DNA of 12,207 nt. It comes from Nitrospinae bacterium RIFCSPLOWO2_12_FULL_45_22. GTDB taxonomy: Bacteria > 2-12-FULL-45-22. Every line of letters starts with the position of its first letter. The first letter of the stretch is position 1. The notes below the pieces were generated by a model. The model worked only from the letters and a program-made list of their open reading frames with translations, was not told the DNA's origin and ran no database searches. The DNA lies in assembly GCA_001803565.1 (NCBI GenBank), contig MHDQ01000301.1:1-12207 (forward strand), given 5' to 3'. The position numbers and the translations under genes were made by a program. Positions 1-12,207 of the stretch are shown one piece after another.

Positions 1-332
1 CTCACTATCACATAGGAATAAAAAGACCAGGAAACCTGTTCCTGGTCTGACCGGGAAGGGATAGGGCTGCCGTTAGGATGCGAATGATAAAAGCCCAGTA
101 CATCCTTTTCTTCTTCAGCCACCTGCTGGAATATCTTCATTAACTCTTTAGGTTCAATCTGGAACCAGTCCTTTCTTTGGCCTGCTACAACATTAATAGT
201 TTGATACACCTCAGAGACTATCTTTTTGCCCTCCCTTACCCTTCCTACCAGGACACCACAACACTCATAGGGGAATAGCTCCTGGGCATGTTTCATCAAT
301 ACCGGGAAAAATTCCTTTTTCAATCCTAACAT
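1..332 (-). CDS. JAMM/Mov34 (MPN+) metallopeptidase, C-terminus cut by window edge
   Basis: Reading the minus strand from the ATG at 332-330 gives 110 open codons running off the window with no stop. GGGGAG sits just upstream as ribosome binding site. The protein has the full JAMM zinc-peptidase signature: a glutamate in FPYECCGVLVG (residues 21-31), then GFYHSHPNG followed by PIPSRSD, which fits H-x-H-x7-S-x2-D exactly. The C-terminal end of the domain lies outside. Bacterial stand-alone JAMM proteins of about 130-150 residues typically cleave ubiquitin-like sulfur carriers (ThiS/MoaD/CysO type) or act in cysteine and cofactor biosynthesis; that role is family knowledge, since no carrier protein or E1-like gene is visible here. 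The complete JAMM motif makes the domain call firm; the substrate is unknown. Confidence 0.87.
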   Translation of the reverse strand, partial: MLGLKKEFFPVLMKHAQELFPYECCGVLVGRVREGKKIVSEVYQTINVVAGQRKDWFQIEPKELMKIFQQVAEEEKDVLGFYHSHPNGSPIPSRSDQEQVSWSFYSYVIV

Positions 333-448
333 TTTCTCCCCTTAGATGACGACTATAGAAAAATTACTTCCCAAATCATTGTATGAGTAACATCCGGCTG
401 GGAACCGCTCCTACGGATTATTGTATCATATCTCCGTGGTGAACGCTT

Positions 449-468
449 ATATGGAGGCATTCGCAAAA
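449..468 (-). repeat. Dispersed 20-bp repeat, copy 1
   Basis: On the minus strand this reads TTTTGCGAATGCCTCCATAT. It matches TTTCGCGAATGCCTCTATAT at 6434-6453 on the plus strand at 18 of 20 positions. The two copies lie about 6 kb apart in opposite orientation, both in non-coding DNA. Function unknown. Confidence 0.6.
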
Positions 469-490
469 TAACGATTTCCTGGATGGGTAT

Positions 491-658
491 TTAACCCTTT
501 GTGCTCAGAAGAAGTCTTTCAGGGGGTAGCTGGGAATGGATAATCTTCATAAGCTGGCCAAAAAGAATAAATAATAATCCGGTGAGTATTCCACCAACTG
601 TAAAGCCAGCCAGCCTTAGCCTAGCCCCGTCCTCTAAACGCTTTCCTTCTTTGTTTAC
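491..658 (-). pseudogene. Possible decayed small single-span membrane protein gene
   Basis: The minus strand has 55 open codons from GTA at 658-656 to TAA at 493-491. The translation has a charged start (NKEGKRLEDGARLR), a clear hydrophobic segment (LAGFTVGGILTGLLFILFG, about residues 16-34) and a short charged tail, which is the layout of a small single-span membrane protein. There is an in-frame TAA directly before the GTA and no ATG, GTG or TTG before the hydrophobic segment. A GTA sits exactly where an ATG would be expected. I infer a start lost by mutation or an upstream frameshift; a rare start such as CTG or ATA is an alternative. The family is not recognised. Confidence 0.35.
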
Positions 659-1197
659 TTATCCGGACAAATAAAGTGCTTAATAGTTCTGGTAATAAGA
701 ATAAAGAATGGTTTTTCTGGATATGGATATTCCTGAAATGGCTGTGGGTAATTTTGTAACTAAAAGAATAAATATGGGGCAGGATAAGATTATTCCGGGA
801 GAGCATAGGCTATTTCTCCCTTATACAAAAGCCTTTATCCCGGAGAATCAAAGAGGCTCAAACCGTGCTTAAAGACTTGACTAAGGTCTACCCGAGACAA
901 ATTAGAATTATGTAGCCATTTTACCAGGGGGGGGATGTCAAGCAAATTTTTTACTCTCTTTAAAGAAACTCCTTATTTATCCTTTATTTGATCTTATGAG
1001 AAACTCTCCGGTTATAGTGATAATTTCTATGTCAGAATGGAGCCAAGCGGTCTCTGGCCGGCTTTGCTTAAAATATTCTTTTTAGCCTTACCTAGGTAAT
1101 AGGGTGAATTTCTGGAGCAAACTTAACTCATTGGGCAATCTATTGTACCTAATACGGATTATTTGTCAATAAAATTGGTCCTATTGGTGCATTCAAA

Positions 1198-1217
1198 ATT
1201 CCTCCTCTAGGAGTAAT
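1198..1217. promoter_or_regulatory. Operator-like dyad upstream of XRE regulator gene
   Basis: ATTCCTCCTCTAGGAGTAAT is an inverted repeat in which 8 of 10 base pairs match, centred at 1207/1208, about 30 bp before the XRE start codon. XRE-type regulators commonly bind dyads in their own promoter region, so autoregulation is a reasonable inference. No clear -35/-10 pair was found beside it. Confidence 0.4.
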
Positions 1218-1235
1218 GGTAAGTGAAGGAGAGGA

Positions 1236-1556
1236 ATGATGAATAAGAAAGAGCTATTAGGGGCCAGGATTAAAGAGCTGAGAAAAATTAAAGGATTATC
1301 GCAAGAAGGTCTAGCGGAGAAGGTTGATATAAGCCCTAACTATTTGGGCCGGATAGAGCGGGGTAAAGAGAACCCTACTTTGGATATGCTGTTGAGGCTG
1401 GCGGAGGCACTAGGGGTGGAGCTATGGGAGATATGTGACTTTGGCCATCAAATGACCATTAAGGATATAAAGGAAACATTGCATAGACTAGTCAAAGAAG
1501 CAGATGAGGAAAGGTTGAGGTTACTCATAAAGATTGTTATGGCAGTGGTTAGGTAA
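1236..1556 (+). CDS. XRE-family HTH transcriptional regulator
   Basis: This 106-residue protein has an N-terminal lambda-repressor-like helix-turn-helix (about residues 10-65): LSQEGLAEKV forms helix 2 and SPNYLGRIERG the recognition helix, followed by the usual ENPTLDMLLRLAEALGV. The rest is a short charged C-terminal helix (DEERLRLLIKIVMAVVR) of the kind that mediates dimerisation in small XRE regulators. There is no sensor or peptidase domain. Two ATGs lie in tandem; the AGGAGAGG at 1227-1234 is better spaced for the second (1239), so the protein may be one residue shorter. An operator-like dyad lies just upstream. It stands before the PIN-domain pair but is separated from it by about 100 nt with a separate promoter, so it could be an independent regulator or control that pair. 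Regulated genes are unknown. Confidence 0.9.
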   Translation: MMNKKELLGARIKELRKIKGLSQEGLAEKVDISPNYLGRIERGKENPTLDMLLRLAEALGVELWEICDFGHQMTIKDIKETLHRLVKEADEERLRLLIKIVMAVVR

Positions 1557-1578
1557 CTCAGAGAAAGGGCTTTAAATT

Positions 1579-1606
1579 TTGACAAATCTTGTTTAGATAT
1601 GATAAA
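1579..1606 (+). promoter_or_regulatory. Sigma70-type promoter of the PIN-domain pair
   Basis: A perfect -35 TTGACA (1579-1584) is followed after 16 bp by GATAAA (1601-1606), which matches 4 of 6 bases of the -10 consensus. It lies about 50 bp before the start codon at 1655, and just after the stop of the XRE gene. Confidence 0.55.
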
Positions 1607-1654
1607 GTCATTACAGGTAACATTTTCTAAGTCTTTAAAAAGGAGACCTCTGTC

Positions 1655-1846
1655 ATGGAACTCACGAAAAAACAGGCGGAGAAATTAGAAGATATGGACA
1701 TTGTCACAGCGGCCCAGGAGGCTAGAGAAGAAGCCAGTCGGTTATTGAATGACCAGGGGTTTGCTATACTCTCTCTTGCTGTGGCTAACTTCATAGCAGA
1801 GATTGTTGAACATCCAGCTAAACTTGTTAAGGAATTTGCCCATTGA
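1655..1846 (+). CDS. Small helical protein upstream of PIN protein, candidate antitoxin
   Basis: This encodes 63 residues with a good ribosome binding site (AAAAAGGAGA at 1637-1646, then ATG at 1655). The sequence is acidic and strongly helix-forming in its first half (KKQAEKLEDMDIVTAAQEAREEASRLL) with a hydrophobic helix in the middle (FAILSLAVANFIAEIV). It has no recognisable AbrB, ribbon-helix-helix or Phd/YefM fold, so the family is unknown. Its TGA overlaps the TTG start of the PIN-domain gene in TTGA, giving a 4-nt overlap and probable translational coupling. By position, size and partner it would be the antitoxin of a VapBC-like module. That is inference from context; it could also be a small regulatory subunit of the PIN protein. 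Confidence 0.72.
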   Translation: MELTKKQAEKLEDMDIVTAAQEAREEASRLLNDQGFAILSLAVANFIAEIVEHPAKLVKEFAH

Positions 1847-2286
1847 AGGTGTACCTCGACACCTCTGTTATTACCATCTATCTTTTTGGCCCATATTCTA
1901 AAAGGGAAAATAGGAGGCTCCCTTCCGTCAATGAACTCTTTAAACGTATCAACGAAAAACATCTTCATGCTTTGATATCTCTTTATACCCTCCAAGAAAT
2001 TTATATCTTTTGTAAAATACATTTCGCTACTGATGAAGTAGGGCATATTGCCAAAAAGGCACTTGCCTTTCTGTTTCAAAACGACTTTGAACTTATTGGC
2101 TTATTGAGCAGGGAAGATCATCTTATTTATAATAGGCAGTTTAATCTCGATGACCCTTCTGACCAACCCCATGCCATAAGTGCCTATCCTAGTAAATGCG
2201 ATGCCATTATTACCTACGATACACATTTTCAAAAGATAAAGGACAAAATTCCTGCCTATACCCCTGAGGAAGCAATCACAAAGTAG
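1843..2286 (+). CDS. PIN-domain protein, VapC-like putative ribonuclease
   Basis: This is a 147-residue protein starting at TTG within the stop of the upstream gene; AAGGA at 1829-1833 is the ribosome binding site. PIN domains are magnesium-dependent ribonucleases with a cluster of acidic residues. The cluster is visible here: D6 in MKVYLDTSVI, E52 in TLQEIY, an acidic stretch D103-D107 ahead of QPHAISAY, and D120 and D126 in CDAIITYDTHFQKI. Length is close to the usual 130-150 residues of VapC-type toxins. The product probably cleaves RNA and is held in check by the partner encoded directly upstream. The RNA target cannot be read from sequence. The PIN call is firm; the toxin role is an inference from the two-gene overlap. 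Confidence 0.85.
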   Translation: MKVYLDTSVITIYLFGPYSKRENRRLPSVNELFKRINEKHLHALISLYTLQEIYIFCKIHFATDEVGHIAKKALAFLFQNDFELIGLLSREDHLIYNRQFNLDDPSDQPHAISAYPSKCDAIITYDTHFQKIKDKIPAYTPEEAITK

Positions 2287-2361
2287 AGTGGGTTACGTCT
2301 GACCTGTCTGTAGAACAAGTAACATTTCCCATATTCTCGCTATCTCTGATAGAATAGTGAG

Positions 2362-2390
2362 TTGACAAAAGATAGGTGATATGTTAGAGA
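2362..2390 (+). promoter_or_regulatory. Promoter-like site before small four-Cys gene
   Basis: A perfect -35 TTGACA (2362-2367) is followed after 17 bp by TAGAGA (2385-2390), a weak -10. It lies about 70 bp upstream of the ATG at 2460 and could drive that gene and the MBL-fold gene after it. A small hairpin, CTATC-TCT-GATAG, lies just before at about 2340-2352 without a T-tract. Confidence 0.4.
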
Positions 2391-2459
2391 AGTGCCGAAG
2401 TTTGTGATTTTCAATGATATATCAGAGGAGAGGCAATATAGAATGAGGGAGGTAAGATA

Positions 2460-2627
2460 ATGGGAAAGGTCAAAAACTTATTCGGTACGGTGTGTGAAAA
2501 TTGTCCTTTGTGTAAATATGCCCGGAATAACCCCGATACCCCTATAGGCAAGATTATGGAATGGCACGGCAAATGGTGCCCGGCCTGGCAGGCATATTTA
2601 GAGACAAAGGAGCAAGAAGAGAGGTAA
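2460..2627 (+). CDS. Small four-cysteine protein (CxxCxxC...C)
   Basis: This gene encodes 55 residues from the ATG at 2460, with a strong ribosome binding site (GGGAGGT, 6 nt before the start), to a TAA at 2625-2627. Cysteines are C12, C15 and C18 in VCENCPLCKYA, plus C40 in HGKWCPAWQAY, with H36 close by. Four cysteines in this layout suggest a bound metal, either zinc or an Fe-S cluster. The middle (RNNPDTPIGKIMEWHGKWCPAW) is rich in aromatic residues, and the tail is charged. There is no signal peptide or membrane segment. It precedes the MBL-fold gene by 66 nt on the same strand and probably shares a transcript. I do not recognise a named family. The start site, composition and metal-ligand pattern argue for a real gene. 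Confidence 0.72.
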   Translation: MGKVKNLFGTVCENCPLCKYARNNPDTPIGKIMEWHGKWCPAWQAYLETKEQEER

Positions 2628-2693
2628 GTGACTGTACCAACTAATTAAGTCGGGTATAGTTGCAAGATTCGACAACGTAGGAGGGGCAAAACA

Positions 2694-3434
2694 ATGAATC
2701 CGCATACTATTAGGCCATTGACGGTATTAGAAGGGGTAGAGTTTGAGAAGTCCTTCATGACCTATTTGACTAATATCGGGGAAAAGGCATTGCTGGAAGG
2801 CTATATCTGGTATATCCAGGGCCCTAAAGAAAATATCATTGTAGATACTGGTGTGAAGCCAGAATCTTTTACCTTATTAAGGGCATTATTCAAGGACAGT
2901 GGTGCCCATCAACCCAGGTTTTATACGCCCGAAGAAGCCCTGGGCCGCATAGGACTGAGTCCCCAAGATATTGATCTGGTCATCGTTACGCATCTCCATT
3001 TTGACCATATCGAGCAGGGAGAAAAATATAACCGGGCTAAATTTATTATCCAGCGAGATGAATTGGACTATGCCCTCAACCCACATCCTTCCCAGGCCCT
3101 CTTTTTACAAAAGGCAACCTTTGAGCATCTGAATTTTGAAGTTATTGAGGGAGATTGCGAGATCGTTCCCGGGGTAAAGGTGCTTCTTACCCCTGGTCAT
3201 ACCCATGGAGGGCAATCCGTTGCTGTAAAAACTGATAAAGGAACCACAGTAATTGCTGGTCTGTGTACTATTAATGAAAACTTCTATCCCCCAGACCACC
3301 TGAAGGATATTATGCCCGTGATAACGCCCGCTATCCATAAAGACCCGTGCCAGGCCTATGATAGCTTGCTGCGGATAAAGGAGATCGCCGACACTATATA
3401 TCCCTTGCAGCAATCCGGCCTATCCCGCTTATGA
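2694..3434 (+). CDS. MBL-fold metallohydrolase, lactonase-like family
   Basis: This 246-residue protein has the metallo-beta-lactamase fold. The metal motif THLHFDH (H100, H102, D104, H105) is intact, followed by PGHTHGG with H169. The N-terminal NIIVDTGVKPE strand and the overall order resemble the N-acyl-homoserine lactonase-like branch of the superfamily, of about 250 residues. Two later ligands look altered: where the bridging aspartate (AGDA) is expected the sequence reads IAGLCTINENF (residues 187-197), and where a final histidine (PLHD-type) is expected it ends IYPLQQSG (residues 235-242). The enzyme may therefore bind one metal or use an unusual set. GGAGG lies ahead of the ATG. It is probably co-transcribed with the small cysteine protein. 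Substrate unknown; quorum-sensing lactone hydrolysis should not be assumed. Confidence 0.85.
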   Translation: MNPHTIRPLTVLEGVEFEKSFMTYLTNIGEKALLEGYIWYIQGPKENIIVDTGVKPESFTLLRALFKDSGAHQPRFYTPEEALGRIGLSPQDIDLVIVTHLHFDHIEQGEKYNRAKFIIQRDELDYALNPHPSQALFLQKATFEHLNFEVIEGDCEIVPGVKVLLTPGHTHGGQSVAVKTDKGTTVIAGLCTINENFYPPDHLKDIMPVITPAIHKDPCQAYDSLLRIKEIADTIYPLQQSGLSRL

Positions 3435-3493
3435 TTAGACAAATGAAGCTGCAGAGCTAAAATAGTTAACTCATGGCAGGCCATTCCGCCGAA

Positions 3494-4765
3494 TTATTCT
3501 CTGAAGAGGATCTCTAAAAAGGCCTCTAGCCGGGTCTTTATCTGCCCCTCGGCAAAGTCATCAGGATCGGCACTATTTGATTCAAAGATCAATACCGGCA
3601 ATTGGCATTCTTCCTGGAGCCATTGCATAATATCCAATCGGCCATTGGATAGTCCTTTACAGCCCCGATTAGAATGGCATATGACCCCATCTATCTTATA
3701 TTCCTTAATCATCGTCTTAAAAATGCGCTGATGAACCTGATAGGTTAAGGCAGAGGCCCTATCCACCATATATTCCGTCATGGTCCTTAGCGCCTGGGGA
3801 TAGGTGGACGGCTCTACTAAAGGCTTCTTTTCGGCCCCTGCTTTTTCGCCGTCTATCCCCATGGTTTTATAAGCCGTGCCCCACATGCTGGTATAAGGAG
3901 AGGCCACAAATATGGCTCCCAGTTTCTCCAATTGATTGAACATAGAGAGGTTATACCACATAGGTATATTATCCCATAGTAATCGTTTCTTCTCTGGGAT
4001 AATCGCTCCTATCCCCTCTTCTACCCGTTCTCTTACCTCATCTCTTAACTTTTCATAAAAGGTTACCGCTTCGGGGGCCCCTCTCAATAGAAAAGATGGG
4101 GTCATCAGGGTGAGGAGGCTTTTAAAGTCCAGAGGGCTAGGCACGGTTTTGCAATACTCCAGGATATCATCCCAGAGGGCCAATGCGCGCTGGGTATTGA
4201 TAACTGATTCTATAAACCGCTCTTCATCTAGTTTCCTTCCCGTATTCTCTTCTAAGAAGGCGATTAGTCGTTTCACCATGGCCATGTAGTACTCTATATG
4301 ATAATCCTCTACTATACCGCGGGGTATCAGGGGTGTCTCCATTATAAATAGGGGACATCCTACTAAGCGGGCGGCATTCTCCCACCATTTGAAATGTGTA
4401 CTACAACCGCAACGGTTCTCTATAATAAAATCTGGCCGGGGAAATTCCCCCAAGTGGCTTTTATTAGTTAAAACGGACCCGATAAAATTACGGCTATAGG
4501 CACATAGGTCCCGTGCATAGCCTGCCTGCTCAGTAGCCTTTAATAGCTGTCGTGCCAGGGCGGCATCAAAAGCGACAGTAGCACCGTACGGCTCACCATA
4601 AACCGCTACAATATCGAAGGCACGGATCAATTCTGGTGGCATACTTGCCCCCATCCATCCTAGCTTTTTACCCTCTTTTTTTGCCTGTAGGATATTGCTA
4701 TAAAAATTTATGGTCAAGGCTTTACATTCATTCCAACTTTTTAACGGTAATTTATTTTGAGCCAT
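3494..4765 (-). CDS. 2-hydroxyacyl-CoA dehydratase/BcrB-like subunit
   Basis: This 423-residue protein belongs to the HGD-D superfamily (2-hydroxyglutaryl-CoA dehydratase component D and ATP-dependent benzoyl-CoA reductase subunits). These carry [4Fe-4S] clusters and take low-potential electrons from an ATP-driven activator. Cysteines likely to hold the cluster are C88 in RDLCAYSRNFIG, C119/C121 in ENRCGCSTHFKWW and C363/C369 in VICHSNRGCKG. The end, SADPDDFAEGQIKTRLEAF, is typical of the larger (HgdA/BcrB-type) subunit, and the length fits. The start lies 4 nt after the stop of the upstream subunit, with AGGAGAATAGGAAA giving its ribosome binding site, so the two are translationally coupled. 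No activator (HgdC/BcrA-type ASKHA ATPase) gene is present in the window. Superfamily is firm; the substrate is not determinable. Confidence 0.9.
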   Translation of the reverse strand: MAQNKLPLKSWNECKALTINFYSNILQAKKEGKKLGWMGASMPPELIRAFDIVAVYGEPYGATVAFDAALARQLLKATEQAGYARDLCAYSRNFIGSVLTNKSHLGEFPRPDFIIENRCGCSTHFKWWENAARLVGCPLFIMETPLIPRGIVEDYHIEYYMAMVKRLIAFLEENTGRKLDEERFIESVINTQRALALWDDILEYCKTVPSPLDFKSLLTLMTPSFLLRGAPEAVTFYEKLRDEVRERVEEGIGAIIPEKKRLLWDNIPMWYNLSMFNQLEKLGAIFVASPYTSMWGTAYKTMGIDGEKAGAEKKPLVEPSTYPQALRTMTEYMVDRASALTYQVHQRIFKTMIKEYKIDGVICHSNRGCKGLSNGRLDIMQWLQEECQLPVLIFESNSADPDDFAEGQIKTRLEAFLEILFRE

Positions 4766-4769
4766 TTTC

Positions 4770-5891
4770 CTATTCTCCTATCCTTTCAATCAAGGCCTCA
4801 GCCTGGGTTCTAATCTCCTCTTCGGAGAAGTTAGGGTCGATCTCCAGCACCATGGATATCAATCCCTTTTCTTTAAATAATTTGTTCAGATAGGGATACT
4901 CCCACTCATGGGGATCACAGAACTTTTGGTGTAAAATTATTATACCCTGAACCCTTAAATGCTCGGCTAGTTCAAGAATATGATTATAACGGCGCTGGGG
5001 TGGGTGTTTCACCGGGCAGGGGACCTTATTGAGATAGCGTTGCGCAATAGATTCCATGGGGTCTTCTCCTCGGGGGGTATCTTCCCATATATAGCGGCTC
5101 CCATTACAGATGTCATCGGCAACAATTATTGCCCCTGCTTCTTCAATTAGCTGGTAAACACGGGGATTATCGACTTCGCTCCCAACTATCATCAATCTTA
5201 TCTGACCATTAGGACTACGTGGGGCATAAGAGAGGTTCGATTCTTCCAATTCCTGTAATAATTGCCTGAGGAGGTTATTATGTTCTTCTTTAGGCATGAC
5301 CATACCGGCCAGTAGTACAGTCAAAACCTGCCATCCCCAGATAGGTGAAGGGATTCTAGATCGTAGTTCATAAAGTCTCCTGAGAAGAGAACGATGGGTA
5401 TCATAAATTTCAATGGCCTTCCACAATGCCTCGTCAGTGATAGTCACCTTTAAAGCTTTCTGGAGGGAGGCTTGAAACTTTCTTAGTTCCTGAGTATAAA
5501 ACCTTTTTGCCTCGGGTAGGTCTATCCGGCTTGGCATATCGATAAGTTCGACATATAGATCAGGTTTATTTCTGGCCCAGATATTAAAAATACCACGCTG
5601 GTGATCACAGGCATAGGCATATACCAGGCCGTCTAGATAATCATACTCCCCTCTTAGGGCCTGATCAAGGCAACTCCGAGAAAAGGCACAATAAAATGAC
5701 TGGAAATGGCCATCTGCTATTGAAGGAGGGGTCTGATCACTCATGATTCTAACAGGGATGGCTCTGGAGGCATAGATGATCTCCTCTGGGGTATAGTTAC
5801 ATATATACCCTATGATCTTTCGGCCCTCAGTCCGCCATTGCTGGGCTAACTGGTGTCTATTGTTCAATCTCTCATAAAAATTGTCTATCAT
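4770..5891 (-). CDS. 2-hydroxyacyl-CoA dehydratase/BcrC-like subunit
   Basis: This 373-residue protein is the smaller HgdB/BcrC-type partner of the HGD-D superfamily. Expected cluster cysteines are visible: C68 in SFYCAFSRSCLDQAL, C95 in YACDHQRGIFNIW and C325 in LHQKFCDPHEWEYPYL, a block highly characteristic of this subunit, followed by VLEIDPNF. C31 lies in IGYICNYTPEE near the N-terminus. It is the first gene of a two-gene minus-strand operon; the ATG at 5891 is preceded by GAAGG. Together with the downstream 423-residue partner it would form the heterodimer that removes water from a 2-hydroxyacyl-CoA, or reduces an aromatic acyl-CoA. It could also be one of the uncharacterised relatives found without an activator. 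Substrate is unknown. Confidence 0.9.
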   Translation of the reverse strand: MIDNFYERLNNRHQLAQQWRTEGRKIIGYICNYTPEEIIYASRAIPVRIMSDQTPPSIADGHFQSFYCAFSRSCLDQALRGEYDYLDGLVYAYACDHQRGIFNIWARNKPDLYVELIDMPSRIDLPEAKRFYTQELRKFQASLQKALKVTITDEALWKAIEIYDTHRSLLRRLYELRSRIPSPIWGWQVLTVLLAGMVMPKEEHNNLLRQLLQELEESNLSYAPRSPNGQIRLMIVGSEVDNPRVYQLIEEAGAIIVADDICNGSRYIWEDTPRGEDPMESIAQRYLNKVPCPVKHPPQRRYNHILELAEHLRVQGIIILHQKFCDPHEWEYPYLNKLFKEKGLISMVLEIDPNFSEEEIRTQAEALIERIGE

Positions 5892-5928
5892 AGCCTTCTT
5901 TCCCCTTTCGCAAATTTATCGTAAGTGT

Positions 5929-5956
5929 TCAGCCGTCAGCTATCAGCGGCCAGTAA
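5929..5956 (+). repeat. Short heptad repeat, TCAGCNN x3 plus a diverged unit
   Basis: TCAGCCG, TCAGCTA and TCAGCGG follow each other directly, then CCAGTAA. The 7-bp period is exact. Sequences of the kind AGCTGATAGCTGACGGCTGA, seen here on the minus strand, occur as scattered repeats in many bacterial genomes (from memory). It lies in the leader of the dehydratase operon, about 40 bp before the start codon. Confidence 0.6.
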
Positions 5957-5990
5957 GATAAGGGAAAACAGCAACGCACGCCGAAGCCGC

Positions 5991-6014
5991 AATTCTCAGT
6001 AATTCTCAGTAATT
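5991..6014 (+). repeat. 10-bp tandem repeat AATTCTCAGT x2.4
   Basis: AATTCTCAGT occurs twice back to back at 5991-6010, followed by a partial third unit AATT. A related ATTCTCAGT recurs alone at about 6657 in the kor leader. The repeat overlaps the weak promoter-like site of the minus-strand dehydratase operon. Confidence 0.7.
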
Positions 6015-6020
6015 TGTAAA
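5992..6020 (-). promoter_or_regulatory. Weak promoter candidate for dehydratase operon
   Basis: On the minus strand TTTACA (6020-6015) is spaced 17 bp from GAGAAT (5997-5992), matching 5 of 6 and 4 of 6 consensus bases. It lies about 100 bp upstream of the start at 5891, and the 10-bp tandem repeat provides its -10. Alternatives exist because the repeat offers a second copy of the same hexamer. Confidence 0.3.
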
Positions 6021-6080
6021 GCCTTGAGATTGCATCGTCACCAATGCTCCACATTTATTTATGGCTGAAATCTCCATTCA

Positions 6081-6270
6081 TTACCCATTGCCACTACACT
6101 CCTGCTTACCCTCACACTCTATCCCGTATGCCGCCACAGGACAGCGATATTTGAGACTGTTCCTCTCTCTCAAACCCCTCGTAGGCCATCTCCTTCCTCT
6201 GGTCACTTACAGGACAGTGACAGTAGACACTACCTGCTCTTTTCCTGTTGGTTAAAATCTTTAAATACAT
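6081..6270 (-). pseudogene. Frameshifted transposase remnant (cysteine-rich segment)
   Basis: On the minus strand an open stretch from the ATG at 6270-6268 reads VYCHCPVSDQRKEM then AYEGFEREEQS. A one-base frame change near 6150-6162 is needed to continue with LKYRCPVAAYGIECEG and KQECSGNG before a TAA at 6083-6081. The rebuilt text, with C-x-C, RCP, ECEG and QEC cysteines and a YxGFxR...LKYRCP pattern, resembles the cysteine-bearing middle section of DDE-type transposases. Neither catalytic acidic residues nor terminal inverted repeats are present, so this is a fragment of a decayed insertion sequence. The family cannot be named with certainty, and the frameshift and missing ends make it non-functional. 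Confidence 0.5.
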
Positions 6271-6284
6271 TGATTATACAGGAA

Positions 6285-6306
6285 AAAAAGGGATATGCCC
6301 CTTTTT
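6285..6306. terminator. Terminator-like hairpin, T-tracts on both strands
   Basis: AAAAAGGG (6285-6292) pairs with CCCTTTTT (6299-6306) around a six-base loop, giving 8 bp. The plus strand continues CTTT, and the minus strand has seven T residues after the stem, so it could act in either direction. The GC part is only 3 bp, which is weak. No gene ends directly before it; it may belong to the decayed transposase region. Confidence 0.35.
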
Positions 6307-6378
6307 CTTTACTGGGGTGAATTTTTTGTTTCTGCCTCTCTCGTCCTCTATTCTCTCTTTTTTTTCAATACCCTCCTG

Positions 6379-6396
6379 GGGTAAAGATCTTTACCC
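6379..6396. promoter_or_regulatory. Perfect 18-bp palindrome, candidate operator
   Basis: GGGTAAAGATCTTTACCC is a perfect 9+9 inverted repeat with no spacer. It lies in non-coding DNA between the two divergent operons, 163 bp before the kor -35 box. Such symmetry is typical of a dimeric regulator site, but no known consensus is recognised. Confidence 0.45.
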
Positions 6397-6433
6397 ACAC
6401 CTCTTATCTCCTTTATGAGAGCGAGGTTCTGCT

Positions 6434-6453
6434 TTTCGCGAATGCCTCTATAT
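6434..6453 (+). repeat. Dispersed 20-bp repeat, copy 2
   Basis: TTTCGCGAATGCCTCTATAT matches 449-468 (minus) at 18 of 20 positions. It lies in non-coding DNA upstream of the kor promoter. Confidence 0.6.
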
Positions 6454-6558
6454 GGCAAAAAACCGTATCTTAAATTCGAAGTAAATGCAAGGCAATTTTT
6501 ATAAAAACTTTCCCAAGAGAATTACCTGGAAAGGGCCTAACAGAAACGGCCTTCAAAA

Positions 6559-6587
6559 TTGACACAAAATTTGTTAGGTGATATATT
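6559..6587 (+). promoter_or_regulatory. Strong sigma70-type promoter of korDABC
   Basis: A perfect TTGACA (6559-6564) is followed after 17 bp by TATATT (6582-6587), a 5 of 6 match to the -10. Transcription would begin near 6594, leaving a leader of about 135 nt before korD. The spacer contains ACAAAATTTGT (6564-6574), an 11-bp dyad with arms ACAAA/TTTGT, placed where a bound repressor would block RNA polymerase. Confidence 0.75.
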
Positions 6588-6729
6588 ATTAGTATTTTGC
6601 GTGTGACATATCCCTTCTGAATATTTAGACCTTCCAGCATCAGGGAGAGGGTAAAAAATTCTCAGTGCTAATAGCCTGGAGACCAATGGGGTAATGTCCT
6701 GAATTCTCAACTTACTATAGGGGGAATAG

Positions 6730-7005
6730 ATGAAATTCTGGCGGACACCATTAGATGCAGATAAAATTAAGGTTCCTCATGGAGAAACTTATGTTATCAA
6801 GGAACGGTGTAAGGGGTGCGGATTTTGTGTAGAATTTTGTCCTAAAAGAGCCTTAAGGCTCTCGGATGAATTCAACATCAAGGGATATCACCCGCCGGAA
6901 ATGATCGGTAAGGATGAATGTGTCAACTGCGGCCTATGTGAGATGATATGCCCTGAATTTGCTATATACTGCCTGGAAGAAGAGGAGGTGCAAGTTGAAG
7001 GCTGA
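6730..7005 (+). CDS. korD: 2-oxoacid:ferredoxin oxidoreductase delta subunit (2[4Fe-4S] ferredoxin)
   Basis: This 91-residue protein is a two-cluster ferredoxin: C27-x2-C30-x2-C33-x3-C37 followed by P, and C64-x2-C67-x2-C70-x3-C74 followed by P. It passes electrons from the catalytic subunits to free ferredoxin. The N-terminal region (KFWRTPLDADKIKVPHGE) and the acidic tail match the KorD-type delta subunit, and it comes first in the operon as in other korDABC layouts. GGGGGA precedes the ATG. The gene overlaps korA by 11 nt, implying coupled translation. The identity as an Fe-S electron carrier is certain; the Kor assignment rests on the operon. Confidence 0.92.
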   Translation: MKFWRTPLDADKIKVPHGETYVIKERCKGCGFCVEFCPKRALRLSDEFNIKGYHPPEMIGKDECVNCGLCEMICPEFAIYCLEEEEVQVEG

Positions 7006-8152
7006 TCCGAAAGGGGTATTAACCGGAGAGCATTATCTGGATGGTGATTTTGCCTGTGCTGAAGGGGCATTAGCGGCTGGCTGCCGCTTTTTTGCTGGCT
7101 ATCCTATCACTCCCTCAACCGAGGTTGCTGAACGGTTTTCCGAGAGGATACCCGAGGTAGGCGGTATCTTCATCCAGATGGAAGATGAGATGGCCTCTAT
7201 GAATGCTATCCTGGGCGCTTCCTGGGGTGGGGTCAAAACGATGACTTCTACTTCGGGCCCTGGCTTTAGCTTAATGATGGAGAATATAGGATTGGGAGCC
7301 ATGATGGAGGTTCCCTGCGTAGTGGTTAATGTCCAGCGGGGAGGCCCATCTACGGGCCTGCCCACCATGGTAGGCCAGGCAGATATGATGCAAGCCCGCT
7401 GGGGTTCTCACGGTGATTATGAAATTATTGCCTTATCCCCTAACTCTCCTCAAGAATGTTTCTACGTTGCTATCGAGGCCTTTAATCTAGCGGAAAAATA
7501 CCGTGTGCCAGTCTTTATTATGATGGATGAATGCGTGGGCCATATGACCGAGAAGGTGATAATCCCACCCGCGGAAGAAATTGAACTTTATCCTAGAAGG
7601 CTTACAAACAGTCCTCCCGCAGAATATTTGCCCTACATGCCGGAAGACGACCTGGTCCCCTCCATGATAATAGCCGGTCAGGGATATAAGATCCATACCA
7701 CTGGCCTTACGCATGATGAGAGAGGTTACCCGGTAATGACGGCCGAGGCCCAGGAGAAACTGGTGCACCGCCTGATAAATAAGATAAGGTTGAATGCTGA
7801 CCATATTATTCATATAGAAGAAGAAGATACCGAGGGGGCTGAGGTAGTGGTGGTCTCTTATGGTATCAGCAGCCGGGTGGCCCTGGCGGCCATAGATGAA
7901 GCACGGGCTGCGGGGATTAGGGTAGGCCGGTTGAGACTTATAACGGTCTGGCCTTTCCCAGAAAAGAGGATCAGGGAATTAGCCCCAAAGGTAAAGGCTT
8001 TTGTGGTTCCCGAGATAAATTATGGCCAGATGGTATTGGAAGTAGAGAGGTGTGCTGCTGGCCAGGCTAAGACAATCTTGGTGTCCCATGGCGGAGGAGA
8101 CGTGCATAATCCCCAGGATATCCTGGAAGCTATAAAGGAGTCAATAAAATGA
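6995..8152 (+). CDS. korA: 2-oxoacid:ferredoxin oxidoreductase alpha subunit
   Basis: This 385-residue protein starts at TTG (6995), chosen because GGAGGTG lies 5 nt upstream inside korD; an ATG 36 nt earlier in the same frame adds twelve residues (MLYTAWKKRRCK) unlike the family. Family motifs are YPITPSTE (36-43), MEDEMAS (62-68), TSTSGPGFSLM (84-94) and QRGGPSTGLPT (114-124), followed by the middle part and a C-terminal domain ending in GGGDVHNPQDILEAI. Together with korB it oxidises a 2-oxoacid with CoA to the acyl-CoA, CO2 and reduced ferredoxin. 2-Oxoglutarate is the usual substrate for this type, but branched-chain 2-oxoacid (VOR) enzymes are close relatives. The last codons overlap the korB start (ATGA). 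Confidence 0.93.
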   Translation: MKADPKGVLTGEHYLDGDFACAEGALAAGCRFFAGYPITPSTEVAERFSERIPEVGGIFIQMEDEMASMNAILGASWGGVKTMTSTSGPGFSLMMENIGLGAMMEVPCVVVNVQRGGPSTGLPTMVGQADMMQARWGSHGDYEIIALSPNSPQECFYVAIEAFNLAEKYRVPVFIMMDECVGHMTEKVIIPPAEEIELYPRRLTNSPPAEYLPYMPEDDLVPSMIIAGQGYKIHTTGLTHDERGYPVMTAEAQEKLVHRLINKIRLNADHIIHIEEEDTEGAEVVVVSYGISSRVALAAIDEARAAGIRVGRLRLITVWPFPEKRIRELAPKVKAFVVPEINYGQMVLEVERCAAGQAKTILVSHGGGDVHNPQDILEAIKESIK

Positions 8153-9012
8153 TAACCAAGGAACACCCTATGACACCATTGCTTAGGATGGATAGAATCC
8201 CGCACATCTGGTGTCCTACCTGTGGAATAGGTACTGCCGTGAGTTGCTTTGCGGCAGCTTTAAAGCAGAACGAAATCCCATTAGAGAAGGTAGCTATTGT
8301 CTCCGGTATCGGCTGCACGGGCCGGGTAGCCGGGTATATGAAGGTTGATTCTTTCCATACCACCCACGGCCGGGCAATACCTTTTGCCACCGGATTAAAA
8401 TTGGCCCGGCCAGAGATGAAAATCGTGGTATTTAGCGGGGATGGTGACCTTTTTGCTATCGGAGGGAACCACTTTATCCATGCTGCCCGCCGGAATATGG
8501 ATTTAACAGTCATATGCGTGAATAATTTCATTTACGGTATGACTGGTGGCCAGCTTGCCCCTACTACACCCCTTTCGGCCAAGAGTACTACCTCACCCTA
8601 TGGGAATTATGAGCACCCTTTTAACCTCCCCCATCTTGCTGCCTCCTGTGGCGCGACTTATGTAGCCCGCTGGACCGCCCTGCATATCCGCCGCTTAACC
8701 AATTCTATGTCTGAAGCCCTGAATAAAAAGGGGTTCTCTTTTATAGAAGTGATAGCCCCTTGTTCTACCGTTTATGCCAGGAGAAACCGCCTGGGTAGCG
8801 GGCTTGACCTGATGAAATTCTATCATGATAATTGCGAGATCAAGAATGGGGCCAACCCTGAAGAAGCAGATATTGGGTTTCAATCAAAGATCATAGTAGG
8901 GAAATTTGTGGATAAAGAGAAACCTAGTTTCATAGATAATATGCATGTTGGGTTGAAGAGGGCGCTAGGAGACAAATACATTCCGTATGGAGGAGACGAT
9001 GGAGCAAAGTAG
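8149..9012 (+). CDS. korB: 2-oxoacid:ferredoxin oxidoreductase beta subunit (TPP-binding)
   Basis: This 287-residue protein is the thiamine-diphosphate-binding subunit. Evidence: the TPP motif GDGD (97-100) continues to NNFIYGMTGGQ (125-135). The four cysteines that hold one [4Fe-4S] cluster in this family are at C22 and C25 (WCPTCGIGT), C56 (GIGCTG) and C205 (VIAPCSTVYA). GGHFxxAxR-type spacing is also present (GGNHFIHAARRN). Length and order match KorB. It begins in ATGA at the korA stop, with AAGGAG upstream, and its end overlaps korC. It forms the active site with korA. Substrate preference cannot be settled from the sequence. Confidence 0.94.
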   Translation: MITKEHPMTPLLRMDRIPHIWCPTCGIGTAVSCFAAALKQNEIPLEKVAIVSGIGCTGRVAGYMKVDSFHTTHGRAIPFATGLKLARPEMKIVVFSGDGDLFAIGGNHFIHAARRNMDLTVICVNNFIYGMTGGQLAPTTPLSAKSTTSPYGNYEHPFNLPHLAASCGATYVARWTALHIRRLTNSMSEALNKKGFSFIEVIAPCSTVYARRNRLGSGLDLMKFYHDNCEIKNGANPEEADIGFQSKIIVGKFVDKEKPSFIDNMHVGLKRALGDKYIPYGGDDGAK

Positions 9013-9559
9013 GACAGAGATCAAGATAACAGGTTTTGGTGGGCAAGGAGTTATTCTGGCGGCATATATTATCGGTAAGGCGGCGGCCCTTTTTGATAAA
9101 AAAGAGGCTACCCTTACCCAGAGCTTCGGGCCCGAGGCCCGTGGTGGGGCCTGCAGTGCCCAAATGGTTATCTCTAACTCCAAGGTGCTCTACCCTTATG
9201 TCAAACGCCCACAAATCCTGGTATGCCTATCGCAAGAGGCCTATAATAAGTTTGAACCTGAATTAATCTCTGGTGGTTTATTAATAATAGAGAAGGACCT
9301 GGTAAAGCCTAAGCCCGCCGAGAACGGCATCCAGCTATTGGCTATTCCTGCAACCAGGATTGCTGAAGAATTAGGCCGGCGGATGGTACTGAATATTGTG
9401 ACAGTGGGGTTTTTTACTGCGGTTGCTGATGTAGTGGGTGAAGAAGCAGTTCGGGGAGCGATAAAGGATTCTGTACCTAAAGGCACAGAAGATTTGAACC
9501 TCAAGGCCTTTGAGCGTGGGTTCCAGTACGGCAAGAATCTTCGGGAACACGGCGAATAA
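8999..9559 (+). CDS. korC: 2-oxoacid:ferredoxin oxidoreductase gamma subunit
   Basis: This 186-residue protein has the gamma-subunit signature: GFGGQGV (12-18), where the loop contacts CoA in related enzymes, and SFGPEARGGACSAQMVIS (42-59). Length is typical. The ATG at 8999 is preferred over one at 8987 because GGAGGAG lies 3-5 nt ahead of it and the earlier start has no ribosome binding site; the reading frame overlaps the end of korB by 14 nt. It completes the korDABC set, and all four genes overlap, which supports equal production of the subunits. No terminator is seen after it, so read-through into the HdrA-like gene is possible. Confidence 0.92.
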   Translation: MEQSRTEIKITGFGGQGVILAAYIIGKAAALFDKKEATLTQSFGPEARGGACSAQMVISNSKVLYPYVKRPQILVCLSQEAYNKFEPELISGGLLIIEKDLVKPKPAENGIQLLAIPATRIAEELGRRMVLNIVTVGFFTAVADVVGEEAVRGAIKDSVPKGTEDLNLKAFERGFQYGKNLREHGE

Positions 9560-9587
9560 TAGGATCGTTATCTAGCTCCTCTGATTC

Positions 9588-9616
9588 TTGATCCTTCAAA
9601 CAAGTATCCGTATAAC
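9588..9616 (+). promoter_or_regulatory. Promoter-like site upstream of HdrA-like gene
   Basis: TTGATC (9588-9593) and TATAAC (9611-9616) are spaced 17 bp apart and match 4 of 6 and 5 of 6 consensus bases. If used, the transcript would carry the entire MITE-like element (9661-9777) in its leader before the start at 9813. Confidence 0.4.
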
Positions 9617-9660
9617 CCAATCCCAAAATTATAATTTGTAAGAAATGCTTTTAATTTCTT

Positions 9661-9777
9661 GCCACAGAGTACACAGAGACCACAGGGTACGTAACTCAAG
9701 GCTTTTAGCCTTGATCAACCCTAAAGGGTTGAGTTACATGTTTTTTAATCCTCAGTGTCCTCTGTACCCTCCGTGGC
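9661..9777. mobile_element. MITE-like palindromic element with inner two-hairpin cruciform
   Basis: The ends are inverted repeats: GCCACAGAG (9661-9669) and the complement GCCACGGAG of 9769-9777 match at 8 of 9, continuing with related ACAGAG-type text inward. Inside, GTAACTCAA (9691-9699) pairs perfectly with TTGAGTTAC (9729-9737), enclosing two hairpins: CAAGGCT/AGCCTTG (9697-9713) and CAACCC/GGGTTG (9716-9731). The whole could fold as a three-way junction. GCCACAGAG-ACACAGAG repeats are common in many bacterial genomes (from memory). There is no gene inside, so movement would need an outside transposase. It sits between korC and the HdrA-like gene. Confidence 0.65.
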
Positions 9778-9812
9778 TTTATATATTTCTATGGAGGAAA
9801 TGGAGATAAATC

Positions 9813-12207
9813 ATGACAGGCAGTGTATTGGTAATTGGTGGAGGCATTGCGGGCTTAGAGGCAGCCCTTGACCTGGCAGATTCAGGAATAGAAGTAGATC
9901 TGGTAGAAAAATCCCCGACCCTGGGGGGGCATATGGCCCAATGGGATAAGACCTTAGTAGGACAGTTTCCTGCCCTATGGGCTTTAACACCTAAACTGCT
10001 GGCGGCTGCCAGGAATCCCCGTATCCATATCTTGACCAATTCAGAAATTACCCAGGTCTCGGGAGAAAAAGGGGCCTTTAAAGTTACGGTCACTCGACAT
10101 CCTCGCTTTGTGGATGAAGATAAATGCCGGGGCTGCGGTATTTGTGAGAAGCAATGTCCGGTAATAACGGATAATGGCCTCAATACCTTCCAGGAGCGGA
10201 AGGCCATATATCTCCCCTACCCTAAAGCAGTCCCTTTTACTTATGCGATTGATAAACGCGGTATTTCTCCCTGTAAAAATGCCTGCCCGGTAGAAACACC
10301 TGCTCAAGGTTATATAGCCTTGATCGCCCAGGGTAGGTTAGAAGAGGCCCTAGAACTAATTAGAGAGACCAATCCTTTTCCCGGTGTATGTGGCCGGGTC
10401 TGTACCCACCCCTGTGAGAGTAAATGCAAAAGGGGGGAGATTGATAAGCCAGTAGCCATCTGTAGCCTAAAGAGAGTGGTGGCTGATTATGAAAGACAAA
10501 AGGAACTGAAAGATGGGAAAATACCCCAGGCTTTCCCACAACCCAACGGAGAAAAGGTTGCTATTATCGGCTCAGGCCCAGCCGGCTTAACCGCGGCCGA
10601 TGATTTAGCCAAATGGGGCTACCAGGTCACGGTCTTTGAGGAAGCACCGGTAGCAGGCGGGATGCTTGCCCTCGGCATACCGGAGTTCCGGCTACCGCGA
10701 GAGATACTGAATTATGAGATAGACCTGATTAAGGCCCGGGGTGTAGAAATCAAGACCAACACGGCTATTGGTAAAGACCTCCAACTCCAGGACCTCAAAG
10801 GCCAGGGCTATAAAGCTATATTTATGGCCATTGGTGCCCATAAAGGACTAAAGCTAGGGATACCGGGGGAGGATGAATATGAAGGATTCCTCGATTGTAT
10901 AACCTTTTTGCGGGCAGCAAACTTGGGCAAGAAAGAGAAGCCCGGGGATAAAGTCATAGTTATTGGTGGTGGTAATGCTGCGATAGATGCCTCCAGAACC
11001 GCCCTTCGCCTGGGCGCTAAAGCGGTGAATATAGTCTATCGGCGCTCCAGACAGGAGATGCCTGCCAATGAGGCCGAGATCGAGGAGGCGGAGTTTGAAG
11101 GGGTAAAAATTCATTACCTGGCGGCCCCTACCAAAATCTTAGGCAAGAATGGCCGGGTTACCGGCATGGAATCTATACAGACCCGTTTAGGAGAACCGGA
11201 TAGCAGCGGCCGCCGCAGACCGGTCCCGATTGAAGGCTCAGAATTTATTATTGATGCCGATGTTATCATCCCCGCTATAAGCCAGGAGCCAGATATCTCC
11301 TTCCTGCCTGAAGGGCATGGCCTGACCATCAGCAAATGGAACTCCTTTGTAGTAGACCCTGTTACCCTGGCCACTAATCAAGAAGGAAGCTTCGCCGGGG
11401 GTGATGCAGTAACCGGGCCGACTACGGTTATCGAGGCTATTGCTGCCGGCCACCGGGCCGCTATCTCCATTGACCGATATTTCAAGGGAGAAGACCTTAA
11501 AGAAGGGAGAGAAGGGGCGAGATTAAGTCCAGTAGAAACCATTGATTGGAAAATAAGCGACGAGATTAAAAGGCGGCTCCGGCAAGAGATGCCTAAAATA
11601 TCCTTAGAGGATAGGGCCCTGAGCTTTGACGAAGTAGAGTTGGGCTTTGCTAGAGAAACGGCTATAGAAGAGGCTAAACGTTGCCTTAACTGCGGTATCT
11701 GTAGCGAATGCCTCGCCTGTCAAAAAGCCTGTATTGACCTAAAGGCCATCCAACATGACCAAAAGCGCCAGGATAGCCAGCTTAATATCGGTGCCATAGT
11801 AGTAGCTACTGGCTTCGTACATCAGCCGGATCATGGTACCCTTTTTGAAAAACAGTATAACAATATCATAAGCCAAATAGACTTAGAAAGGATGACCTCT
11901 TCCCTGGGCCAGTTGAAGAGGCCATCGGACGGCAAGCCCCCCCAGAGGGTGGTCTTCCTCCCAGCCCTGGGTAATAATGGGATGGGTGACCCCTCGGCTA
12001 AGATTAATTACCTGGCTGCACTAAAGAACGCTATTACTATCAAAGAGCAAAATCCTGCTATCAGCGAAATACTTGTCCTTTGTCCGGATAAAGATAGCAA
12101 AAATAAGGGCTACGAAACCCTTATCAATCGGGCAAATAGCTACCCAGAGATCAAATTAGTAGATATAAAACCCTTATCAGAAAAGGACTTACAAGAAACA
12201 CCCACCG
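9813..12207 (+). CDS. HdrA-GltD fusion flavo-iron-sulfur protein, C-terminus cut by window edge
   Basis: 798 codons are open to the window end with no stop, from the ATG at 9813 (GGAG 7 nt upstream). Domains: HdrA-type FAD fold GGGIAG (9-14); a [4Fe-4S] motif CRGCGICEKQC (105-115); HdrA text YLPYPKAVP; then an inserted GltD/NADPH-glutamate-synthase-beta-like unit. That has C154, C158, C193, C197, C201, C205 and C217, a second FAD fold GSGPAG (253-258), an NAD(P)-type GGGNAA (385-390) and GGDA (529-532). A six-cysteine run CLNCGICSECLACQKAC (624-640) leads back into HdrA sequence. HdrA enzymes split or merge electron pairs at FAD. Unusually, the two HdrA cysteine motifs are replaced (49-63 and 713-744). 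Context suggests exchange of ferredoxin electrons from KorDABC with NAD(P)H; HdrB/C partners, if any, lie beyond the window. Confidence 0.9.
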   Translation, partial: MTGSVLVIGGGIAGLEAALDLADSGIEVDLVEKSPTLGGHMAQWDKTLVGQFPALWALTPKLLAAARNPRIHILTNSEITQVSGEKGAFKVTVTRHPRFVDEDKCRGCGICEKQCPVITDNGLNTFQERKAIYLPYPKAVPFTYAIDKRGISPCKNACPVETPAQGYIALIAQGRLEEALELIRETNPFPGVCGRVCTHPCESKCKRGEIDKPVAICSLKRVVADYERQKELKDGKIPQAFPQPNGEKVAIIGSGPAGLTAADDLAKWGYQVTVFEEAPVAGGMLALGIPEFRLPREILNYEIDLIKARGVEIKTNTAIGKDLQLQDLKGQGYKAIFMAIGAHKGLKLGIPGEDEYEGFLDCITFLRAANLGKKEKPGDKVIVIGGGNAAIDASRTALRLGAKAVNIVYRRSRQEMPANEAEIEEAEFEGVKIHYLAAPTKILGKNGRVTGMESIQTRLGEPDSSGRRRPVPIEGSEFIIDADVIIPAISQEPDISFLPEGHGLTISKWNSFVVDPVTLATNQEGSFAGGDAVTGPTTVIEAIAAGHRAAISIDRYFKGEDLKEGREGARLSPVETIDWKISDEIKRRLRQEMPKISLEDRALSFDEVELGFARETAIEEAKRCLNCGICSECLACQKACIDLKAIQHDQKRQDSQLNIGAIVVATGFVHQPDHGTLFEKQYNNIISQIDLERMTSSLGQLKRPSDGKPPQRVVFLPALGNNGMGDPSAKINYLAALKNAITIKEQNPAISEILVLCPDKDSKNKGYETLINRANSYPEIKLVDIKPLSEKDLQETPT

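Follow-up and report, generated by a model that had tools for sequence, protein, structure and literature searches.

A bacterial type III HdrA that lacks the HA4 ligands and retains its GltD module

The HdrA–GltD protein encoded at the end of the window (the whole stretch of DNA analysed here, 12,207 bases) has lost every cysteine at two motifs of the HdrA family. Judged from sequence, this loss belongs to a divergence focused on the HdrA flavin module. It seems to reflect a single lineage of an uncultured bacterium in which that flavin domain is being rewired or retired, rather than a known new family.

Architecture of the window protein

The window is the whole of contig C301, exactly 12207 bases, from genome G000 (3.67 Mb, 321 contigs, 85% complete). 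The open reading frame at 9813..12206 on the forward strand comprises 798 stop-free codons and runs off the contig end. Similar to HdrA, its product has an FAD-binding, thioredoxin-reductase-like domain with a ferredoxin domain inserted into it. The FAD-binding N half (9813..10094, +), with its GGGIAG motif, is followed by the first half of the ferredoxin domain (10125..10157, +; C105, C108, C111 and C115 retained), a GltD/NfnB-type NAD(P)H-FAD module (10263..11492, +; the domain spans residues about 151–560), a GltD-linked RCLNC segment with the second half of the ferredoxin domain (11625..11732, +; C624–C640 retained) and the strongly divergent thioredoxin-reductase-like C half of HdrA (11769..12206, +). 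The GltD part contains FAD-binding and NAD(P)H-binding folds, the cysteines that ligate its [4Fe-4S] clusters and the equivalent of NfnB R187. Because the GltD domain sits inside HdrA, we assign the gene (9813..12207, +) to type III HdrA; its 3′ end is missing at the contig end, so that the C-terminal end of the protein falls past C301, and the module lacks the N-terminal HA3 domain. With HdrA halves, ferredoxin cysteines and GltD/NfnB-type domain all identified, the HdrA–GltD architecture given in a preliminary description of this DNA was borne out. In a structure comparison, residues 150–640 matched GltD, Nfn and Stn folds. As the GltD part dominates the results, the only HdrA chain among the 50 matches listed was 6tjr, itself aligned to that part.

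A korDABC-like 2-oxoacid:ferredoxin oxidoreductase (6730..9559, +) lies directly 5′ of hdrA in the same orientation, separated from it by about 250 bases. The gap 5′ of hdrA contains an inverted repeat with 15-base arms (9691–9737), adjoining CCACAGAG-type repeats. Elsewhere in the window, two HGD-D family subunits (3494–5891, −) resemble BzdO and BzdN of the benzoyl-CoA reductase/2-hydroxyacyl-CoA dehydratase type.

Cysteine loss at both motifs

Reference positions are those of 5odc_A HdrA, counted off the alignment, in which motif 1 reads D193-C194-S-I-C197 and motif 2 carries C386, C399, C403 and C404. The residues quoted in the preliminary description are correct: QFPALWALTPK at 51–61 (motif 1; 9963..9995, +) and FLPALGNNGMGDPSAKINYLAALKNA at 715–740 (motif 2; 11955..12032, +). 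Its claim of total cysteine loss also stands. In motif 1, C194 is replaced by P53 (CCT, 9969–9971) and C197 by W56 (TGG, 9978–9980); in motif 2, C386, C399, C403 and C404 are replaced by A718, S728, N732 and Y733, and the HA4 ligand set is gone. The same holds for the reported retention of ferredoxin-type and GltD-type cysteines, as the 19 other cysteines comprise those of the ferredoxin domain (105, 108, 111 and 115; 624–640), those of the GltD domain (154, 158, 193, 197, 201 and 205, plus two more) and C757. This last residue, which had been suggested as a possible occupant of the cluster site, was rejected as a substitute ligand: it aligns with an aromatic position (Y in 31 of 48 homologues, F in 10 of 48) and cannot stand in for the ligands. 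Selenocysteine at the C197 position was likewise rejected, the codon being TGG, not TGA.

The window protein therefore has neither the four HA4-ligating cysteines of motif 2 nor, with W56, the Cys197 ligand for the N-terminal cluster of a partner HdrA, and it does have the flavin-N5 residues, as K738 (12024..12026, +; K409 of 5odc HdrA) and E692 (11886..11888, +; E356). Given the missing HA4 cysteines, we file it as a divergent HdrA homologue, not a canonical HdrA. On the alignment, the near-universal presence of these cysteines in the 48 homologues places their loss beyond chance. A literature search found no description of total HA4-ligand loss in a type III HdrA.

The motifs serve different clusters

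We take C386, C399, C403 and C404 to be the HA4 ligands, an assignment that partly follows the 5odc work and is supported by their invariance and by their retention in the second HdrA module of fused proteins. In such second modules, motif 1 is wholly missing, yet four of four motif-2 cysteines are present. HA4, beside the flavin, hands the high-potential electron toward HdrBC in solved complexes (PMC12350162). Cys197 is located in the thioredoxin-reductase domain, ligates the N-terminal cluster of the partner HdrA copy and is variable among accepted HdrA classes (PMC9012536); by count, the second cysteine of DCSIC is C197, consistent with this placement. The earlier view that both motifs hold one shared cluster is thus not upheld: Cys197 is reported to serve the other copy's N-terminal cluster, and modules without motif 1 keep the motif-2 cysteines, which indicates that the two motifs serve different clusters. 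In the flavin site, K409 contacts flavin N5, and E356 holds K409 (PMC6405883, PMC12054007).

Among sampled relatives, the loss maps to one branch

Relatives were collected by a GTDB-wide peptide-pattern scan and from samples of about 1,500 genomes, which yielded 49 comparable HdrA–GltD proteins, 48 of them with sequence across the cysteine sites. C386, C399, C403 and C404 are each present in all 48; C197 is found in 47, the exception being a frame read through TGA at that codon, and C194 in 44. The four proteins that lost C194 and retained C197 (L061, L015, L048 and L166) have their two halves in separate genes. Two later loci, L165 and L167, outside the count of 48, retain motif 2 as well. 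In split double HdrAs (L061/L075, L014, L015, L048 and L166), one gene encodes HdrA-N and GltD, and the next gene encodes HdrA-C and the second HdrA; C194 is missing from this split version and C197 is retained.

A second cysteine-less member was found neither in the GTDB-wide pattern scan nor in the about 1,500 sampled genomes, in which the nearest phyla are represented by only one or two genomes each. The coherent cysteine-less lineage that had been suggested is therefore not upheld in this sample: neighbouring groups of the GltD tree retain HA4, and, as far as sampling reaches, the window protein stands isolated among homologues that keep their cysteines, the outcome that the description itself had named as counting against its proposal. 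In these alignments and trees, the cysteine loss maps to the window protein's own branch, and its sister groups retain the cysteines.

Divergence is focused on the HdrA flavin module

Near-invariant positions are retained at 16 of 23 in the FAD N part, 9 of 9 in ferredoxin part one, 73 of 76 in GltD, 14 of 15 in ferredoxin part two and only 12 of 26 in the HdrA C half. Across residues 661–790, mean identity to the family is 25.9%, the lowest of 46 proteins (family median, 49.3%); by contrast, the GltD part averages 54.5%, the third highest of 46. Trees built separately with FastTree gave a similar picture. In the HdrA tree the window terminal branch (1.17; median 0.29) is the longest, and in the GltD tree it is ordinary (0.30; median 0.27), the protein clustering with the Aminicenantes double HdrA and the split-gene group with a local support of 0.89.

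The lost near-invariant residues of the HdrA C half include R722, R761 and the SGP loop; GGGIAG, E692, R693, G699 and K738 are retained in the HdrA parts. Because the equivalents of the flavin-contacting E356 and K409 remain, FAD at this site is still plausible. Codon usage signals coding as strongly in the diverged part as outside it, and there is no stop or frameshift. In the predicted structure the fold is retained and the helix bearing K738 is intact. The pocket loops at 46–53, 669–680, 720–724 and 763–765 are modelled at low confidence; a control model of the Aminicenantes homologue L109 from the identical sequence set had higher confidence in most of these loops.

A probable continuation on contig C95

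Contig C95 of the same genome (L070) begins within an HdrA module that corresponds to the second half of a double HdrA (L125, from about residue 960), and among the contig starts of the genome it alone suits as the remainder of the window gene; about 155 residues would be missing between the two contigs. The HdrA module on C95 is followed by MvhD, HdrCB and an HdrA–MvhD with an in-frame TGA, DCSI(TGA)ILGPK. In genome G102 (L103) the order is GltD–HdrA–HdrA, MvhD, HdrCB, another HdrCB-like gene and a split HdrA, and its HdrA C part is 71% identical to the C95 counterpart. As C95 opens in a second HdrA module and G102 has a matching gene order, C301 and C95 are likely adjacent in the genome.

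The second HdrA module on C95 (L070 3–1628) has T in place of E356 and Q in place of K409, residues that are present in 11 of 11 other second modules, and it keeps all four HA4 cysteines. With HA4 missing from the window module, each half of the probable fusion has lost what the other keeps. The selenocysteine (Sec)-HdrA of C95 retains E356, K409 and the HA4 cysteines. Selenocysteine HdrA is already known. In L070 (3540–6059), L014, L048, L075 and L103, a stop falls on the Cys197 codon itself, immediately before ILxPK, and breaks the HdrA frame; in L070 this stop reads TGA. A search for a SECIS-like element near the C95 TGA gave no Rfam match.

A flavin module proposed to lie off the HdrBC path

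One explanation, to which we give an even chance, is that the window protein is a type III HdrA, linked to NAD(P)H, in which the first flavin lies off the HdrBC path, within a complex that retains one complete HdrA. This proposal starts from the observed sequence changes, conservation pattern and neighbouring genes; we infer the contig linkage, the cofactor content and the direction of electron flow. The window protein would probably form the N-terminal half of a double-HdrA fusion continuing on C95, itself probably part of an HdrA(Sec)–HdrCB–MvhD complex. Conservation of the GltD and ferredoxin parts suggests that the protein trades electrons with NAD(P)H and relays them one at a time: the exchange would take place at the GltD FAD, and the GltD Fe-S clusters would pass the electrons on via the retained inserted-ferredoxin clusters. 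The first HdrA site should be unable to bind HA4 and hence to send a high-potential electron to HdrC/HdrB, and the module should be unable to give the Cys197 ligand to its partner's N-terminal cluster. No route from the first HdrA flavin to HdrBC is known other than through HA4. With HA4 and Cys197 gone, the first flavin module is most likely off the HdrBC path, as a scaffold or simple relay, and the intact selenocysteine HdrA would carry out bifurcation. The GltD residues R293 (R187 of TmNfnB) and K220 (K170 of StnC) are in place, but the arginine does not decide whether the GltD FAD bifurcates, because the non-bifurcating StnC has it too. Retention of the E356 and K409 equivalents, read from the alignment, argues against this explanation, as it is at odds with a plain loss of flavin function, and certainty is limited by the evidence being one truncated gene from a single MAG.

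The alternatives differ in what they make of the same pocket. The HdrA module may be decaying under relaxed constraint, with no redox role and only the GltD–ferredoxin part mattering, as its longest HdrA branch beside a normal GltD branch and its low-confidence pocket loops, mostly better in the L109 control, might suggest; however, the frame is free of stops and frameshifts, its coding signature is intact, and E692 and K738 are retained, and we consider this somewhat unlikely. That the HdrA FAD still bifurcates, as the preliminary description proposed, and does so through an exit other than HA4, such as a partner subunit's cluster, seems improbable to us from the sequence. The GGGIAG motif and the E356 and K409 equivalents have survived where half of the conserved positions have not, and the K738 helix is intact in the predicted structure, but the lost half includes R722, R761 and the SGP loop, no second member of such a form was found in the sample, and solved complexes use HA4 as their exit to HdrBC. 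Erosion around the site (12 of 26 positions retained) argues more for loss of bifurcation than for its persistence. Comparably doubtful is a division of labour in which the first module would supply the flavin (E356/K409) and the second HA4, making one site over two modules, or in which both would have abandoned bifurcation, with NAD(P)H entering via GltD.

Two further possibilities we rate as very improbable. Motif 2 lies within the final 260 bases of the contig, where an assembly or sequencing artefact could arise, but the in-frame family alignment continues to the contig end, motif 1 is lost 2.2 kb inland, and the changes are many independent substitutions, not a single indel. A cluster bound through non-cysteine ligands could make use of S728 and N732 at two ligand positions; A718 and Y733 at the remaining two, and the shortening and alteration of an otherwise invariant loop at the site, speak against it. 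A first flavin module off the HdrBC path remains our best explanation.

Comparison with known systems

Iron-sulfur cluster loss is known to be frequent in HdrA, so the principle is not new. HA4 is regarded as a fixture of HdrA, through which high-potential electrons leave the flavin. With the flavin-N5 pair present and HA4 absent, a natural HdrA of this kind would offer a direct way to ask which parts bifurcation requires, and would exemplify the rewiring of a bifurcating site with its NAD(P)H module kept.

For QmoA cofactors, a literature search gave nothing decisive. The sHdrA of Hyphomicrobium denitrificans (6tjr) shares the HdrA fold with the window protein and has no GltD; it is reportedly non-bifurcating and is said to retain its cluster, unlike the window protein. 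The Aminicenantes HdrA–GltD–HdrA proteins L109, L119 and L126 (1476 aa) have the same architecture and are 52% identical over the shared region, but their DCxMC and CVGSRD..CSSVCC motifs are intact.

StnC of Sporomusa ovata also combines a GltD module with a trailing cluster segment and passes NADPH electrons to another module, but its system lacks HdrA and the bifurcating partner is HydBC-like. In that system the GltD fold merely shuttles NADPH electrons to the attached bifurcating module, and an inactive domain is kept for assembly (PMC10482914); by analogy, StnC may be a precedent for the shuttle role in our preferred explanation. In Moorella HdrABC–MvhD–MetFV, two HdrA modules, each lacking some parts, are likewise expected to pair (PMC9012536); here, the module that has no N-terminal domain is missing Cys197 and HA4 as well, and the putative second module lacks E356 and K409 instead. 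The type III HdrA of ANME-1 (HdrA9–HdrA11; PMC12054007, PMC9012536) resembles the window protein in having a GltD/NfnB domain within its ferredoxin insert and in keeping K409 and E356, whereas the window protein is bacterial, is devoid of the motif-2 cysteines and probably continues into a second HdrA.
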